From contig JASGMR010000001.1 in assembly GCA_030156385.1 (NCBI GenBank), positions 1 to 64,000 of the forward strand: a stretch of DNA of 64,000 bases. The letters are read 5' to 3'. Source of the DNA: Kosmotogales bacterium. Its GTDB lineage: Bacteria; Thermotogota; Thermotogae; Petrotogales; Kosmotogaceae. Positions 1 to 64,000 of the stretch are shown piece after piece. The position numbers and the translations under genes are program-made. Under the pieces are notes generated by a model. It was given only the letters and a program-made list of their open reading frames with translations. It did no database searches and was not told the origin of the DNA. The number at the start of each line of letters is the position of its first letter. The stretch's first letter is position 1.

Positions 1-1
1 T

Positions 2-55
2 AATCAAAAAATTACTATAAGAAAAAGAGGAAGACCGAAAAAGAAAAGTGATTAG
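2..55 (+). CDS. 3' end of an unidentified upstream gene (partial)
   Basis: One frame is open from the window edge to a TAG stop at 53-55 and encodes a very basic tail ending RKRGRPKKKSD. The RGRPKKK string resembles an AT-hook or the basic C-terminus of some DNA-binding proteins or transposases. Only 17 codons are visible, so the parent protein cannot be named and the open frame could be chance. Confidence 0.3.
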   Translation, partial: NQKITIRKRGRPKKKSD

Positions 56-273
56 CAATAATAAATGGCTTCAGATAACATTTTTGCAGATGATTCAGAC
101 AGATTTTATCGATCGATGTTTTTCATAAAGAACATGAAATTCTTCTTAATACACACCAGAAGGTATCTTTTTCCAAATCTCTTCCGATTCACGTTATTTT
201 AATAGTGTTTTGTAGTATAATTAAGATTAGTATAATAACGATTAGTATATAAATTTAAAAAAAGGATGATTAC

Positions 274-1635
274 ATGATTTTTTATGACAGGACTAACGAA
301 CGGAAGATTTTAAATAATTTTTTTAAAAAGCCTGGTTTTGGATTATATATTCTCTATGGTAGAAGGAGAATAGGAAAGACATACCTTTTAAAATTCTCTA
401 CCCAGAAAAGGAAGGGAATATTTTTCACCGGAAGACAAATTACCAGTGAATATCTACTTGATTCTTTTTCTAAGCAGGTTTCTGAAATTGCAGATATAAA
501 GGGAATTCATTTTAAGAACTGGGAAGAGGCTTTTGATTTTGTTTTCTCAAATTCCGATAAAATTAATTACCTGGTTCTAGATGAGTTTCAGTATATTGTG
601 GGTGCTGCGAATGAAATCCCTTCAATTCTTCAAGCTCTTATTGACCACAAGAAAACTGATTTGAAGTTGATTCTTTGCGGTTCAAGCATTAGTTTTATGT
701 ATGGTCTTTTATCCTATGAGAATCCTCTATTTGGAAGAAAAACAAAGTATTCAAAATTAACTCCGGTAAAATTTTCCGATGTTGTTGAATTTTTCAAAAA
801 AGCTAAACCCAAAAATTATCATGATATTCTTACTTATTATGCTGTTTTAGGTGGAATCCCTCAATATTTAAGAATGATAGATTTGAATAAAAGCGGATTA
901 GATAATTTGAATAACTTATTTTTAAAGTTAGATAGTCCTTTGAAAGAGGAACCGTTGTTTCTTTTATCTGAAGAGTTAAGAGAGCCAAGAATTTATCATT
1001 CTATTCTGGAAGCCATTTCCTTTGGTTATAACAGTTCTGGAGAAATTTCTTCGAAAATAGGATATAACGATTCAAGGAAGATTCAACCATATTTAAAAAC
1101 TCTGGAATCTCTTGATTTGATAAAGAAGGTAGTTCCTATTACTGAAAAAAATCCATTGAGAACAAGAAAGGGTATTTATAAAATAAAAGATAACCTTTTT
1201 GCTTTCTGGTTCAGATTTATTTATCCTAATTTATCATTCATTGAAAATGATATGAGTAAGAAGGTTATGAAGGAGATCATAGTGAATCTCAATCAGTATT
1301 GCTCATTTGTTTTTGAAGAGGAAGCTAGAAAATTTCTTTTGAAAAAATACTCCTTCGATAGAATTGGAAACTATTGGAATAAGGATGTTGAGATAGATAT
1401 ACTTGCAGAAAAAAATGATGAATGGTTTGCAGGTGAATGCAAATGGACAAATAAAACAATTGGGATTTCAGAGTATAAAAAACTAGTTGAAAAAACAAGC
1501 AAACTACCCTTTGAAATAAAGAAATATATCTTTGTATCTAAAAATGGATTTGAGGAGAATATTATGAATTTAAAAGATGTTATTCTTGTCGAATTTGGTG
1601 AATTTGATGGGTGGGATTTGAAAAGCGGTGATTAG
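274..1635 (+). CDS. P-loop ATPase with C-terminal DUF234 domain
   Basis: This 453-residue protein has the architecture of the prokaryotic ATPase family (PF01637) followed by DUF234 (PF03008). The Walker A motif GRRRIGKT lies near residue 30 and the Walker B motif LVLDEFQYI near residue 100, followed by a sensor-like ILCGSS segment. The C-terminal third carries a FWFRF segment and an EIDILAEK...GECKW pattern, which resembles a PD-(D/E)XK nuclease-like core. The start has a good ribosome site (AAAGGATG) and TATAAT-like boxes lie at 216-221 and 231-236. The cellular role of this family is poorly known; members often sit in accessory DNA, as here. Family assignment is firm, function is not. Confidence 0.85.
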   Translation: MIFYDRTNERKILNNFFKKPGFGLYILYGRRRIGKTYLLKFSTQKRKGIFFTGRQITSEYLLDSFSKQVSEIADIKGIHFKNWEEAFDFVFSNSDKINYLVLDEFQYIVGAANEIPSILQALIDHKKTDLKLILCGSSISFMYGLLSYENPLFGRKTKYSKLTPVKFSDVVEFFKKAKPKNYHDILTYYAVLGGIPQYLRMIDLNKSGLDNLNNLFLKLDSPLKEEPLFLLSEELREPRIYHSILEAISFGYNSSGEISSKIGYNDSRKIQPYLKTLESLDLIKKVVPITEKNPLRTRKGIYKIKDNLFAFWFRFIYPNLSFIENDMSKKVMKEIIVNLNQYCSFVFEEEARKFLLKKYSFDRIGNYWNKDVEIDILAEKNDEWFAGECKWTNKTIGISEYKKLVEKTSKLPFEIKKYIFVSKNGFEENIMNLKDVILVEFGEFDGWDLKSGD

Positions 1636-2064
1636 TGTTGAGGGAGGACAAAGGAGACACCATTTATAGCTAATCTATCGCTAAAAGGGGAAAAGCAGAA
1701 ATGCCTAAAGGCTAAAAAGCAGCTTAGATAACAGAGAACAGGCAAATAGAGAATGGGTAAAATGGAATAAAAAACCTAAGATCAAAATACCAAAAAGCTG
1801 AAGAGCCTAATTGCTGAAGCTTGGTTAAAAAATATGTTCTGCTTTTATTACCTGTTCTCTATTTCTCTGTTATCTTCTCCCGATTTCTTTCCAACCGCTT
1901 TGCCATTGCTTCTCTACTGCTCAACTATTGCTTTTCAATTGTTTAATAATCACAATAGTCTGAATCAAAATATTTTTTCTCCGTTTTTTAATGAAAATAA
2001 ATTATAATATACTCAAAACATATATTTTAAAACATTCGACACACTGTTCAAGAAGGAGAAATTC
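1636..2064. repeat. Gene-free stretch of degenerate short words (repeat mosaic 1)
   Basis: No credible gene is present in these 429 bases. The left part contains GATAACAGAGAACAG at 1727-1741 and the right part contains its inverted relative at 1852-1874 (CTGTTCTCT then ATTTCTCTGTTATC), so the same word family occurs on both strands. Other words are AAGCAG/CTGCTTTT and TTGCCATTGCTTCTC. The same families recur at 3697-4330 and 5782-6340. The last 100 bases are AT-rich and contain the ribosome site of the downstream transporter. Confidence 0.6.
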
Positions 2065-3696
2065 ATGTTTAAACTCAAGGGAAAATGGGGTCCTCTGATA
2101 TTAATTTCATTAGCGACTTTTATAATGCTTGTCGATACGACCGCAATGAATGTATCCATAACGTATCTCGTGAGTGACCTGGATACAACCATTGGGGAAA
2201 TCCAGAATATCATGGCCATTTATGCACTCATAATGGCTTCTTTGATGCTTTTGGGTGCAAAGATCGCCGATATTATAGGCAAGACCAGGGCATTTGTTTT
2301 AGGTGCCGCTATTTATGGAGTCGGAACATCCATTGCTGCCCTGTCACCGAATGCGACCGTGCTTCTTTTAGGATGGTCGGTCATCGAGGGCATTGCAGCA
2401 GCTTTGATGCTCCCGACGGTTCTGGCTCTTATCACCACAATTTACGAGGGAAAAGACAGACTGACGGCTTTCTCGATTTACGGCGCCATGGCTTCACTTG
2501 CCATGTGTACGGGACCCTTTCTCGGAGGAACGATTTCAACCTTTTTGAGCTGGAGATTTGTTTTTGGCGGAGAGTTGATCATCGTAATTTTCATTCTTCT
2601 TTTCTCGAAAACATTTTCCGACGTAAAAGGGGAGGAAAATAAAGGGGATAAGATAGATTTTGTGGGTGCGTTATTGACCGTTCTGACTCTGTCCTCTTTC
2701 ATTCTGGCCTTTCTTTTTGCCAAAGATTATGGATGGTGGACCGCCAGGAAAATAATCGTTATCGGGGGAGTTCATATAGATTTTTTCGGGCTTTCAATAA
2801 CCCCCGTTTTATTGTTCATCGGTTTGATTTTTTTGATAATTCTCCTTTTATGGTTGAATCATCGTGAGAAGATCAAGAAAACCCCGCTCTTTTCTCTTAC
2901 AATTTTTAAAAACAAGGTCTTTTCGCCCGGATTGATCATCACGCTGTTAACCCAGATCGCTTATGTCGGGACCCTTTTTACAATGCCTATTTATCTGCAG
3001 GCCGTCAACGATTACTCGGGATTCATCACGGGTCTGGCAGTGTTGCCGCTTCCCATTGGAATAATGGCGATATCCCTTTTAGAACCGAAATTTCAGAAAA
3101 ACATTCCTCCGAAATACCTCGTCGTTGCCGGTGGTGTCCTGATGAGTGTCGGATTTATCATTTTGTTCTTTCTTTTCTCTCAGGACAGGGCATTAATGAT
3201 AACCGATCTGATCCTTTCCTACTCTTTTATTGGAATCGGTGTTGGGCTGGTGAAACTCATCATAAACAACATTACTTTCTCCAGCCTTAAAAAGAAGAGA
3301 AGGGATGAGGGATCGGGCCTGATGTACACATGCATCAATCTCGGGAACTCACTGAGTACGGCCTTCATCGGTTCGATTCTTATAGCATCGATAATCACTA
3401 ATATTTCTCTGGGCGTGAATGAATCTGAAATATTCGACAGAGATCTCCGAACAAAGACTGAAATAACGACTGCCCTTCAGACACAGAGCAAAAAAATGGA
3501 AACGCATCCCCTCGAAACCGTTAAGCTGGAAAACAACGAGAAAACGGAATTTAAGAGAATAATCATCGACAGTTTTGATGGTGCAATGAAACTCGTATTG
3601 ATAACCTCGATCATAGTTGTATTGATCGATCTCATGGTGATGATATTTTTCCTCCCCAAAAAAGAAAAAGAGGAGGAAGAACCCGAGATAGAGTGA
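2065..3696 (+). CDS. MFS multidrug-type exporter, DHA2 (EmrB/QacA) family
   Basis: The 543-residue protein is strongly hydrophobic with about 14 predicted helices, matching the drug:H+ antiporter-2 group in length and topology. An acidic residue in helix 1 (MLVDTTAMNV) is typical. A motif-A-like segment, GAKIADIIGKTRAF, lies in the loop after helix 2 (about residue 65), and a motif-C-like GPFLGG occurs in helix 5, the signature of antiporters. The C-terminus is charged and ends in a run of Glu and Lys. The start follows AAGAAGGAG. It stands alone between two repeat mosaics and is somewhat richer in GC than its flanks, so acquisition by transfer is possible. The substrate cannot be told. Confidence 0.88.
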   Translation: MFKLKGKWGPLILISLATFIMLVDTTAMNVSITYLVSDLDTTIGEIQNIMAIYALIMASLMLLGAKIADIIGKTRAFVLGAAIYGVGTSIAALSPNATVLLLGWSVIEGIAAALMLPTVLALITTIYEGKDRLTAFSIYGAMASLAMCTGPFLGGTISTFLSWRFVFGGELIIVIFILLFSKTFSDVKGEENKGDKIDFVGALLTVLTLSSFILAFLFAKDYGWWTARKIIVIGGVHIDFFGLSITPVLLFIGLIFLIILLLWLNHREKIKKTPLFSLTIFKNKVFSPGLIITLLTQIAYVGTLFTMPIYLQAVNDYSGFITGLAVLPLPIGIMAISLLEPKFQKNIPPKYLVVAGGVLMSVGFIILFFLFSQDRALMITDLILSYSFIGIGVGLVKLIINNITFSSLKKKRRDEGSGLMYTCINLGNSLSTAFIGSILIASIITNISLGVNESEIFDRDLRTKTEITTALQTQSKKMETHPLETVKLENNEKTEFKRIIIDSFDGAMKLVLITSIIVVLIDLMVMIFFLPKKEKEEEEPEIE

Positions 3697-4393
3697 AAAA
3701 TGCGGAAGTGGCGACTGGAAAAAAAGTGGGAGAACAATAGATAAGCGATTGGGAAGCGATAGAGAAGCAATGAGAAAGCAGTGGAGAAAAAGGGTGTAGG
3801 GTAGGGGGGTCTAGGGTACAGAAGGAGCAACAACCACTGGTGAACAATTGGCCAACAATTGGGAAGCAATGGGAAAGCAGTGGGAAAAAGGGTACAGGGT
3901 CTAGGGTACAGAAGGAACAATAGTAGAACGATTGTTAAGCAATAGCAAAACAATTGAGAAACGATCGTGAAGCAATGGGAAAACAGTAGAAAAAGAGGGT
4001 GAAGGGTTCAGGGTATAGGGCGCAGAGAAAACATCATAAAGAAAAAAAGAAGAAAATCAACAGGATTTTTTTGTTTCTAACCGAGCACAAAACACTATAC
4101 ACTAAGCACTGTCTTTCAGGCACCAAATCCTAAACACTATACACTGCCGTTTTGAAGCAATTGGAAGTAGATAATAGAGAAATAGATAACAGAGAACAAA
4201 AGCAGAAACATAACGGTAAAGTAGATAACAGGGGAAAAAGGGAAAAAGGGAAAAAGGGTATGGGGTCTAGGGTACAGAAGGAACAACATAGACGAACAAT
4301 TGTAGAAAAATGGTTGAGCGTTTGAAAGATCATAGTTAAAAAGGTGTATCAGATAAAATCCATTGTGTTATCAGAGAATTTTTTTGTAATTTC
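3697..4393. repeat. Gene-free stretch of degenerate short words (repeat mosaic 2)
   Basis: About 700 bases without a gene consist of recurring words. The 19-mer GGTCTAGGGTACAGAAGGA occurs exactly three times, at 3808-3826, 3898-3916 and 4264-4282. Other words are AAGCAATGGGAAAGCAGTGG, variants of GAACAATTGGGAAGC, AAACACTATACACTAAGC near 4088 and GATAACAGAGAACAAAAGC at 4185. Minus-strand frames across it encode only low-complexity Leu/Pro/Ser/Phe strings and are not genes. The order of words varies between copies, so this is a mosaic rather than a clean tandem array. Confidence 0.7.
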
Positions 4394-4445
4394 CAAAGGT
4401 CATAATATTATCAATATGACCTTTGTGTAGGTCATGTGGTATAAT
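4394..4445 (+). promoter_or_regulatory. Extended -10 promoter under an inverted repeat (likely operator)
   Basis: CAAAGGTCATA (4394-4404) and TATGACCTTTG (4415-4425) form a perfect 11-bp inverted repeat with a 10-base spacer, and a further AGGTCAT copy lies at 4429-4435. An extended -10 element, TGG-TATAAT, sits at 4437-4445, placing the -35 region inside the right arm of the repeat. A repressor bound to the repeat would block this promoter. The inferred transcript start lies just before the ATPase start codon, so the message would be nearly leaderless. Confidence 0.55.
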
Positions 4446-4461
4446 CAATGTGGTGATGCTT

Positions 4462-5781
4462 ATGAATAAAGAAGAACTTTTTGAAATACTGCTCAGGTGG
4501 AATTTGTGGGGAAATCTGAACCTGAATTTTTACCCGAGGGAAATACTGAATAAAATTGGAAGCTTTCTGGATTTCCATGGTGTTAAAATAATCCAGGGCC
4601 CCAGAAGGGCTGGAAAATCCTCTCTTTTATATTTGATTATGAACAATTTACTCAAAGATATTCCCGATAAAAGATTTTTATATATAAATTTTGAAGATTA
4701 TGCCCTCTCCTCGACTGAATTAAACCCCTCAACACTGGACAAATTTATAAATGTTTATGAGGAAAGAGTTTACAGCGGGAATGATTATTTTCTGTTTTTG
4801 GATGAAATCCAGAATGTTAAAAATTGGCACAATTGGGTAAGGACGTTTATAGATACCCATAACAAGGGAGATATTTTTATTTCCGGTTCATCGTCAAAAC
4901 TACTTAATTCAGAAATGGCTCCTTTGTTAACGGGGCGGCACATTAATTTTGAAGTATTACCATTCAGTTTCAGTGAGCTCATCAAAGTCAGGGGATTGAA
5001 AACGGACGGGATAAACCTTTCCAAAAATAAAAATATTTTGAAGTCGAATCTGAATGAGTATATAAAATACGGCGGATTTCCTGAAGTTGCTCTTGTCCGA
5101 TCTGTAAATGAATACAGGGCCAATCAAATTCTGAGTCAATATGCTAACGATATTCTTTTTAAGGACATAAGTCTGAGATACGGTATTTTGAATATTAGAA
5201 TCCTTAAATATATTTCTCTTTATTTGTCTCAGAACAACGGATGTGCCACCTCGATCAGGGGGCTGCAAAATTCCATTGAAAGTGAATTTGGAAATAAATC
5301 TTCAACGACAACTATTTCGAATTATCTGGAATATCTTATGGAATCCTACATGATTTTTGAAGTAAAGCATTTTGATTATTCCATAAAAAAAATGATCAGA
5401 AAGCCCGTCAAATATTATTTTGTGGATACTGGTCTGAGAAATGCAATGTGGACATCATTCACGCAGGATAAAGGACGTTTACTTGAAAATATTGTTTTTC
5501 TGAAATTGAGATCTCTGTACGATGAAATATATTACTGGAAGGGTAAAAAAGAGATTGATTTTGTATGTATCAAAGGGAGAAATCTTGATCTTTATAATGT
5601 GTCAGATGTCTCGGATAAAAAGGAAATTGCTAAAAGAGAACTTGAAAGTTTTTCAGATTTTCCGGACGGAAAAACCATAAATAAAAGATACCTGATAACC
5701 TGGGATTATGAAGGGAAGATAGAACATAACGGGTTAACGGTAGAAGCACTCCCGGCTTATAAGTTTTTGTTATACGATTGA
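4462..5781 (+). CDS. P-loop ATPase, AAA_14 with C-terminal DUF4143
   Basis: The protein has the AAA_14 (PF13173) plus DUF4143 (PF13635) architecture. Walker A is QGPRRAGKSS and Walker B is FLFLDEIQNV, followed by a sensor segment FISGSSSKLL and the family-typical LTGRHINFE...PFSFSEL. The C-terminal part has YYFVDTGLRN, RLLENIVFLKL and YYWKGKKEIDFV, the restriction-nuclease-like core of DUF4143. The frame is open from an ATG at 4423, but that codon lies upstream of the TATAAT box at 4440-4445, so I place the start at the ATG at 4462; ATG 4456 is also possible. The length is then 439 residues. Function is unknown; the family spreads between distant prokaryotes. Confidence 0.85.
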   Translation: MNKEELFEILLRWNLWGNLNLNFYPREILNKIGSFLDFHGVKIIQGPRRAGKSSLLYLIMNNLLKDIPDKRFLYINFEDYALSSTELNPSTLDKFINVYEERVYSGNDYFLFLDEIQNVKNWHNWVRTFIDTHNKGDIFISGSSSKLLNSEMAPLLTGRHINFEVLPFSFSELIKVRGLKTDGINLSKNKNILKSNLNEYIKYGGFPEVALVRSVNEYRANQILSQYANDILFKDISLRYGILNIRILKYISLYLSQNNGCATSIRGLQNSIESEFGNKSSTTTISNYLEYLMESYMIFEVKHFDYSIKKMIRKPVKYYFVDTGLRNAMWTSFTQDKGRLLENIVFLKLRSLYDEIYYWKGKKEIDFVCIKGRNLDLYNVSDVSDKKEIAKRELESFSDFPDGKTINKRYLITWDYEGKIEHNGLTVEALPAYKFLLYD

Positions 5782-6345
5782 AAGAAGATAACGGAGAATA
5801 GAGAAGTAGATAACAGGTAATAAAAGCAAAATACGGCAGAAATAACGGAGAGTAGAGAATCAGATAATAGCGTAGATAGCATAAAAAAGATTTGGTAGTT
5901 GTCATTTTCAAAAAATCAATTTTACCTATTTTCTATTTGCCGGTTCTCTGTTATCTATACTGCTTTTCAGCCTGTTATCCGTTTACAGTTTTCTGTTCTC
6001 TAAGCTGCTTTTCAGCGATTAAGCTTTTAAACCCTTGAGCTTTTCAGCTTTTAAGCGATAGTTTAACGATTGTTGAACAATAGGAAAGCAATTGGGGAGC
6101 AATGGGAAAACCATAGAAAAAGAGGGTACAGAAGAATAGTGCATGGAAAAAGCATAAAAGAAAGCAGCAAGTTTTTTGTTTTTCACTAGCCACCAAATTC
6201 CAAACACTAAGCACTGTTTTCTGTTACCTATTCCCTGTTCCTTTTATGTAAGCTGCTTTTGGACCTTTGAGCTTTTTTGCTCTTAAGCTTTTTCAGCTTG
6301 TTATCTTTTCTCAGTTCTCTATTCTCTTTTCCACGCACCGGACAC
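5782..6345. repeat. Gene-free stretch of degenerate short words (repeat mosaic 3)
   Basis: These bases hold no credible gene. They begin with GATAACGGAGAATAGAGAA (from 5787) and GATAACAGGTAATAAAAGC, and contain the inverted forms GGTTCTCTGTTATC (about 5942) and CTGCTTTTCAGC. The words GGGGAGCAATGGGAAAACC, AGAGGGTACAGAAG and CCAAACACTAAGCACTG match families in the other two mosaics. The stretch runs up to the stop codon of the minus-strand oxidoreductase gene. Confidence 0.6.
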
Positions 6346-6359
6346 TGTCTTTTATCATT

Positions 6360-7526
6360 TCATTCGAAATTTGAAGAGACATCCAGGGCGTAATTATATT
6401 TTTTCCCAATTATGCTTTTTAATTTGTTTATGAGTTTTACATTGTTTATCAAAATTCCGCCCGTTATACGTTTGTCTTTCAAAAATAATTTTGCATTTTT
6501 GTTCAGTGATTTATCCTCGAATACTTCGTCATAGTTTTTCACGTTTCCCATGGAAAAGATGTTTATTTTTCCCAGGTTTATTATTGTAAAAGGATCTGGG
6601 AAAATGTAATCACTTTTTATTCCCACGGCATTTTTCCCGACACATTTCCCCTGGTCACTGGCTATAGTCCATAATCCGCAAATTTTGTTGTCGAATTCGG
6701 AGATGTCACCGGCCGCATATACATTATCAATATTCGTTTTCATATTTTTGTTCACTATTAATCCCCTGTTTATGTTGAGTCCAGTTTCATTTAATTGAGC
6801 TACACTGGGTCTCACTCCGGTGGAAACCAGAACTGCGTCACTGCTGAATCTTTTTCCTCCCACAGAAATACCCTGAACTCTATTTTCGCCGAATATTTCA
6901 TCGATGTCCGAAAAAATAGAGGTTTTGAATCCCTCGTTCAGAAGGTAATCCTGTAAATAACTCGATGATTCCAGATCCAGTTGATTGACCAGAAGACATT
7001 CGGCACATTCTATTATTCTCACATCTTTCCCGGCCTTTTTTAAAGCCCATGCCGCTTCCAATCCCAGCAATCCCCCACCGATCACAGAAATTTCAGATTT
7101 GTCGTTCATGTAATTTTTTATTTTCAATAAGTCCTCATAATTTCTGAGTGTGAAAACCCCTTCCATTTCTTTTCCCTCAATTGGGGGAATGAAAGGATAG
7201 CTTCCTATTGTAAGGATGATCGTTTTATATCCTATGTCTTCAGAGATTGTACGAACCAGGTTATTATCAAAATCGAATTTTGTTACCTCCGTACCGAGCA
7301 ACAGTTCGATTTCATTCGCATCATACCATTCCGGTTTTTTTACGAATATGCTCTCTAAATTAAATTCGGAGACCAGATTGTGAGAGAGTTTTGGTCTGAA
7401 ATATGTTAAATATTTCTCTTTGGATATCATCGTGATGTCGCAATTTTTATCATTTTTTCTGATTTCTTCTGCAGCACTCAATCCTGCTATTCCATTTCCT
7501 ATTATTAAATAATCGGTTTCTTTCAT
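6360..7526 (-). CDS. NAD(P)H- and FAD-dependent oxidoreductase (NADH:rubredoxin reductase-like)
   Basis: This 388-residue flavoprotein belongs to the pyridine nucleotide-disulfide oxidoreductase superfamily. The FAD-binding GNGIAGLSAAEEI motif is at the N-terminus, the NAD(P)H-binding GGGLLGLEAAWAL motif is near residue 150, and the second FAD motif VYAAGDI is near residue 270. The YLTYFRPKLSH segment near residue 45 and the overall size match NADH:rubredoxin oxidoreductases and the N-terminal half of nitrite reductase NirB. It lacks the redox CxxC of thioredoxin reductases. A likely role is electron delivery to rubredoxin or a similar carrier in oxygen or peroxide defence, but no rubredoxin gene is nearby, so the acceptor is an inference. 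It is divergent from pxpABC. Confidence 0.85.
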   Translation of the reverse strand: MKETDYLIIGNGIAGLSAAEEIRKNDKNCDITMISKEKYLTYFRPKLSHNLVSEFNLESIFVKKPEWYDANEIELLLGTEVTKFDFDNNLVRTISEDIGYKTIILTIGSYPFIPPIEGKEMEGVFTLRNYEDLLKIKNYMNDKSEISVIGGGLLGLEAAWALKKAGKDVRIIECAECLLVNQLDLESSSYLQDYLLNEGFKTSIFSDIDEIFGENRVQGISVGGKRFSSDAVLVSTGVRPSVAQLNETGLNINRGLIVNKNMKTNIDNVYAAGDISEFDNKICGLWTIASDQGKCVGKNAVGIKSDYIFPDPFTIINLGKINIFSMGNVKNYDEVFEDKSLNKNAKLFLKDKRITGGILINNVKLINKLKSIIGKKYNYALDVSSNFE

Positions 7527-7555
7527 ATAATCACCTCAGGAAAATTATAACAAAA

Positions 7556-7584
7556 TTGTTTGTGAATAATGTTTGTGGTACTAT
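7556..7584 (+). promoter_or_regulatory. Probable promoter of pxpABC
   Basis: TTGTTT at 7556-7561 and TACTAT at 7579-7584 are separated by exactly 17 bases and lie about 45 bases upstream of the pxpA start. The match to the vegetative consensus is moderate. Confidence 0.5.
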
Positions 7585-7629
7585 TTATTAGAATTTCTTT
7601 GAATTTCATATATTTTGGGAAGTGATTTG

Positions 7630-8397
7630 ATGAAAATAGACATAAATTCCGATTTGGGTGAAGATTTTGGCAGATATAAGCTGAAAATAGATGAGAATAT
7701 TTTTAAAATCATTTCGTCGGCCAATGTCGCTTGCGGATTTCACGCCGGAGATCCCAACGTTATGAATGATATTGTTTTAAAGCTCGGGAAGAGAAACACG
7801 AAGATAGGTGCTCATCCCGGATTCAACGATTTGGAGGGATTTGGGAGAAGAAAAATATCACTGACGAAAAATGATATAAAAAACCTTATGATATATCAAC
7901 TCGGTGCTCTGGATGGTTTTTTGAGGATAAATGATCTGGAAATGCAGCATGTGAAACCGCACGGGGCGCTTTACAATCTGGCGCAGACCGATAGAGAAGT
8001 TGCGGAAGCCGTATTGGATTCCGTTTATCTTTACAATAAAGAGCTGATAGTTCTGGGCCTTCCAAATTCTCAGATCAGTGTCGTTTCAGGAAAAAGAGGT
8101 GTCAGATTCGCCAACGAGGTTTTTGCCGATAGGGCGTACGATGATCATGGATTTTTGGTTTCGAGAAGAATAAAAGGTTCTGTGATAAAAGATAAAGATT
8201 TATGCCGGGAGAGAGTTTTAGAAATGGTTTTAAACAGGAGGGTGAAATCCATCGATGGTAAATATATCAAGATCGAACCCCAGTCGGTGTGTATTCACGG
8301 TGATAATGAAAATTCGCTTGAAATCGCGAAAGAGATTTATGAAGCTTTGGGGGAAAATGATGTTGAGATCTCTCCACTCATAGAGATATGCAGGTAG
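7630..8397 (+). CDS. pxpA: 5-oxoprolinase subunit A (LamB/YcsF family)
   Basis: PxpA is one of three subunits of the bacterial ATP-dependent 5-oxoprolinase, which opens pyroglutamate, a damage product of glutamine and glutamate, back to glutamate. The protein begins MKIDINSDLGEDFG and carries the family motifs ANVACGFHAGDP, IGAHPGFNDL, VKPHGALYN and FADRAYDDHG. I start it at the ATG at 7630 (255 residues) because GGGAAGTGA lies at the right distance; a TTG at 7615 overlaps that ribosome site. Its end overlaps pxpB by 10 bases, so the three subunits are translationally coupled. Confidence 0.93.
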   Translation: MKIDINSDLGEDFGRYKLKIDENIFKIISSANVACGFHAGDPNVMNDIVLKLGKRNTKIGAHPGFNDLEGFGRRKISLTKNDIKNLMIYQLGALDGFLRINDLEMQHVKPHGALYNLAQTDREVAEAVLDSVYLYNKELIVLGLPNSQISVVSGKRGVRFANEVFADRAYDDHGFLVSRRIKGSVIKDKDLCRERVLEMVLNRRVKSIDGKYIKIEPQSVCIHGDNENSLEIAKEIYEALGENDVEISPLIEICR

Positions 8398-9098
8398 GCA
8401 GGTTATCAGAAAACGGTTATATTTTGAGAATATCCGACGAAATAAATATAGAAGCCAACAATTTGACTCAGAACCTGTTGAGAATGATAAAGAAAAAGTA
8501 CGGGATTTATTTGAGCGATATATATAACACATATAACGAAATTTGTGTCATTTTTAAAAATAATTGCCGGAAGAAAGCTCTGCTGAATGAAATAACGAAA
8601 CTGGATTCGTCTCCGGCCGAAGGTTCCAGGGAGATTTATTATATTCCCGTACACTATGGGCATGAGTTTTCTCCGGATCTGTCTGAAATGGCGGAAAATC
8701 TCAATCTGGGAGCCGATGAACTGGTTTACTTACATTATAAGAAAATTTATAAAATATATTTTATAGGGTTTCTGCCGTGTTTTCCTTATTTATCAGATGT
8801 TGATGAGAGAATTCGTTACGGCAGGAAGAAAACTCCACGTTTGAGAGTTGAGAAAGGTTCCGTGGGAATTGCCAACGATCAGACTGGAATATACACAGTT
8901 GACAGTCCCGGCGGCTGGCAGATAATAGGAAGAACTCCCGTCGATCTTTTCGTGCCCGAATCTAATGATCCTTTCAAAATCATGCCCGGGAATTATATCA
9001 AATTTTATCCGGTAGGTCTAAAAGAATTTTATTTGATAAGACAGTTAAGCGATGAAAACAGATTTCAGATTCACAGAGAAAGGTTTTCGGGGTATTAA
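8388..9098 (+). CDS. pxpB: 5-oxoprolinase subunit B (KipI family)
   Basis: This 236-residue protein matches PxpB/KipI. Its C-terminal half carries the family signature FIGFLPCFPYLSDVD, RKKTPRLRVEKGSVGIAN, GIYTVDSPGGWQIIGRT and DPFKIMPGNYIKF. The N-terminal portion is the more variable domain. With PxpC it forms the second component of 5-oxoprolinase; in Bacillus the same fold was first described as a kinase inhibitor, KipI, but the neighbourhood here supports the metabolic role. It begins inside the end of pxpA and ends four bases before pxpC. Confidence 0.92.
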   Translation: MQVGRLSENGYILRISDEINIEANNLTQNLLRMIKKKYGIYLSDIYNTYNEICVIFKNNCRKKALLNEITKLDSSPAEGSREIYYIPVHYGHEFSPDLSEMAENLNLGADELVYLHYKKIYKIYFIGFLPCFPYLSDVDERIRYGRKKTPRLRVEKGSVGIANDQTGIYTVDSPGGWQIIGRTPVDLFVPESNDPFKIMPGNYIKFYPVGLKEFYLIRQLSDENRFQIHRERFSGY

Positions 9099-9102
9099 AA
9101 GT

Positions 9103-10035
9103 ATGGAGTGGATATATTTCCATAAACCGGGCTTTTTTACGACGATTCAGGGGATCGGAAGATCCGGTTACAGTGAATTTGGAATACCCGGGGGAGGTTC
9201 GGTGGATTTTCTCTCTTCCGTGATTTCAAATTATCTCTCATATTCGGGTTGCGATAACCCCGTTTTTGAATTCACTCTGGAAGGTCCGACCATAGAGTTC
9301 AACTTCGATTCGATCTTTTCAATAACGGGAGCGAATATGCATCCGAAGGTGAATGATTTGCCCGTGGAAATGTATAAGACATTATTTGTAAAAAAGGGAG
9401 ATGTTTTATCCTTCGGAAAAGTGAGCAGGGGTTTCAGAACATATTTATCCATAAATTCGAAGCTGAATATTGCAAAGTTTCTCGGAAGTTTTTCAACTTA
9501 CACTAATGCGAATTATGGTGGATACAGAGGAAGACAGATCAAAGCGGGAGATTATCTTTATTATGAAAGTGCATCTGTTGGGGATAAGAGGATCAGAAAG
9601 GCGAAAAAAGATTCTGTCGATGATCTGCTGAAAGCCGGGAATGTTTTGAGAATCATTGAAGGACCTGAATACTCCGCGTTTGAATCCAATTCGCTGAAAA
9701 GATTTTTTAATAGCGAATATTCTGTTTCAAAAAAACTCAACAGAATGGGCATAAGACTGGAAGGAGAAAGACTCGAATCATCCGTCACCAATATTTCTTC
9801 ATCGGCCGTTTTGCCGGGCATCATACAGGTGCCGGGTGATGGATTACCCATCATTCTCCTTGCCGATTGTCAGACTACCGGGGGATATCCGAGGCTGGGG
9901 AAGATCATTGATGCGGATATGATCGTTGCATCTCAGTTGAAGCCCATTGATAGAATTGTGTTTAAAAAGATACCCTATAAAACTGCGGAAAGACTGTCTA
10001 AAAGGTTGCGTAAGCATATCAATAAATATATATGA
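9103..10035 (+). CDS. pxpC: 5-oxoprolinase subunit C (KipA, biotin-dependent carboxyltransferase-like domain)
   Basis: PxpC completes the 5-oxoprolinase complex. The protein shows the family motifs TTIQGIGRSGYSEFGIPGGG near the start, FSITGANMHP, GGYRGRQIKAGD, a RIIEGPEYSAF segment and, near the C-terminus, QVPGDGLPIILLADCQTTGG, followed by KIIDADM. An in-frame ATG exists at 9052, but it is inside pxpB; the ATG at 9103 is preceded by GGGG at a usable distance and gives the expected N-terminus (310 residues). It is the last gene of the operon. Confidence 0.92.
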   Translation: MEWIYFHKPGFFTTIQGIGRSGYSEFGIPGGGSVDFLSSVISNYLSYSGCDNPVFEFTLEGPTIEFNFDSIFSITGANMHPKVNDLPVEMYKTLFVKKGDVLSFGKVSRGFRTYLSINSKLNIAKFLGSFSTYTNANYGGYRGRQIKAGDYLYYESASVGDKRIRKAKKDSVDDLLKAGNVLRIIEGPEYSAFESNSLKRFFNSEYSVSKKLNRMGIRLEGERLESSVTNISSSAVLPGIIQVPGDGLPIILLADCQTTGGYPRLGKIIDADMIVASQLKPIDRIVFKKIPYKTAERLSKRLRKHINKYI

Positions 10036-10138
10036 GCGTATGCAATAATATTGTTAATAATTTCACAATCTAATTTCAATTTTTATTTAAGAAATTGTTT
10101 GTGGCTTTTGATATAATTCATTGGGAGAAGGTGAATTT

Positions 10139-11581
10139 ATGTCTGAAGTTTTATATAGAAAGTATCGTCCCAAAAGTTTCAGTGAGTTAATTGGACAGGT
10201 TCAGGTAAAAGATATACTGTCCAAAGTGATAAATTCAGATAATCCTTCACACGCTTATATTTTTTCCGGTCCAAGGGGAACGGGCAAAACAACGAGTGCC
10301 AGAATACTTGCAAAAGCTTTGAACTGCACCTCAGAGGGGCCAAAACCCTGTGGTGTATGTGATTCGTGTAAATCGATCGACAGATCTTCTCACTTCGATG
10401 TGATAGAAATCGATGCGGCTTCTTTCAGGGGAATAGACGAAATAAGAAAGATCAGAGACAGGGTTTCTTACAGACCTTCAATGGGAAAGTATAAGATTTA
10501 CATCATCGATGAATTTCATATGCTGACCAGGGAAGCCTTCAATGCATTGCTGAAAACTTTGGAAGAACCTCCCGAAAACGTGGTTTTTATTCTTGCAACG
10601 ACCAATATAGAAAAGGTACCGGATACGATTCTTTCCCGGTGTCAGATTTATTATTTTAAGAATCTGACCGTTTCCGAAATCTCATCGTATCTGAAGAAGA
10701 TTTTAACAAGTGAAGAAATCGAATTCGAAGAAAAAGCCCTGGAAAGAATAGCATATGCAGCAAATGGCGGAATGAGAGATGCGGTTAATATTCTGGAGAG
10801 AATTATCACCGTATCGGACGTGGTCGATTTTAAATCGGTAAAAGATACACTGGGATTACTTCCCGATGAAATAATAGAGAATTATATAAATCTGTATTCA
10901 TCGAACAATTTAAGCGGATTGTTCGAATTTTCAAAAAACATTCTGTTTGAAGGATATTCTTTTGAAAATTTGCTCGATCAAACGATAGAAAGATTGAAGG
11001 AAAAAATGCTGAAGGGTTATATTTCTAAAAGTGAAGGATCTGAATTGATAAATGATTTCTGGTCCATTTTTAAAGAGGTAAAACTTTCGGAAAATAAAAA
11101 AAGTGTTTTCGATACTTTGAATCTTTTTAAATCATATAAATTCAGTAAAAACTGGCCGCATGATCATAATATAGAAGAAATCGAAAAAATAAAAGAAATA
11201 AAAGTGGAGAAAATATCCGGCGAATCCCCGGAAAAGATCCCCGACACAAATATGAAAAATGAATTTGTCAACGATATGGCGGAGAATCTTTTTGAAGAGG
11301 GTAATATCCTGGAATGGGCATATTTGCTTTCTTCTGATGTGCAGGAAAAGGAAGGAAACAAATTATTTTTAAACTGTAATAATAAGATGATGAGGTCATT
11401 TGAAAAAAATGTAAAAGATATTATAATAAATAGGGCAAAAAAATATAATAAAGAGATAATATTCAACGGAAACGATGATGTTGATCTTCATTTGTTAGAT
11501 AATTTGCCGGAAGCTGAGAAGAACTATGTAAACGATTTAATAGATTTTTTTGGAGCTGAAAATGTAAAAATCTCTAAGTGA
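10139..11581 (+). CDS. dnaX: DNA polymerase III subunit gamma/tau
   Basis: DnaX is the ATPase core of the clamp loader. The N-terminus (LYRKYRPKSFSELIGQ) is canonical. Walker A is GPRGTGKTT, followed by the four-cysteine zinc site CTSEGPKPCGVCDSC, Walker B IYIIDEFHML and the KTLEEPPENVVFILATT segment with the SRC motif shortly after. The start at 10139 has GGGAGAAGGTG upstream; an ATG at 10121 overlaps it. At 480 residues it is short for tau, with a C-terminal third that is charged and poorly conserved. A TATAAT box lies at 10112-10117. The gene is followed by ybaB, the usual bacterial linkage. Confidence 0.95.
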   Translation: MSEVLYRKYRPKSFSELIGQVQVKDILSKVINSDNPSHAYIFSGPRGTGKTTSARILAKALNCTSEGPKPCGVCDSCKSIDRSSHFDVIEIDAASFRGIDEIRKIRDRVSYRPSMGKYKIYIIDEFHMLTREAFNALLKTLEEPPENVVFILATTNIEKVPDTILSRCQIYYFKNLTVSEISSYLKKILTSEEIEFEEKALERIAYAANGGMRDAVNILERIITVSDVVDFKSVKDTLGLLPDEIIENYINLYSSNNLSGLFEFSKNILFEGYSFENLLDQTIERLKEKMLKGYISKSEGSELINDFWSIFKEVKLSENKKSVFDTLNLFKSYKFSKNWPHDHNIEEIEKIKEIKVEKISGESPEKIPDTNMKNEFVNDMAENLFEEGNILEWAYLLSSDVQEKEGNKLFLNCNNKMMRSFEKNVKDIIINRAKKYNKEIIFNGNDDVDLHLLDNLPEAEKNYVNDLIDFFGAENVKISK

Positions 11582-11600
11582 TGGTTGGGAGGCAATGTGA

Positions 11601-12993
<1,393 letters not shown>

Positions 12994-13008
12994 AAATAAA
13001 ATTTTTTG

Positions 13009-13034
13009 AGAGGCCTTTAATAGGGCCTCTTTTT
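13009..13034 (+). terminator. Intrinsic terminator between gap and pgk-tpi
   Basis: AGAGGCC (13009-13015) pairs with GGCCTCT (13024-13030) around an 8-base loop and is followed by TTTT. The ribosome site of pgk starts only a few bases later, so the hairpin may set the ratio of gap to pgk-tpi message rather than fully stop transcription. Confidence 0.7.
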
Positions 13035-13052
13035 AATGTTGGAGGTAAAGAG

Positions 13053-15017
13053 ATGTCAAAACTAACGGTTAATGATTGTGATTTTAACGGAAAAAGAGTT
13101 TTAATCAGAGTAGATTTCAACGTTCCGATTAATAAAGAAACAGGCGAAGTGTCAGATGATACGAGAATAGTTGCAGCATTACCAACGATAAAATATGTTA
13201 TTGATAATGGAGGAAAGGCCATTCTGGTTTCTCATCTTGGAAGACCGAAGGGTGAGAAAAAACCCGAATTTTCTCTTTATCCTGTTTCAAAGGTCCTGGA
13301 AAAACTGATAGGAAGAAAAGTACTTTTTGCAGATGACTGCATAGGTAAGGAAGTGGAAGACAAGGTTTCACAGATGAAAAATGGTGACATACTGCTTTTA
13401 CAGAACGTGAGATACTATAAAGAAGAGAAGAAAAACGATAAAGAGTTCGCGAAAAAACTGGCCGAACTGGCGGATATTCATGTGAACGATGCCTTCGGTA
13501 CGGCACACAGGGCACACGCTTCGAATGTCGGCGTAGCGGATTATCTGAAAAGTGCTGCTGGCTTTTTGATGGAAAAAGAGATAAAAATGCTTGGAAAAGC
13601 CGTGGAAAATCCCGATCATCCTTATGTTGTTATTCTGGGTGGCGCGAAAGTTTCGGATAAGATCGGCGTAATAACGAATCTGCTTGGAAAAGCAGATAAA
13701 ATACTCATCGGTGGTGCGATGATGTTCACATTCCTGAAGGCAATCGGAAAGAACGTTGGGAATTCTCTGGTTGAAGACGAAAAGATCGAACTCGCCAAAG
13801 AAATACTGAATGATGCCAAAGAAAAGAATGTTGACTTTGTGTTACCTGTCGATACTGTGATAGCCAAAGAGATCAAGCAGGGAACTGAATCGAAAGTGGT
13901 TAATATAGACGATGGAGTTCCTGAAGGGTGGATGGGACTCGATATAGGACCAGAGACGATAAAACTTTTTGAGAAAAAATTAGACGATGCCAAAACGGTA
14001 GTCTGGAATGGCCCGATGGGGGTTTTCGAAGTTGAAGATTTCTCAAAGGGTACTTCCGAAATCGCGAAATGTCTGGCAGGATTGAAAAATGCAACTACGA
14101 TCGTAGGTGGCGGAGACAGCGCTGCTGCGATAAAGAAATTCGGACTGGAAGATAAAGTCAGCCATGTTTCAACGGGTGGCGGCGCATCTCTGGAAATGCT
14201 GGAAGGCAAAAACTTACCCGGAATAGAGAGCATATCCGAATTACCCGAAAAAAAAAATAGGGGGATAGTAGTTGCCGGTAACTGGAAAATGAATAAGACT
14301 CCGTCTGAGAGTAAGCAATTTGCCAATATGCTGAACGGAGCTGTTGGAAATGAAAAAGATATAGAAATAGTAGTTTTCCCTTCGGCTTTATCGCTGGATG
14401 GAGTTTCCGAAATTCTCAAAGATTCGAATATTGAGGTTGGAATTCAAAATATTTATCCGAAAGATTCGGGTGCCTTCACAGGTGAAAATGCTATACCGAT
14501 GGCGAAGGATTTAGGTTTGCAATATGTTCTCGTCGGACATTCCGAAAGAAGACATGTTTTCGGTGAAACCGATGAATTTCTGAATACGAAAGTTAAAGCA
14601 GTCTTGGATAAAGATTTGAAAGCTATGTTCTGCATTGGTGAGCTGTTGGAAGACAGAAAAGCCGGATCCACGAATGAAATTTTGGAAAAGCAGTTGAAGC
14701 AGGGTCTTAAAGATATTACCGCAGAGCAAATGAAGAATATAGTTTTGGCTTATGAACCCGTGTGGGCAATCGGAACGGGAGTTGTGGCCACACCCGAACA
14801 GGCCGAGGAAACCATGGATTACTGCAGAAAGGTGATCGCGGAAATGTTCGGTGAAGATACTGCAGAGAGCTTAAAAATTCTTTATGGTGGCAGTATAAAG
14901 CCTGAAAACTTTGAATCCCTCATCTGTCAGAAAAATATAGACGGAGGATTGATAGGCGGAGCGAGTTTAAAAGAAAGTTTTATTGAACTTGTTGAAATTG
15001 CAAAGAATCATATATAA
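13053..15017 (+). CDS. pgk-tpi: Bifunctional phosphoglycerate kinase-triosephosphate isomerase fusion
   Basis: One continuous frame of 654 residues joins two glycolytic enzymes. Residues 1 to about 398 are [35 protein letters not shown] and the nucleotide loop GGGDSAAA with STGGGASLE. From about residue 403 the TPI domain begins with [10 protein letters not shown] and contains VGHSERR with the catalytic His, [11 protein letters not shown] with the catalytic Glu, and the phosphate loop [10 protein letters not shown]. This fusion is characteristic of Thermotogota. A run of ten A residues at 14248-14257 marks the junction (see the separate entry). No start codon with a ribosome site is seen for an independent TPI. 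Confidence 0.97.
14247..14268 (+). promoter_or_regulatory. Possible slippage site at the PGK/TPI junction (A10 run)
   Basis: The zero frame reads GAA AAA AAA AAT AGG GGG ATA across ten consecutive A residues at 14248-14257. A shift of -1 meets TAG at 14258-14260 at once, and a shift of +1 meets TAG at 14266-14268 after three codons. Slippage by RNA polymerase or ribosome would therefore release a free PGK of about 402 residues, while normal reading gives the fusion. Free and fused PGK are both known from Thermotoga maritima; whether they arise this way here is inferred. Confidence 0.5.
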
Positions 15018-15032
15018 TTATATTATATTATT

Positions 15033-15053
15033 ACACCGGCAGAATGCCGGTGT
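15033..15053 (+). terminator. Hairpin after pgk-tpi
   Basis: ACACCGGCA (15033-15041) pairs perfectly with TGCCGGTGT (15045-15053) around a GAA loop. The tail is ATATTTA rather than a clean T run, so termination may be partial. Confidence 0.6.
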
Positions 15054-15080
15054 ATATTTAAAAAATCGGGGGTTATGTTT

Positions 15081-15311
15081 ATGGATACGATCCAGGAGCT
15101 TGAGTTACTCATTGATAAAATGATACAGGATTATAAGAAAAAAGAACAAGAAGTGAATAAACTGTGGAGCAGAGTGGATGAACTGGAAAAAAGTAACAAG
15201 GAACTGAAAGATTCGAACAATGAAATGAAAATAAAAATCGAATCAAGTAATAAAACTATAGAGTCATTGATTGAAAGAATAAGAAGTAAAATGAGTAATG
15301 AAAATAAATAA
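15081..15311 (+). CDS. Short coiled-coil protein next to ZapA
   Basis: The 76-residue protein is almost entirely a predicted coiled coil of Glu, Lys, Asn, Ile and Leu heptads (for example VDELEKSNKELKDSNNEMK), with no cysteine and no membrane segment. Five G residues at 15068-15072 place the start at ATG 15081 rather than 15075. It sits 14 bases before a ZapA-like gene, and its size and composition recall ZapB-type division coiled coils. The link to division is inferred from position; no specific family motif is visible. Confidence 0.7.
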   Translation: MDTIQELELLIDKMIQDYKKKEQEVNKLWSRVDELEKSNKELKDSNNEMKIKIESSNKTIESLIERIRSKMSNENK

Positions 15312-15325
15312 GAGGAGTTTTTCAC

Positions 15326-15607
15326 ATGAAAAGAACCGTCACTCTTAAACTGGGGGATAAGGAATACAGTTTTTTATCTAACGATCCTGATGACAAAGTG
15401 GAAGAAGTTTTTGGCCTCATACAGAATAAGTTCGATGATATCAGCGAAGGAATATCCAAGGTTGGATTCGAGAAAACGATAGTTTTCCTTCTGGTTAATT
15501 TCGCCAGCGAAATGGTTATTTCAAAAAAGGAATTAACGAGATTGAAAAACAAATATCAAAAAGTGGTCGATGAGATGTATAAAAAAACCGGTGAAGAAGA
15601 GAAATAA
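15326..15607 (+). CDS. zapA: ZapA-like cell division protein
   Basis: This 93-residue protein fits the ZapA family: an N-terminal beta region, RTVTLKLGDKEYSFLSND, followed by an amphipathic helix (VEEVFGLIQNKFDD) and a long C-terminal helix with a VFLLVNFASEMV core and basic coiled coil. ZapA binds and cross-links FtsZ filaments at the division ring. AGAGGAG precedes the start. The stop codon abuts the murI start, so division and wall-precursor genes are co-transcribed. Sequence conservation in this family is low, so the call rests on length, pattern and context. Confidence 0.75.
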   Translation: MKRTVTLKLGDKEYSFLSNDPDDKVEEVFGLIQNKFDDISEGISKVGFEKTIVFLLVNFASEMVISKKELTRLKNKYQKVVDEMYKKTGEEEK

Positions 15608-16426
15608 ATGAAATTTTCGCTTTTTGATTCTGGTATAGGTGGATTAACGGTTTTAAAAGAATTGTACGATGAATATCCCGAAGGCATCGAATTTTCCTAT
15701 TTTGGTGATACCGGAAGGGTGCCGTACGGGTCTAAAAGTACGGAGATTTTGAAGAAACAGTTGTTTCAGATTTTTGATTTTATAAAAAAGTTGGAACCCG
15801 ATCTGGTCGTTTCCGCATGTAATACTTCAGATTCAGTTATAGATGACAGTATACTGGAATTTTTAGGGATACAGTATATTGGAATAATAGATTCGGTGAT
15901 AAACTATTTTGTCGACGATATAAATAAAGATTCGAGTATAGGAATAATCGGAACCGAGCAGACGGTGAAAAAATCATTGTATTTAAAAAAAATTGTTTCG
16001 AAGTGTGACGCGAAATTCATTGTTCAGAAGGCATGTCCTCTTTTCGTACCGCTTGTTGAGGAGGGAAATTGGAGTGGAACTGTCGTCGATACCATCGTAA
16101 GATTTTATCTTAAAAGAATTAAAAAAATCGACGTGGATTTCTTAATACTGGGATGTACTCATTATCCCTTTTTGTATAGCAGTATAAAAAAATATCTGGA
16201 TTCCACGACGAAGATAATAGACCCCGCAAAATATATTTCCAAGAGGATAAATATAGACAGGAGAGAATTATCGAAAGATAAATCTATCGTTAATTTTTAC
16301 GTTTCGGGTGATACCTCTTCTTTTAAGAGAAATGTGGATAATTACTTTAAAAATAATTTGAATTATAATATATATTATGTTGATGTATCGGAAGAAAAAA
16401 TAAAAATTATTAAGAAGGTGTTTTAG
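15608..16426 (+). CDS. murI: Glutamate racemase
   Basis: MurI interconverts L- and D-glutamate to supply peptidoglycan synthesis. The catalytic signature FDSGIGGLTVLKEL opens the protein, GDTGRVPYGSKS follows near residue 35, the first catalytic Cys is in VVSACNTSD near residue 77, and the second is in LILGCTHYPFL near residue 185. The length of 272 residues is normal. Its TAG stop shares its last G with the GTG start of rapZ. Confidence 0.95.
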   Translation: MKFSLFDSGIGGLTVLKELYDEYPEGIEFSYFGDTGRVPYGSKSTEILKKQLFQIFDFIKKLEPDLVVSACNTSDSVIDDSILEFLGIQYIGIIDSVINYFVDDINKDSSIGIIGTEQTVKKSLYLKKIVSKCDAKFIVQKACPLFVPLVEEGNWSGTVVDTIVRFYLKRIKKIDVDFLILGCTHYPFLYSSIKKYLDSTTKIIDPAKYISKRINIDRRELSKDKSIVNFYVSGDTSSFKRNVDNYFKNNLNYNIYYVDVSEEKIKIIKKVF

Positions 16427-17310
16427 TGGAGGATAAAACACTGGTAATCATTACCGGATTATCTGGAAGTGGAAAAACAACCGCATTAAAATTTTTGGAA
16501 GACTTCGGGTTTTTTTGCATAGATAACGTTCCGCCTATCATATTGAAAGACCTTGTTACTATTTTGAAAGATAATAAAATAGATGAGTTGGCCGTCGTTA
16601 TAGATATAAGAACACTGGTAAAATTTTCAAACGGCAACATCGAAAAGATCATAGATGAACAGAAAAAAGAAATTGAAAACATGAATATCAAATTCAAAAT
16701 AATTTTCTTTGAAGCCGATGACGATGAGATTTTATACAGATATCAAAAGTCAAGGCGTTCTCATCCTCTTAACCAATATCATAATCTTCTGGACGCGATA
16801 AGAATAGAGAGAGAAAAACTTTCGGGTATAAAATCCATTGCCGATTTTGTGGTGAATTCCTCCGGAATGGATACGAAAGAGCTGGGCCACAGGGTTTTAT
16901 CGGTGGTGTCATCAAACAGGGACAACCTGCCTCCGATAAGGGTAAAAATTCAGAGTTTTGGCTTTGTCAATGGTATACCCAATGATTCGAATATGGTCTT
17001 CGATGTGAGATTTTTACCCAATCCGTATTACAGGAGCGACTTGACCGAAAAAACAGGCAAAGAAAGAGAAATTCAGGAATATATAAAAGAATATTCCGGT
17101 TTTGATGATTTTTATAGCAATCTGTATAATGTTGTTAAAAATACGATAGAAGGTTATGAAAAAACCGGAAGGAATCAGCTCAAAATTGCAATCGGGTGTA
17201 CCGGGGGCAAACACAGATCGGTTTTTATTTCTGAATTGCTGTACAGGGATCTGAAATCGGATAAAAGGGCCCTTTCGCTCTCACATAGAGAACTGGGTGT
17301 TGAATTATGA
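16426..17310 (+). CDS. rapZ: RapZ/YvcJ family RNase adapter and nucleotide-binding protein
   Basis: The protein of 294 residues begins with GTG and has Walker A GLSGSGKTTAL. Family motifs are GFFCIDNVPP, the FFEADDDEILYRYQKSRRSHPL region, and in the C-terminal domain FGFVNGIP, DVRFLPNPYY and GCTGGKHRSVFI. In enterobacteria RapZ senses glucosamine 6-phosphate and controls glmS mRNA decay; in other phyla the target is not established. It is the first gene of the widely conserved rapZ-yvcK-whiA block. Confidence 0.94.
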   Translation: MEDKTLVIITGLSGSGKTTALKFLEDFGFFCIDNVPPIILKDLVTILKDNKIDELAVVIDIRTLVKFSNGNIEKIIDEQKKEIENMNIKFKIIFFEADDDEILYRYQKSRRSHPLNQYHNLLDAIRIEREKLSGIKSIADFVVNSSGMDTKELGHRVLSVVSSNRDNLPPIRVKIQSFGFVNGIPNDSNMVFDVRFLPNPYYRSDLTEKTGKEREIQEYIKEYSGFDDFYSNLYNVVKNTIEGYEKTGRNQLKIAIGCTGGKHRSVFISELLYRDLKSDKRALSLSHRELGVEL

Positions 17311-18266
17311 AAAAGGTTTTACTGATAGGTGGTGGAACGGGTTTATCGACGATCTCAAGAGTGATAAAAAATTATGCGGTCGATTTAAATTTGATCGTTA
17401 CTGTGACGGATAACGGAGGAAGCTCCGGACTTTTGAGGGAAGGATTGAACATACCGCCTCCCGGAGATCTTAGAAGCAATTTAATAGCATTGGCGGATAA
17501 TGAAGATCTTCTGACGAAATTGTTCAAATACAGATTCGAATGTGATGAGCTGAAAAATCATTCCTTGGGGAATCTTATAATAGCGGGATTGAAAGAGTTG
17601 ACAGGGAGTTTTCCGGAAGCGATTTATGAGGCTTCAAACCTTTTGAAAATAAAGGGAAGGGTTCTCCCGGCGACCGAGGAGTTGATCAATTTAGTTGCCA
17701 GATTGAAGGATGGATCACTGGTCTGGGGGGAAATCAACATATCCAGAGTTGGAGGAAAAATAGAGGAAATATTTTTAGATAGAAAAGTTAACGCACTGAC
17801 GGAAGCGATCGATTGCATAGAGGTTGCGGATATAATTATTGTTGGTCCAGGCAGCGTATACACCAGCATAATTCCCAATTTTCTTATCGGTGATCTGAAG
17901 GAAGTATATAAGAGGTCCGGAGCTCAGAAGGTATTCATATGCAATTTAATGACACAGCCGGGTGAAACCGATAATTTTTCTCTATCACAACATGTCGGTT
18001 TAGTCGAAAAGTACACTGAAGTTCCATTTGATAAAATATTTTATTCCTGTCTCGACAATGTGGATGATAGAATTATTGAAAGGTACAAGGAGCAGGGCGC
18101 GAAAGTTGTTGAAAACGATCTGAAAAATGATACAAGAGTGGAAATTCTGAACGGAATGTCCACCGTTGATATAATGGACAGAGTGCGAAAAACCGTGATC
18201 AGGCATTCGAGTAAAGAGATACAAAAAATGATGCAGATTCTCGGGGTAACCGGTGAAACAGTATGA
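17307..18266 (+). CDS. yvcK: YvcK/CofD-like family protein
   Basis: This 319-residue protein has the signature LLIGGGTGLSTI, VTVTDNGGSSG, LREGLNIPPPGDLRSNL and the C-terminal GPGSVYTSIIPNFL and CNLMTQPGETDNFS. YvcK (GlmR) proteins bind UDP-sugars and are needed for cell shape and wall synthesis on gluconeogenic carbon in Firmicutes. The fold is shared with CofD, but the location between rapZ and whiA marks it as YvcK. It overlaps both neighbours by four bases. Confidence 0.94.
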   Translation: MKKVLLIGGGTGLSTISRVIKNYAVDLNLIVTVTDNGGSSGLLREGLNIPPPGDLRSNLIALADNEDLLTKLFKYRFECDELKNHSLGNLIIAGLKELTGSFPEAIYEASNLLKIKGRVLPATEELINLVARLKDGSLVWGEINISRVGGKIEEIFLDRKVNALTEAIDCIEVADIIIVGPGSVYTSIIPNFLIGDLKEVYKRSGAQKVFICNLMTQPGETDNFSLSQHVGLVEKYTEVPFDKIFYSCLDNVDDRIIERYKEQGAKVVENDLKNDTRVEILNGMSTVDIMDRVRKTVIRHSSKEIQKMMQILGVTGETV

Positions 18267-19186
18267 GTTTTGCAGAAAAAATCAAAGAAGAATTGTGCAG
18301 TCTGGAGATCACCGACAAATACGAAGCGATCTCCGAATTGATGGGATTCATAAAATCCAAGGGAACGTTGAGAATAAGAGATAACGGAGTGTATCTCGTG
18401 ATATATCTGAGTTCTATTTCGGCGCTGAAGAGGCTTTATAAAGTAACGAAATATTTGAATTTAAAAATATTCGAAACTCAGGTCATAGAAATAATAAAAT
18501 TGAATCGTAACAAAGGTGGAGAAATCATCTTCGATTATGCGAAGATTGAAAATTTTTTTATAAAGCACGATTTTTTGATCCGAAATGATAATTTGCCGGA
18601 CTTTTTAAAGCACGACCCCGTATATTTTGGTGATTTTTTACGCGGGTTGTTCATATCCGGAGGATCTCTGGTGGATCCAAAAAAGGAATATCATCTTGAG
18701 ATTACACTCGACACCGATCATGAATTCATTGAGGATTTATTGTATAGTCTGTCCGAGACCTTCAACATAGAAGCGAAATTGATAAGATTGGGAAAGAAAT
18801 ACAAAGTATACATTAAATCTTCATCGGATATAAAGGAGTTTTTGTCCATAATCGGGTCTATGAAGCATTTCATGGCTCTGTCACAAACGATTGAAATGAA
18901 AAAAATAAGGGGTAACGTTACGAGGACTTTAAATTTTTTGTCCGCCAACGCGAATAAATCCGCTCAGGCGATAGTTAAACAGGTACAAGCCATCAATTAT
19001 ATTAAAAAAAATGGGGGATTTGATCTTTTAAGTGATGACTTAAAGCAATTGGTTGAACTTAGATTGAATAACGAAGAAATGAGTTTGAAAGAATTAGGTG
19101 AGTTGTATGATCCTCCGATAAGTAAATCTTCAATTTACAATAAGTTCAGAAAAATATTCAAGATTGCTGAAGAATTGGGGGGATAA
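18263..19186 (+). CDS. whiA: WhiA family DNA-binding protein
   Basis: WhiA combines a degenerate LAGLIDADG homing-endonuclease-like fold with a C-terminal helix-turn-helix. The 307-residue protein shows SFAEKIKEELCS at the start, the FLRGLFISGGSLVDPKKEYHLE core near residue 125, TRTLNFLSANANKSAQA near residue 220, and the C-terminal ELRLNNEEMSLKELGELYDP followed by ISKSSIYNKFRKI, which is the recognition helix region. Endonuclease residues are not expected to be functional. Roles in division and sporulation are known in Gram-positives; here the target is unknown. Confidence 0.93.
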   Translation: MSFAEKIKEELCSLEITDKYEAISELMGFIKSKGTLRIRDNGVYLVIYLSSISALKRLYKVTKYLNLKIFETQVIEIIKLNRNKGGEIIFDYAKIENFFIKHDFLIRNDNLPDFLKHDPVYFGDFLRGLFISGGSLVDPKKEYHLEITLDTDHEFIEDLLYSLSETFNIEAKLIRLGKKYKVYIKSSSDIKEFLSIIGSMKHFMALSQTIEMKKIRGNVTRTLNFLSANANKSAQAIVKQVQAINYIKKNGGFDLLSDDLKQLVELRLNNEEMSLKELGELYDPPISKSSIYNKFRKIFKIAEELGG

Positions 19187-19188
19187 TG

Positions 19189-19653
19189 ATGATTTGCCCG
19201 TACTGTAATGGATTTCAAACAAAGGTTTTAGATTCAAGACCCGTTGAAGACGGCAAAGTTATAAGAAGAAGAAGGGAATGTGAATCCTGTGGAGGAAGAT
19301 TCACCACATACGAAAGATACGAAAGAATGCCGTTTTTTGTTGTAAAAAAAGATGGAAGAAAAGAGCGTTTTAACAGAACAAAATTGAGAGACGGAATTTT
19401 AAAAGCTTTTGAAAAAAGGCCGTTTTCTCTGGAAGAAATCGACAAAATAGTTTCTGAAATTGAAAATCAGATTCTCAAATCCGGAAAACACGAGATAGAA
19501 GCTGCAAAAATTGGAGAGATAACCGTTGACAAGTTGAAAAATCTTGATCAAATCGCATATGTGCGTTTTGCATCAGTTTACAAAGAGTTCAGAGATTTGG
19601 ACCATTTTATGGATATAATAAATGAGTTGAAAATTGAATTAAAAAACCGATGA
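19189..19653 (+). CDS. nrdR: Transcriptional repressor NrdR
   Basis: NrdR represses ribonucleotide reductase genes in response to bound ATP or dATP. The N-terminal zinc ribbon CPYC...CESC encloses VLDSRPVEDGKVIRRRREC, and GGRFTTYERYE follows. The ATP-cone domain covers roughly residues 48-138 (VKKDGRKERFNRTKLRDGI). Two ATGs are adjacent; the six G residues at 19177-19182 fit the second one at 19189 better, giving 154 residues. NrdR-box targets are not seen in this window. Confidence 0.95.
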   Translation: MICPYCNGFQTKVLDSRPVEDGKVIRRRRECESCGGRFTTYERYERMPFFVVKKDGRKERFNRTKLRDGILKAFEKRPFSLEEIDKIVSEIENQILKSGKHEIEAAKIGEITVDKLKNLDQIAYVRFASVYKEFRDLDHFMDIINELKIELKNR

Positions 19654-19665
19654 TGGAGGTTGTTT

Positions 19666-20139
19666 ATGGCTAAGGAAGAATCAATTTTACTGACTAAAGA
19701 AGGTTATTTAAAACTAAAAAAAGAACTTGAAGAAAATAGAAAAAAGTTGATGTACGATATTGCACAGAGAATTAAAGAGGCTAGGGAATTAGGTGATTTG
19801 AGCGAGAATTCCGAATACGATGAAGCGAAAAATGAACAGGGAAGAATTAACAGCAGAATTCAGCAACTGGAAAACATTTTGAACAAAGCTCAGGTCATTC
19901 AGGATGAAAGTGATGGAGAAACTGTAAAGCTAGGTTCGAAACTCATGTTATTCGATGAATCAGAGAAAAAAGAACTGAAACTCACCCTTGTTAATCCTCA
20001 GGAGGCGAATATTTTTGAAAACAAAATAAGTGTTGATTCGCCGGTGGGCGCGGCGGTTTTGAGCAGAAAACTGAATGAGATTATAAAAATAAAAACCCCA
20101 TCCGGAATAAAAAAATATAAAATAATAGGTGTCAGTTAA
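19666..20139 (+). CDS. greA: Transcription elongation factor GreA
   Basis: GreA rescues backtracked RNA polymerase by stimulating transcript cleavage. The N-terminal coiled coil contains [15 protein letters not shown] and the tip motif [17 protein letters not shown] with the two acidic residues that reach the polymerase active site; the C-terminal domain includes [19 protein letters not shown] precedes the ATG at 19666; a TTG at 19660 overlaps that site. The length is 157 residues, as usual. Confidence 0.96.
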
Positions 20140-20153
20140 TCGGAGGAATTATA

Positions 20154-21632
20154 ATGAGTGATGAAATAAGGGAACAGAGAATCAAAGAGGTAAATGAACT
20201 GAGAGAGCAGGGAGTAAATCCTTATCCGTATAAATTTGAAAAGACAGAAACCACCGGTGAGATCAAAGAGAAATTTTCGTATTTGGAAAAGGGTCAGGTT
20301 CTTGAAGATGAGAAAGTTTCCACTGCCGGAAGGGTTATGGCGATAAGAAAACAGGGGAAAACCTCCTTTTTTGTAATTAAAGATGTCGATGGCAGGATTC
20401 AGGCCTATATAAGACAGGATAAGGTTGGAGAAAAAGATTTTTCCTTTTTTAAGAAATATATCAATCTGGGAGATTTTATCGGAATCAAGGGATTTCCCTT
20501 CAAAACACACACTGGAGAACTGTCGGTTTTCGTGGAAGAGTTTAAGTTGCTTTCGAAGACGCTTCAGACACTTCCAGAAAAATGGCACGGTTTGAAGGAT
20601 AAAGAGATTATTTACAGACAGAGATATGTGGAGATGTTATCGAACGACGATGCACTCAACAGATTCAAAATCAGATTTGAAATATTAAAAACCGTCAGAG
20701 AAGAATTGAATAAAAAAGGTTTTATAGAAGTGGAAACCCCTGTTTTGCATTATTTGACAGGTGGAGCCACCGCAAGACCATTCGAGACGAAAATGAACGC
20801 GTTTGATGCGGAGATGTTCATGAGAATTTCTCTTGAATTGTATTTGAAAAGATATCTCGTCGGAGGTTTTGATAAAGTTTATGAAATAGGAAAGAATTTC
20901 AGAAACGAAGGAATTTCATATAAACATCATCCCGAATTCACTATGATGGAACTCTATCAGGCGTATGCCGATTACTTTGATATCATGGATCTCGTCGAAG
21001 AGCTGGTCAACACGGTTGTGAGGAAAGTGGCCGGAAAGGAAGTAATCGAATACGGTGGAAAGAAAATAGATTTTACCCGCCCATGGAAAAGAGTGGTTAT
21101 GGCGGATTATATAAAGGAAAAACTCGGCGCAGATATTATAAATGATTCGGATGAGAAATTGCTTTCCATTCTGGAAGAACACGAAAGTATTCCCGAAATA
21201 AAGGAAAGAGGGCATTTGATCGATAAACTCTGGGACTTAGTTGAGGATTCCGTGGTAAATCCGACTTTCATCATGGAACATCCAACGATCATCTCTCCCC
21301 TTGCGAAAAAACACAGAGAGAAGGAAAATGTGACGGAGAGATTTGAGCTCGTAATCAACGGAATGGAAATAGCGAATGCGTTCAGTGAGCTGAACGATCC
21401 CGTGGAACAATTCAAAAGATTCGAACACCAGGCTAAACTCAGAGAAGAAGGTGACGAAGAAGCTCAAATGATGGATCTGGATTTTATCAGTGCTCTGGAA
21501 TACGGCATGCCACCGACAGGTGGACTGGGATTAGGATGGGACAGAATAGTCATGCTGCTGACAGATTCCCCGTCTATAAGGGATGTTATTCCATTTCCAA
21601 TGGTCAGAAAGTCAAACGAGGAGAACATATGA
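20154..21632 (+). CDS. lysS: Lysyl-tRNA synthetase, class II
   Basis: The 492-residue enzyme has an N-terminal OB-fold anticodon-binding domain (about residues 50-150, with [19 protein letters not shown]) and a class II catalytic domain. Motif 1 is around [16 protein letters not shown], motif 2 is [19 protein letters not shown], and motif 3 is [16 protein letters not shown] near the C-terminus, followed by [14 protein letters not shown] precedes the start. The stop overlaps the next gene's ATG. Confidence 0.97.
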
Positions 21633-22090
21633 GTTTATATATGAATTTAAACGAAGATCTGAAGAAATATATGAAACTTAAGGATAAGGATAAAATCAAC
21701 GCTATCAGGTCAATCATTGCGGCTGTAAAGAATTTCAAGACATCTTCTTCAAAAGCGAAGAATGAAGAAATTACGGACGAGATAATTATAGATCTCGCTT
21801 CAAGAGAGGCAAAGAAGAGAGAAGAAGCTATTTTGGCCTATGAAAAACTGGATAGAGATGAACTGGTGGAACATGAGAAAAATGAACTTGAGATAATTAA
21901 AAGTTATCTGCCTAAATCGCTTTCAAATGAAGAAATCTCGAAGATCGCCCTTGAAACTATTCAGGAAACGGGGGCCAAGGGCCCATCGGATCTTGGAGTT
22001 GTTATGAAGGCACTGATTTCAAAAACTAAAGGAAGAGCCGACGGAAAAATGGTTAATAAGATAGTGAGGGAAATGCTGGCCGGTTTATAA
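21629..22090 (+). CDS. GatB/YqeY domain protein
   Basis: This 153-residue protein matches the YqeY family (PF09424), related to the C-terminal domain of the amidotransferase subunit GatB. Landmarks are [33 protein letters not shown], the [14 protein letters not shown] segment and [12 protein letters not shown] with [17 protein letters not shown] at the end. An open frame extends 31 codons upstream inside lysS, but GAGGAG precedes the ATG at 21629, which overlaps the lysS stop as ATGA. Its molecular role is unproven; a link to tRNA-dependent amidation or tRNA binding is inferred. Confidence 0.9.
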
Positions 22091-22338
22091 AAGAGGAGAA
22101 TTGAATTTCTCAACGAAGGATTTTTTGTGAGTTCCATCGAAAAATTTGAATATGAGATAGGATTTTTTTGGAATAATTATTAAAATTAACCCTGGATGGT
22201 CTACTCAAATAATGATATTTATAACAAAGGTTTTTTGAAATAATTATCCATGGGGAGTTCTAAACAATAATAAATAGAGATGATAATTTTTAAAATTATG
22301 GTAATATTGTCCTTAGAAATAATAAGGAGGTAAGTGTT
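22091..22338. other. Intergenic region with a near-direct repeat and a palindrome
   Basis: No gene is seen. TTTTTTGGAATAATTAT (22164-22180) recurs with one change at 22231-22247. ATAATTTTTAAAATTAT at 22283-22299 is a perfect palindrome close to the start of the DUF1015 gene and could be an operator. All are AT-rich and may be chance. Confidence 0.3.
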
Positions 22339-23565
22339 GTGGCCATTATAAAACCATTTAAAATTCTTCATCCAAAAAAGGAATTCGTTGAAGAAATTTC
22401 TTGTCCCCCATACGATGTTGTCAGCAGAAAAGAAGCTGAACTCTATGCAAAGAACCCCATCAGTTTTATGCACGTGATAAGAGCCGAAGTGGATATGAAA
22501 GATGAAAACGAAAACGTGTATCAAAAGGCAAAAGAGAATCTTGAAAAATTGGTATCCGGAGAATATTTACTGGAAGAGAAAGATCCGGTTTTTTATATTT
22601 ACAGGCAGAAGATGGGTAATTTTACCCAGACAGGGTTGGTTGCGTGTGTCAGTGTAAAAGAATACGATCAGAATATAATAAAAAAACACGAATTAACGAG
22701 ACAGGAGAAAGAGGACGATAGAACTAATCATATCCTGTCTTTGAAAGCGAATACGGGGCCCGTTTTTCTTACTTATCCCGGCGAAAAGGGTAAAGAGAAT
22801 TTTTTTGATGAACTGGTGAATAATAAGTGTCCCCTCTATGACTTCAAAGATGAAAATGAAGTGACACACACGATTTACAGGATAGATGACACAAATGTTA
22901 TTGAACAGATAAAATGTGAATTTGAAAAAATTCCATATTTATACATTGCCGACGGTCATCACAGAGCTGCGGCAGCTTCAAGAGTGGCCAAAATAATGGG
23001 TGGGGATTCCGATTACGATCCCGAAAAAGAATACAATTATTTTTTATCCGTTATCTTTCCTTCGGCACAACTCAATATTATGGATTACAACAGAATAATT
23101 AAAGATCTGAACAGCCATTCAACCGATAAATTTTTGCAGAAAGTCGGAGAACTGTTTGAAATCTACAAAGAAGATTTTAACGGTAAACCGGATAAGAAAC
23201 ATCATTTTGGCATGTATATGAATGATCAATGGTACCTTCTGATTCCGAAAAAGGGTACCTACAATTCGAAAGATCCTATATTGTCTCTCGATGTGTCCAT
23301 TCTGCAGAATAACCTTTTGAATCCGATTTTAGGAATAAGAGATCCGCGAAAAGACGAAAGAATTGATTTTGTCGGAGGCATAAAGGGTACGAAAGAATTG
23401 GAAAAACTCGTAGATTCGGGAAAATACAGAGTTGCTTTCTCTCTTTTCCCAACTTCAATTTATGAATTGATGGACGTCGCCGATTCCGGTAAAACGATGC
23501 CTCCAAAATCCACCTGGTTTGAACCAAAATTGAGAAGCGGCTTGTTCGTTCATAAATTACAATGA
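22339..23565 (+). CDS. DUF1015 family protein
   Basis: The 408-residue protein shows the DUF1015 (PF06245) pattern: IIKPFKILHPKKEFVEEISC with PPYDVVS, then NPISFMHVIRAE, YIYRQKM, a KKHELTRQEKEDDRTNHI segment, LYIADGHHRAAAASRVA with a His pair, and a C-terminal FSLFPTSIYELMDVADSGKTM plus PPKSTWFEPKLRSG. The conserved charged residues suggest an enzyme related to the ParB/sulfiredoxin superfamily, possibly a kinase acting on a small substrate, but that is inference. It starts with GTG eight bases after AAGGAGG and overlaps ispD by four bases. Confidence 0.88.
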   Translation: MAIIKPFKILHPKKEFVEEISCPPYDVVSRKEAELYAKNPISFMHVIRAEVDMKDENENVYQKAKENLEKLVSGEYLLEEKDPVFYIYRQKMGNFTQTGLVACVSVKEYDQNIIKKHELTRQEKEDDRTNHILSLKANTGPVFLTYPGEKGKENFFDELVNNKCPLYDFKDENEVTHTIYRIDDTNVIEQIKCEFEKIPYLYIADGHHRAAAASRVAKIMGGDSDYDPEKEYNYFLSVIFPSAQLNIMDYNRIIKDLNSHSTDKFLQKVGELFEIYKEDFNGKPDKKHHFGMYMNDQWYLLIPKKGTYNSKDPILSLDVSILQNNLLNPILGIRDPRKDERIDFVGGIKGTKELEKLVDSGKYRVAFSLFPTSIYELMDVADSGKTMPPKSTWFEPKLRSGLFVHKLQ

Positions 23566-24269
23566 CAGATGCGGCTATAATAGTAGCGGCAGGTACAGGA
23601 AAAAGGTTTGAATCTGAAGTTCCAAAGCAGTTTGAAAAAATAAATGAAATAGAACTTTTTATAAGATCCCTGATGATTTTTGACATTCCTCAGATAAAAT
23701 TGTTGTTGCTGATGGTGAATCCAGAAATGATTGAAATGTCAAAAAATATTGTAAAGAAATATGATTTTAATTCCGGGATTGAAGTGGCTGCGGGTGGAGG
23801 CACGAGACAGGAATCGGTTTTCAGGGGCCTGAAGTATCTGGAAAAGTATGAAATAAATAAAGTGATAATACATGATGCTGCCAGACCGTTGTTCAAGAGT
23901 GAAGATGCTTCATGTCTTTTAAATTTTGTGAAAACGGGGGAGGGAGCGGTAGTCGTTTCAAATATCAGGAACACCATTTATGAGGTCAATTGTGATCGTA
24001 TAATAAACGTTCCCGACAGGAATCTTTTTTTAAATGCCGAAACCCCTCAGGCATTCATATATAAAGAAATATTTGAAGCCCATAAAAGAGAGGTAACAAA
24101 TGAAATATATAATAATACAGATGACACACAAATCTATTTGAAAAATGGATTTAAAATGAATCTGTACAAAATTTCATACAATAATTTAAAAATAACTCAC
24201 AAAGAGGACTTATTTGTCGCAGAAGCTCTGCTGAACAAAAGGGAATCGGGGAGGAAAAATGACAGATAA
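23562..24269 (+). CDS. ispD: 2-C-methyl-D-erythritol 4-phosphate cytidylyltransferase
   Basis: IspD makes CDP-methylerythritol in the non-mevalonate isoprenoid pathway. The N-terminal nucleotide-binding loop IIVAAGTGKRF and PKQFEKI are present, followed by GGGTRQESVFRGLKYL, VIIHDAARPLF, ETPQAF and the TDDTQIYL segment that usually follows the substrate-binding region. The length of 235 residues is normal. Related pyrophosphorylases of the same fold exist, but the DAARP and ETPQ motifs together favour IspD. It overlaps both neighbours. Confidence 0.9.
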   Translation: MTDAAIIVAAGTGKRFESEVPKQFEKINEIELFIRSLMIFDIPQIKLLLLMVNPEMIEMSKNIVKKYDFNSGIEVAAGGGTRQESVFRGLKYLEKYEINKVIIHDAARPLFKSEDASCLLNFVKTGEGAVVVSNIRNTIYEVNCDRIINVPDRNLFLNAETPQAFIYKEIFEAHKREVTNEIYNNTDDTQIYLKNGFKMNLYKISYNNLKITHKEDLFVAEALLNKRESGRKNDR

Positions 24270-25479
24270 ATTGAATTACAGGAAAACTTTCGTATTGGGC
24301 TTCGGTTTTTTTGCCATAAGTCTCGTCTGGCCTTTGTACAACTTTTATGTTCCGCTTTTTCTAAGCGACTACATTGGAAGTCAGTTCTGGATAAATGCGG
24401 TCATGACTATCGATAATATTATGGCGGTTACTTTGATTCCTCTGTTTGGAAATCTCAGTGACAGGACAAAAACAAGATTTGGAAGAAGAATGCCATTTTT
24501 GATTTTTGGAATTCCGATTTCCGCATTTCTGTTCACGCTGTTACCCAATTATTCATCCTTTTTGTCTCTTATGATAATACTCATCACTTTGAATCTTGCG
24601 ATGGCCGTATTCAGAGCGCCAACGATAGCTCTTATGCCCGATATAACACCCAAAGATCAGAGAAGTAAAGCGAACGGAATCATAAATTTCATGGGTGGGC
24701 TGGCCTCAGTTTTAGTTTTATCGGTCGGAGCGATTTTATTCGATATAAATAAAATTTTACCGTTTATATCCACTGCGGTTTTGATGATTTTTTCCTTATT
24801 TCTTTTGGTGAAGTTCATCAAGGAACCGGAAACGGTTGTGAATGAAGAGACACATGAAAAGGTAAAATTATTTCATACGATCAAAGAAATCTTTCAGGAA
24901 AAAGATACGACCGCCAGAAATATTCTTTTCGCGATTTTCTTCTGGTTTGTTGGATACAATGGAATAGAAGCAACCTTCAGCAGATACAGCGTGGAATTTC
25001 TTAAAATCAAAGCCTCCACCGGTTCGCTCATTCTCAGCACATTTGCAGCATCTTTTCTGATCTTTGCGATTCCCAGCGGATTTATCGCGACGAAAATCGG
25101 TAAAAAGAGAACCATAAAAATAGGTATAATCGGTTTGATAATCACCTTCGGGTTTTTAGCTTTTGTCAGAAATAATACCGTTTTTCTTTCTCTGAATTTC
25201 AGCACTATCATGATCATTCTGATGGCACTCGGAGGTTTTTTCTGGGCGTGTATCAATATAAATTCATATCCCATGGTAGTGGAAAAAGCCGAAGAAAAGA
25301 AAGTCGGGACCTTTACAGGGATATATTATTTCTTTTCGATGCTGGCGGCTATTTTAGGTCCTCTGTTCTTTGGGTTATTTGTCGATTTGATAGGATTCGA
25401 AACCATGTTCGTGGTGGCATCGGTGTCCTTTGTCTTTGCCCTGATTTCCATTATAATGATCAGAGATAAAAACAGATGA
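24259..25479 (+). CDS. MFS transporter, SLC45/GPH-like
   Basis: This 406-residue protein has about 12 hydrophobic helices. The cytoplasmic loop after helix 2 reads LFGNLSDRTKTRFGRRMPFL, whose DRTxTRxGRR pattern is typical of glycoside/sugar carriers of the GPH and SLC45 groups. ALMPDITPKDQRSKANG after helix 4 also fits that group, and KIGKKRTIKIG is the matching loop in the second half. GGGGAGG precedes the ATG, which lies inside the end of ispD. A sugar or sugar-like substrate is likely but not identifiable. Confidence 0.85.
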   Translation: MTDKLNYRKTFVLGFGFFAISLVWPLYNFYVPLFLSDYIGSQFWINAVMTIDNIMAVTLIPLFGNLSDRTKTRFGRRMPFLIFGIPISAFLFTLLPNYSSFLSLMIILITLNLAMAVFRAPTIALMPDITPKDQRSKANGIINFMGGLASVLVLSVGAILFDINKILPFISTAVLMIFSLFLLVKFIKEPETVVNEETHEKVKLFHTIKEIFQEKDTTARNILFAIFFWFVGYNGIEATFSRYSVEFLKIKASTGSLILSTFAASFLIFAIPSGFIATKIGKKRTIKIGIIGLIITFGFLAFVRNNTVFLSLNFSTIMIILMALGGFFWACININSYPMVVEKAEEKKVGTFTGIYYFFSMLAAILGPLFFGLFVDLIGFETMFVVASVSFVFALISIIMIRDKNR

Positions 25480-26084
25480 GTGATAAAATAAACAGGATTT
25501 TTTGTGTGGGCAGGAACTATTATTCACATATAAAAGAGATGAACAATGAAATTCCTTCGAAGCCGCTGATATTTTTGAAGCAGAAAAATTCTATAAATTT
25601 TTCTCACAACATCGTTTATCCGGATGTCTCAAAAGAATTCAGTTACGAGGCCGAATTGGTTTTGAAATTTGGTGAAATTAAAAAAACACCTCTGGAATCG
25701 ATAAATGAATTCACTTTTGGACTGGATTTAACACTGAGAGATATTCAAAGGGAGTGTATAAAAAAAGGTCATCCGTGGGAAAAGAGTAAAGCCTTCGATA
25801 AAAGTGCCCCAATCGGGAAGTTCTATTCGATGAAGTCCCCGGATTATTTGAACGATTTAGAGTTCGTTTTTAAAATAAACAGCGATATCAGGCAGATCGG
25901 AATATTTTCGAATATGATCTTCAGTCTTGAACGGATAATTTCTGAGATCTCCCTTTACTGGAAGCCCGAGGAAGGCGATTTAATATTCACCGGAACACCA
26001 GAGGGAGTCGGTATGTTGAATAGGGGAGATATATTGGAATTATCATCGAACAAAACGGATCCATTTGTCTGGAACGTGGTATAA
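25476..26084 (+). CDS. Fumarylacetoacetate hydrolase family protein
   Basis: The 202-residue protein is a compact FAH-family enzyme of the YcgM/FAHD1 type. It carries FCVGRNYYSHI, PLIFLKQKNSI, the metal-binding FSYEAELVLKFG (Glu pair), FTFGLDLTLRDIQ, KAFDKSAPIG and the signature GDLIFTGTPEGVGMLNRGD. Members hydrolyse or decarboxylate beta-diketo acids such as oxaloacetate or acylpyruvates. The start overlaps the carrier's stop as ATGA, so the two may act on one substrate, which is an inference. Confidence 0.9.
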   Translation: MSDKINRIFCVGRNYYSHIKEMNNEIPSKPLIFLKQKNSINFSHNIVYPDVSKEFSYEAELVLKFGEIKKTPLESINEFTFGLDLTLRDIQRECIKKGHPWEKSKAFDKSAPIGKFYSMKSPDYLNDLEFVFKINSDIRQIGIFSNMIFSLERIISEISLYWKPEEGDLIFTGTPEGVGMLNRGDILELSSNKTDPFVWNVV

Positions 26085-26090
26085 ATAAAA

Positions 26091-26110
26091 AGGGAGTCCG
26101 AAGACTCCCC
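26091..26110. terminator. Bidirectional intrinsic terminator
   Basis: GGGAGTC (26092-26098) pairs with GACTCCC (26103-26109) around CGAA. On the minus strand the hairpin runs into CTTTTTATTT. It separates the convergent FAH and alpha/beta hydrolase genes. Confidence 0.85.
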
Positions 26111-26126
26111 GTCATTCTTTATTTGA

Positions 26127-27038
26127 TCAGAATGCTTTGTTTAAAATTGATACTGCGGCATCGATTGCTGTGGTGAGATCATCCAGATCGTAAAAGACAT
26201 CCAGCATATGATCACAATCCAGTATATAAATTTCTTCCGGTCCCTCGTGGTATCTCAGGAATATCTGGCCACATTCAGGCTGAGGATAAACGGTCGTATC
26301 GTTTAAACCAACGACAACCTGTAAATATCCTTTGTAATTTGAGATTCCCGCAACAGGGTCGACCATGAATAAATTTTCAAAAAATGGTTTTTTGAGTGCT
26401 GTGGTTGCTCCCCACGGTAAAGTTACTTCTATGATTTCTTCTTCACTGTTTTTTGCAGTGAAAACGTCCGTATTCGTGAATATATTCGAATAAGTGTAAG
26501 GAGGATTTGAAACTGCCGACCAGAGAATTGCAACTTTTATATCATCGGATCTTCCTGCTAAAGAAGCGGTGACTAAGCCACCCTGGCTCAGACCAAGAGC
26601 AGCAATTTTTTCTGAGTCCAGTTCCGGAACGGATTTTACAAACTCAACTGCAGCGAAAGCATCGGAGATCTGTCCGTCAAAAGTTGTATCTTCCCAAATT
26701 CCTTCACTTTCTCCAGATCCTCTGAAATCAATTCTGAGACTGGCGAATCCATTCTCTGCCAACATAACGGCAGTGTACTCGAGCATTCCGACTTCGGTAT
26801 CCGTTATATTCATTTCATGTCTCTGCCCTGTGAATCCATGAAACAATAAGACCACAGGAAAGACCTTTTCAGGATTTTCCTCAGGGAGAACGAGAGTTCC
26901 AACGATTTCCTGACCAAGATTTTCAAAGGCCACATCTTTTTGAATTATGGTGGTTTCATCATAGTTTTTGCCTTGATCAATTGCAAAAACAGTAAACGTG
27001 AGTGCAACAAACAGAACCATTAGCATAAACTTTTTCAT
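26127..27038 (-). CDS. Secreted alpha/beta hydrolase
   Basis: This 303-residue protein begins with a clear signal peptide (MKKFMLMVLFVALTFTVFA). The alpha/beta-hydrolase core shows the oxyanion region LLFHGFTG, DFRGSGES, the nucleophile elbow GLSQGG with its Ser near residue 150, a candidate acid Asp in VVGLNDTTVYP, and the catalytic His in CDHMLD. The pattern fits the S9-like or esterase (BAAT/YqjL-type) hydrolases acting outside the membrane. AGGAGG precedes the start. Substrate unknown; an esterase role, such as releasing acyl groups from carbohydrates, is a guess. Confidence 0.88.
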   Translation of the reverse strand: MKKFMLMVLFVALTFTVFAIDQGKNYDETTIIQKDVAFENLGQEIVGTLVLPEENPEKVFPVVLLFHGFTGQRHEMNITDTEVGMLEYTAVMLAENGFASLRIDFRGSGESEGIWEDTTFDGQISDAFAAVEFVKSVPELDSEKIAALGLSQGGLVTASLAGRSDDIKVAILWSAVSNPPYTYSNIFTNTDVFTAKNSEEEIIEVTLPWGATTALKKPFFENLFMVDPVAGISNYKGYLQVVVGLNDTTVYPQPECGQIFLRYHEGPEEIYILDCDHMLDVFYDLDDLTTAIDAAVSILNKAF

Positions 27039-27050
27039 AAAATCCTCCTA

Positions 27051-27073
27051 AAAAAAAGGGCCACAGGCCCTTT
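27051..27073 (-). terminator. Intrinsic terminator after the S1-domain gene
   Basis: Read on the minus strand, AAAGGGCC and GGCCCTTT (27055-27062 and 27066-27073) pair around a three-base loop and are followed by a T run. It lies 14 bases past the S1-domain gene. Confidence 0.85.
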
Positions 27074-27086
27074 CGAAATATATTTT

Positions 27087-27461
27087 TTATCTTCTTTTAT
27101 TCTTTTTAATCCCCCGCTTTTTGTCTAATCTTTGTCTTACTGCAGAATTATTTTGAGCGCTCTCTTTCATGAATTTAGCTAATTTTTTTTCGAAGTCCTG
27201 ATCCTTAGGCGAATCATCTTTTTGATCTGTGTCAACCGCTCTGATCGATAACTCTAATTTTCCATCTTTAGATGTTCCCATAACCTTTGCCTTCACTGTT
27301 TGACCAACTTTAAGATAATCATCAATATTTTTAACATAGTCCTTCGATACCTTAGAAATATGAACGAACCCTTCTTCACCACCATCCAGTGTTACGAAAG
27401 CTCCAAATTTCTTAATTGATGTTACCTTACCTTCAACGATTGAACTTACCTTTACACTCAA
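27087..27461 (-). CDS. S1 RNA-binding domain protein
   Basis: A single S1 domain fills the first 75 residues: VEGKVTSIKKFGAFVTLDGG, EGFVHISKVS, VGQTVKAKVMG and KLELSIRA are the five-strand OB-fold motifs. The rest is a charged, basic tail ending KKNKRR. This resembles the general stress protein 13/YugI group, which associates with ribosomes. A frame opens at ATG 27476, but that ATG overlaps the ribosome site ATGGAGG itself; translation more probably starts at the TTG at 27461, eight bases after GGAGG, giving 124 residues. Confidence 0.85.
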   Translation of the reverse strand: MSVKVSSIVEGKVTSIKKFGAFVTLDGGEEGFVHISKVSKDYVKNIDDYLKVGQTVKAKVMGTSKDGKLELSIRAVDTDQKDDSPKDQDFEKKLAKFMKESAQNNSAVRQRLDKKRGIKKNKRR

Positions 27462-27566
27462 ATGAAAAACCTCCATTAATCACTTAATAAATTGCTGTAT
27501 GATTATATCATAAAATCTTTTCTATTTCAAAATATATAGCATTATTATAATCAAAAATGTTGCCGC

Positions 27567-27594
27567 TTGATAATGTATTTTATTTGATTATAAT
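27567..27594 (+). promoter_or_regulatory. Near-consensus promoter of the flavodoxin-like gene
   Basis: TTGATA at 27567-27572 and TATAAT at 27589-27594 are 16 bases apart. Transcription should begin near 27601, which rules out the upstream ATG at 27557 as start codon of the following gene. Confidence 0.65.
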
Positions 27595-27616
27595 ATATAA
27601 TATCGTGGATTGGGGA

Positions 27617-28201
27617 GTGGTTTATATAAAAGCATCTGTAATTTTTCACAGCGTATCCGGTAATACATATTTATTGGCAAAAGAGTTATACGATTCTCTG
27701 ACTTTCTATGATATAAAAGCATCTATTTTCAGGGTTGAAGATGATGATCTTGACAATTTTTATACAAAATATGACACTGTAAAGGAATTTTATTCCGAGA
27801 TAAAAAGTATTAAAATTGCGAAACCGGATTTTTTACTGGATTCGGATATAATATTTTTTGGTTCTCCCACTTATTTTGGAAATATTTCTTCCGAGATGAA
27901 AGCATTCATGGATTCAACGGGTGATTTCTGGCCCGAAGCCAGACTCAAGGGTAAATATATCGTTCCCTTTACCACGGCCGGTACCTGTGAAGGTGGAGGA
28001 CATTTATGCCTCAACAGCATAAATATTTATGGATTTCATATGGGGATGATTCCCATAAGTCTTCCAATGGATATTCTTCAGGGACAACTCCCATCTTATG
28101 GTATTATAAGTTATTCAGGTGATGAAGGGAATATCAGGCCTGACGAAAAGACGAAAATGAATATAAAAAAATTTGTAAAATACATAACTGAAATTTTATA
28201 A
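27617..28201 (+). CDS. Flavodoxin-like protein / NAD(P)H-quinone oxidoreductase type
   Basis: The protein is an FMN-binding flavodoxin-fold enzyme. The phosphate-binding loop is FHSVSGNTYLLAKEL near the N-terminus, the isoalloxazine-contacting region is IIFFGSPTYFGNISSEMKAF, and PFTTAGTCEGGG is the third loop, as in WrbA/NADPH-dependent FMN reductases. An open frame begins at 27557, upstream of the promoter. I choose the GTG at 27617 (194 residues); the GTG at 27605 is also possible because the message would be almost leaderless. Confidence 0.82.
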   Translation: MVYIKASVIFHSVSGNTYLLAKELYDSLTFYDIKASIFRVEDDDLDNFYTKYDTVKEFYSEIKSIKIAKPDFLLDSDIIFFGSPTYFGNISSEMKAFMDSTGDFWPEARLKGKYIVPFTTAGTCEGGGHLCLNSINIYGFHMGMIPISLPMDILQGQLPSYGIISYSGDEGNIRPDEKTKMNIKKFVKYITEIL

Positions 28202-28219
28202 AATATTAGGAGGGTTTTT

Positions 28220-28411
28220 ATGCCGGATTTAAAGAAAAGTCCAACAGAGATTATCAGAGTCGAAAAACGAGAATACAAAAAAAGAGAGTTCGTCGATATC
28301 AGAACTTATTATGAAGATGAGTCAGGAGAATACAAACCCACTAAAAAGGGAGTAACGATTAATCCTTCTTTGATAGATGAATTAATTGATGCTTTGAATT
28401 CTTTGAAATAG
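28220..28411 (+). CDS. PC4/YdbC-like ssDNA-binding protein
   Basis: This 63-residue protein matches the PC4 C-terminal domain family (PF02229). The strand pattern EIIRVEKREYKKREFVDIRT followed by YYEDESGEYKPTKKGVTINP and a C-terminal helix is the canonical fold, which binds single-stranded DNA as a dimer. In bacteria YdbC-type proteins are single-domain like this one. Their cellular role is not settled. AGGAGGG precedes the start, and a strong terminator follows. Confidence 0.9.
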   Translation: MPDLKKSPTEIIRVEKREYKKREFVDIRTYYEDESGEYKPTKKGVTINPSLIDELIDALNSLK

Positions 28412-28416
28412 GAAAA

Positions 28417-28439
28417 GAAAAGCCGGATCTCCGGCTTTT
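28417..28439. terminator. Bidirectional intrinsic terminator
   Basis: AAAAGCCGG (28418-28426) pairs with CCGGCTTTT (28431-28439) around ATCT. It lies between the convergent PC4-like and ABC exporter genes; the exporter stop codon overlaps its last base. Confidence 0.85.
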
Positions 28440-30385
28440 CACACTTCATTTTCGTATTGCAATTTATAAAGATCCGCGTATATACCTTTTTTCTCCAGTA
28501 ATTCCAGATGATTTCCTTCTTCAACAAGCTTTCCCTTGTGCATTACGAGTATTCTGTTCGAACTCTTGATAGTTGAAAGCCTGTGTGCGATCGTTATAAC
28601 TGTTTTGGTCTGAGAGATTCTTTCCAGGGCTTTTTGAATATAATATTCGGTCTGAGAGTCAATGTTGGAAGTTGCTTCGTCCAGGACCAAAATTTTTGTA
28701 TTGAATAATACCGCCCTTGCCAGAGCGATCAATTGCCTTTCGCCGGCAGATAATGTGGCTGCGCCCTCAATTATTTCAGTGTCATAACCATCGGATAATC
28801 TTTCGATAAAATAATCCGCATAAACGTATTTCGCAGCCTGCACCACTTCTTCCCTGGAGATCGATTTATCAAAAAGTCTTATATTATCAATTATATTTCC
28901 TGAAAATAAGAAAACATCCTGTATAACGATGCCAATCGATTTTCTCAGCTGTTTTAAATTATAATCGTAAATCGATTTTCCATCTACAATAACATCACCT
29001 TTCTGAATTTTATACAATCCGTTCAGGATACTTATTATAGAAGTTTTACCGGCACCCGTTTCTCCGACAATCGCGATCTTTTCCTTTGGAGAAACTTTGA
29101 AGGAAATATCTTTCAGTATAAAATTTTTATTATCGTAGGCCAGCCAGACATTTTTAAATTCAACACTGCCCTTTCTGTCCTTCGAATCATCCTTCTCTTC
29201 GTTGTAATTTTCTTCATCTTCATCTATGAGTTTGAATACTTTTTCCGAAGACGCCAGTGCATTCTGCACGATATCATATTTTTCAGCTATATCTTTTAAG
29301 GGTCTGAAAAACATGTCTATATAACTGACGAATGCGTAAAGAACACCGAACTCTATCGTTGAGGAGGTTATTCCCTTGGCACCGTACCACAGGATGACCG
29401 TAACGGCGAGATAATAGAGCAGATCCATCAGGGGTCTGAAGATGGCGAATACTTTCATCTGTTCCATTGTACTTTTCAAATGATCGTTATTGACCTCATC
29501 GAATTCTTTCTTCTTTCGCTTTTCCTGATTGAATAACTTTATGACGGATATACCCGAGATATGCTCCGCGAGGAAGGCGTTTATAACGGCTACCTTGGCC
29601 CTCACCTTTCTATAGGCTATTCTGTCGAAATACCTGAAAACAAGAATGGCGACGACGATAACGGGGAGTATCAACAGAGATACTACTCCCAGTTCTATAG
29701 ACAGATACAACATTATGACTATTATTCCCGCCAGCAATACGACGTCTTTAATGATCGATGTAATTACGTTGGTGAAAAATTCCGTAATATTTTGTGTGTC
29801 ATTTGCAACTCTAGTTGAAAGTCTTCCGCTCGGATTGGTGTCAAAAAATCTCATTCGTTTTTTCAACAGTTTTTTAAACAGAAACATTCTCAAATCGTGT
29901 GTGATTTTTAAACCCATAAAGCTTGTGAGTATCACCTGACCGTAATTGATAAAAAATATACCTATTAAAGTCAGAATGAGATAAAATGTTATGGTCGTAA
30001 TACCTGAAAGGTCCTTACTCTGTAATTCCTCTTCTTCACTTTTCGTCAGAGGAATTTTCGTGGTTCCGTCGGTTATGAAAAACGCTCCATCTTCATCGTG
30101 CGTGAAATAATATTTTCCGTCGGAATTTATTTCATAAGATATGAGCTTATTATCTTCAATAACGGCATCGTATTTTGTATCGTTTGATATGTAGTTGTCT
30201 ATTGCCACCTTCGTCAAAAAAGGAGGTAATAAATCCAGGCCAGCGGAAATCAATATTAAAATTATTGAAATTATGAACAACCCTAAATATGGTTTTACAA
30301 ACTTCCATAATCTGAAAATAATACCCCAGTCTTCGACTTTTACTTTTTCTTCGACTTCTCCATATATATTTGAATTGTTACTCAT
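28439..30385 (-). CDS. ABC exporter half-transporter, subunit with canonical Walker B (TM288/BmrD-like)
   Basis: The 648-residue protein joins six membrane helices to a nucleotide-binding domain. Between helices 1 and 2 it has an extracytoplasmic insertion of about 60 hydrophilic residues (about 85-150, starting near NDTKYDAVIEDN), comparable in position to the extracellular domain of BmrD. The ATPase domain has Walker A GETGAGKTS, Walker B LVLDEATSNID with the catalytic Glu, and the switch AHRLS, but its signature is the non-standard LSAGERQ. This is the pattern of the catalytically complete Walker site in an asymmetric heterodimer. It overlaps its partner's gene by four bases. Substrates are probably hydrophobic compounds. 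Confidence 0.92.
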   Translation of the reverse strand: MSNNSNIYGEVEEKVKVEDWGIIFRLWKFVKPYLGLFIISIILILISAGLDLLPPFLTKVAIDNYISNDTKYDAVIEDNKLISYEINSDGKYYFTHDEDGAFFITDGTTKIPLTKSEEEELQSKDLSGITTITFYLILTLIGIFFINYGQVILTSFMGLKITHDLRMFLFKKLLKKRMRFFDTNPSGRLSTRVANDTQNITEFFTNVITSIIKDVVLLAGIIVIMLYLSIELGVVSLLILPVIVVAILVFRYFDRIAYRKVRAKVAVINAFLAEHISGISVIKLFNQEKRKKKEFDEVNNDHLKSTMEQMKVFAIFRPLMDLLYYLAVTVILWYGAKGITSSTIEFGVLYAFVSYIDMFFRPLKDIAEKYDIVQNALASSEKVFKLIDEDEENYNEEKDDSKDRKGSVEFKNVWLAYDNKNFILKDISFKVSPKEKIAIVGETGAGKTSIISILNGLYKIQKGDVIVDGKSIYDYNLKQLRKSIGIVIQDVFLFSGNIIDNIRLFDKSISREEVVQAAKYVYADYFIERLSDGYDTEIIEGAATLSAGERQLIALARAVLFNTKILVLDEATSNIDSQTEYYIQKALERISQTKTVITIAHRLSTIKSSNRILVMHKGKLVEEGNHLELLEKKGIYADLYKLQYENEV

Positions 30386-32115
30386 GATTCTTCTTCCTCC
30401 AGTTTTTCTTCCAGCATCTGTCTTTCATATATCTTTTTGTAGAGCTTGTTATTACTGATCAGTTGATTGTGAGTTCCTCTCTCAATTATTTCACCGTTAT
30501 CCAGTACAAAAATGATATCTGCATCCATGACAGCCTTCAGTCTGTGAGAAATGATTATCACAGTTTTTCTGGAGTTGCTGTCTTTCAAACTTGAAAGTAT
30601 TTTAGCTTCGGTTTCAGTATCAACGGCTGAAAGACAATCATCCAGAATGATTATCGGTGTTTCCATTATAAGTGCTCTTGCGATCGCTATTCTCTGTTTT
30701 TGTCCTCCCGAGAGTGTAACACCCTTCTCTCCAACGAGAGAATCGTATTTTCCCGGGAAACTCTGAATATCTTCATCGATGGATGATACCCTGGCATACT
30801 TAACGACATTTTCAAAAGTGGCTTCCATTTTTCCGAATTTAATATTGTTTTTTATCGTTTCGGAAAACAAGAATGTTTCCTGAGGCACGAATGAGACGTT
30901 ATTTCTTATTATTTCGGGATCGATACTGTTGACATCCGTGTTGTCGATATAAATTTTTTGATCTTCAACTGCATACATTCTGGATATCAACTTACCTAAT
31001 GTGGATTTTCCCGAGCCGGTAGTCCCTACAAAGGCGACCTTTGAACCACCTTCAATTTCGAAATTTATGTTTTTCAGCACCGCTTCTCTGGATCCAGGAT
31101 AACTGTAAGACAAGTTGTCAAATTTTATATTTCCTTCCAGTTTTGAGATTTTACTTTTATCATGTGTTTTGATTTCACTTTTGGAATTCAAAACATCCAT
31201 GATTCTGTTATAAGAAGCTCTTCCCCTCTGTATGATATTCACAACCCACCCCAGTTCAATCATTGGCCAGACGATCATTCCCAGATATCCGGTGTAGGTT
31301 ATGTAGTCTCCAAGACTTATTTTATTGAGGATTACCTGACTGCCGCCGAAGTAAGTTGATATTACTGTTGTGGAGGTTGCTATCGTCATTATCAGGGGAA
31401 ACAGCATTCCAAATATTTTTATCAAACTCATGTATTTTGAAACGTAATCATTTGATTTTTTTTCCAGAATTTTATATCGTATATCTTCTATGCCGTAACT
31501 CTTTATCAATCTTATACCTGAAATAGATTCCTCCGTTGAGTTCGTCAATTCTCCGAATGAATCCTGAACTTTTCTGAATCTTTTGTGAATCGTTATTCCA
31601 AAATAAAGGGTGATTGCCGTGATTATCGGGAGAGGAATTATCCCTATGAGGGTTAAATCCCAGTTTACGAATATTCCCATTGAAATTATCGTCAGTGCTG
31701 TCAGAAAAACTGCGTCTACGCTCATTACAACTGCGGGCCCCATTGCCCCTCTTATCGCATTGACATCGTTTGTGAATTTAGCCATCAGATCTCCGGTTTT
31801 TGTCTGATCATAATATTTTGATGAGAGCGAGAGAAGATGGTTGAACAGTTCTTTTTTTGTGACATAGTGAAATTTGTTTGCCGCACCTATGATGAATATT
31901 CTCCACAGAAATCTGCATAGAAACATTCCAAATGCAACACCAACAATTCCCAAAAGATAGAATCCCACTGTATTCAGATCGGGATTGATTTCCAAGTTGC
32001 TGACAATATTTCCAATAATTTTTGGAGGGAATAACATGAATACATCCACACCGATTAAAAATAGAATTCCCAAAAGATATCTTTTCCAATATTTTTTTAT
32101 AAAACTTCTGATCAA
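30382..32115 (-). CDS. ABC exporter half-transporter, subunit with degenerate Walker B (TM287/BmrC-like)
   Basis: This partner has six membrane helices and a nucleotide-binding domain with Walker A GTTGSGKST and a canonical signature LSGGQKQR, but its Walker B reads IIILDDCLSAVD, with Asp where the catalytic Glu is expected. Together with the neighbour's LSAGE signature this gives one consensus and one degenerate ATP site, the hallmark of TM287/288-type exporters. An open frame starts at a TTG at 32130 that overlaps the ribosome site; the TTG at 32115, seven bases after GGGATG, is more likely (577 residues). Confidence 0.92.
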   Translation of the reverse strand: MIRSFIKKYWKRYLLGILFLIGVDVFMLFPPKIIGNIVSNLEINPDLNTVGFYLLGIVGVAFGMFLCRFLWRIFIIGAANKFHYVTKKELFNHLLSLSSKYYDQTKTGDLMAKFTNDVNAIRGAMGPAVVMSVDAVFLTALTIISMGIFVNWDLTLIGIIPLPIITAITLYFGITIHKRFRKVQDSFGELTNSTEESISGIRLIKSYGIEDIRYKILEKKSNDYVSKYMSLIKIFGMLFPLIMTIATSTTVISTYFGGSQVILNKISLGDYITYTGYLGMIVWPMIELGWVVNIIQRGRASYNRIMDVLNSKSEIKTHDKSKISKLEGNIKFDNLSYSYPGSREAVLKNINFEIEGGSKVAFVGTTGSGKSTLGKLISRMYAVEDQKIYIDNTDVNSIDPEIIRNNVSFVPQETFLFSETIKNNIKFGKMEATFENVVKYARVSSIDEDIQSFPGKYDSLVGEKGVTLSGGQKQRIAIARALIMETPIIILDDCLSAVDTETEAKILSSLKDSNSRKTVIIISHRLKAVMDADIIFVLDNGEIIERGTHNQLISNNKLYKKIYERQMLEEKLEEEES

Positions 32116-32345
32116 AAAATCACATCCCAATTTAGTAAGTGAATAGTATTAATTTTAGCTATTACCAATTTTATAGTACTTTTTGGATAAAAACAACAAA
32201 TAATGTTTAGATAGTATTTATGTTATAAGAAATTTGTTTTAAACGGTTTCGTGTATAATCAAAATAAATTTATTTTTTTGGAAATAAAAGCAAAGTGTTT
32301 TTTAAAAATGTATAATAAATAAAAATTAAATTCTGGAGAAAGAAC

Positions 32346-33626
32346 ATGTTTGAAAAATATTTGAAAGAAGATGTTGCGTTGATTTTTTCTGGTGGTGGTG
32401 GAAGAGGTGCCTATGAAATTGGTGTCTGGAAGGCCCTCCTGGATCTCGGCGTTAATATAAAAGGAGCTTTTGGAACTTCAGTTGGTTCCATCAATTCCGC
32501 AGCCGTGGCCATGGATGACTTTGAATTGGGAAGGAAAATATGGCTTCAGATGGAATATAAAGATGTGATGAAAATTGACAAAGAAACCGAAAAGGTTCTG
32601 GAAGGAGATCTCAAACAGATAAAATTCAGATATTTGATTCATACCTTTTTTTCATTTATCGGAAGTAAAGGTATCGATGTTTCCCCACTTAAAGATATGC
32701 TGAAAAATATCATCGATGAAGATAAAATTCGTAATTCTGCTATTGATTTCGGACTGGTGACTTATTCTATTTCCGATTTTAAACCGGTTACTTTTTTTAA
32801 GGAAGAGATTCCTGAGGGAGAAATGATAGATTATATTATTGCCAGTTCTAATTTCCCTCTGTTTGAGCGCGAGGAAATAAATGGACAGAAGTTCATTGAT
32901 GGCGGTGTTTACAACAATATTCCCATAGAACTCGCCCAGAAGAAGGGATATTCGAATATGATAGTTGTGGATATCGGCACCCATGGAGTGAAAGATTTTA
33001 AAAATTTATTGACGAAATTCAAGGTCAAAAACGAAGAAGTTCTGTATATAAAACCGAGAGAACATTATGGAACCGTTATGACATTCAATGTTGAGATATC
33101 AAAAAAGTACATGGTAGAGGGTTATTTGGATACAATGAGTATATTTGAAAAGGTTTTTGGAAAAAAGTATTATATTTCAGATTTAAACGATCCCGTTTAC
33201 AGAATTTTTTCTCTTTTGAATTCCGAAGACAGGAAAGAGGCCATGAAAATACTTGGGATTTCGTCCAAATCGACGATAAAGAATAATTGTAATTACCAGT
33301 ATTATAGAGAAGTTTTTCCGTTTTTTGAGAGTATTTCGGGACTTCAGAATTCCGAAGGGGACCTTTTGGTTTTAAGTTTGCTGGAATTGATCGCAGAAAG
33401 ACTGAAGTTATGTAAACAGGATTTGTATTCATCGGATTACTTTTTTTATAAAATCGCTTCCGAAGAATATAAAGAGGATTCGATCCAGGAAATTAAGGAT
33501 CTCATAAATTTCAATAAGATGAAGAAAGTATTTGAATTCATAAAGTTTCTGTACAAAAAAACTGATTTTGAATATGCGAATTCAAAATCAGCTTTAAAAG
33601 AGAGTATTCTGAGTCTTACAGAATAA
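32346..33626 (+). CDS. Patatin-like phospholipase
   Basis: The protein has the patatin catalytic set: the oxyanion-hole GGGGRGAYEIGVW near residue 18, the nucleophile motif GTSVGS with its Ser near residue 44, and the dyad Asp in FIDGGVYNNIP near residue 188. These hydrolases release fatty acids from membrane lipids; the conserved bacterial RssA/YchK group is similar. The remaining 200 C-terminal residues are charged and match no motif I know. It has no signal peptide. A TATAAT box lies at 32254-32259. Its stop codon falls in a 16-bp palindrome shared with the convergent gene. Confidence 0.9.
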   Translation: MFEKYLKEDVALIFSGGGGRGAYEIGVWKALLDLGVNIKGAFGTSVGSINSAAVAMDDFELGRKIWLQMEYKDVMKIDKETEKVLEGDLKQIKFRYLIHTFFSFIGSKGIDVSPLKDMLKNIIDEDKIRNSAIDFGLVTYSISDFKPVTFFKEEIPEGEMIDYIIASSNFPLFEREEINGQKFIDGGVYNNIPIELAQKKGYSNMIVVDIGTHGVKDFKNLLTKFKVKNEEVLYIKPREHYGTVMTFNVEISKKYMVEGYLDTMSIFEKVFGKKYYISDLNDPVYRIFSLLNSEDRKEAMKILGISSKSTIKNNCNYQYYREVFPFFESISGLQNSEGDLLVLSLLELIAERLKLCKQDLYSSDYFFYKIASEEYKEDSIQEIKDLINFNKMKKVFEFIKFLYKKTDFEYANSKSALKESILSLTE

Positions 33627-33636
33627 TATATTATTC
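33621..33636. other. Perfect 16-bp palindrome holding both convergent stop codons
   Basis: GAATAATATATTATTC is its own reverse complement. It contains the TAA of the patatin gene (33624-33626) and the TAA of the opposing P-loop gene (33633-33631). It could fold as a weak bidirectional terminator; the left-to-right tail is TTCTTT. Confidence 0.45.
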
Positions 33637-35394
33637 TTCTTTATCTATCATATGCAGAAGGGATTTTGCCGCCAGTAAGGGGCCTTCTTTTTCGAAGCCG
33701 TTGATTCCCAGTTGAGTTTTTATCATTCCTATTTTTGTTTTTCCCTTCAGCATAGTCTGCATGAATTTTTCGGCTATCTTTGTATGTTTCTCCTTTTTTT
33801 GAATGGCTCCGAAGGGATTGGCAAAGTAACTGTATGTCAGTCCCGTTTCTGATGTCGTTCCTTTAGCCATTCTGGCTCCTTCGGAAAAGACCTTGAGAGC
33901 TTCATCGGAGCTTTTAAAGAAAGCGATACTGTCATTTATGGGTTTTTCATAATTATTCGCGTACAAAAAGTAATCTACCTTAGTGGGTAAAATTATGTCC
34001 TTGTAATTCGAGTAAGGAACGATGACTCTGGCATTTATTTCATTCGGATTCATGAAGATACTCCTGTCCATAGCCGAGTACGCATAACCGGGTTCCAGGT
34101 CATCTAGTCTGACGAAGGCGCCCGTCTCGGTACCGTATGCTACTACCCTGTCACCGTCAATGGCTAACGAACCCATATCGTCGATCAGTATATCGACTTC
34201 GGATACATCTTCTTTGAGTCTTTCGAAAGCATCGAGGGTTTCGGATTTTCCCGCTCCACTGTCTCCTACGAGCATCACGTTAGCTTCTTTACCGTTTTTT
34301 AATCTTATTCTTGCAAGGGAACCGTGTATGGGTAAACGGTTTTCATCTATTATCAGAAGATTATGTATTGTCAGAATCATTTTTTTCATATAACCAAAAT
34401 AGTCTACCGACGGGTCATCGCCCACCAGTCCCACATAGGTTCCGTCATTTTCTCTGTAAACTATGCCGTTATAATCATCATCTTCATCGAAGAAGGATTT
34501 TTCGATTCCCAAGAAATACACACCGTCAGGTTTTTTGCTCTTCACTACGGCGAGATCGACGAATTCGAAAAGATTTGCCAGACCCGCCCCAAGCGAAAGG
34601 TAATCTTTGTAAACGACGACGAATATCATTTTGGAGCCAACCATTACGGGGAACAGAAACCAGTCTTCTTTGTTTTTTATTTTTATTTTGCTCAATACCG
34701 GTCTGTTGACGACTTTAAAGATTCCCCTTCTCTTATTTGATCTCGTATAGAAGATAGCCGGTGGATCAAAAATTATACTCCAGACCACGTTTAAATCGTA
34801 TAAAATATTTCCGTTCGAGGGAACGGCCTCTTTTAACGGTACAACTTTATCAATCATGAAACCGGCCTGTGCTCCAGAATGTGTTTGCCTAAGAATTTTC
34901 ATCCTGAAATTGGAAATATTTATAAGAATCTGTCTGTACGTATTTCTTATTAAAAGTTTCAATTGCTCATTGTTATTTTGAAACAACAATTGTTTGAACA
35001 CTCTTTTCGATAAATCTTCGGTAATCTCATCATCTCTTATGAGAAATCTGTGTTTCGATCTCCATAAACTGTACAGTCTTTCAACGAAAGTGATCAACAA
35101 ATCTTTTTTATCGGAAAGTTTTGGAAATGAAAGGTAAGGGGAAGAATCGATTGTTTCTACTGTAGAAACAACCAGAGACTGTAATAACATAATTATTCCT
35201 TTTACATCATATCTTTCATTTGTATTTGCACTTCCGATATCTTTTATGAATAAATTGAAAAAATTTAATAAGGAAGTTCTTTTTCTTTCTGAGAACTCTA
35301 TCATTTCACAGATCAAATCATTGAGTACATTTGAGTTGAATATCTGTGATACCGAGTTAAAAGTTGTTTTTCCGTCTATCAATACTACGTTCAT
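33631..35394 (-). CDS. PEPCK/HPr-kinase-like P-loop protein of unknown role
   Basis: A protein of 587 residues whose C-terminal half carries LVGDSGAGKSETLDAF (about residue 380), the P-loop form of HPr kinase, then VDILIDDMGSL, and further on AKGTTSETGLTYSYFANPFG, which can be aligned with the AGTERGVTEP...CFGAPF region of ATP-dependent PEP carboxykinase. The N-terminal 300 residues are helical and match nothing I recognise. It is therefore a member of the PEPCK/HPrK superfamily, but neither carboxykinase nor HPr-kinase activity can be claimed; no ptsH gene is nearby. GGAGG precedes the ATG at 35394; the TTG at 35400 abuts that site. Confidence 0.7.
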   Translation of the reverse strand: MNVVLIDGKTTFNSVSQIFNSNVLNDLICEMIEFSERKRTSLLNFFNLFIKDIGSANTNERYDVKGIIMLLQSLVVSTVETIDSSPYLSFPKLSDKKDLLITFVERLYSLWRSKHRFLIRDDEITEDLSKRVFKQLLFQNNNEQLKLLIRNTYRQILINISNFRMKILRQTHSGAQAGFMIDKVVPLKEAVPSNGNILYDLNVVWSIIFDPPAIFYTRSNKRRGIFKVVNRPVLSKIKIKNKEDWFLFPVMVGSKMIFVVVYKDYLSLGAGLANLFEFVDLAVVKSKKPDGVYFLGIEKSFFDEDDDYNGIVYRENDGTYVGLVGDDPSVDYFGYMKKMILTIHNLLIIDENRLPIHGSLARIRLKNGKEANVMLVGDSGAGKSETLDAFERLKEDVSEVDILIDDMGSLAIDGDRVVAYGTETGAFVRLDDLEPGYAYSAMDRSIFMNPNEINARVIVPYSNYKDIILPTKVDYFLYANNYEKPINDSIAFFKSSDEALKVFSEGARMAKGTTSETGLTYSYFANPFGAIQKKEKHTKIAEKFMQTMLKGKTKIGMIKTQLGINGFEKEGPLLAAKSLLHMIDKEE

Positions 35395-35478
35395 ACTCAA
35401 CCTCCAAAATCATTTTATTAATTTTATCACATGAAATGGTGTACAATAAAAAGAGAAATTAAACTATTTTGAAAAAAA

Positions 35479-35506
35479 TTGCTTCTAAGGATTTGTGGTG
35501 TAAAAT
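35479..35506 (+). promoter_or_regulatory. Probable promoter of the Fn3/propeller gene
   Basis: TTGCTT at 35479-35484 and TAAAAT at 35501-35506 are 16 bases apart. Transcription would begin near 35513, consistent with translation from ATG 35553. Confidence 0.5.
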
Positions 35507-35552
35507 AGATAATAAACTGAAAGAATATATTAAAAATTCGGGGGAATTCTTT

Positions 35553-37937
35553 ATGATAGTCAATAGTTCGGCAGAAAAATATAAAAAGGTAACTAAGAAA
35601 AGGAAGTTAAGACCAATATGGTATTTTATATTTCTCGCTATTATTGTTCTTATAATAGTTTTTTCCATTCTGGGGAATAGAAATCTGCTTAAAATTCCGG
35701 AACAAAAAATGAATATAAATGAAACACTGAAAATAAATCTTTTATCATATATAAAAAATTCCGGTGATGATTCTCTTGTTTTTAAATCTCCTCAGAACTC
35801 CGTTCAGATAGATGATAATTCTATGATTTTTTCTCCTGATTCCACCGATACCGAATTCATAGAGATAGATATTTATAAAAACGATGATTTGATCAACACT
35901 TCAAAAATCGGAGTGGATATCAGTGAAAATTATCATAATATTGAATACATGTACCCAAAAAATGATTCCATTATCGATTCCGATAAAGTTGTTTTATCGT
36001 GGGAAAGCGGTGATCAGTCGGAAGTTGATAATTATAATGTTTATTTTGGAAGAACGGAAAATCCAAATCTGCTCAACAGTGGGTATGATCAGAGGGAATT
36101 CACCGTTGATAATCTGATCCCCGGTGAAAGATATTTTTGGAAGGTAGAATATGTAGATGGCGACAGAATTTTTTCCGAAGGAACTTTTTCTTTTATTGTG
36201 AATTCAAAACCTGAAATTCCAGATTTAATATATCCTCAAAACAATTCGATTGTCGCTCCGGGAAACGTCGAAATCTCCTGGACGTGTGCAGACAGAGAAT
36301 CGGAAGTTTTAAGATATAATGTTTATTTTGGTAAAGAAGGTGAAATAAAGTTAATTGAGGAAGATTATCCACTGGAAGAAATCACGATAAACAATATAGA
36401 GGAAAACCAAAAATATTATTGGCAGATAGAGGGAATAGATGAAAACGGGGCAAAAACAAAAAGTGATCTGTACGTTTTTTCATCGACTTCAATTCCTGAA
36501 AAAGTGAATCTGATAAATCCAAAGTCGAATGAAGTGATAAATCCCTCAGATGTTTTATTCGAATGGGAAGACAGTAAGCATAATCTGAATTATAATCTGA
36601 TGGTCAGTTCAGGCAAAGGTATTGAATATAACTTCAACGGTTTAAGTGAAAAAAATCATTCCGTTGATTTTCTGGGATATGATGATAGTTTTAGCTGGAA
36701 AGTTATAAGTGATAACAGAACGGGTACATTTATAGAGAGTGATTCTCAAACCTTTAAAACCAAGGAAATAATGGATTTATGGGAAAATTATTTCGGAAGG
36801 GAATACATGGATGCTGGAATCACTTCCACAAAAGGAAATGGTGATTACTATTTTCTCGCAGGATATTATCTGACAGATGATAATGAAGAGGAAACTTTTA
36901 TATCCAAAATCGGCCCGAACGGAGAGATTTTGAACCAGAAAGTTTTGACCGGGAATTTTATGGATATTCCTGTAAGGATGCTCAGGAATTCGTATGGGAA
37001 TTATATACTCACGGGTTATTCGAATTCGTCGACGAACGATTTCCCTTCAAATAACGGCAGATTTGATTCGTGGGTTATCGAATTCGATGATGATTTGAAT
37101 ATTTTGTGGCAAACACAGCTCGGTGGTGAAGAAACTGATTATATTTATGATATAGCACAAACTGCCGACGGAAATTATTTCTTCACCGGTTATACGGAAT
37201 CTTCTTCCGGTGATATCTCCGGGAATCATGATGATGGAGATGTCTGGTATGGGGTTATAGACAGAAATGGCAACCTCGTCTGGCAGAATTATTTTGGGGA
37301 AACCGGAAACGATTGTGGTTATGCTGTTGAAATAATAGATAATTTTGCCTTTGTCACAGGATATATAGATAATGGAAGTAACAATTTTTCCGACGCGAAA
37401 AAAGAAGAAACCGATATAGATGTTTTGCTCCTTAAGATCGATTATGTGAAACACGAACTGCTTTTTTCAAAGCAATTTGGTGGCATAAAATCAGATTACG
37501 GAGTGGATATTACCTATTTTGACGATGATTTATATATTTTATCCGGAATATCTTCCGGAGATGGAATCTTTTCAGGAAACAGAGGAAGAAGAGATATCGG
37601 ATTACTCAAAACAGATATGAATGGCGATTTGAAAGATGTATACATTTTTGGTGGAAGCAACACGGAGATTCCCTATTGTTTTGAAGTCATGCCCAATGGA
37701 GACTTTTTGATATCGGCATCTTCGAACTCAGTTGACAGAGATGTCACAAAAGAATCTCAAGTTAATTCGCTGTGGGTTTTTCAATCATCGGGAAACGATA
37801 TCAGATGGCAAAACACTTATCAGGCAAACACGATTGATTTTTCAAAGAATATAAGCTATGTAGAAAATGGAAATTATTTACTCACAGGATACACCTTCAG
37901 TTATGATGTCTGGTACGCATTGATAGGTAATGAATAA
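35553..37937 (+). CDS. Membrane-anchored protein with fibronectin III-like and beta-propeller-like repeats
   Basis: A basic N-terminus and one membrane helix (IWYFIFLAIIVLIIVFSIL) precede a large extracytoplasmic part. Residues about 130-410 form three fibronectin III-like domains, each with a P-x-N or P-K-x start, an ISW/LSW strand and a Y(Y/F)W(K/Q) strand, for example YNVYFGRTENPN. The rest repeats a motif of about 60-70 residues with YxLTGY, DxW and (L/I)xWQxxxGG elements, as in propeller repeats of secreted proteins. Five G residues at 35540-35544 set the start at 35553 (794 residues) rather than the TTG at 35469. A surface binding or scaffolding role is likely. Confidence 0.8.
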   Translation: MIVNSSAEKYKKVTKKRKLRPIWYFIFLAIIVLIIVFSILGNRNLLKIPEQKMNINETLKINLLSYIKNSGDDSLVFKSPQNSVQIDDNSMIFSPDSTDTEFIEIDIYKNDDLINTSKIGVDISENYHNIEYMYPKNDSIIDSDKVVLSWESGDQSEVDNYNVYFGRTENPNLLNSGYDQREFTVDNLIPGERYFWKVEYVDGDRIFSEGTFSFIVNSKPEIPDLIYPQNNSIVAPGNVEISWTCADRESEVLRYNVYFGKEGEIKLIEEDYPLEEITINNIEENQKYYWQIEGIDENGAKTKSDLYVFSSTSIPEKVNLINPKSNEVINPSDVLFEWEDSKHNLNYNLMVSSGKGIEYNFNGLSEKNHSVDFLGYDDSFSWKVISDNRTGTFIESDSQTFKTKEIMDLWENYFGREYMDAGITSTKGNGDYYFLAGYYLTDDNEEETFISKIGPNGEILNQKVLTGNFMDIPVRMLRNSYGNYILTGYSNSSTNDFPSNNGRFDSWVIEFDDDLNILWQTQLGGEETDYIYDIAQTADGNYFFTGYTESSSGDISGNHDDGDVWYGVIDRNGNLVWQNYFGETGNDCGYAVEIIDNFAFVTGYIDNGSNNFSDAKKEETDIDVLLLKIDYVKHELLFSKQFGGIKSDYGVDITYFDDDLYILSGISSGDGIFSGNRGRRDIGLLKTDMNGDLKDVYIFGGSNTEIPYCFEVMPNGDFLISASSNSVDRDVTKESQVNSLWVFQSSGNDIRWQNTYQANTIDFSKNISYVENGNYLLTGYTFSYDVWYALIGNE

Positions 37938-37941
37938 AAAT

Positions 37942-37966
37942 AAAAAGGGAGAATTTCTCCCTTTTT
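37942..37966. terminator. Bidirectional intrinsic terminator
   Basis: AAAAAGGGAGA (37942-37952) pairs with TCTCCCTTTTT (37956-37966) around a three-base loop. It separates the Fn3/propeller gene from the convergent glnA. Confidence 0.9.
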
Positions 37967-37968
37967 AT

Positions 37969-39294
37969 CTAATAATTTCTAAAATATTTTTCATATTCCC
38001 ATTTTGAAACATTTGTTATATATTCTTCCCATTCTTTTTCCTTGATGTTTATGAATGTTTTATAAATGTGTTCCCCGATTATTTTTCTACAGAATTCCGA
38101 TTTCTTCACATATTTTATTGATTCATTCAAATCTGCGGGTAAGTTTTCTATTGCCATTTCTTCCTTTTGAGAATCATTCAAATGGAAAATATTGACATCT
38201 ATAGGATCTGGTGGAGTTATTTTATTCTTTATTCCTTCCAGCCCTGCAGCCAAAGTTATGGCGAGTGCCAGATATGGATTACAGCTTGGGTCGGGACTTC
38301 TGAACTCAATTCGTGTTTTTTTACCTCTACACGACGGAACCCTTATCATAGCGCTTCTGTTACCCAAAGCCCAGGAGATATTGACGGGGGCCTCATAACC
38401 TGGAATGAGTCGTTTGTAACTGTTTACAGTTGGGTTTGCGAAGGCCGTTATTTCCTTAGCGTGATTGATGATTCCGCCTATGAAATATAAAGCCAGATCA
38501 CTCAGTCCGTGCTTTTTTGTTTCATCACAGAAAGCATTTTGACCATCCTTGTTCAGACTCATATTCAGGTGCATTCCCGAACCGTTTATTTTGGGGAAAA
38601 CTTTGGGCATAAATGAGGCATAGACATTCTCCATTAAAGCCATCGTTTTTACTACCCATTTGAATGTCTGAATATTATCGGCGGTTTTTAAAATATCCGT
38701 ATATCTGAAATCAATTTCGTGTTGAGAAGGCGCAACCTCATGGTGTGCTGCTTCGACTTCAAAACCCATCTTTTCCAGTGCGATGACGATATTTTTTCTT
38801 ATTCTTTCTCCTTTATCAACCGGTAATAAATCGAAATAACCTCCACTGTCCATTAAATCCAGATCACTTTTAACTCCGGAATCACTCTTTTCTACCATAA
38901 AAAATTCCGGTTCCGGTCCTACGAAAGTTTCGAATCCCATATTTGCAGCTTCTTTTATCACTTTTTTGAGTACATATCTCGGATCGCCATCAAAGGGTTT
39001 CATATCAGAATCATAAACATCGCATATGAATCTTGCCGTTCTGACTCCATCGCTTGTCCATGGCAGGATCGTGAATGTTTTTAAATCAGGAATCAGCATC
39101 ATATCTGATTCTTCAATTCTTACAAAACCATCAATGGAAGAGCCATCAAACATCATTCCATCTTTTAAAACTCCTTCTATCTGACTTATTGGAAATTCGA
39201 CATTTTTAGGCATACCGTTAATATCGGTGATTCTTAGTCTTATAAATTTTACAGAGAATTCTTCACATTTTTTGATGATTTCACTAATTTCCAT
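37969..39294 (-). CDS. glnA: Glutamine synthetase, type I
   Basis: GlnA makes glutamine from glutamate, ammonia and ATP. Diagnostic segments are MFDGSSIDGF, the metal-binding GPEPEFF, EVEAAHHEVAPSQHEIDF, the ATP/ammonia-site NGSGMHLN and NPTVNSYKRLIPGYEAPV, and RIEFRSPDPSCNPYLA. The length of 441 residues and the absence of the Tyr-containing NLYDLP adenylylation loop (here ENLPADL) place it in the shorter GSI-alpha type, so regulation by adenylylation is not expected. It is 12 bases downstream of the asparagine synthetase gene and should lie under the same Asn-rich leader. Confidence 0.96.
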   Translation of the reverse strand: MEISEIIKKCEEFSVKFIRLRITDINGMPKNVEFPISQIEGVLKDGMMFDGSSIDGFVRIEESDMMLIPDLKTFTILPWTSDGVRTARFICDVYDSDMKPFDGDPRYVLKKVIKEAANMGFETFVGPEPEFFMVEKSDSGVKSDLDLMDSGGYFDLLPVDKGERIRKNIVIALEKMGFEVEAAHHEVAPSQHEIDFRYTDILKTADNIQTFKWVVKTMALMENVYASFMPKVFPKINGSGMHLNMSLNKDGQNAFCDETKKHGLSDLALYFIGGIINHAKEITAFANPTVNSYKRLIPGYEAPVNISWALGNRSAMIRVPSCRGKKTRIEFRSPDPSCNPYLALAITLAAGLEGIKNKITPPDPIDVNIFHLNDSQKEEMAIENLPADLNESIKYVKKSEFCRKIIGEHIYKTFINIKEKEWEEYITNVSKWEYEKYFRNY

Positions 39295-39306
39295 CTTACA
39301 CCTCCA

Positions 39307-40233
39307 TTAAATACATGCTTTGCCGGGAATTTTCGGAAACAGCCTCGTTTTGGATACGTGGTCAAGCCCGCAAATGTATCTTGTTAATCTTTCAACGCCA
39401 AATCCACATCCTGCACATTTTGGTAATTTCCCTTCCTTTGCAAAATCAGAATAAATTGGTAAATCTTCCGGATTGTTTCCTCTCTGTTTCATCCTTTTGA
39501 TTATTGTTTCATATTCAAATTCTCTTTCACCACCGGAGAGAGCTTCACCATAACCATAAGGAAGAATCAAATCCATATCGAGTAATGTTTTATCATCCGA
39601 AGAAAGTCTATCATAAAATTCTCTTTTTTCAAGAGGTATATCTATAAGCCAGAAAGGTTCGGTAGATTTTTTGGAGATTATGGATTCGAAATCTTCTCCA
39701 TATTCCTTCAATCCTTCAAGATATTTCACCTTCGGGAATCCCTTTTTTGGTATTTTTACATCGCTCCCGATTTTCTTCAATTCATCCGCACATTCTTCTT
39801 TTATTTTTGATATTGTATAGATGAATAATTTTTCGATTATTTCCATAATATCTTCACGGGTTGCGCCCTTTACTTCAAGATCCACCTGAGTAAATTCATA
39901 AAGATGCACTCCACTCCCCATTTTTTCAGATGTTTCCAATCTGACGTTGGGAGAAACTATGAATATTTTATCGAAAGAATTGAGTGCAATCTGTTTGTGA
40001 AAAATCATGGACTGGGTGATGGAAAATTTTGTTCCATAGTAATCGAATGATGCATTCACGACTTCGTGGTTCAATGGATCGGTTAAAGGGGAAATCATAG
40101 TTGGTAATAATTCTATGAATCCTTCACTTCTCAGATAACTTTCCGCGTACTGAATAACCTTCGCCTTAATCTTTGTTGCCGTTTGAACCTTTGGATCTGT
40201 AAGATGACCTAGAACTTCCTGAAATTTTGTCAT
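39307..40233 (-). CDS. AsnRS-like asparagine synthetase (AS-AR type)
   Basis: The 308-residue protein is a free-standing class II aminoacyl-tRNA synthetase catalytic core related to AspRS/AsnRS, without the N-terminal anticodon-binding domain. Motif 2 can be seen as IVSPNVRLE...HLYEFTQVDLEV and motif 3 as GCGFGVERLTRYICGL, with RLFPKIPG at the end. LLPTMISPLTDPLNHEV resembles the AsnRS active-site entrance. Archaeal proteins of this type make asparagine from aspartate and ammonia with ATP. Pairing with glnA and the poly-Asn leader upstream both support that role. GGGAGG precedes the ATG. A tRNA-charging role is unlikely without the anticodon domain. Confidence 0.85.
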   Translation of the reverse strand: MTKFQEVLGHLTDPKVQTATKIKAKVIQYAESYLRSEGFIELLPTMISPLTDPLNHEVVNASFDYYGTKFSITQSMIFHKQIALNSFDKIFIVSPNVRLETSEKMGSGVHLYEFTQVDLEVKGATREDIMEIIEKLFIYTISKIKEECADELKKIGSDVKIPKKGFPKVKYLEGLKEYGEDFESIISKKSTEPFWLIDIPLEKREFYDRLSSDDKTLLDMDLILPYGYGEALSGGEREFEYETIIKRMKQRGNNPEDLPIYSDFAKEGKLPKCAGCGFGVERLTRYICGLDHVSKTRLFPKIPGKACI

Positions 40234-40279
40234 AAAAACTTTTTCCTCCCATATTTAAAATATTTAGAATTTTTAAAAT

Positions 40280-40311
40280 AAAAAAAGGCCGGTGATTTCA
40301 CCGGCCTTTTT
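40280..40311 (-). terminator. Leader terminator (attenuator) upstream of the asparagine synthetase gene
   Basis: On the minus strand, AAAAAGGCCGGTG and CACCGGCCTTTTT form a stem of 13 base pairs with an AAAT loop, ending in a run of seven T residues. It lies 12 bases past the leader stop codon and about 46 bases before the synthetase start. Its 5' arm (GGCCGGT, 40306-40300) is also the target of a competing hairpin. Confidence 0.92.
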
Positions 40312-40345
40312 CGTAAAGAATTTTTACACGAAAAAAATGACCGGT
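40300..40345 (-). promoter_or_regulatory. Predicted antiterminator hairpin
   Basis: The leader segment ACCGGTC (40345-40339, inside codons 23-25 of the leader ORF) can pair over seven positions, one of them a G-T wobble, with GGCCGGT (40306-40300). Pairing continues with five A-T pairs, TTTTT (40337-40333) with AAAAA (40311-40307), and with GTAAA/TTTAC closer to the loop. This structure and the terminator use the same GGCCGGT and so exclude each other. Confidence 0.75.
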
Positions 40346-40413
40346 ATTGGCCAATTATTATTGTTATTATTATTGTTGTTTAAAAATAAATCGTTGAACG
40401 GACAGTTTTTCAT
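40324..40413 (-). CDS. Asn-rich leader peptide (29 aa, nine consecutive Asn codons)
   Basis: A small ORF reads MKNCPFNDLFL, then nine Asn codons (AAC AAC AAT AAT AAT AAC AAT AAT AAT), then WPIPVIFFV and TAA. Eleven of 29 residues are Asn. AAAGGAG lies ten bases upstream of the ATG and a near-consensus promoter lies upstream of that. A strong terminator follows directly, then the genes for asparagine synthetase and glutamine synthetase. This is the architecture of trp- and his-type leader peptides, with Asn as the sensed amino acid: slow reading of the Asn run leaves the antiterminator segment free, while a ribosome that reaches the stop codon covers it. The peptide itself probably has no further function. 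Confidence 0.88.
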   Translation of the reverse strand: MKNCPFNDLFLNNNNNNNNNWPIPVIFFV

Positions 40414-40435
40414 TACGTAAAATCTCCTTTGAGTT

Positions 40436-40464
40436 ATAATATCATATTATCAGTGATTATGCAA
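40436..40464 (-). promoter_or_regulatory. Promoter of the asn leader-asparagine synthetase-glnA operon
   Basis: On the minus strand, TTGCAT (40464-40459) and TATTAT (40441-40436) are separated by exactly 17 bases. The ribosome site of the leader peptide follows within about 15 bases. Confidence 0.75.
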
Positions 40465-40589
40465 CTATATCTTCTGTATGCTTTCAGAATCTCTTTTATA
40501 GTTTTGTTTTTACCTATTATCTTTAAATAATATTTGATATAAAAAAATCAACTATGATAAAATCGTAATGATGGTGGAGGAGGAAAAGA

Positions 40590-41726
40590 ATGAAATTATA
40601 TAAAAATGCTTATTTGTTCAAAAATGATCAATTTGTTAAGAGAGATTTTTTAATCGATGAAGGCAAATTTTTAAAAATTGGTGAAGTGATAGAAAAAAAC
40701 GATAACGATGAAGTTATCGATTTAAGTGGAAAATACGTATATCCGGGACTCATGGATGCCCATACTCATGTGGGTATTTTTCAGGAAAAGGCGGGGAATT
40801 TTGCAGGAGATGATGTTAATGAGTCCACTTCATCTTCAACCGCTGATTGTAGGGCGATGGATGCAATCAATCCCTTTGATCCGGGTGTCGTTGAAGCGAA
40901 AAATAATGGAGTAACCACCGTTTGTGTTTTACCTGGATCCGGAAACGTTATCGGAGGAGAAGGGGTGGTTTTCAAAACCAACGTGAAGAACGTTTATAAA
41001 GAAAGGGTAAAGACTCCCAAAAGGATAATAAAATTGGCTTTCGGATGGAGTCCTACAATCATTCCGAGAATGCAAAAAAGAAAACCCCTTACCAGACTGG
41101 CGGTTTCAGCTATTTTAAGGGAGAATCTGGAAAAAGCGAAAAATTATATTCATAAAGAGGAAAAAGATTACGATCTTTCCCTCGAAAACTTATCGTTGCT
41201 GTTGAAAAATGAGGCGATTGCAAGGATTCATGTTGCAAATCTTGAGGACATTGAAACCATTGTCAGAATAATGAAAGAATATAAAATCGATTATGTTTTG
41301 GATCATGCTACGGCATTGCATACGAATACCGAATTTGCAAAATCGTTGAACGTACCGGTGATTTTAGGCCCGTTAAATGTAGCCGGGAAAGCTTTTCAGA
41401 CCTGGCATCTATCGTTCAATTCCGTTAAGGATCTCTATGATGTCGGTATCGATGTGTCGATAATGACCGATGCGCCCGTTATACCCCTGAAATTGATCCG
41501 TCTTCAAATGTTTTTTATAGACAGGTTGAAAATAAAAAGATCGGAAATATTGAAAATGTTTACACTGAACCCCGCAAAAGTTCTTGGTTTACAGGACAGG
41601 TTGGGAAGTGTTGACGAGGGAAAGGATGCGGATTTTATTCTAATGGACGGAGATATTTTTGATTATAGAAGTAAAGTTTTAAAGACATATATAAATGGAA
41701 TTCATGTTGGTGGTGAAGAGATATGA
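40590..41726 (+). CDS. Amidohydrolase paralog 1 (imidazolonepropionase-related), altered metal site
   Basis: This 378-residue protein belongs to the amidohydrolase superfamily, COG1228-like. The N-terminal metal motif MDAHTHVG is present, as are LDHAT and the late Asp in IMTDAPVIPL, and the C-terminal KVLGLQDRLGSVDEGKDADF is typical. Compared with its two neighbours it departs at two points: the central IH-x-H motif reads RIHVANLEDI, so the second His is Ala, and the DHP motif is DAP. It may have different metal content, altered substrate or no activity. GGTGGAGGAGG precedes the start, and the stop overlaps paralog 2 as ATGA. Confidence 0.85.
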   Translation: MKLYKNAYLFKNDQFVKRDFLIDEGKFLKIGEVIEKNDNDEVIDLSGKYVYPGLMDAHTHVGIFQEKAGNFAGDDVNESTSSSTADCRAMDAINPFDPGVVEAKNNGVTTVCVLPGSGNVIGGEGVVFKTNVKNVYKERVKTPKRIIKLAFGWSPTIIPRMQKRKPLTRLAVSAILRENLEKAKNYIHKEEKDYDLSLENLSLLLKNEAIARIHVANLEDIETIVRIMKEYKIDYVLDHATALHTNTEFAKSLNVPVILGPLNVAGKAFQTWHLSFNSVKDLYDVGIDVSIMTDAPVIPLKLIRLQMFFIDRLKIKRSEILKMFTLNPAKVLGLQDRLGSVDEGKDADFILMDGDIFDYRSKVLKTYINGIHVGGEEI

Positions 41727-42871
41727 AAAAAATAATTAAGAAGGGAAAGATTTTTCCCGTTACCGGTGAAAGTTTTATCGGAGACATTTTAATTGAAGGA
41801 GATAGAATTATCTCCATTGATGAAAATATAGACTGTAAGGATGCCGAGATAATAGATGCTGAAAATTTGTTCGTTTTCCCGGGTCTCGTTGAATCGCATT
41901 GTCATATAGGAGTACACAGAGAAAAAACCAATCAATATTCAGACAATGATACGAATGAATTCACTCAACCGGTATCCGTGGATTCCTTTGCAATAGATGC
42001 CATATATCCCTTTGATCATGGATTTAAAGAGGCATTGAGCACGGGGGTGACGACGGTTAATGTCTTCCCGGGTAGTGCCAATCCCTTTGGTGGGATAGGA
42101 ACAACTTTAAAAACAGACATGAATGTTCCATTTGAAGACAGAATCATTCTCAAAAATTCTTCTCTGAAGATGGCTCTGGGAGAAAATCCAAAGAGAACTC
42201 ATACGAAGGAAATTATGACGAGAATGGGTACGGCAGCCATTATAAGAAGAACTTTTAATGAAGCGATCAATTACAGAAATAAAAAAGACAGGGAATATAA
42301 TCAAAAAAATGAAATTCTTTTAAAAGTATTGAATAAAGAATTACCGGTCCATGCCCATGCCCATACGGCCGAGGATATGCTGACTATTATCAGTATAGCA
42401 GAAGAGTTCGATTTTGAATTATTTTTAGAGCATGCGACAGAAAGTCATTTGATTGCGGACGTGATGAAGGAGAAAAGAATAAAACTCGCTATCGGCCCGA
42501 TGTTCACTTCAAAATATAAAATTGAAGTGAATAACAGAACACTGAAAACACCTTCTATTTTGTACGAAAATGGAATTGACGATTTCGGCATAATCACCGA
42601 TCATCCTGTGATCCCAATAATGAATTTACCCGTTGAAGCTTCCATGGCTATCCATTATGGTCTGGATCAAGATGTCGCGCTTAAGGCCATAACTATAAAT
42701 CCGGCCAGAAATTTAAAGATTTCTGATAGAATTGGGAGTATCGATGTAGGTAAAGATGCCGATTTGATAATAACCGATAAACATATTCTTGACCCCACTC
42801 ATAGAGTTATTAAAACTTTTGTTTCGGGGGAACTGGCATATTCAATGAATGAGGAGAGGTTGTTTGTATGA
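41723..42871 (+). CDS. Amidohydrolase paralog 2 (imidazolonepropionase-related)
   Basis: The 382-residue paralog keeps the complete set of superfamily motifs: VESHCHIG, the central VHAHAHTAED, LEHATESH and the late IITDHPVIPI. The C-terminal RIGSIDVGKDADLII strand closes the composite beta-sandwich. Shared text with paralogs 1 and 3, such as GENPKR, TTVNVFPGSANPFGG and NPARNLKISDR, shows they arose by tandem duplication. Related enzymes open cyclic amides or cleave Xaa-dipeptides; the true substrate cannot be read from sequence. It overlaps both neighbours by four bases. Confidence 0.87.
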   Translation: MKKIIKKGKIFPVTGESFIGDILIEGDRIISIDENIDCKDAEIIDAENLFVFPGLVESHCHIGVHREKTNQYSDNDTNEFTQPVSVDSFAIDAIYPFDHGFKEALSTGVTTVNVFPGSANPFGGIGTTLKTDMNVPFEDRIILKNSSLKMALGENPKRTHTKEIMTRMGTAAIIRRTFNEAINYRNKKDREYNQKNEILLKVLNKELPVHAHAHTAEDMLTIISIAEEFDFELFLEHATESHLIADVMKEKRIKLAIGPMFTSKYKIEVNNRTLKTPSILYENGIDDFGIITDHPVIPIMNLPVEASMAIHYGLDQDVALKAITINPARNLKISDRIGSIDVGKDADLIITDKHILDPTHRVIKTFVSGELAYSMNEERLFV

Positions 42872-44016
42872 AATATTTGATTAAAAATGTAGAAATTGAT
42901 CCGGTTGTTAAAGAAAAAATAACGGGAGATGTATTGATAGATAACGGCATAATAAAGAAGATTGACGATAACATAGTTGAAAAAGTTGATGAGGTTATCG
43001 ATGGAAAAAAGGCTCTACTGCTTCCCGGGTTTATAGATGCGCATTCGCATATCGGTCTCAATCCTGAAGGGTATGGTTTTGAATATGACGATACGAATGA
43101 ATCGAGCGAGCCTAATACTGCCGATGTGAGAGCGGTGGATGGTTTTACAACGAGTGATAAATCCATCAAGGAGGGTGCTAGAGGCGGAGTGCTCATTTAC
43201 TGTGTTTTACCTGGGAGTTCAAACCCTATCGGTGGTCTGGGATTTATTGCTAAATATTCGAAATCGAATTTGGTGAGTGATTTTATTTTGAGATATGATA
43301 GCTGTATTAAAATGGCAACGGGAGAAAATCCAAAGAGGTGTTTTTCAGCGAAAGATAAATCTCCCAGTACCAGAATGGGTATAGCTTCAATAATCAGGAA
43401 TTATCTTTTTGATGGTAAAAATTATATTGAAAAAAAGAAAAAAAGCCAGAAAGAAAACAAAGTGTTTACGGAATATGATAATAAAATGGAAATCGCTCAA
43501 AAAATTTTGGAAAGAAAATTACCGGTCAGAATTCACTGTCACAGGGCCGAAGATATATTGTTTGCCATCAGACTGAAAGAGGAATTTGGTATTCGGGTTT
43601 CCATTGAACATTGTACCGATTTGATCAAAGTTCAGGATGAAGTGAAGAAATCGAATGTACCCGTGATGTTGGGTCCGGTGATGTCAAGCAGATCAAAAGT
43701 TGAGCTGATGGATATGACATATCTTTCTTATAAAACGGCTATAGATAGGGAAATTCCTTTTTCATGCATAAGCGATCATCCCGTTTTTCCGGTAGAAACT
43801 CTGAGACTTCAAGCGGGAATGGCCATTAATTACGGTGCCGATGAAAGAGAAATGCTGAAATCACTGACTATTTATCCCGCAAGAATTTTGGGCATTTCTG
43901 AGGAGTACGGTTCAATCGAGATCGGAAAAAAGGATAATTTATGTCTCTGGAATGGCAGTCCTTTCGATTCAAGATCAAAGGTGGTGTGGAATAATATAGA
44001 CGGTTTTATAAATTAA
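42868..44016 (+). CDS. Amidohydrolase paralog 3 (imidazolonepropionase-related)
   Basis: This third 382-residue paralog has IDAHSHIG, the central VRIHCHRAED, IEHCTD and SDHPVFPV, so the metal ligands look intact. YCVLPGSSNPIGG and ATGENPKRCFS match the other two. A Lys-rich insertion (EKKKKSQKEN) precedes the central His motif. It ends 15 bases before an extracellular solute-binding protein gene, so the enzymes may act on a compound captured by that protein, which is an inference. Confidence 0.87.
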   Translation: MKYLIKNVEIDPVVKEKITGDVLIDNGIIKKIDDNIVEKVDEVIDGKKALLLPGFIDAHSHIGLNPEGYGFEYDDTNESSEPNTADVRAVDGFTTSDKSIKEGARGGVLIYCVLPGSSNPIGGLGFIAKYSKSNLVSDFILRYDSCIKMATGENPKRCFSAKDKSPSTRMGIASIIRNYLFDGKNYIEKKKKSQKENKVFTEYDNKMEIAQKILERKLPVRIHCHRAEDILFAIRLKEEFGIRVSIEHCTDLIKVQDEVKKSNVPVMLGPVMSSRSKVELMDMTYLSYKTAIDREIPFSCISDHPVFPVETLRLQAGMAINYGADEREMLKSLTIYPARILGISEEYGSIEIGKKDNLCLWNGSPFDSRSKVVWNNIDGFIN

Positions 44017-44030
44017 AGTGGGTGGTAAAA

Positions 44031-45050
44031 ATGAAGAAAATTTTAATATTACTATTTTCCCTGGCACTGTTCACATTCTCTTTTTCTAAAGAGGAGGTGA
44101 AGGTGTCTACTTTCGATTTTAACAAACAATATACTCTGGAAAACATCAATGAGGCAATTCAAAAAAAGCAATCGCTTACGGCTATAAACATTTATGAAAA
44201 TGATATACAGAGGATGGAAAGAATCGAAAACAACACCGAAGAAGTGGATGTTGTATATTTTACCGATTACTACGCTCTCATGGCCAAAGAAAAGGGTCTG
44301 ATTATGGAGCTGGATGTCTCAAAACTGAGCAACCTTGAATATATTTACAGTGTGGTCAAAGATCCGATTCAGGGAAATTATTCGATAGGATATACGGTTT
44401 ATTCACTCGGGATAGTGTACAGAGTTGATAAGATAAGACGACCCCTGGTTTCATGGAAGGATCTATGGAGGGAAGATTTACTGAAATATCTTGCTCTTCC
44501 GGATATGAACAATCCAGAGGGACCCGTATTTTATAAAATGCTGGACGAAGTTTTTGGAGCCGATGAAGATGATTGGAGTCTCGATAAAGCGTTTGAAAAA
44601 GTTGGTGAGATAAAGAACGATATCTACGGATTTTATTCTTCTCCAAACGAACTGCAAAATCTTTTTGAAAATGAGGATATTTATGTGGCCGCGGTCCCGA
44701 AAACATTGTGGGGTAATTTATACAATTATGGTTTGAATGTGATATGGTTGGATCCTCTCGAAGGAAATCCGGGAATTATAAATACACTCTCAATATTAAA
44801 AAATGCAGAAAATCCGGAGAATGCTTATAGATATATAAATTTTGTTATAAATCAGAGTACTCAGCTTTCACAGGCACTCGATCTGGTGAATTCACCGGTT
44901 AACAGAAATGTCGTCGTACCGGACAGTATTTCCGAAAATTTAGTTTACAGTCAGAGCGAAGTGAACGGGCTCATTTATTTTGATTTGAATAAAATTGCCG
45001 ATAATCTTGAAAAGTGGGAAACTGCATGGAAAGAAATTATTAATGAATAG
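44031..45050 (+). CDS. Extracellular solute-binding protein, PotD-like
   Basis: A signal peptide (MKKILILLFSLALFTFSFS) starts this protein of 339 residues. The following pattern, with VDVVYFTDYYALMAKEKG, SIGYTVYSLGIVYRVDKI, SWKDLWREDLLKYLALPD and NAENPENAYRYINFVINQ, matches periplasmic binding proteins of the polyamine or iron type (SBP family 1/8). No lipobox Cys is seen. GGGTGG sets the start at ATG 44031 instead of GTG 44022. No ABC permease or ATPase gene is adjacent, so its transporter partner is elsewhere. Its end overlaps convergent rsmA by 11 bases. Confidence 0.82.
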   Translation: MKKILILLFSLALFTFSFSKEEVKVSTFDFNKQYTLENINEAIQKKQSLTAINIYENDIQRMERIENNTEEVDVVYFTDYYALMAKEKGLIMELDVSKLSNLEYIYSVVKDPIQGNYSIGYTVYSLGIVYRVDKIRRPLVSWKDLWREDLLKYLALPDMNNPEGPVFYKMLDEVFGADEDDWSLDKAFEKVGEIKNDIYGFYSSPNELQNLFENEDIYVAAVPKTLWGNLYNYGLNVIWLDPLEGNPGIINTLSILKNAENPENAYRYINFVINQSTQLSQALDLVNSPVNRNVVVPDSISENLVYSQSEVNGLIYFDLNKIADNLEKWETAWKEIINE

Positions 45051-45846
45051 TTTTTTTGTATGCGAAGAATAATTTTTTAAATTCTTCTGTTTTGAGTTTC
45101 TCGGCCCTTATGTCTTTGTCTATTGATAAGGAATTTAATAATTTTTCCGGATCATTTATAATCTTTTTCAAATTGTTTTTCAGTTTCTTTCTCCTCTGTG
45201 AGAAGCATAGATTGACGAATTTTCTGAATTCATTGAAATATACTTTGTCCACTTTATAATCGGGAATCAATTTGATTACGAAAGATTCGACTTTTGGTTT
45301 GGGAATGAATTCATCGGGTTTCACCGTGAATCCATTTTCGATCTTTGCCTGAGAATTTAAATTTACTGTCATCGCCCCATACGCTTTTGTTCCTTCTTTT
45401 GCATTCATCCTTTGGGCGAATTCCTTTTGAACCATCAATACAATAAATTCGAATTCGGGACCTTCGGAAAATATTTTTTCGAGTATTGGAGAAGTTATAT
45501 TATAAGGGATATTCGCAATATAAGCGATTTTTTCACCTTCAAAAATATTCAAATTGGTTTTTAAAAAGTCTTCGTATTTTATTGTTATGTTTTTTTTGTC
45601 GAGCAGATCTTTGTGAATGGTATTCAACCTTCTGTCTATTTCGAATGAAATGACATTTTTTACATACTTTGACAATTCCAGTGTCAAAATACCCAAGCCG
45701 GTACCTATTTCTATGCATGTAAAGGAATCATCAAGCTTAGAAAAGTTAACCATTTTCTTAGGAATGTTTTCGTTGAGCAGATAATTTTGTCCCAGTGATT
45801 TTTTGAGTGCAATATTATATTTTTTTAATATTTCCAATGTTTTCAT
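45040..45846 (-). CDS. rsmA: 16S rRNA dimethyladenosine transferase (RsmA/KsgA)
   Basis: RsmA dimethylates two adjacent adenines near the 3' end of 16S rRNA. The N-terminus KKSLGQNYLLNENI, the SAM-binding EIGTGLGILTLELS, the FEIDRR acidic loop, and the catalytic NIPYNITSPIL with MVQKEFAQRM after it are all present. The length of 268 residues is normal. There is no clear Shine-Dalgarno sequence before the ATG, which follows the terminator of tRNA-Ser, so expression may be weak or depend on read-through. Confidence 0.95.
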   Translation of the reverse strand: MKTLEILKKYNIALKKSLGQNYLLNENIPKKMVNFSKLDDSFTCIEIGTGLGILTLELSKYVKNVISFEIDRRLNTIHKDLLDKKNITIKYEDFLKTNLNIFEGEKIAYIANIPYNITSPILEKIFSEGPEFEFIVLMVQKEFAQRMNAKEGTKAYGAMTVNLNSQAKIENGFTVKPDEFIPKPKVESFVIKLIPDYKVDKVYFNEFRKFVNLCFSQRRKKLKNNLKKIINDPEKLLNSLSIDKDIRAEKLKTEEFKKLFFAYKKTIH

Positions 45847-45854
45847 AAATTAAT

Positions 45855-45873
45855 AAAAAAGGGGGAAACCCCC
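45855..45873 (-). terminator. Intrinsic terminator of tRNA-Ser
   Basis: On the minus strand GGGGG and CCCCC (45873-45869 and 45865-45861) pair around TTT and are followed by six T residues. It lies 15 bases beyond the CCA end of the tRNA. Confidence 0.85.
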
Positions 45874-45887
45874 TCTCTTCCTCATTC

Positions 45888-45978
45888 TGGCGGAGAGAAT
45901 GGGATTTGAACCCATGAGCGTCTGGTGGACGCTATACGCTCTCCAGGCGTACGCCTTCGACCTCTCGGCCATCTCTCC
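45888..45978 (-). tRNA. tRNA-Ser (anticodon GGA)
   Basis: The minus strand folds as a class II tRNA of 91 bases including an encoded CCA. The acceptor arms are GGAGAGA and TCTCTCC, the D-arm begins TGGCCGAGAGG, the anticodon loop CTGGAGA is closed by TACGC/GCGTA, a long variable arm (about AGCGTCCACCAGACGCT) is present, and the T-arm GGGTTCAAATCCC is canonical. The discriminator base is G, as expected for Ser. Confidence 0.97.
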
Positions 45979-45989
45979 TCACAAAGGCT

Positions 45990-46018
45990 ATTATAATGGT
46001 CTTTATTCAAGTTGTCAA
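45990..46018 (-). promoter_or_regulatory. Consensus promoter of tRNA-Ser
   Basis: On the minus strand a perfect TTGACA (46018-46013) and a perfect TATAAT (45995-45990) are 17 bases apart. Transcription would begin about five bases before the mature 5' end of the tRNA. Confidence 0.9.
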
Positions 46019-46060
46019 CCGATTTATATGATAAAATTTTTAATGTACAAGGAGGTTGTG

Positions 46061-47374
46061 ATGAAAAAATTATTTGGAACAGATGGAATTAGAGGAATTG
46101 TTAATGAAGTGATCACTCCAAAACTTTCGGTAAAACTTGGAAATGCTTTAGGAAGATTTTATAACGGCGAACATACTAAGGTATTGATCGGTATGGATAC
46201 GAGAGGATCAGGTGACATGCTGTCTTCTGCAATCGCTTCAGGTGCTTCGTCGGCGGGGATGAATGTTGAGATTATTGGGATTTTACCCACACCATCTCTG
46301 GCTTATCTGACAAAAAAATATAATTGTCTGGGCGTTATGATTTCTGCGTCACATAACCCGGCTATATATAATGGATTAAAGGTTTTAGAAAATGGAAAGA
46401 AGATTTCGGATTTCAATGAAGTTCAGCTGGAAAAATTGATGGAAGAAGGGTATAATTACACCACTTATTCACAAATAGGTAAAATAGATTACAGACCCGA
46501 TTTAAAACAGGATTATGTGAATTATGTAGTGAATGAATACAAAAATACGGATTTTATAAAAGATAATATTGTTGTTGATTGTGCATTTGGTGCCGCTTCT
46601 GCAGTGGTGTCCGAAGTTTTCGGCAAGCTCGGAATATATGCGGAATATAATTTTACCGATTACAATGGAATAAATATTAACGAAGAATGTGGTTCGATGA
46701 ATCCTGAAATACTCAGTAAAATGCTTAAAGATAACCAGATAGGTATTTTATTCGATGGTGATGCGGATCGATGTTTATTTGTGCTATCACAAAACAGGAT
46801 CATTAATGGCGATATGCTTCTTTCTATGAATGCGCAGAAGATGCTGGCGGAGAATAGATTGAATAAACAAACCGTTGTTGCCACGGTTATGTCAAATTTA
46901 GGTTTTGAGAATAGTTTGAAATCCAACGAAATTGAATTGAAGAGAACGAAGGTAGGAGATAAATATGTTTTGCAGAATATGATAGAAAATGAATTTTCTC
47001 TGGGTGGGGAACAGTCGGGGCACATCATATTTTTTGATAAAAATACGACGGGTGATGGCTTGATTACTGCACTTGAAACACTTAACACGTTGAAGAAACT
47101 TCAAATAAATCTCGACGAATTTTATTCTGAATTTCCCGTATATCCTCAAATTTTAAAGAATATACCTGTGGTGGATAAAAAAATGGTGATGCAAAATGAA
47201 AAAATTATTGATTCTCTTGAAAAATACGGAGAAAACAAAAATATCAGAATCGTTCTGAGACCATCGGGTACCGAACCTTTAATAAGAATTATGGTCGAGG
47301 GAAGAGATGAAAATGAAGTAGAGAATATAACAAATAAATTGATTGAATTAGTAGAGGAAATATTGGATGAGTGA
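46061..47374 (+). CDS. glmM: Phosphoglucosamine mutase
   Basis: GlmM converts glucosamine 6-phosphate to glucosamine 1-phosphate for UDP-GlcNAc synthesis. [10 protein letters not shown] opens the protein, the phosphoserine loop is [13 protein letters not shown] near residue 95, the Mg-binding loop is DGDADR, the sugar-binding loop LGGEQSGHI, and the phosphate-binding [15 protein letters not shown] lies near the end. AAGGAGG fixes the start at 46061 (437 residues); the longer frame runs back through the tRNA gene on the other strand and is not real. The end overlaps uvrA by eight bases. Confidence 0.95.
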
Positions 47375-50189
47375 ATTTATATCTGTAAAAGGTGCCAGAG
47401 TACATAATTTAAAAAATATAGAAGTTAGAATTCCAAAGCAATCATTGACAATAATTACGGGTCTCTCGGGTTCGGGAAAATCCTCTCTTGCTCTGGATAC
47501 TATTTATGCGGAAGGGCAGAGAAGATATCTGGAATCCCTTTCCAGCTATGCGAGGCAATTTTTAGGAGAATTTAAAAAGCCCGATGTTGATAATATTACC
47601 GGATTATCCCCGTCAATTGCCATAGAACAGAAATCTGTGAGCCATAATCCGAGATCAACAGTTGGGACTGTTACTGAGATACATGATTATTTACGTATAC
47701 TTTATTCGAAAATTGGTATCCCACATTGTCCTGAGTGTGGCAGAGAGGTTCAGAAACAAACGATAGATGAAATTATTCAAAGTGTTTTCCACGAATATAA
47801 AATCGGAGACAGATTGATTATTAAGGCCCCGATAGCGAGGGGAAAAAAGGGAGAATTTAAAAAAGAACTTGAATCGTTGAAGAAAAAGGGATATGTAAGA
47901 ATTGAGATTGATGGAGAAAATTATGACCTTGAGGAAAATATTTCTCTTGATAAAAACAAAAGGCATTTTATCAATCTTATTGTTGACAGAGTTAAATTGA
48001 GTGAGGAAAATCAAACCAGAATAACCGACAGCATAGAACTTTCACTGAGCGAAGGAAACGGAATAGTGGAAGTTTATGATTTTGAATCTGAGAAGACGAA
48101 ATTATTCAGTGAAAATTTCGCCTGTACGCACTGTAACATAAGTCTTCCGGAAATAAATCCGAAAATATTTTCATTCAACAATCCTTATGGGGCCTGTCCC
48201 GTTTGCCATGGATTGGGTATAACGAGGGAATTTGATGAAAATCTCATCGTCGATGAAAACCTTTCCATTCCCGAGGGGGCATTGAAGCCAATGAGCAGTT
48301 CGGAAAACAGTTATTCAATGAAATATACCCTCTCAGTTTTAGAACAACTTGGAGAAAATCCAAAGACCAAATTCAAAGATCTGAAAGATGAAACCAGGAG
48401 AGTTTTACTTCATGGTTCAGACAAAGAAATAAAATATGAATTCAGATCTGAAAAAGTTCTTTATCAGACTCAAAAGAAGATCGAGGGTATAATAAATAAT
48501 CTGAAGAGAAGATATTTTGAAACGCATTCGGAAGATATGAGACGTTGGTTGGAAGATAAATTTATGATTGAATCTGTCTGCCCCGAATGTCAGGGAAAAA
48601 GATTGAGAAAAGAGGCACTTTCCGTGACTGTGAACGGAAAGAATATTTCTGAATTATCCGATCTGACGATAACGGAAATTTTCGGGGAAATGAATAATCT
48701 GAGCCTCAGTGAACAGGAAAAGCTCATCATAGGTGAATTGAATAAAGAAATATTAAAGAGATTAAAATTCCTGATAGATGTGGGATTGGGATATATTACA
48801 CTGTCGAGAAAGGCAAAAACTCTGTCGGGAGGAGAAGCCCAGAGAATAAGACTTGCAACGCAAATAGGATCCGGATTGACAGGGGTCACCTATGTGTTGG
48901 ATGAACCAACGATAGGGCTGCATCCACGGGACAACGATAAACTGATTAAGACCTTAAAGAATTTAAGGGATCTAGGAAACACAGTTATTGTGGTTGAACA
49001 TGATGAAGAAGTAATGAGATCATCGAATTACATAGTCGATATAGGACCCGGTGCGGGAATACGTGGAGGTAAGGTTATTTATCAGGGATTGACGAAAGAA
49101 CTCATAAACAACCCTCCGGAGAATTCTTTAACCGGAAAATATCTTTCAGGGAAAAAGAAAATACCGATATTCGATAGAACCAATATGAATTCGGAAAAAT
49201 TCATAGAGCTCCTGGGTGCAAAACAAAATAATCTGAAGAGTTTAGATGTGAAATTTCCTCTGGGAAAAATGATATGTGTTACGGGAGTTTCGGGAAGCGG
49301 AAAAAGTTCTCTGGTTATAGATACGTTGTATCCGGTGTTGAGAAACAGACTGAACAATTCCCGAATGCAAGAGGGTATATATGATGATATATCGGGATTG
49401 GAAAATCTTGATAATGTGATCGTTATAGATCAATCTCCGATTGGAAGAACTCCAAGATCGAATCCGGCGACATATACCGGGATTTTTGACCACATCAGGG
49501 ATATTTTTGCCAAATTGCCGGAATCAAGAGCCAGAGGATATAAAAAAGGCAGGTATTCTTTCAATGTTAAAGGTGGGCGATGTGAGGTCTGTAAGGGTCA
49601 CGGTTTAATAAAAATTGAAATGCAATTTTTGCCTGACGTTTTTGTTGAGTGTGATGTATGTAAAGGTAAGAGATATAATAAAGAGACACTCGAAATAAAA
49701 TACAAGGGTAAAAATATATCCGATATTTTGGAAATGACTGTTGAGGAAGCTTATGAATTTTTTGAAAAAATTCCTCAGTTGAAGAGAATACTGAATCTTT
49801 TAATAAAAGTTGGACTTAGTTATATTAGGCTTGGACAGCCTGCTACCACTTTGTCAGGAGGCGAAGCACAGAGAATCAAGCTTTCTTCTGAGTTGAAAAA
49901 AAGATCCACGGGAAGAACGTTTTATATTCTTGATGAACCTACAACTGGCCTGCATTTTGATGATGTTGAAAAACTCATAAAAGTTTTAAATAAACTCGTA
50001 GAAAAGGGAAATACGGTTCTTGTGGTGGAACATAATCTAGATGTTATAAAAAATGCGGATTATATAATAGATCTTGGGCCCGAAGGGGGAAAAGAAGGGG
50101 GAGATTTACTCGTTTGTGGGACACTGAAAGATATCGTCGAATCGAAAAAAAGTTATACGGGAAATTATTTGAGAAAAATAGATGTCTAG
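47367..50189 (+). CDS. uvrA: Excinuclease ABC subunit A
   Basis: UvrA recognises DNA damage in nucleotide excision repair. The 940-residue protein has two ATPase modules: Walker [15 protein letters not shown] and [14 protein letters not shown], with signatures [14 protein letters not shown] and [14 protein letters not shown] and Walker [14 protein letters not shown] and [13 protein letters not shown]. Zinc-binding sites are visible at CPEC plus CTHC/CPVC and at CEVC...CDVC. The [15 protein letters not shown] segment is canonical. Length and domain order are normal. Confidence 0.97.
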
Positions 50190-50361
50190 CAATTTGACAG
50201 AAAATCGCCAGACTTTTTAATTTGATCAGATATCTGAATTGAATTAATGGTAAATTCACGAAATGTGTATTAGATTAAATATTATTGTTAGCAAGTAGTC
50301 TTGAAATATAAATAATTATTGCCGAAGATGCGATGCTTTTTTACTTTTAACAAAATTAAAA

Positions 50362-50395
50362 TCCCTTTCCGGAAAATTTTTGAGAAAGGGACTTT
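50362..50395. terminator. Hairpin between uvrA and the antiporter gene
   Basis: TCCCTTTC (50362-50369) pairs with GAAAGGGA (50384-50391) and is followed by CTTTTATA on the plus strand and by TTTTAATTTT on the minus strand, so it can serve the convergent pair in both directions. The loop of 14 bases is long. Confidence 0.65.
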
Positions 50396-50419
50396 TATAT
50401 TAATATCAAAAGAATTAAA

Positions 50420-51949
50420 TTATTTTGTCTTTGCAGTTTTTTGCGCAGCTTTGTGAAGATCTGCCATCGATTTCTGCGGGATATTATGTTGCTCGCCATC
50501 CATGAGCTTTTGTACCTCTGTGGCCCAGGAAGGTTTTTTTAATTTATCAATAATGAGTGGTACCACCAGCAATCCAAAAGATATTGCCAGAATTGCAATT
50601 ATGCTTACGATCGTCATTTCCATCAAAGTCAATGCGATTGCAAAAACTATGGTTGCAAAGAGAATAACGGTCAATCCCCAGAGAATTCCGTTGCCCTTCT
50701 TACCTATTCTGAAAGGCCGGCTCTGTTGTGGATGTGTTTTTCTGAATTTCAAAATACCGAGTCCCATAAAAATGTATACGAAACAGTATAGAAGTGTAGT
50801 GGCACTGACGAGTGTCAGAAATGCACTGTTGACAGCGGGAATCAGCAAATACACCAGAGCAAAGATCGAAATGATCGTTGCCTGAGTAAACAAAACCGCT
50901 TTTGAGACATCATTTTCGTTTGTTTTCCAGAATTTGAATTTAGGAGGGTACTGTCCACGACGCGCACTTTGAGTGATCGTTTTAGATGGACCGGATGCCC
51001 ATGCCGAAAGCTGTACCGCAACACCCAGGAATACCAGGAGGCTGAAAATATTTGCTATGATATGTGGTAATCCTAAAATATCACAGAACAATACGATGGA
51101 CTGTGAAATATTATTCAATTCCATTTTTCCTGCCGGAACAACATTCGCCACGACAAAAGCGCTTACAGCATTAAATAAAAACATGAAAATCAAAGCAATA
51201 AATATGCCCTTTACATATGTTTTGACAGGATTTTTTATACGTGTTATATACACAGATGACATCTCAATTCCCACGAAGATGAATATGATAGGAGCGAAGT
51301 ATTCCAGAGTCATCTTTGTTGTCGTGTCGGGCAGGAGTTTCTCCGGAGAGAATGTTCCCAGCGTACTGCTCGGGTTAAAACCCACTTTTCCAAGTGCAGC
51401 AAGACCAAGAATCAGTAATATCGCAATTGGAATGTACAGTCCCAGCCAGATACCTATCTTGCCACCGATCTTTGCCATGTCAAATTTGAGATTCAGTAAT
51501 GTTACACCCCAATACACCGCTAGAATACAGACAAGGGTAAATATATTATTACTGCCTAAAACATTATTATTCACGACTTCACCTAACATAGGAGCGAGAA
51601 CCGAAGCGACCATGACCATCCCGGGAAACATCTGTACCCAGAGTAACCATGAAACTACAAATCCCCATTTTTTTCCAAGTGAATGTGTTACCCACAGTTC
51701 GGGACCACCTGCCTGCGGGAACATTCCGGCATATTCACCAGCTATCATTGAAATTGGGAAACCATACAGCAACACCGCAACAAGCATATAAAAGAACATC
51801 GTCCATCCGGTAGCTGCAACACTGGGAATATTACGAATACTTGCAACCAGAGCACAGGTCATACCCACAAATGCCATTGTTCCAACTTTCGAGATTCCCA
51901 TAGTATTTTTTCCTATTGTTGCAGAACTTCCTGCATTACTACTTCCCAT
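50420..51949 (-). CDS. Amino acid/amine antiporter, APC superfamily (GadC/TyrP-like)
   Basis: This integral membrane protein of 509 residues has about 12 hydrophobic helices. The start region GKNTMGISKVGTMAFVGMTC, then EYAGMFPQAGGPELWVTHSLG and GIEMSSVYITRIKNP, fits the glutamate:GABA antiporter group of the APC superfamily, which swaps an amino acid for its decarboxylated amine. The basic, hydrophilic C-terminal tail could correspond to the pH-dependent plug of GadC. GGGGTG places the start at ATG 51949, not the ATG at 51967. It lies 47 bases downstream of the decarboxylase; together they would consume protons and build a proton-motive force. Confidence 0.86.
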   Translation of the reverse strand: MGSSNAGSSATIGKNTMGISKVGTMAFVGMTCALVASIRNIPSVAATGWTMFFYMLVAVLLYGFPISMIAGEYAGMFPQAGGPELWVTHSLGKKWGFVVSWLLWVQMFPGMVMVASVLAPMLGEVVNNNVLGSNNIFTLVCILAVYWGVTLLNLKFDMAKIGGKIGIWLGLYIPIAILLILGLAALGKVGFNPSSTLGTFSPEKLLPDTTTKMTLEYFAPIIFIFVGIEMSSVYITRIKNPVKTYVKGIFIALIFMFLFNAVSAFVVANVVPAGKMELNNISQSIVLFCDILGLPHIIANIFSLLVFLGVAVQLSAWASGPSKTITQSARRGQYPPKFKFWKTNENDVSKAVLFTQATIISIFALVYLLIPAVNSAFLTLVSATTLLYCFVYIFMGLGILKFRKTHPQQSRPFRIGKKGNGILWGLTVILFATIVFAIALTLMEMTIVSIIAILAISFGLLVVPLIIDKLKKPSWATEVQKLMDGEQHNIPQKSMADLHKAAQKTAKTK

Positions 51950-51996
51950 AAAATTCACCCCTTTCATTTCAAATAATCACATTGAGATTATTCACT

Positions 51997-53835
51997 TCAG
52001 CTATCCAAAATTTCGGTCAGTTTCATCTTTATAGCCTTTGTGATCGCCTTTGTATAAAATTCGAACAATCTTTCATCGTTCATGTAAGGGGTCATGATGG
52101 AAGCTCTCATCAGTGTAACCTGTTTTTCTTTATACCATTCTGATTCAGGTATACCTATTTTTTCAACAAAAGCGAGTGGACTGTCTCCATAATCATCCTG
52201 ATTGAACGTTGTATGTGAGGAAATAAATCGGTTCGAATAAACATCACCTTCTATATAAGAGGAATAATCGTACATTTTTTCATTCAGATCATTAATTTTT
52301 TTCAGATCCGTACATCCTTTTTCCTTGAACAACCAATCAACCATATTGAAATCGGGATGATTGAGCGGGCATACTTCGATTGTTTTTCCGTTTATTTCAA
52401 ATGTAAGAGTACCTAAAAAATCTCTGAACCGATGTGCTCCTTCTACAGAAGCGGCAATTAATTGTCCATAACCTTCCACATTGAGAGGTAGAACTCTGTG
52501 TGCAGTCCAGACTGCTGCTGCTGTTGCTCCGGCTTTTGAACCCTCTAAAATATATGCTCCCAATAAATCCGGCGCCTTTGTAGTCTTTTCAAATACATAA
52601 GATGCGAAATACGAAATGATATCGCGCATCTGTTTATGCTTTATGGCAATACCTCCCGCGGCATACGGGACATAACCCATTTTATGTGGGTCGACAGTAA
52701 CGCTTTCCGCGTTATGAATAGCTTCAAAACCGTTGTATACATCTTTTTGTATCGTGACAGGATAGTGAAATAGTCCGTATTCTTTATGAACTTCTGCAAG
52801 ATCATCATATTTTATAAACTCATAATTTTTATCCAGAAAAAGTGTACGCGCATAACCGCCGTATGCTGCGTCGACGTGTAAATAAAAATAAACTCCTTCC
52901 TTTTTGAGTTGTTCGCGTAATGCAACGATTTTATCGACATTGTCGACGGCTCCTTCTTCCGTTGAGCCAACAACAGCGACAACACCGAGAATAGGTATTT
53001 TCCTTTCTATCAAGTCACGGATAGCTTCTTCCAATTTATCAACGTTCATCCTGTAATTGCTTTGAACAGGTATTGATATCATTTGATCGAGTCCGACTCC
53101 GGAAATGTCAAGAGCTTTTACCCAGGAATAATGTTTTGTTTGAGGGACGATCCATTTTCCCAATTTATTAATGAATTTTCCGCTTCGTGAAGATGCGGCT
53201 TTTACAGCATCCATTTCATCTGCAGAAAGTTTTCCCACGATATCCAGAATTTCTTCTACACTCATGTTGAGAAGCTCCCATTCGCTTTTGTCGGCGACTT
53301 TTTCCGGATATACTTCTTTCAGTGCCAGTGGAATCGATTTAATACATCGTGCGTACCATAAGCCCTCAAGGTTTGCCAGAGAACCGTCCGCTACGATATG
53401 TCCCCAGCCGTCTTTAAATCCAAAGAGTTTTGCAAAATCTTCACCAACGTCTGCCTCCATCTGAGATGTGGCCATAGAAGACTCCAGTGCGACATTATTG
53501 GAGTTCCACAGCATTGCATAATTGTACGCGAGTAGTGACGGCATGAGAGTTTCTGAATTCATATGTCCCCAATAACGACCTGCACTTTGCCAGGGAATCG
53601 ATCCCGAGCGCATACGCTGACTCAAATCATCAAGTACTCCTATGATATGTTCCTTTGTCGCGATGAAATTGGGCTTTTCTTTATCCTGTTCCGTAATGGC
53701 CTCCAGATCGGATGGAATATAATTCTGTCTCCAGCCAATGTGCTCGTTTATTCTTTTATTGAGCTGTTCTCTGTAAAAATCACCGTTTTCACCCTTGTCA
53801 CCGATAAACAATGCTTTCAAATTCAAATTTTTCAA
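51997..53835 (-). CDS. tdc: PLP-dependent amino acid decarboxylase, tyrosine decarboxylase-like
   Basis: The protein closely recalls the roughly 620-residue tyrosine decarboxylase of enterococci and lactobacilli, not the shorter GadA/B or archaeal MfnA. Shared segments include [60 protein letters not shown] and the PLP-lysine motif [26 protein letters not shown] holds the Asp that contacts the pyridine ring. A frame opens at 53886, but GGGGGG lies just before the TTG at 53835, which gives 612 residues and the expected N-terminus. The comparison is from memory; aromatic or glutamate specificity remains to be shown. Transfer from Firmicutes is likely. Confidence 0.85.
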
Positions 53836-54542
53836 AGTTTTCCCCCCTTTTATTTTATTTATGATCTTTAAAACTAGATATCGCACATTTTTATAAAATT
53901 TTCTGTAAAGAGCTTACTATAAATGTCCTGTTATATATCATCAGTATGTTTTCGCAGGATCACAACAAGTAATGTGAAGTTATATTTTAAAATAATCCGA
54001 AAATACAAACTGTATTGATATTCAAATCATCACACTACCTTTTCTTAAAATAATACACATTTTTGTATTCTTGTTAATTTATACTTTAAACTTCTAAATG
54101 CCAGAATTTTAGAGCTTTTCAGCGATTTCTTTAGTATATATTATATCACGATATCACCAATTATTACCCCTGCTGTCGAGCTTTTTATCATCTTATTCTT
54201 CGGACAGAACATATAATATTTTCAATGTTTAATCCGATTTTTAATATAATTTTTATCAAAGGATATTTAACCATAAAATTTCTGAGGATTTTTGAAGGAA
54301 CCCTCTCTGAAAAGTTCAATTTTTTGTTAAAAACAAATTTTTAATATAGTTTGATTTTAAATATAATTTGAATATGAAAAAAGTTGTTTCATATGAAGAT
54401 TTTGATTTCGGAAAAAATATTTCTATTTAAATGGAATCAGAAACTCCAGATATTTTTTTCCTGACATTATTATCTTCGGACCGTAAATTTTCCTCGATTA
54501 ATAATTTTGATTTCTATTTCATCAGATAATACATCAAATTAT
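53836..54542. other. Long AT-rich intergenic region upstream of the decarboxylase
   Basis: More than 700 bases hold no convincing gene. An 18-codon plus-strand ORF (ATG about 54374, MKKVVSYEDFDFGKNISI) has no ribosome site and may be chance or a gene remnant. The decarboxylase promoter must be here on the minus strand, but no box pair with good spacing stands out. No T-box-like core or word mosaic was seen. Confidence 0.4.
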
Positions 54543-54580
54543 AAAAAATGTGACATTGAGCTTTTATACTCTTTGTCACA
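54543..54580 (-). terminator. Intrinsic terminator after tRNA-Ala
   Basis: On the minus strand TGTGACA and TGTCACA pair, continue across an AA internal loop to GAG/CTC, and are followed by ATTTTTTATAATTT. It lies about 15 bases after the CCA end of the tRNA. Confidence 0.75.
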
Positions 54581-54594
54581 CTTTGTGGATATTA

Positions 54595-54670
54595 TGGTGG
54601 AGTCGAGGGGATTCGAACCCCCGACCTTTGCCTTGCGAAGGCAACGCGCTCCCAGCTGCGCTACGACCCC
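54595..54670 (-). tRNA. tRNA-Ala (anticodon CGC)
   Basis: The minus strand forms a 76-base tRNA with encoded CCA. Acceptor arms are GGGGTCG and CGACTCC with one G-T pair, the D-arm contains AGCGCAGCTGGGAGCGC, the anticodon loop TTCGCAA is closed by TTGCC/GGCAA, and the T-arm GGGGGTTCGAATCCCC is canonical. Its first ten bases also encode the last codons and stop of deoB. Confidence 0.97.
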
Positions 54671-55836
54671 TTTATTATTTCTTTCAGGAAACTTTCACCT
54701 GTTTGTTTTCCTTTAACTCCAAAAAAATCGAGTACCGTTTCGCCCAGATCGGAAAATGATTCCCTGATTCCCAGATCAACAGCCTCCTTCACTCTGTTAC
54801 CGTATATCAACAATGGAACCATTTCTCTTGAATGATCCGTTGAAGGTGTTGTGGGATCACATCCATGATCTGCTGTCAAGATCAATACATCATCATGTTC
54901 CATCGCGTTATATATTTCAGGTAATCTTTCATCGAATTCCTCGAGTGCTTTTGCATATCCTACGGGATCATTACGATGTCCGTATTTTGCATCATAATCA
55001 ACCAGATTTGTGAAGATAAATCCATTTTCTTTTTTCTTTATATAATCGATCGTTTTGTCCACGCCATCCATATTATCTTTTGTTTTCTTATATTCGCTCA
55101 CTCCATGGCCATCATACAGATCGTTGATTTTCCCCACAGCATATACATTTATTCCGGCTTCTACAAGGAATTCCATATCGATCTTTTCATCCGGGGGCAA
55201 AGAATAATCATGCCTGTTTGATGTTCTTGTATAATTTGGATATTCTCCAACATATGGCCGGGCGATTACCCTTGCAACTTTATACCCGCTTTTATCCAGA
55301 AGTTCTCTGGCTATTTCACAGTATTTATATAGTTCGTCTACAGAGATGATTTCTTCAGGAGCGGCAATTTGAAAAACGCTGTCGGCGGAAGTATAGACTA
55401 TCAATTCGCCGGTTTTATGTTGTCTCTTTCCAAATTCTTTAATTATTTCTGTTCCGGATGCAGGAACATTTCCTATGACTTTTCTGCCGGTTAACGATTC
55501 AAATTCCGCAATGATCTCTCTCGGAAACCCGTCCGGGAAAAAATCGAATGGTTTCTTCAGAATGATTCCCATAAATTCCCAATGACCAGTGGTGCTGTCT
55601 TTACCATCGCTTTTCTCTTTCATCTTTCCGTAGGCACCTAAAGAATATTCAACGGGTGCCACACCATTTATTTGAGTCAGATTGCCCAACCCCAATTTTT
55701 CCATATTTGGCAATGAAATACCGGATACCGCTTTTGATAAATTTCCTAAAGTGTTCGATCCCTCATCACCGTATTTCCAGGAATCTTCCATTTCGCCTAC
55801 ACCGACACTGTCCAAAACTATTGTTATAAATCTCAT
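54661..55836 (-). CDS. deoB: Phosphopentomutase
   Basis: DeoB interconverts ribose 1- and 5-phosphate in nucleoside salvage. This 391-residue alkaline-phosphatase-superfamily enzyme has the metal-binding LDSVGVGEM, DEGSNTLGN, the nucleophile motif KDSTTGHWEFMG near residue 85, ASGTEIIKEFG, NRHDYSLPP and the metal site LTADHGCDPTTPSTDHSRE. The reading frame ends GGG TCG TAG, which is the 5' acceptor strand of the downstream tRNA-Ala. The two genes overlap by ten bases, so tRNA maturation would remove the stop codon from the deoB message. Confidence 0.95.
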   Translation of the reverse strand: MRFITIVLDSVGVGEMEDSWKYGDEGSNTLGNLSKAVSGISLPNMEKLGLGNLTQINGVAPVEYSLGAYGKMKEKSDGKDSTTGHWEFMGIILKKPFDFFPDGFPREIIAEFESLTGRKVIGNVPASGTEIIKEFGKRQHKTGELIVYTSADSVFQIAAPEEIISVDELYKYCEIARELLDKSGYKVARVIARPYVGEYPNYTRTSNRHDYSLPPDEKIDMEFLVEAGINVYAVGKINDLYDGHGVSEYKKTKDNMDGVDKTIDYIKKKENGFIFTNLVDYDAKYGHRNDPVGYAKALEEFDERLPEIYNAMEHDDVLILTADHGCDPTTPSTDHSREMVPLLIYGNRVKEAVDLGIRESFSDLGETVLDFFGVKGKQTGESFLKEIIKGS

Positions 55837-55857
55837 TCAGACCACTATCCTCATAAA

Positions 55858-56436
55858 TTATCCACCGATTTTTGCTTGAAATGTTATTTTATCAACATAA
55901 ACGCTTATGTTCCCGGAAGGTACCGCGGAGCCGGAGTAATTGTTGTCTAACACTATATACAAGGTGATTGTGGTGTTATTTGAATTGATAAAATTCAACA
56001 AATCCATCAAAACAGGAGAATCACTTGCCCATAAACCATAAGTATTATTTCCATTGAGTAGAGTGACATTTTTAACAACATTATAAGTTTGAGATTCATA
56101 GCCATTTTCACTCAGGTATAAAGTGGCCTCTATACTCTGAACATCTTTTAAATCAACATCCGTCACTTCTATTGAAAGATGAAAATCATTGAGTCTTACA
56201 TCAGTTAAAATATTTCCTGAGTATTCACTCGCCACTTCCACCATCTCTGTGTGTGGGTTGTTAATAGTGTATTCTCCCAGTTCATCTTCGAAAGAATCGA
56301 AGAAAAATTCAGAAGAAAACAATAAAACTTCTTTTCCGTAATCACTTAAATCTATGGTTATTTTTGGTGTGTAAATTCCACACGAAGTGAACAATAAAAC
56401 TGTCAGTAATATAAATAAAATTGCAAACTTCTTCAC
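55858..56436 (-). CDS. Predicted lipoprotein of unknown function
   Basis: The 192-residue protein starts with GTG after GAGGGGG and has a type II signal peptide, KFAILFILLTVLLFTSC, whose Cys would be lipidated. The mature part is rich in Asn, Thr, Ser and acidic residues, has no further Cys, and is predominantly beta-like (for example HLSIEVTDVDLKDVQSIEAT). No known family was recognised. It lies between deoB and the transglutaminase-like gene, on the same strand as both. Confidence 0.75.
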   Translation of the reverse strand: MKKFAILFILLTVLLFTSCGIYTPKITIDLSDYGKEVLLFSSEFFFDSFEDELGEYTINNPHTEMVEVASEYSGNILTDVRLNDFHLSIEVTDVDLKDVQSIEATLYLSENGYESQTYNVVKNVTLLNGNNTYGLWASDSPVLMDLLNFINSNNTTITLYIVLDNNYSGSAVPSGNISVYVDKITFQAKIGG

Positions 56437-56492
56437 AAAAATTCCCCCTCAGTGATTAATTATACCAAAAAAAATGATATATGTACGTGTCT

Positions 56493-57830
56493 TTATAAGA
56501 TTTCTGCTATATTTATAACTTTATGAGATGTTTTAAAATTTTCCGAGAAAACACTTTCTTTATCAGTTTCCACTTCACCACTTTGATTGTCGTATGGGTC
56601 ATTTCTGAAAAACAGTTTTTTGGGAAACAGAGGATACTGAAATCTGTTATTAGCGGGCATCCTCAATGGATCAATATTACCAAAATAAAAGTCATGTAAT
56701 TTTTTTATGCTTTTTCTTGAACCGCCGAATGACAGATCAGCAAACAACCACCCGTAAGGTTCGATATAGAATTGTGCCCAATCGTGATTAAATCCCTTAT
56801 CTCTGGTAATATATAAACCTGATTGCCATTTAGCGGGGATACCGTTGTACCTGCAGAGAGTGATGAACAATAAAACCTGCATTCCGCAGTCTCCCCGTTC
56901 ATTTAAAATAACATATTCCGGTATATGGTCATAAGTGGAATAGGGTCTCATATAAGAATACTTTATATTTTTTGTTATATAGTCATAGATTTTTTTTGCT
57001 TTGACGATTTTACTGTCATTTTCATTCAATATATTTTTACTGACATCTCTGATCAGTTCGGAGAATAAAATGTGAGGGCCTATTTCCTGAGTGAAATTGT
57101 TATCAAAAATGTATGAAGCCTTTTGAAAATCGATTTCATTGAGTTTTTGTTCAATCACATATTCATATTCTACAAAGAATTTTTTTTCTTTTTCATTTTC
57201 TTCGAAGTATATCAACCCAAGATTATTACCGGTGTTTGAAATGTATTTCATATTTTCCGAATAATTTAATAAATTTAATTCCTTCACTTGAAATTTTACC
57301 GACGGTATAGGTAACCAGACCCTGATTTTTGAAAAAGAATCGTTCGTTATTTCAATGTCGGAGATCTCAGATTTTATTCTTATCTTTATTTTTATTTTTT
57401 TCTTTTGTATGAGTTTATCGATGTAGTAATTTAAAAATTCATTTTTGTTATCGGTTTCGGGTTTTAAATCTCTTTTTTTTAATTCCGGTAATGTCCTGAT
57501 TATACTATCTACAGCATTATCCAGATATTTCTCTTCGCCATCAACGTACAGATAATCTATCGAACCGTTAATTTTATATTTTTCTAATTCTTCTTCAGAG
57601 AAATCTGTAAATCTTTCTTTTAATAAATTCATTATCTGATTTTTATTATATTTATATCTGTTTCGTATTTTTTTTATATTAATTTTTAAATATTCCAGTC
57701 TGTTCTTTAATGAATTTGGAATTTTCTCTCTTTGCAAATAAAATTTGAGCATTTCTTCTACAGCTTTATAATTGCCTCTGGAGAATTCAACTTCTATATT
57801 CTGAGGTAATTTTGTATTTAAAAAATTCAT
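56493..57830 (-). CDS. Transglutaminase-like domain protein
   Basis: The C-terminal half is a transglutaminase/protease-like domain with the catalytic triad visible: Cys in NERGDCGMQVLLFITLCR, His in GFNHDWAQFYIEPYGW and Asp in LFADLSFGG. The N-terminal 200 residues are Lys/Glu-rich and helical and match no motif I know; IRVWLPIPS just before the core is typical of bacterial proteins of this type. No signal peptide is seen. AGGAGG sets the start at ATG 57830 (445 residues); the longer frame runs into the oppF terminator. Bacterial members are mostly presumed cysteine proteases or amidases. Confidence 0.87.
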   Translation of the reverse strand: MNFLNTKLPQNIEVEFSRGNYKAVEEMLKFYLQREKIPNSLKNRLEYLKINIKKIRNRYKYNKNQIMNLLKERFTDFSEEELEKYKINGSIDYLYVDGEEKYLDNAVDSIIRTLPELKKRDLKPETDNKNEFLNYYIDKLIQKKKIKIKIRIKSEISDIEITNDSFSKIRVWLPIPSVKFQVKELNLLNYSENMKYISNTGNNLGLIYFEENEKEKKFFVEYEYVIEQKLNEIDFQKASYIFDNNFTQEIGPHILFSELIRDVSKNILNENDSKIVKAKKIYDYITKNIKYSYMRPYSTYDHIPEYVILNERGDCGMQVLLFITLCRYNGIPAKWQSGLYITRDKGFNHDWAQFYIEPYGWLFADLSFGGSRKSIKKLHDFYFGNIDPLRMPANNRFQYPLFPKKLFFRNDPYDNQSGEVETDKESVFSENFKTSHKVINIAEIL

Positions 57831-57840
57831 GATTCCTCCT

Positions 57841-57875
57841 AAAAAAACAGGCATTGCAATTGTCTGCAATGCCTG
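57841..57875 (-). terminator. Intrinsic terminator of the opp operon
   Basis: On the minus strand CAGGCATTGCA and TGCAATGCCTG (57875-57865 and 57858-57848) pair perfectly over 11 bases around GACAAT and are followed by seven T residues. Confidence 0.93.
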
Positions 57876-57891
57876 TGAATAAAGTATTTTT

Positions 57892-59064
57892 TTATCTTTT
57901 CAATTTTCCGGGAAATAAACATGCAACTTTATGCCCTTCTTCTATTTCTTTGAATTGTGGAACTTCTTTGGAACATACATCTTTTGCTATTGGGCATCTG
58001 GGATGGAAAGGACATCCGCTTGGTGGATTAATAGGACTTGGAACGTCACCTTCTAAAATTATTCTATGACTTTTATTTTCCGGATCAGGATTCGGAATTG
58101 CGGACATCAAAGCTACCGTATATGGATGCAAAGGCTTTTCAAATAATTGGTCTTTTGTCGTATACTCTACTATTTTTCCCAGATACATAACGGCGACTCT
58201 ATCGCTTATATGTTTTACAACTGCCAGATCGTGCGCGATAAAAAGGAAAGTCAGATTGAATTCCTTCTGAAGTGAGTTCAATAAATTTAATATTTGGGCC
58301 TGAATAGAAACGTCCAGGGCAGAAACCGCTTCATCGCATACGATGAGCTCGGGTTTTAAAATTAGAGCTCTGGCAATTCCTATTCTCTGTCTTTGACCAC
58401 CACTGAATTCGTGAGGGAATCTGCTCATATGATCAACAGATAAACCAACTTTTTTAAGAATATCTTCAATCATAGCTTTCAGTTCATCTTTGTTTTCTAC
58501 TAATTCATTTATTTTTGCACCTTCACCGACTATGGTTTTGACTCTATGTCTGGGATTCAAAGAAGAGTAGGGATCCTGGAAAATCATCTGAGCCTTTCTT
58601 CTGAATTCTGATCTTCCTTTAATTCTCATATCCATCATTTTTTCAATAAATTTGTGAGGATTCTCAAAATAATCTTTAGCGGCCTGTTTGTTGAATTCAT
58701 CATTCAGATTTTTTATTACCTGATCTTCTGAGCTATATTTTTGCTTCATTTTTTCAAATTTCTCAGTGTATTGTTTTTTTAAGAATTTTTTTGCTTTTCT
58801 TCTGCTTAAAAAATAATACGAAGTATCTTTTCCATCCAATATTATTTGACCTGCGGTGGGCTCGTATAATCTGAGTATCGACATACCCGCCGTTGTTTTA
58901 CCGCATCCGGATTCTCCAACGAGACCAACGGTTTCACCTTTTTTTACCTCAAAACTCACGTCGTCTACCGCTTTTACCTGGGCAATTGTTTTTCTGAAAA
59001 CTCCGGCTTTTACTGGAAAATATTTAACTAAATTATTAACTTTGAGAAGGGTATTATTTTGCAC
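57892..59064 (-). CDS. oppF: Oligopeptide ABC transporter ATP-binding protein OppF, with insertion
   Basis: OppF is one of two ATPases of a peptide (or in this phylum often oligosaccharide) importer. Walker A is [11 protein letters not shown], the Q-loop [14 protein letters not shown], the signature [15 protein letters not shown] and Walker [13 protein letters not shown]. Between Walker A and the Q-loop it carries an extra charged, helical segment of about 70 residues (from about [14 protein letters not shown]), so the protein has 390 residues instead of about 320. The C-terminal region [14 protein letters not shown]...C matches the Cys motif that can hold an iron-sulfur cluster in Dpp/Opp ATPases. 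It overlaps oppD by 11 bases. Confidence 0.93.
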
Positions 59065-60079
59065 TTAACTCACCTTCTCTCTCACTCTTTATCATTTCCT
59101 CCAGTTCATTTATTCTGAAACATGCCACGAAATGATCCTTTTCAAATTCTTCAAGTGGTGGAACATCTGTAAAACATTTATCCTTTGCTAAAGGACATCT
59201 CGTATTAAATCTACAACCCTCGGGAAAACTCAAGGGGTCAGGAACAACACCTTTAATATTATATAAGATTTCCTTTTCATCATCTATTTTCGGGATGGCA
59301 TTCATCAGCCCCCATGTGTAAGGGTGCTTTGGTTTTTTGAACAATGTTACTACATCGGCATATTCTACAATTCTTCCGGCATACATTACGGCAACTCTTT
59401 CGGCGAGCTCTGCAATTACCCCTAAATCATGAGTTATCATAACTATAGACATCCCATATTCTTTTTGAAGAGAAAGCATTAATTCCAATATCTGAGCCTG
59501 AATAGTGACATCCAGGGCTGTGGTTGGTTCGTCGGCAAACAGTATTTTTGGATTACATGACAGAGACATAGCGATCATTGCCCTTTGTCTCATCCCACCA
59601 CTCAATTCATGCGGATATTCATCCACTCTTTTCTCCGGCTCAGGTATCCCTACCTTTCTTAACATATCGATGGCCATAGCTCTTGCCTCTTCTGAAGAGA
59701 CCTTTTGATGAAGTAAAATCGCCTCAATTATTTGATAACCTATAGTAAATACCGGATTCAAAGCTGTCATCGGTTCCTGAAAAATCATTGCCATATCGTT
59801 TCCTCTTATTTTCATCATCTTTTCTTCCGGAATAGCGAGAACATCTTCACCATTAAAGGTGATAGAACCACCAGCAATTTCGCCCTTTTCATCTAAAAGT
59901 CTCATTACAGATAATGATGTTACACTTTTACCACATCCGGATTCTCCAACGATTCCTAATGTTTCGCCGGGATATACTTCAAAACTTACTCCGTCTACAG
60001 CTTTGACTAAACCATCATCCGTATGAAAATAAGTTTTTAAATCTTGTACTTTTAATAATGGTTTTTTATCCACAAACAT
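59054..60079 (-). CDS. oppD: Oligopeptide ABC transporter ATP-binding protein OppD
   Basis: This 341-residue ATPase has Walker [13 protein letters not shown]-loop [15 protein letters not shown], signature [15 protein letters not shown], Walker [12 protein letters not shown] and switch MITHDLGVI. The C-terminal [14 protein letters not shown]...C is the OppD/DppD cysteine cluster. It has the normal length, without the insertion seen in OppF. GGAGG precedes the start, eight bases after oppC. Confidence 0.95.
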
Positions 60080-60086
60080 CCCTCCA

Positions 60087-60962
60087 TTAATTCCTTAATC
60101 TTGGATCGAATATGTCTCTCAGAGCATCTCCGACTAAATTCCACGCTAAAACAAACAATACCATAGCCGTACCAGGAAAAACTATTGCAAACCAGGACTG
60201 GTCTAGCATAGTCATCCAATTTCTTGAATAACTCAATATTGTTCCCCAGTCCGCATATCCTGGTTCCGCTCCGATTCCAAGAAAACTCAGACCGGCTGCA
60301 GTAATAACGTAAGAACCAATTCTCATTGACATCTGGACCACAACTGGAAATATGGTGTTGGGAATAATATGTTTAACAATGATAATAAAATTTTTCTGTC
60401 CTAAAGCTTTTGCAGCTAAAACGTATTGTTCTTCTCTTGCCTGTAATATGTTTCCCCTTATCAACCTGGCCGTACTCATCCAGCCGAAGACGATAAGGGC
60501 CATCATTACTTTATCGAGCCCCTTCCCCAGGATCGTTGTCAGTATAATAGCCGCGACCAAAAAGGGGATGGACATGAATATGTCGACTATTCTCATCAGT
60601 ACCTCATCCACCCATCCGCCGAAATATGCCGAGACAGATCCAATCAATATTCCTATTACTGCGGCACAGGAAGCTATTATTAGCCCCAGTTGAAAAGCTG
60701 TTCTTGTTCCCCAGATTACACCGTAAAAAATGTCCCTGCCACCTATAACACCGAATGGATGTTCGGCTGTTGGAGCAATAGGTTTAGAGGACCACGATAC
60801 TCTCGGGATCTGATATGGGTTGTCACCATTTTCTCCGGCTATAAATGGAGCAAAAATTGCAATAACTATAAAAAATGACAGTAGAGCAATTCCTAAAATG
60901 GCGGTACCATTTCGCAGAAATTTTTTTGATAATTTTCTAAAATCGCTTATTTTTTGAGCCAT
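60087..60962 (-). CDS. oppC: Oligopeptide ABC transporter permease OppC
   Basis: The 291-residue protein has about six membrane helices with the OppC layout: a short cytoplasmic N-terminus, helix 1 (GIALLSFFIVIAIFAPFIAG), a periplasmic domain with HPFGVIGGRDIFYGVIWGTR, and the EAA loop ARLIRGNILQAREEQYVLAAKAL...VKHIIPN that docks on the ATPases. SFLGIGAEPGYADWGTILS near the C-terminus is a family signature. It lies ten bases after oppB. Confidence 0.95.
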   Translation of the reverse strand: MAQKISDFRKLSKKFLRNGTAILGIALLSFFIVIAIFAPFIAGENGDNPYQIPRVSWSSKPIAPTAEHPFGVIGGRDIFYGVIWGTRTAFQLGLIIASCAAVIGILIGSVSAYFGGWVDEVLMRIVDIFMSIPFLVAAIILTTILGKGLDKVMMALIVFGWMSTARLIRGNILQAREEQYVLAAKALGQKNFIIIVKHIIPNTIFPVVVQMSMRIGSYVITAAGLSFLGIGAEPGYADWGTILSYSRNWMTMLDQSWFAIVFPGTAMVLFVLAWNLVGDALRDIFDPRLRN

Positions 60963-60972
60963 ATCATTCTCC

Positions 60973-62007
60973 TTAATTTAACCTTATTCTGGGATCAACC
61001 AGCGCATAGGAAACATCTATAATTAGATTACCTATGATTAAAATGAAGGAGTAAAATAGTGCCCCACCGATAATTGACCAGTAATCTAATAATGATGCAG
61101 CATCAGCTAAAAATCTTCCCATTCCCGTTCTCGAAAATATTGTTTCAACAAAAACAGTACCGCCCAACAAACCTATAACAGATGCTCCTGCTACAGTTAA
61201 AACGGGAATCATGGCGTTCTTTTTTGCATGTTTTTTTATAACTATTCTTTCAGGAACACCTTTAGCTCTTGCAGTTCTGATGTAATCCTTTCTCAAAACT
61301 TCCAACATACTTGACCTGGTTATTCTCAACAGATATGCCCACCACAAATAAGCAAGAGTCAATATTGGGAGAGCCATGTGTCTTAAAGCATCAACAAAAA
61401 TATCCAGTCTTCCATTTATCAATGCGTCGAATGTTATCATATGAGTTACCGTATGCCAGCTACTCTCACGCATTGCCAGATCGAATTGTGTACTTACCAT
61501 ACCAGGTGGAAACCAGCCAAGTTTTGAGTAAAAGATCCATAAAAGTAATAAACCGAAAACAAAGTCCGGTAACGACCAACCTATAAGAGCAAATACTCTG
61601 ATAAATTGATCGGCGAATTGATTATGTTTTACTGCAGAAATCACTCCCAGCCAGATCGCAACTATTATTATGGGTATAAAAGCGTAGATGGCCAATTCTA
61701 ATGTGTATGGAAATCTCTGCAATATGGATTGAAGCACTCCGTCTTTTCCCACCATAGAATAGCCCCAATCGCCTTTTACGACATTTCCCAGCCATTTAAA
61801 ATACTGAACTGGCATCGGATCGTCGAGACCATATTTTCTGATTAATCTTTCTTCCGCATCAGGGGTTTTTAATGCTTCCGGACTTTTAATATAAGATGCC
61901 AAAAGTCTGTCCGGCCCTAAAGACCAAACCATTGAAAAAATTATCAAAGTTACCCCTATGATTATTATGGGTAGTAACAGTAGCCTTCTTATTATGTAGG
62001 CTGTCAT
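60973..62007 (-). CDS. oppB: Oligopeptide ABC transporter permease OppB
   Basis: This 344-residue permease has the OppB pattern: IIRRLLLLPIIIIGVTLIIF as helix 1, RKYGLDDPMPVQYFKWL, GDWGYSMVGKDGVL, and the EAA loop RSSMLEVLRKDYIRTARAKG followed by KKNAMIPVLTV. It is the first gene of oppBCDF. AAGGAG precedes the start. A TATAAT box can be seen on the minus strand at 62047-62042. No substrate-binding protein is encoded next to it, so the specificity of the importer cannot be inferred. Confidence 0.95.
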   Translation of the reverse strand: MTAYIIRRLLLLPIIIIGVTLIIFSMVWSLGPDRLLASYIKSPEALKTPDAEERLIRKYGLDDPMPVQYFKWLGNVVKGDWGYSMVGKDGVLQSILQRFPYTLELAIYAFIPIIIVAIWLGVISAVKHNQFADQFIRVFALIGWSLPDFVFGLLLLWIFYSKLGWFPPGMVSTQFDLAMRESSWHTVTHMITFDALINGRLDIFVDALRHMALPILTLAYLWWAYLLRITRSSMLEVLRKDYIRTARAKGVPERIVIKKHAKKNAMIPVLTVAGASVIGLLGGTVFVETIFSRTGMGRFLADAASLLDYWSIIGGALFYSFILIIGNLIIDVSYALVDPRIRLN

Positions 62008-62144
62008 TTACTGAATCACTCCTTAGAAAAATATTGTATATATTATATCTATAATTTCACTTTTTTTTGTTAATTTGTAGTGATAAACATCATATTTTTT
62101 AAATTGTTATAAAAAAAACATTTTTTTTATAATAATTTAAGAAA

Positions 62145-62564
62145 TCAATCAAAAACCAGGGGTCTGAAACCATTTCTCTGTTTTCTATGTAAATTGAAAT
62201 TGATTTTTTTTATAAACAATTCCACCGTATTACATACATACGCTTCAAAGAGATGTCCTCCTATTATTTTTTTATCTTCTCCTGCCAGGGAAACATGAAT
62301 ATGGGGAAAGACTTCCTCATCCTTTAATGAAATATTGCCCGATAAAGATATCAATTCATGAGGTGTTTTAAAAGAATCCAACATATATTTTTCTTTTGTT
62401 AAACTGAACCAACCAATTTTAAAATTTTTAAACATCCCAACACCACTTAAAAAAACACCCGAAAATAATTTTTCGCTTTCAAGGAAGATTCCCAATTCTT
62501 TCAAAAAATTTTCATTATTATCGAACCGCAAAAAAATTAAGTCACCGTCTTTTTTGCTTTCCAT
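62145..62564 (-). CDS. PPC (DUF296) domain protein
   Basis: The 139-residue protein consists of one PPC/DUF296 domain. VFLSGVGMFKNFKIGWF and, near the C-terminal end, HIHVSLAGEDKKIIGGHLFEA match the family; the three His in HIH...GGH are a probable metal site. In plants such domains occur with AT-hooks; free-standing bacterial proteins form trimers of unknown function. It is separated from prfA by one base, so it is part of the pilT-prfA operon. Confidence 0.88.
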   Translation of the reverse strand: MESKKDGDLIFLRFDNNENFLKELGIFLESEKLFSGVFLSGVGMFKNFKIGWFSLTKEKYMLDSFKTPHELISLSGNISLKDEEVFPHIHVSLAGEDKKIIGGHLFEAYVCNTVELFIKKINFNLHRKQRNGFRPLVFD

Positions 62565-62565
62565 T

Positions 62566-63654
62566 TTATTCTCCTTTAATTAACTCTTTGTGGAGTTTCT
62601 CAAGTTTGCTGTTTATATCGGCTTCAGCGAGCTTCATTACAATTTCATCCAGATCGCCGTCAAGGATTTCATTCAATCTGTAGGAAGTGAATTTTATTCT
62701 GTGGTCGGTTACTCTGCTTTGCGGATAATTATAAGTGCGGATTTTTTCACTTCTATCACCACTTCCAACTTGAATTCTTCTGTTTTCAGTAATTTCATTT
62801 GTCTGTTTGTCGTTATACAAATCGTAGAGTTTTGCTCTTAAAATTTCCATGGCTTTTGCTTTATTTTGATGCTGAGATCTCTCTTTTTGAACGGCAACGG
62901 TGGTTCCGGTGGGTAAATGAACAATTCTGACAGCGGAATCTGTTTTATTAACATGCTGTCCCCCGGCACCACCGGATCTGTATGTATCTATTCTCAAATC
63001 TTTTGGATCTATTTCAAAATCAACATCCGAAATTTCGGGCATGATTGCGACTGTTGCCGCAGAAGTATGAATTCGTCCACCGGATTCTGTAACCGGAACC
63101 CTTTGAACTCTATGACCTCCACTTTCAAATTTCATTTTGCTATAAACGCCTTTTCCCTTAATTTCAAATATCACTTCTTTAAATCCACCTATTTCAGTGC
63201 CGTTTTCTTCTATTAAATCTATTTTCCAGTTATTTCTCTCGGCGAACCTCGTATACATTCTGAATAAACTTGCGGCGAACAATGCTGCTTCTTCACCACC
63301 GGTGCCCGCTCTTATTTCAATAATAATGTTTTTATCATCATTAATATCTGGAACCAGTAAAATCTTCAGTTCTATCTCTTTTTTTTCAATATTCTTCTCA
63401 ACATCGGAAATGTAGAATTCTATTTCCTCTATTTCATCCTGTTCTGCATTCGTTTTCATTGTTTTCCATTCTGCCAGATCATTTTTTAATTTTTTTATTT
63501 CATTATATTTTTCAATAATTTCTGATAATTCAGAATGTTTTTTGCTCAAACTACTCAGCTTATTGGAATCTGATAATATTTCCTGTTTAGTCAATTCTTT
63601 TTCTATCCTTTTATGCTCTTCTTCAAAGGAATTCATTATCTTTTTTAAATCCAT
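62566..63654 (-). CDS. prfA: Peptide chain release factor 1
   Basis: RF1 ends translation at UAA and UAG. The codon-recognition tripeptide is PVT in [17 protein letters not shown], which marks RF1 rather than RF2 (SPF). The peptidyl-tRNA hydrolysis motif is [35 protein letters not shown] precedes them. The length of 362 residues is normal. The start codon overlaps the pilT stop by one base. Confidence 0.97.
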
Positions 63655-64000
63655 TATCTCATCCTCCGTGAAATTGATGCAGGATCCCTTGCAAAATTCT
63701 TTAGTTGGTCTTCATTGATTATACCATCTTTATATTCTTTTATTAGCGCATCATCGAAAGCTACCATCCCAAATCTTCCTCCTGTTTGCATCATAGATTC
63801 AATTTGGTGGAATTTCTTGTCTCTTATAAGATTTTTAATTCCTGAAGTAGCTATTAATACTTCGATAACCGCTTTTCTTCCCGGTTTGTCCATTCTTTTC
63901 AATAATCTTTGATAAATGATTGCCACGAGAGTATTAGACAGTTGCATAGCAATTTGATTCTGTTGATGTGGCGGAAAGCTTCCGATGATTCTTTCCGGAG
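63654..64000 (-). CDS. pilT: PilT-like twitching ATPase, C-terminal part (cut by the window edge)
   Basis: The frame continues to the right edge without a start; the ATG at 63947 is internal. The segment [20 protein letters not shown] is the conserved PilT motif upstream of [14 protein letters not shown], and the C-terminal [31 protein letters not shown] and [18 protein letters not shown] are diagnostic. PilT powers type IV pilus retraction; in organisms with incomplete pili the gene may serve another secretion-type system. Only 115 codons are visible, so the Walker motifs are outside the window. Confidence 0.92.

Follow-up and report, generated by a model that had tools for sequence, protein, structure and literature searches.

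A predicted asparagine-specific leader-peptide attenuator upstream of the archaeal-type asparagine synthetase gene of Thermotogota

The window analysed here is the whole stretch of 64 kb taken from a Kosmotogales genome. On its minus strand lies an asparagine synthetase gene with glnA starting 12 bp after it, and the two genes are preceded by a short leader region, in which the following elements were identified (listed from glnA back to the promoter).

37969-39294, minus strand: glnA, type I glutamine synthetase, 441 aa (TIGR00653, 565.9 bits)
39307-40233, minus strand: asparagine synthetase gene (AS-AR, AsnRS-related; hereafter asnA), 308 aa (NF005054 and PDB matches)
40250-40245, minus strand: GGGAGG, ribosome-binding site of the synthetase gene (from sequence)
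40280-40312, minus strand: 3:4 intrinsic terminator with a 14-bp stem, a 4-nt loop and a T7 tract (folding; covariation)
40300-40315, minus strand: region 3, the common arm, which is both the 3' arm of the antiterminator and the 5' arm of the terminator (folding; covariation)
40327-40345, minus strand: region 2, the 5' arm of the antiterminator, ACCGGTC plus TTTTTTCGT (folding; 2:3 covariation)
40338-40353, minus strand: 1:2 hairpin TGGCC(AATACC)GGTCA, 5 bp, adjoining the Asn run and overlapping region 2 (folding; covaries in relatives)
40354-40380, minus strand: control codons, nine tandem Asn (3 AAC, 6 AAT) (from sequence)
40324-40413, minus strand: leader ORF of 29 codons, MKNCPFNDLFLNNNNNNNNNWPIPVIFFV, with its ATG at 40413 and its stop codon at 40326-40324 (from sequence; orthologous Asn-rich ORFs in 47/47 readable genomes)
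40424-40430, minus strand: AAAGGAG, Shine-Dalgarno sequence of the leader ORF, ten bases 5' of the ATG (from sequence)
40436-40441, minus strand: -10 hexamer TATTAT, extended by TGA at 40444-40442 (from sequence)
40459-40464, minus strand: -35-like hexamer TTGCAT, 3/6 matches to TTGACA (from sequence)

The first-pass annotation had proposed a promoter, a Shine-Dalgarno sequence and a leader ORF carrying nine consecutive Asn codons, and the last two were confirmed base by base. The promoter is also present where it had been placed, with 17 nt between the two hexamers and an extended -10 element reading TGATATTAT. However, its -35 hexamer is weak, and the promoter at 40464-40436 was therefore absent from the list produced by a consensus scan; transcription from it is inferred, as is translation of the leader ORF. 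Three tandem amidohydrolase-family genes (378, 382 and 382 aa; plus strand, 40590-44016) are divergent from the leader.

The identity of the two downstream genes, as originally annotated, was supported by the profile and structure matches. The synthetase scored 394 bits with NF005054 (cut-off 309), its only Pfam match was PF00152, and its best PDB matches were 1nnh and 3p8t, the archaeal asparagine synthetase A. It has the AsnRS-like catalytic domain without the anticodon-binding domain, and thus meets the criterion for AS-AR membership. The host genome encodes an AsnRS (C4:17506-18867, 618 bits) and no AsnB was found in it above the cut-off, an uncertain absence given that the assembly is 91% complete; free Asn should therefore set the charging of tRNA-Asn. 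Short leader ORFs have been proposed to boost translation of the following gene by re-initiation in many bacteria (PMC4833913), and the main role of this leader might accordingly be translational coupling to, or re-initiation on, the synthetase gene. However, 90 nt, with an intrinsic terminator among them, separate the stop codon of the leader from the gene, and the synthetase gene has a strong ribosome-binding site of its own, so that we give this explanation almost no weight.

Folding of the window's leader yielded a terminator of -23.0 kcal/mol (z = -7.0 versus shuffles), spanning 40312-40281, with 7 of its 14 bp being G-C and the T7 tract at 40286-40280; the tract is as annotated, but the stem is one base pair longer than the 13 bp initially reported. 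When the RNA was cut after region 3, an antiterminator of 16 bp and -17.2 kcal/mol was obtained (z = -4.5 versus shuffles). The best-scoring form retains the previously proposed pairing of ACCGGTC (40345-40339) with GGCCGGT, but continues with TTTTTTCGT paired with ACGAAAAA rather than with the inner GTAAA/TTTAC helix. A third hairpin, TGGCC/GGTCA (40353-40338), had been overlooked and corresponds to the 1:2 hairpin of classical attenuators. None of 60 shuffles of the spacer paired with the terminator arm as stably as the real one.

A terminator/antiterminator layout is also what would be expected of a T-box or riboswitch that binds tRNA or another ligand directly, the ORF being incidental, and Asn T-boxes are known in Firmicutes; as is predicted for the device described here, these sense the charging of tRNA-Asn and act through antitermination, but they bind the tRNA directly and have no ORF (PMC2494555). 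In our searches, no T-box or riboswitch was detected in the window at gathering scores, and a relaxed threshold (E up to 1) returned only sub-gathering matches, none of them to a T-box. A T-box or other Rfam family in the leader was thus rejected for lack of an accepted match. Furthermore, the conserved upstream part codes for a peptide rather than forming a folded aptamer, and the same survey contains no T-box in its two Fusobacteria/Thermotogae genomes (PMC2494555). Direct binding of tRNA or a ligand is therefore a reading to which we can attach hardly any credence.

The search for orthologous leaders covered 103 Thermotogota genomes, 47 of which contain an AS-AR synthetase, with a broken copy in one more (G040). 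Readable leaders were available for 47 genomes: 46 with an intact gene, plus G040; G009 was left out, as its contig ends inside the leader. In G040 (C12:117556-119300, L154), asnA is split into two frames behind an intact Asn leader, reflecting either a frameshift or an assembly error. In all 47 readable genomes, from five families, the synthetase gene is preceded by Asn codons, by hairpins and by a T tract, and the Asn-rich leader ORF occurs with three mutually exclusive hairpins (1:2, 2:3 and 3:4). The Asn codons are placed alike in all of them and the competing pairings are present, so that the sequence-based tests set by the first-pass annotation were passed. At two loci (L069 and L061) the leader lies further upstream and more sequence was needed to reach it. 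The longest Asn run per leader ranges from 2 to 9 codons; some Mesotoga-like genomes have DNN, G016 has NNNDN, and G017 has isolated Asn codons interleaved with Asp (DNDN). The paired sequences vary by family, with types GGCCGGT/GGCCGAT in f1, f7 and f11, GCGTCGG in f2 and GAGCCGGC in G018. An SD-like motif was found in 43/46 leaders, and the promoters of most relatives are stronger than that of the window, nine having a perfect TTGACA/TATAAT pair.

No Asn run and no terminator were found within 400 bp upstream of 18 archaeal homologues of the synthetase (40-54% identical, mostly from Thermoplasmata). Since the gene is archaeal in type and its archaeal homologues lack the device, the simple reading is that the attenuator may have been added in the bacterial lineage, an inference from sequence comparison made without a tree.

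Covariation was assessed from pair counts on two alignments (f2, and f1/f7/f11) and compared with shuffles. In f2, the 2:3 helix was 91% paired with 20 double-change cells (shuffles, 7) and the terminator 96% paired with 24 (shuffles, 7); when these helices were slid by 1-3 columns, only 21-52% remained paired. In the f1/f7/f11 alignment, the terminator was 97% paired with 13 double-change cells (shuffles, 5) and the 1:2 helix 82% paired with 20 (shuffles, 6). None of 500 shuffles reached the covariation score of any of these four helices. The f1/f7/f11 2:3 helix was 92% paired and showed modest covariation (4 double changes versus 1.7; 13/500 shuffles reach the score), and the covariation of the 1:2 hairpin was seen in f1/f7/f11, the f2 members varying too little there. 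Compensatory changes, which the first-pass annotation had named as support for its two hairpins, were thus found in the terminator, the antiterminator and the 1:2 hairpin.

Asn-codon runs are not enriched in the host genome (16 sites, the same number as in the reversed control). A single run therefore carries little weight, and the leader might be no more than a short transcript with a constitutive terminator and an AT-rich low-complexity ORF brought together by chance. This is contradicted by the presence of the device in 47/47 genomes, the three covarying hairpins and the Asn run fixed beside region 1, and by the lack of an equivalent in the archaeal homologues. In the host genome, the asnA leader is the one short open frame that both contains a run of at least five Asn codons and has a terminator after it. 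Given the z scores, the spacer shuffles, this unique combination of run and terminator, and conservation wherever it could be checked, we consider a chance origin scarcely tenable. A second Asn leader was not found in the host genome, where every other run of at least five Asn codons either is part of a long frame or has no terminator after it, and a run-plus-terminator scan revealed no further leader-type attenuators in the 64-kb window; statements on the whole host genome are based on pattern and model searches.

The geometry of a ribosome on the leader was evaluated by folding 46 leaders (the second copy in G023 was included; G017 and G040 were left out), the 3' edge of the footprint being placed 13 nt past the first nucleotide of the codon in the A site. 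With the ribosome held at the first Asn codon, all 46 leaders formed at least 6 antiterminator pairs. With the ribosome at the stop codon, at least 7 terminator pairs were formed in 46/46 leaders and no more than 3 antiterminator pairs persisted in 37/46; more than 3 remained in the other nine, the case of G042 being an artefact of the Asn run chosen. The geometry originally proposed for the window, in which region 2 is free while the ribosome stalls on the control codons and covered once it is at the stop codon, was borne out by this footprint folding for a stall at the first Asn codon. When the last Asn codon occupied the A site, 11/46 leaders kept fewer than 6 antiterminator pairs. Pairing of the spacer with the terminator arm had a mean of -22.2 kcal/mol for the real leaders versus -13.2 kcal/mol for shuffled ones, and for 36/46 spacers at most 1 of 60 shuffles was as stable. 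There is also an apparent trend, without statistics, for leaders with two Asn codons beside region 1 to have the strongest 1:2 hairpins, as expected if the stalled ribosome itself has to open this hairpin. It remains doubtful whether the two-Asn, Asp-preceded runs of several Mesotoga-like genomes are sensitive to Asn, and Asp may contribute to their response.

These observations suggest the following mechanism. RNA polymerase would start just 3' of the -10 hexamer (40441-40436), trailed by a ribosome on the leader ORF. With plentiful Asn-tRNA, the ribosome would pass the nine Asn codons and reach the stop codon (40326-40324), where its footprint would cover region 2, leaving region 3 to pair with region 4, and transcription would end at the T7 tract near 40280. 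With scarce Asn-tRNA, the ribosome would wait in the Asn run, and the free region 2 would pair with the emerging region 3 (16 bp); the terminator could not then form and asnA-glnA would be transcribed. In the absence of translation, the weak 1:2 hairpin (5 bp) would be expected to compete with the 2:3 pairing. Stalling of the ribosome is itself inferred.

The position of the attenuator ahead of asnA-glnA implies one signal for asparagine and glutamine synthesis in the host genome. The annotated joint signal therefore holds for the host operon, but not as a universal rule: glnA follows asnA in only four genomes (G000, G101 and G045, as an operon, and G052, by coordinates), whereas 91 genomes have this glnA, and universal asnA-glnA linkage was rejected, most of the glnA upstream regions examined having no leader.

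Covariance models of two leader types, which recovered most asnA leaders, were run against the 103 genomes and revealed Asn leaders at other nitrogen genes. Stand-alone glnA genes with an Asn leader of their own and terminator-like hairpins upstream were found in three genomes: G008 (NNNNN; L141), G010 (NNNNNNNN; L140) and G100 (NNN; L142). Both structures were obtained on folding the G008 leader, and the antiterminator on folding that of G100. In G018 (L139, C1:791997-792083), an Asn-codon run lies upstream of a gene for a 570-aa P-loop protein with no Pfam match and weak similarity to PEP carboxykinase, a homologue of which (74-76% identical) follows asnA in G019-G021.

Five genomes of the f2/g11 group (G046-G050; L146-L149 and L157) have an Asn attenuator between gltD and amtB-glnK, and the operon glnA-gltB-gltD-[attenuator]-amtB-glnK was mapped in G048 (L245:579-9950). 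The GltD of these genomes ends in EYLISSNNNNNKQRRLKTL, so that the tail of the full-length enzyme is encoded by the Asn control codons; the enzyme runs 12 residues past its match to 7mfm, the closest solved glutamate synthase small chain. These codons are followed by hairpins resembling those of asnA in the same genomes (where the asnA leader ends in NNNNNKQRR), and the gltD-amtB junction folds into the 2:3 and 3:4 structures. The five junctions are near-identical, so their support comes from folding without covariation, and the other 98 genomes contain nothing closely related to this GltD (at E below 1e-120). We lean, with considerable reservation, towards the view that tRNA-Asn charging is a general nitrogen signal in Thermotogota, read by one mobile module placed before asparagine synthetase, glnA and amtB-glnK and including the NNNNN tail of GltD as a leader.

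Leaders rich in other amino acids also matched the models. A putative leader with KWHHHHSN lies upstream of hisZ-hisG-like genes in G005 (L144, C56:2371-2457) and is probably a His attenuator, judging from the sequence alone. Leaders with SITTTTN upstream of thrS-like genes (L151 in G054 and L153 in G053) are possible Thr attenuators, those with MMMM/MMM upstream of a MetQ-like lipoprotein gene (L156 in G039 and L155 in G040) possible Met-sensing attenuators, and MSVLSFKKVDDDIIAP, with DDD, upstream of an aspartate--tRNA(Asn) ligase-type gene (L152, G053:C222:34305-34373), a possible Asp-sensing one. Since these His, Thr, Met and Asp leaders match the same models, leader-peptide attenuation seems to be common in Thermotogota.

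The attenuator might nevertheless respond to another cue, such as slowing on the Asn run itself or generally slow translation, and so report growth or temperature stress; in the absence of expression data this remains possible, and several leaders have only 2-3 Asn codons. However, the residue is always Asn and the gene always asparagine synthetase, AAC and AAT are mixed across the leaders (49:169), pointing to selection at the level of the amino acid, and in the phylum's other leaders the repeated residue fits the gene that follows (His with hisZ/hisG, Thr with thrS, Met with metQ, Asp with an AspRS-like gene). We therefore regard such a cue as improbable, although less so than the other alternatives, and conclude with high confidence that the leader is an Asn-specific, ribosome-mediated attenuator of the trp/his type, its response to Asn in cells being inferred in the absence of expression data. 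On the same footing, the switch very probably turns on the asparagine and glutamine genes only at Asn shortage.

As in the trp, his, leu, thr, phe and ilv attenuators of Proteobacteria, there is a short leader, here predicted to be translated, whose tandem codons specify the product amino acid, a set of 1:2, 2:3 and 3:4 hairpins, a stop codon at which a terminating ribosome would mask region 2, and an intrinsic terminator before the first gene. Unlike them, the Thermotogota device has Asn as its control amino acid and an archaeal-type synthetase as its gene, glnA and, in relatives, amtB-glnK are under the same signal, and in one genus the control codons sit in the tail of a full-length gene. 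Leaders with the same logic have been found comparatively in Actinobacteria and Firmicutes, as has the cysS uORF of Rhodobacterales (PMC1262725, PMC2965389 and PMC8632094); according to PMC2965389, only Proteobacteria and Actinobacteria had been known to possess leader-peptide systems before its Firmicutes His leader. Text searches of two of these papers (PMC2965389 and PMC8632094) revealed no Asn case, and no Asn leader-peptide attenuator was found in the full-text literature searched, which did not cover Lopatovskaya et al. 2010, a work that may hold Thermotogae cases. The mechanism is thus known, and its Asn-specific member is new within the literature searched.

The gltD-tail form suggests that the leader of an attenuator need not be a separate short peptide and that the end of an enzyme can carry the control codons; searches restricted to 5' leaders would therefore miss such switches inside operons. 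If our interpretation is correct, asparagine would join the amino acids to which leader-peptide attenuators respond, and the mechanism would be conserved throughout a phylum that yielded no T-boxes in a small published survey (PMC2494555). Asn-tRNA would then be a concrete nitrogen signal for glutamine synthetase and ammonium uptake.
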